Assembly (NCBI GenBank): GCA_030590185.1
Contig: JAUUZB010000259.1
Span: 1 to 6,396 of the forward strand
Length of the DNA stretch: 6,396 nucleotides
Direction: 5' to 3'
Source of the DNA: Deltaproteobacteria bacterium
Lineage (GTDB): Bacteria > Myxococcota > XYA12-FULL-58-9 > JAUUZB01
Shown: in pieces, positions 1 through 6,396 of the stretch
Numbering within the stretch: the first letter of the stretch is position 1
Layout: each line of letters opens with the position of its first letter
Made by a program: the position numbers and the translations under genes
Notes under the pieces: generated by a model
What the model was told of the DNA's origin: nothing
What the model saw: only the letters and a program-made list of their open reading frames with translations
Database searches by the model: none

Positions 1-206
1 ATCTGGTCGGCGCTGAAGTCGAAGCCGGCCGCCCGCATCTTGGCGATCAACGCCTCAGGGGTGCTCGTGGTGTTGTTGGTGATCAAGCGGGTCGGTACGC
101 CCGCGGCGTGGAGGTCGGCCACAAACTCCACCGCCCCAGGCGTGGGGAGGTACCGCTTGTCGGCCACCAGGGTACCCTCGATGTCGAACAGAACGCCGCG
201 GGCCAT
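1..206 (-). CDS. HAD-superfamily phosphatase, subfamily IIA (HDHD2/LHPP-like), N-terminal part
   Basis: Reading leftward from 206, 68 codons are open to the window edge, so only the N-terminus is visible. It begins MARGVLFDIEGTLV, which is HAD motif I with nucleophile Asp8. After PGAVEFVADLHAAGV comes motif II, LITNNTT (Thr43), and then AKMRAAGFDFS. The spacing and wording fit the HAD-IIA group that includes HDHD2 and LHPP, predicted cytoplasmic phosphohydrolases using Mg2+ and an Asp nucleophile. The second motif I position, Asp in classical DxD phosphatases, is Glu10 here. That site also varies in the relatives I recall (Asn in HDHD2, Ser in LHPP). An in-frame ATG lies 12 bases upstream at 218, but only the ATG at 206 has a Shine-Dalgarno sequence, so I chose 206. 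The substrate is unknown. The gene is divergent from the lipoprotein genes and has no evident functional tie to them. Confidence 0.88.
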   Translation of the reverse strand, partial: MARGVLFDIEGTLVADKRYLPTPGAVEFVADLHAAGVPTRLITNNTTSTPEALIAKMRAAGFDFSADQ

Positions 207-211
207 CTCAG

Positions 212-216
212 CCTCC
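212..216 (-). promoter_or_regulatory. Ribosome binding site deciding the HAD gene start
   Basis: On the minus strand GGAGG occupies 216-212, five bases before the ATG at 206-204. It overlaps the alternative in-frame ATG at 218-216. That upstream ATG is preceded by a stretch with no purine-rich Shine-Dalgarno (CCCACTCTAGACTAC). This favours 206 as the true start and explains why the frame looks open for four extra codons. Confidence 0.7.
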
Positions 217-292
217 ATGTAGTCTAGAGTGGGACACCCACCCTGCCATCCTCCGTCGCCAACCCCAACGTTTCGCGTTACTATTGAATGAC

Positions 293-299
293 GGGGGAG
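293..299 (+). promoter_or_regulatory. Ribosome binding site of gene A
   Basis: GGGGGAG ends seven bases before the ATG at 307. This supports that start over the in-frame ATG at 319, whose nearest purine run (GAGG at 312-315) is only three bases away. The resulting N-terminus, MVR, matches the MVR start of the paralogue. Confidence 0.65.
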
Positions 300-306
300 A
301 AAAGGA

Positions 307-3300
307 ATGGTGAGGACCATGGGGTGCCAATGGTTCTTGGTCGTGGCGAGTCTGGCCGTGGCGAGCGGAGGATGCGGGGGTCTCGCCTTCCTCGACGGCG
401 AGGGGGCATGCGAGGGTGCGTACTGCTACCTGAGCTGTGACGACGACGACGATTGCCTCGGCTCTAGCCGTTGCGCGCTCGGCTATTGCAGCACGGCCGG
501 GGGAGGGGTCGGGATCGGTGGCACTGGCGGCAGCGGCGGCTTCGCCCCCGGCGATCCGGTCATCATGCTCGACGACGGTCGCATCACCTACGGGGACCTC
601 GGTTACCCGCCCGGTGACAGCGGACCCGGCGACGCGGTCGGTCTCGGCGACTACTCGGGTGGCGACTTCGGTCCCGGCGACACGACGATCGTCGGGGATG
701 CCTACCTCAGCGGCGACGTTCTGGTGACCGGCGGCGACGGGGTGATCTGCATGGACCCGGATCTAGACGGCTACTGCGCTTGCTGCCCCTTGGGCCTGGA
801 CTGCCCGGCCATTGGTTGCGCCGACGGCACCCCGGGCTGCGGCGAGTATAACGCCAGCCTGCACCCCGGCGTGGTCGAGGTCTGCGACATGGTGGACAAC
901 AACTGCGACGGTGAGACCGACGAGGGCGTGCTCAACGGTTGCGACAACTGCGCGCCACCAAACTACTGCATCGAGGACACGCCCTGGGGAACGGGGGCCG
1001 GCGGCGTTGGTGGCGGCGGCGGCACCCTGCCCGGTCCGGACGCAGATCCAGGCTCGGGCAGCTGCCTCCCGGATTGCGTGGTGATCGACGGCGTGGTCAC
1101 CAAGGACGAGGACGCCAACGGCTATGGCGCCATCACCCTCTCGGAGGGCACGGTGGCCACCGATTTTGCTTGGGGCGCCAACGAGACCGAGGGCACGGTG
1201 TCGCGGGTCGACACCATCCTCGGGCAGGAGGTCGGCCGCTACGTGACCGTCATGTGGCGCACGGATGATCCCTACCGGCCCTACGTGCAACCCTGGGGGG
1301 CGTCGGGCTCCCGCTGTGCCGAGCCCTCCCGTACCACCATCGACGGCGACGGCAACGCCTTCATCGCCAACCGCGCGGTCAACGGCTACACCGGGCAGTG
1401 CGGCGACAGCACCAACCAACTGGCCGACCCGCATGATTTCGGCTCCCTGACCCAGATCGCCTACTACAACCGCACCATCTGCGATCACACCCGAAACCCG
1501 GCCTTGGTTGGCTGTCAGTGTGCGGACCGCAACGGCAACGGCGTGATCGAGACATCCTTTGACCACGACGCCTCACGGAGCATCGATCTCACCGGCGCCG
1601 TGCTCTCCGGGTGTGTCAGTCTCGATCCGAGCCAATCGCCCTACGAGGTGCAGGACGGCCCCACCTGCGCCACCACCTGCGGTGCCGACGCCGAGTGCGT
1701 CACCGCCCTGGGCCCGCGGCATTTCTGCGTCAACAGCGCCTGCTCCGATCTTCCCCAGCGGGCGGAGTTCCTCGACATCGACGACGAGTGCGTGATGTGG
1801 ACCGTGCGCATCCCCGGCGCTGACACCAACGCCGATCCAACCGCCACGGAGGAATCGGCGCCGCGGGGAATGGCCATCGACAAGGAAGGCTTCGTCTGGG
1901 TCGGCGACAACCAGGCTCCCTACCATTTCTGGAAGATCTTCCCCGAGCCGCCATCGGCGCAGTTCCCCGCCGGCCGAGCCGTTTTTGTCTGCCCCATGGC
2001 CAACGGTTGTTGTCGCGATGGTGATGACTGCACTGTGGTAGCGCCGATCCCCTGGAACGCCGAGTGTCCGCGCACGGCGCGACAGCAGAGCAACCGCAGC
2101 GTGATTCGCACCGACCCGGTGAACGAATGCACCGTGGGGGACCCGTGCTTCTGGACCGCAGATGACAGCTGCCGCATCGACGTGAGCATTGGGCCATACG
2201 GCGCGGTCATCGACTCGGGCGAGTACCACCCCAATGGCTTTGGCTACCTGTGGACCACCGAGCCGGGCGGTGGCCGAATCCAGCGCATCGACACCGAGTC
2301 CGGCGCGGTCTCCCGCGTCTTCCGCGCCACCAATGGATCGGTGTGGGGCAGCGCCTACGGCATCTCCATCGATCACGAGGACCGCCCTTGGCTGGTCAAC
2401 AGCTCCGCTTCGACGCCGGCCACCAGACCGACGGTGTTCCGCTTCAACGCCACCCTGCGTGATGGCACCGACACCCTGGTGTCCAACTTCACCCCGGGCA
2501 CGCCCGCGGACCCAGACTTGACCGCGGCCGAACAAGCCCCCCTGTGGAGCGTCTACTACGCCGACACCGGTGTGCTCCCGGATGGCCGGGCCGACCCCTG
2601 GGGCACCACCAACTGGTACGGCCGCGGCATCACCACCGAGCTATTGGCGCCGGCGAACCCTGGCGATCCAGTCTCCTCGCGGGTCTGGGCGACCTTCAAC
2701 AACGGCTGGGGTGGCGACAACAACTGGATCTTGACCTTCGACGCGGAGACCGGCGTCGAGGGTACCGCCTTTCGCACCAACGCCAGCCCCGGCACCGACT
2801 GCCGGGATCCCATCGGTATCGGCATGGGCTTCGAGGAGAAGGTGTGGGTGGTGGCCCAGAACAGCTCTCAGATGTGTGCCTTCGATCCCTGGGGCCCACT
2901 CGCCGCTGGGGGCGGCATGGAAACGTCGGCGGTCGCGCCCATCGGCATCCACCCTTATACGTACTCGGACTTTACCGGCAGCATCTTCCGGAGCTTCACC
3001 AACCCGGAGGGTCGGTACAAGATCCTGGTGCGGGCTTGCCCCGAGGACTACGAGCTCCTGCGCTGGGGCCGGTTCCTGTGGGACGCGGAGGTGCCGGGCG
3101 AGTCGGTGCTCGAGGTCAAGTTCCGCTTCGGGGACTCGCCCTTCGAAGCGATGGACATCGGCGCCCCGCAGATCATCGGTCAGATCCAAACCGGCCCGCT
3201 GCCGCCGCCCGAGAGCTTCAGCTGGACGCCGGACGTGTTCGAGCAGCGCATCTATTGTGAGATAGAGTTCCGCTTCCTGGCGGACAACCAAGGGCTGGCG

Positions 3301-3351
3301 CCTATACTATATTCAATGGACTCGGCAAGGAACTGCCAGCCGCCGAGTTGA
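307..3351 (+). CDS. Gene A: large Cys-rich secreted lipoprotein-like protein with MopE-type motif and beta-propeller
   Basis: 1014 residues, complete. Residues 1-22 form a hydrophobic export signal before Cys23 (AVASGGC). This is a poor lipobox, but Cys23 aligns with the good one of gene B. In order: a six-Cys module (Cys 35, 40, 44, 50, 56, 61; Dickkopf-N-like spacing, with five Asp in a row at 45-49); a Gly-rich linker (64-79); a Gly-Asp block (81-145); a MopE-type motif (about 148-207); a second Gly-rich linker (229-240); and a propeller from about 275. Blade-like strands are SRTTIDGDGNAFIANR (341), PRGMAIDKEGFVWVGD (519), GRIQRIDTESGAVSRVF (656), YGISIDHEDRPWLVN (684) and IGIGMGFEEKVWVVAQ (836). 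They resemble virginiamycin-B-lyase/NHL propellers. Cys-rich inserts lie at 392-495 and 562-622. PYTYSDFTG (883) opens a conserved C-terminal, probably beta-rich domain. Likely anchored at the cell surface or outer membrane; partner and substrate are unknown. I see no catalytic signature. Confidence 0.93.
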   Translation: MVRTMGCQWFLVVASLAVASGGCGGLAFLDGEGACEGAYCYLSCDDDDDCLGSSRCALGYCSTAGGGVGIGGTGGSGGFAPGDPVIMLDDGRITYGDLGYPPGDSGPGDAVGLGDYSGGDFGPGDTTIVGDAYLSGDVLVTGGDGVICMDPDLDGYCACCPLGLDCPAIGCADGTPGCGEYNASLHPGVVEVCDMVDNNCDGETDEGVLNGCDNCAPPNYCIEDTPWGTGAGGVGGGGGTLPGPDADPGSGSCLPDCVVIDGVVTKDEDANGYGAITLSEGTVATDFAWGANETEGTVSRVDTILGQEVGRYVTVMWRTDDPYRPYVQPWGASGSRCAEPSRTTIDGDGNAFIANRAVNGYTGQCGDSTNQLADPHDFGSLTQIAYYNRTICDHTRNPALVGCQCADRNGNGVIETSFDHDASRSIDLTGAVLSGCVSLDPSQSPYEVQDGPTCATTCGADAECVTALGPRHFCVNSACSDLPQRAEFLDIDDECVMWTVRIPGADTNADPTATEESAPRGMAIDKEGFVWVGDNQAPYHFWKIFPEPPSAQFPAGRAVFVCPMANGCCRDGDDCTVVAPIPWNAECPRTARQQSNRSVIRTDPVNECTVGDPCFWTADDSCRIDVSIGPYGAVIDSGEYHPNGFGYLWTTEPGGGRIQRIDTESGAVSRVFRATNGSVWGSAYGISIDHEDRPWLVNSSASTPATRPTVFRFNATLRDGTDTLVSNFTPGTPADPDLTAAEQAPLWSVYYADTGVLPDGRADPWGTTNWYGRGITTELLAPANPGDPVSSRVWATFNNGWGGDNNWILTFDAETGVEGTAFRTNASPGTDCRDPIGIGMGFEEKVWVVAQNSSQMCAFDPWGPLAAGGGMETSAVAPIGIHPYTYSDFTGSIFRSFTNPEGRYKILVRACPEDYELLRWGRFLWDAEVPGESVLEVKFRFGDSPFEAMDIGAPQIIGQIQTGPLPPPESFSWTPDVFEQRIYCEIEFRFLADNQGLAPILYSMDSARNCQPPS
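547..741 (+). repeat. Gly-Asp repeat block of gene A (residues 81-145)
   Basis: Ten Gly-Asp pairs begin at residues 82, 96, 103, 108, 114, 119, 124, 130, 136 and 143. After the first gap of 14 they recur every 5-7 residues, for example SGPGDAVGLGD and VGDAYLSGDVLVTGGD. The intervening residues are small or hydrophobic (Ser, Thr, Val, Leu). It is not the RTX nonapeptide (GGxGxDxxx). It could be an extended Ca2+-binding stalk or simply an acidic linker; this is inference. Confidence 0.7.
748..927 (+). other. Variant MopE-type 'putative metal-binding' motif in gene A
   Basis: Residues 148-207 contain DPDLDGY (150-156), then a dense run of cysteines (157, 159, 160, 166, 171, 178), then SLHPGVVEVCDMVDNNC and DGETDEG. 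The tail matches the MopE-type motif (PGAxExCDGxDNDCDGxxDE) common in deltaproteobacterial surface proteins. The usual DCDD just before the tail is GCGE here (178-180 region), so part of the acidic ligand set is missing. The metal-binding role is taken from the family name and was not shown for this variant. Confidence 0.75.
3303..3310 (+). promoter_or_regulatory. Possible embedded -10 element for gene B within the gene A tail
   Basis: TATACTAT lies in the last codons of gene A, about 105 bases before gene B's ATG. TATACT matches the sigma70 -10 consensus at 5 of 6 positions. It falls in an AT-rich patch (3303-3317) unlike the surrounding coding sequence. No good -35 box is visible 16-18 bases upstream, so the call is tentative. 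The alternative is that A and B are co-transcribed. Confidence 0.25.
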
Positions 3352-3369
3352 ACGTGCCTGCGGCTGGTA
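3334..3369 (+). other. Inverted repeat spanning the gene A stop codon
   Basis: CCAGCCGC (3336-3343) is the exact reverse complement of GCGGCTGG (3360-3367). The stem extends outward by a G-T wobble (3335/3368) and a T-A pair (3334/3369), with a 16-base loop that includes the TGA at 3349-3351. No T-run follows (the next bases are AATAGGGG), so it is not a standard intrinsic terminator. It could be an mRNA-stabilising or attenuating hairpin between A and B, or chance in GC-rich DNA. Confidence 0.4.
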
Positions 3370-3403
3370 AATAGGGGTAGACTTGGCGAACCACGCGACG
3401 TTC

Positions 3404-3409
3404 GAGGAG
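3404..3409 (+). promoter_or_regulatory. Ribosome binding site of gene B
   Basis: GAGGAG ends six bases before the ATG at 3416. The rest of the 64-base gap (3352-3415) holds the right arm of the inverted repeat and no other clear signal. The short gap and same orientation are compatible with translation from a shared A-B transcript. Confidence 0.75.
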
Positions 3410-3415
3410 AATCTA

Positions 3416-6396
3416 ATGGTGCGAAGGAGGCAGGTGTCAGCCCAACCGGTGGTCGCCCTGGGGATCGGTCTGATCTTGGCTCTGGCCGGCTGCAGCGGCA
3501 CCGCCTTTCTCGACCCGGCGCAGCTCTGCCTGGGTCCCTTTTGCGACGAGGCCTGCGACACCGACTACGACTGCCCGCCTACCTCCTTTTGCCAACAGGG
3601 CTGGTGCAGCACCCTCGGCGGCGGTGACACCAACAGCGGCGGGGGCGGCACCGGCGGCGGGGGCGGCACCGGCGGGTTGGCCCCGGGCGACCTGATCATT
3701 CTCCTCGACGACTGGGGTGTCACCTGGGGCGACGCCCCCTCGGTGGGTGGCGACAGCGGGCCCGGTGACGTCATGCTCACCGGGGACGAGAATCTCGGCG
3801 GTGACACGGCCGGAGGGGGCGATGCCCCGAGCGGCGACGCCACGCTGACCGGCGACGTGCTGGTCACCGGCGACGCAGGGGTGGTCTGCATGGATCCAGA
3901 CCTGGACGGCTATTGCGACTGCTGCCCCCTGGGCCCGGACTGCCCGGCCGCTGGGTGCACCAGCGGCAACCCGGGCTGCGGCGAGTACGACGTCAGCCTG
4001 AACCCCGGCGTGCCCGAGGCCTGCGACATGCAGGACAACAACTGCGACGGTCAGATCGACGAGGGGGTGCTCAACGGTTGCGGCAACTGCGCGCCACCCG
4101 AGTTCTGCGTCGAGGAGACGCCCTGGACGGTCGGCGCTGGCGGTGCCGGCGGCGGGGGTGGCTCCCTCCCGGGACCGGACGCGACTCCGACGGCGGGCAA
4201 CTGCATCCCCGACTGCCTGGTGATCGACGGGGTGATCGCCGTGGATGATGACGGCGACGGTTATGGCGCCATCACCATCGCCGGCGGGACGGTGGCCACC
4301 GACTTCGCCTACGGCGCTAATGAGATCGAGGGCACCGTGTCGCGGGTGGACACCATCCGCGGCCAAGAGGTGGGTCGTTACGTCTCGGTCATGTGGCGTG
4401 ACGACGACTACCGCCGGCCTTACGTGCAGCCCTGGGGTGCCTCCGGATCCCGCTGCGCCGAGCCCTCACGGACCACGGTCGACGGCGACGGGAACGCCTA
4501 CGTGGCCAACCGCGCCGTCAGTGGCTACCAGGGGGACTGCACCACTGAGACGGTGGAGCCGCGACTCAACGGCTCGGTCACCAAGATCGCCTACTTCAAC
4601 GCGACCATCTGCGACCACACCCGCAACGCGGGGCTGGTCGGCTGCCAGTGCGCCGACATGAACGGCAACGGCGTGATCGAAACCTCCTTCGACCACGACG
4701 GTAGTCGGTCGATCGACATCTCGGGCACGGTCCTCTCCGGCTGCGTCAGCCTCGACCCGAGCCAGGTGCCCCACGAGGTTTTGAACGGCCCCACCTGCAG
4801 CACCACCTGCGTCACCGACGTCGAATGCGTCACCGCCCTAGGCGCCCAGCATTTCTGCGTTGGCGGTGGCTGCTCCGACCTGCCGCAACGAGCGGAGTTC
4901 CTCGGGGTCGACGATGAGTGCCTCATGTGGACCCTGCGCATCCCGGGCGACGACACCAACGCCAGCCCGGACGCCGCCGGCAGCGCTTCGGCCCGCGGCA
5001 TGGCGGTCGACCGGGACGGCCACGTGTGGGTGGGCGACGACACCGCGCCCTGGCACTTCTGGAAGATCTACCCGGAGCCGGCCTCCGCCTCATTCCCGCG
5101 CGGTCGCGGGGTATTCGTTTGTCCCCACGCCGCCGGCTGTTGTCGCGACGCCGACGATTGCACCGCCGGCGACGTGCCGATCCCGTGGAACGCGGAGTGT
5201 CCGCTCACCCCGCGGGACGAGAGCAACCGGGCTGTCATTCGAACCGATCCGGCCACCGAGTGCACGGTGGGGGATCTGTGCGTCTGGACCGTGGACAGCA
5301 CCTGCCGGGTGCCGGTGACGGCGCAGCCCTACGGGGCGGTCATCGACTCCGGTGAGAGTCACCCGAACGGCTACGGCTACCTGTGGACCACGCGTTACAA
5401 TGAAGGCTACCTGCAGCGCATCGACACCCAAACCGGCGAGGTCTCCAAGCGCTTCCGCGCCACCAACGGTGCGGTGTGGGGGAGCTCCTACGGCATCACC
5501 ATCGACCACGAGGATCGCCCGTGGATCGTGCAGAGTCACACCACCTCCATGGGCACCATGCCGGTGGTCATGCGTTTCAACGCCACCGCTCGGGACATCA
5601 ACGGCAACCTGATCGCCGCTTTTGACCCGGGCACCTCCTCCGACCCCGACCCCTCGGCGGCGTTGCAGGCGGCGTTGTGGAGCATCTTCCCCGCCGAAAC
5701 CGGAACCCTGCCGGACGGTCGCACCAACCCTTGGGGCGCGACCAACTGGTATGGGCGAGGCATCACCACCGAGCTCATGCCGCCGGCCATCCCCGGCGAT
5801 CCGGTCAGCTCCCGCATCTGGGCGAATTTCAACGACGGCTGGGGCGGCGACAACAACTGGATCGTCAGCTTCGACGCGGTGAGCGGCAGCGAGTACACCG
5901 ACGTGCGAACCAACGTCAGCCCGGGCGACGCCACCGATCCCTGCCGGGATCCGATCGGCATCGGCATGGGCTTCGAGCAGAAGGTCTGGGTCGTCAACCA
6001 GAACAGCTGGTCCATGTGCGCCTTTGATCCCACCGACCTCTCTGGCGGCAACGGCATGGTCCGTATCCACCACGCCCCCATCGGCCCCAAGCCCTACACC
6101 TACTCCGATTTCACCGGCAGCATCTTCCGGAGCTTCACCAACCCGGAGGGCCGCTACAAGATCCTGGTGGAGGCCTGCCCCGAGGACTACGACCTGTTGC
6201 GTTGGGGACCGTTCACCTGGGACGCTGACGTGCCCGGCAACTCGGTGCTCGAGGTGAAGTTCCGTTTTGGCGACACCGTGTTCGAGGCGATGGACATCGG
6301 CGCCGCGCAGATCACCGGGCAGGTCCAAACCGGCCCCTTGCCGCCGCCCGAGAGTTTTTCCTGGACGCCGGACACCTTCGAGACCCGAGTCTACTG
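3416..6396 (+). CDS. Gene B: lipoprotein paralogue of gene A, C-terminus cut by the window edge
   Basis: 993 complete codons plus two bases, open to the window end. The start MVRRRQVSAQ leads into a hydrophobic segment ending LILALAGC, a canonical lipobox. It predicts lipidation at Cys26 with Ser at +2, which favours outer-membrane sorting. The order matches gene A: six-Cys module (38-64), Gly linker (67-87), Gly-Asp block (90-154), MopE-type motif (158-217, ending CDMQDNNCDGQIDEG), Gly linker (239-250), DDDGDGYG (277-284), a propeller with blades such as SRTTVDGDGNAYVANR (351) and ARGMAVDRDGHVWVGD (526), Cys-rich inserts, and PYTYSDFTG (893) opening the C-terminal domain. A possible Ca2+ loop, DMNGNGVIETSFD, sits at 414-426. 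Alignment to gene A leaves about 30 residues missing at the C-terminus. RRRQV near the start is not a Tat motif. Function is unknown; likely a surface-exposed binding or scaffold protein. Confidence 0.93.
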   Translation, partial: MVRRRQVSAQPVVALGIGLILALAGCSGTAFLDPAQLCLGPFCDEACDTDYDCPPTSFCQQGWCSTLGGGDTNSGGGGTGGGGGTGGLAPGDLIILLDDWGVTWGDAPSVGGDSGPGDVMLTGDENLGGDTAGGGDAPSGDATLTGDVLVTGDAGVVCMDPDLDGYCDCCPLGPDCPAAGCTSGNPGCGEYDVSLNPGVPEACDMQDNNCDGQIDEGVLNGCGNCAPPEFCVEETPWTVGAGGAGGGGGSLPGPDATPTAGNCIPDCLVIDGVIAVDDDGDGYGAITIAGGTVATDFAYGANEIEGTVSRVDTIRGQEVGRYVSVMWRDDDYRRPYVQPWGASGSRCAEPSRTTVDGDGNAYVANRAVSGYQGDCTTETVEPRLNGSVTKIAYFNATICDHTRNAGLVGCQCADMNGNGVIETSFDHDGSRSIDISGTVLSGCVSLDPSQVPHEVLNGPTCSTTCVTDVECVTALGAQHFCVGGGCSDLPQRAEFLGVDDECLMWTLRIPGDDTNASPDAAGSASARGMAVDRDGHVWVGDDTAPWHFWKIYPEPASASFPRGRGVFVCPHAAGCCRDADDCTAGDVPIPWNAECPLTPRDESNRAVIRTDPATECTVGDLCVWTVDSTCRVPVTAQPYGAVIDSGESHPNGYGYLWTTRYNEGYLQRIDTQTGEVSKRFRATNGAVWGSSYGITIDHEDRPWIVQSHTTSMGTMPVVMRFNATARDINGNLIAAFDPGTSSDPDPSAALQAALWSIFPAETGTLPDGRTNPWGATNWYGRGITTELMPPAIPGDPVSSRIWANFNDGWGGDNNWIVSFDAVSGSEYTDVRTNVSPGDATDPCRDPIGIGMGFEQKVWVVNQNSWSMCAFDPTDLSGGNGMVRIHHAPIGPKPYTYSDFTGSIFRSFTNPEGRYKILVEACPEDYDLLRWGPFTWDADVPGNSVLEVKFRFGDTVFEAMDIGAAQITGQVQTGPLPPPESFSWTPDTFETRVY
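3638..3673 (+). repeat. Perfect 18-bp tandem duplication in the gene B Gly-rich linker
   Basis: The 18-base unit GGCGGGGGCGGCACCGGC occurs at 3638-3655 and again without mismatch at 3656-3673. It is in frame and encodes GGGGTG twice (residues 75-86). Gene A lacks the extra copy: its linker from the last module Cys to the first Gly-Asp is exactly six residues shorter. This looks like in-frame slippage or duplication in a flexible linker. Confidence 0.85.
3683..3877 (+). repeat. Gly-Asp repeat block of gene B (residues 90-154)
   Basis: Ten Gly-Asp pairs begin at residues 91, 105, 112, 117, 123, 129, 135, 140, 146 and 152. The number is the same as in gene A, and the first-to-last distance is also the same (61 residues), although the middle residues differ greatly. 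Examples are GDVMLTGDENLGGD and GDATLTGDVLVTGD. Confidence 0.7.
3887..4066 (+). other. Variant MopE-type 'putative metal-binding' motif in gene B
   Basis: Residues 158-217 repeat the gene A pattern: DPDLDGYCDCC, cysteines at 176, 181 and 188, GCGEYDVSLNPGVPEACD, then DNNCDGQIDEG. All twelve cysteines from 158 to 231 align with those of gene A. The same GCGE replacement of the family's usual DCDD is present, so the change predates the duplication or is kept by selection. Confidence 0.75.

What the first reader, a model, noticed from the sequence alone, without database searches (positions are those of the whole stretch)
307..6396. Tandem pair of ~1000-residue, same-architecture surface lipoproteins, possibly part of a longer array
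Genes A and B align from the lipid Cys to the window edge. Outside the signal peptide and first Gly linker the only indels I found are one to a few residues. The module order (six-Cys module, Gly-Asp block, MopE-type motif, Cys-rich Vgb/NHL-like propeller, conserved C-terminal domain) is one I cannot match to a characterised family. The gap between them is only 64 bp, and gene B is cut by the edge, so further copies may follow. Surface-diversified paralogue arrays often serve adhesion, recognition or prey contact; that role is inference.
Basis: partly seen in the sequence, partly recalled or inferred. Interest (0 to 1): 0.7.

Follow-up and report, generated by a model that had tools for sequence, protein, structure and literature searches.

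The report
Duplicated bacterial surface propeller protein genes
Two neighbouring, related genes encode large proteins that are probably fixed to the outside of a Myxococcota-like bacterium and shaped like seven-bladed propellers rich in cysteines; they look like binding proteins, and relatives in their uncharacterised family have repeatedly been copied side by side.

Summary
Gene A (307-3351, 1014 aa) and gene B (3416 to the edge, 993 aa held) are head-to-tail paralogues, 68% identical, 64 bp apart, sharing all 44 comparable mature cysteines. The model of A is a seven-bladed beta-propeller (282-892) with cysteine-rich insertions and a DxNxNG loop, a C-terminal jelly-roll, and an N-terminal Cys module, disordered Gly/Asp tether and PF11617 motif. 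It belongs to a large uncharacterised Myxococcota family (annotated 'Vgb family', 'MopE-related', 'streptogramin lyase'); A and B fall in a ~1000-residue, cysteine-rich branch with six other members found. A and B are sisters relative to the nearest relative, so the duplication is lineage-specific. Tandem copying recurs in the wider family: two kinds of pair and an array of five. A third copy here is untestable (no genome held). dN/dS is about 0.30: conserved, not broadly diversified. Best explanation: outer-membrane-anchored surface binding proteins, probably not enzymes; ligand unknown. Vgb-lyase or MopE-copper chemistry is not supported, though an enzyme is not excluded. A tailed-phage lineage carries a lipoprotein of this family.

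The parts
307..3351 (+). Gene A, 1014-aa surface propeller protein
   Evidence: Open frame; 41% identical full-length relatives
3416..6396 (+). Gene B, tandem paralogue of A, cut by the window edge about 31 residues before its expected end
   Evidence: 681/997 identical to A
3352..3415 (+). 64-bp spacer with an AGGAG before the ATG of B; no terminator-like site in it
   Evidence: Sequence; scan, which also shows one weak promoter-like site at 3281-3308 inside the end of A
307..375 (+). A: signal peptide and candidate lipid Cys C23 (non-canonical lipobox SGGC)
   Evidence: Sequence; failed the consensus; C23 column at least 90% Cys in 78 members
3416..3493 (+). B: signal peptide and lipid Cys C26 (lipobox LAGC)
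   Evidence: Passed the consensus
409..489 (+). A: six-Cys module, residues 35-61
   Evidence: Cys positions; all six kept in B
499..714 (+). A: disordered Gly/Asp tether, residues 65-136
   Evidence: pLDDT below 50
838..924 (+). A: PF11617 motif (Pfam name Cu-binding_MopE), residues 178-206
   Evidence: 37.0 bits, cut-off 27
3977..4063 (+). B: PF11617 motif, residues 188-216
   Evidence: 30.8 bits, cut-off 27
1150..2982 (+). A: seven-bladed beta-propeller, residues 282-892, with Cys-rich insertions
4289..6121 (+). B: propeller by alignment to A
   Evidence: Alignment; B was not modelled
1525..1563 (+). A: D-x-N-x-N-G loop (residues 407-419), probable Ca2+ site (inference)
   Evidence: D407, N409, N411, G412, S417, D419 at least 90% conserved; pattern in 72 of 78 members
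2956..3348 (+). A: YTYSDFTG motif and C-terminal jelly-roll domain, residues 884-1014
6095..6394 (+). B: YTYSDFTG motif and most of the C-terminal domain
   Evidence: 86% identical to A there

Best explanation
A and B are lineage-specific tandem duplicates, probably one operon, of an outer-membrane-anchored surface binding protein. A lipidated Cys and a ~70-residue disordered Gly/Asp tether hold the folded part away from the membrane; a Cys module and a PF11617 knot form the stalk; the head is a seven-bladed Vgb/NHL/YVTN-type propeller, stiffened by disulphides and a DxNxNG (probably Ca2+) loop, followed by a jelly-roll sandwich. It works by binding a ligand or a neighbouring surface (adhesion or recognition) rather than by catalysis; the second copy adds dose or a second specificity. 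Shown: the pair, its homology, sisterhood of A and B, folds by model. Inferred: export, lipidation, disulphides, Ca2+, operon, ligand binding.
Against: No ligand, localisation or expression data. Four of seven long-type members with a start, A among them, failed the lipobox consensus. Foldseek's best PDB rows are glycoside hydrolases, and H641 is invariant in all 8 long-type rows, so an enzyme is possible. The jelly-roll matches are tied among unrelated proteins. A weak promoter-like site upstream of B leaves the operon open.
Confidence: 0.5

Rival explanations
1. They are secreted, surface-anchored enzymes (lactonase, lyase or glycosidase-like) using the propeller's central face, as the annotation 'streptogramin lyase' suggests.
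Against: Pfam Vgb_lyase is not matched by A or B; no His is 90% conserved in 78 members and the best column has 37 of 78, while the structure title of 2z2p calls the H270A enzyme inactive. The catalytic positions were not mapped residue by residue.
Confidence: 0.17
2. They are substrate-capturing partners of an outer-membrane transporter, as BtuG2 is for vitamin B12.
Against: No transporter gene in the 6.4 kb seen, which is little; many propellers match as well or better.
Confidence: 0.1
3. They are structural coat or matrix proteins, given a wall- or S-layer-like role by their Cys and Ca2+ sites.
Against: The match is to a fold, and the S-layer protein's PKD domain arrangement is not seen; copy number is modest.
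Confidence: 0.1
4. They are copper-scavenging proteins like MopE of Methylococcus, as the Pfam name of PF11617 suggests.
For: PF11617 above its cut-off in both.
Against: MopE's copper ligands are His132, His203 and kynurenine from Trp130 (PMC3423442, passages); the family profile meets MopE only over chain residues 6-51, at E 0.0096. The one His in A's PF11617 stretch is Asn in B.
Confidence: 0.05

Closest known systems
Uncharacterised Myxococcota/'Deltaproteobacteria' propeller proteins annotated 'Vgb family', 'MopE-related', 'streptogramin lyase'
   Same: Whole-length homology over propeller and C-terminal domain, YTYSDFTG motif, DxNxNG loop; PF11617 in many
   Different: Most listed are 570-720 aa; five counted have 5-25 Cys, against 45-59 in five long-type relatives, 47 in A and 44 in the part of B held
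Virginiamycin B lyase (Vgb), PDB 2z2p/2z2n
   Different: Vgb_lyase profile not matched by A or B; no family-wide His; added stalk, tether and jelly-roll
YVTN propeller of an archaeal surface-layer protein, PDB 1l0q
   Different: No Cys-rich insertions known to me there; its PKD domain is not matched
BtuG2 surface lipoprotein, PDB 8bai
   Different: Chain of 320 residues, so no stalk modules or jelly-roll; no transporter gene seen in the window
MopE of Methylococcus capsulatus, PDB 2vov
   Same: PF11617-type stretch
   Different: Copper-site residues lie outside the matched stretch

Membership tests
Myxococcota Vgb/MopE-related propeller family (as aligned in A2) | Homology across propeller and C-terminal domain | tested here: met
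   120 listed of 150 proteins at E 0.001 or better; five at 36-41% identity over 66-99% of the query
Myxococcota Vgb/MopE-related propeller family (as aligned in A2) | YTYSDFTG motif before the C-terminal domain | tested here: met
   Invariant columns in A2; in A and B
Virginiamycin B lyase | Seven-bladed propeller fold | tested here: met
Virginiamycin B lyase | Match to Pfam Vgb_lyase (PF24684) | tested here: not met
   Not among the families reported for A or B at E up to 1
Virginiamycin B lyase | Catalytic His (H270 in the S. aureus enzyme) | tested here: inconclusive
   No family-wide His, but positions not mapped; H641 invariant in 8 long-type rows
MopE | PF11617 motif | tested here: met
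   37.0 and 30.8 bits, cut-off 27
MopE | Copper site Kyn130/His132/His203 | tested here: inconclusive
   Profile match covers chain residues 6-51 only; site from PMC3423442 passages
NHL-repeat proteins | Pfam NHL above cut-off | tested here: not met
   B 16.9 bits, cut-off 20; not reported for A. Two relatives, P0005 and P0010, score 20.4 and 21.1
Bacterial lipoproteins | Lipobox with Cys | tested here: inconclusive
   B passes, A fails the consensus; lipidation itself not testable
BtuG-type transporter partners | Cognate transporter gene nearby | not testable with these tools
   Only 6.4 kb of contig and no genome held

The most novel reading that the evidence does not exclude
A and B belong to a Myxococcota family of tether-mounted, disulphide-stapled propeller receptors that expands by tandem duplication into small arrays of surface-recognition proteins with separate specificities (prey, kin or phage), and a phage lineage has captured one member as a surface lipoprotein that remodels the infected host's surface, for example to exclude other phages.
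Probability: 0.15. Interest if true: 0.75.

Novelty: new variant of a known kind. Interest (0 to 1): 0.42.

Why it matters
In a phylum sample the family is in 12 of 57 genomes at E 1e-20 or better, one of them the chosen centre; it is multi-copy, no paper found here characterises it, and its names (antibiotic lyase, copper protein) are probably misleading. Showing that its members form tandem pairs and arrays, share a signature C-terminal domain, and include a phage-carried lipoprotein would give a concrete entry to contact, predation or phage entry in Myxococcota.

Tried and rejected
Genome-contig scan with A: 3 loci, all weak. Phylum of G001 with A1: 15 of 377 genomes at E 1e-25 or better, all partial matches, only 2 candidates scored per genome. 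The same around G002 returned overlapping genomes, 3 of 377 at E 1e-30. Classes of G186 (0 of 57) and G072 (0 of 52) at E 1e-35; the tool warns that such empty answers show nothing without a known positive. Protein search with the A1 profile was swamped and missed known relatives, listing 3 proteins; the search from P0006 missed P0004, so the count of long-type members is a lower bound. No match to A in 72,556 plasmid records, nor to the phage homologue in 50,697 phage records. Six paper searches listed nothing that I recognised as characterising this family; I saw listings, and passages of two papers.

Rejected or left open: copper protein (site not reached by the match); Vgb lyase membership (Pfam model not matched); assembly duplication (68% identity, dS 0.77); broad diversifying selection (dN/dS about 0.30). 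Gene conversion of the PF11617 tract: same-codon 42 of 51 against 34.2 expected, Fisher p 0.0036, region chosen after the fact; left open. The lipobox test was uninterpretable on most array genes because their starts are unsure: 3 of 11 gave a site, one of them implausibly deep. C-terminal fold matches are tied among unrelated jelly-rolls, so no family is named.

Full report
What is there. The window holds the 5' end of a divergent HAD-IIA hydrolase on the minus strand (Pfam Hydrolase_6, E 5.8e-13), then gene A (307-3351) and gene B (3416 to the edge) on the plus strand, 64 bp apart. A is 1014 aa; 993 aa of B are held, about 31 short by comparison with A. BLASTP gives 681 of 997 columns identical (68%) with 18 gap positions. 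All 44 Cys of A between C23 and C911 are Cys in B, and no Cys of B faces another residue of A. Identity is 84.5% in residues 881-983, 47.5% in the Cys module and 41% in the signal peptide. dN is 0.234 and dS 0.77 (ratio about 0.30), so both copies seem held by purifying selection. No terminator-like site lies in the spacer, but one weak promoter-like site lies at 3281-3308 in the end of A; an operon is likely, not shown.

Relatives. phmmer of residues 255-1014 gave 150 proteins at E 0.001 or better, 120 listed, among 7992 scored candidates. Six besides A are of the long type: P0003 (a fragment, 60% identical) and P0004-P0008 (36-41%). A search from P0006 added no further long member among its 16 hits at E 1e-30, but it missed P0004, so the count is a lower bound; B itself is not in the list. 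Most others are 570-720 aa. Sixteen rows of that list show an organism name: 15 are Myxococcota or 'Deltaproteobacteria' (genus placement from my own knowledge), 1 is 'Pseudomonadota'. A YTYSDFTG-like motif is in 77 of 78 aligned members and the DxNxNG pattern in 72 of 78; five long-type relatives have 45-59 Cys (A 47; the held part of B 44) against 5-25 in the five other members counted, one of them the phage protein. A lipobox-like start is in 52 of 75 members with usable starts against a mean of 3.3 (maximum 9) in 200 shuffles, but A, P0006, P0007 and P0008 failed it while B, P0004 and P0005 passed.

Tandem copying. Six genomes, chosen because they had matched, hold 3 to 10 matches above 150 bits each (my count; some bear in-frame stops). 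G025 has five on one strand within 11.5 kb (C18:198306-209799), with other reading frames, one with a Walker-A-like stretch by eye, between two of them; G190, G001 and G003 each have an adjacent same-strand pair. Of the 20 stretches fetched, two hold strong same-strand pairs (L055, L056, chosen because one search had shown them), two hold divergent pairs (L038, L042), and L038 and L039 also have weak same-strand neighbours. In a phylum sample, 12 of 57 genomes have the family at E 1e-20 or better (11 of 56 without the chosen centre G001); by coordinates, G001 and G025 show close same-strand neighbours and G028 two genes about 3 kb apart; at most 19 candidates were scored per genome. A maximum-likelihood tree of 28 rows joins A and B (99/97) with P0003 next (100/100), the five G025 genes (100/100) and the G190 pair (100/99), and shows the G001 and G003 pairs as orthologous (100/99 each), so older than the split of those genomes. 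Read simply, tandem duplication occurred at least four separate times in this sample, the window pair being one; homogenisation of older arrays by gene conversion could mimic part of this.

Function. No His is invariant or 90% conserved in 78 members, the best His column has 37 of 78, and Vgb_lyase is not matched by A or B. That weakens lyase chemistry for the family, but H641 is invariant in the 8 long-type rows, so an enzyme is not excluded in this branch. PF11617's Pfam name suggests copper; in MopE the copper ligands are His132, His203 and kynurenine130 (PMC3423442, passages read), while the family profile meets MopE only over chain residues 6-51 at E 0.0096. I commit to a surface binding protein, at 0.5.

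Side result. Five IMG/VR contigs carry a homologue. On the 174.6-kb contig it is complete (681 aa, passes the lipobox test, 547 bits to the family HMM) and ends 6 kb before a terminase large subunit and a portal gene (PHROGs). One other contig aligns to it over most of the held stretch at 82-90% identity in pieces; the other three align to it in this gene only. The T5 lipoprotein Llp blocks its phage's receptor (PMC9586334, passages read); that the propeller lipoprotein acts likewise is speculation.

Verdict. Real, lineage-specific tandem duplicates in a known but uncharacterised family; a larger, more cysteine-rich variant of it. Not categorically new. The longer array is plausible from relatives but untested here.

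Noticed in passing
L033:573-2618 (L060), with L034-L037, L061, L062: A tailed-phage lineage carries a 681-aa lipoprotein of the same propeller family, 6 kb from its terminase and portal genes; the gene lies at or near a contig end in all five contigs, truncated in four. Possible surface remodelling or superinfection exclusion; not in the 50,697 phage records searched.
   Followed up: partly
window 787-996 (A residues 161-230) against the matching part of B: The PF11617 tract has unusually low synonymous divergence between A and B (pS 0.08-0.20 in 40-codon windows against 0.48 overall), hinting at local gene conversion.
   Followed up: partly
L058 (G025:C18:194000-213900): Array of five family genes on one strand in a 3.3-Mb genome, about 40-55% identical to each other.
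   Followed up: partly
L038, L042 (also L040, L041, L043): Longer versions of the family, open frames of 1461-1717 aa; in L038 and L042 they stand divergently beside a second family gene.
   Followed up: no
P0008, about residues 700-860: This relative has extra Cys-rich modules inserted inside the propeller (59 Cys in all), as if the small Cys module multiplies as a loop insert.
   Followed up: no
window 3-206 (or 218), minus strand: 5' end of a HAD-IIA (NagD-like) hydrolase gene, divergent from gene A; no evident link to the pair.
   Followed up: no
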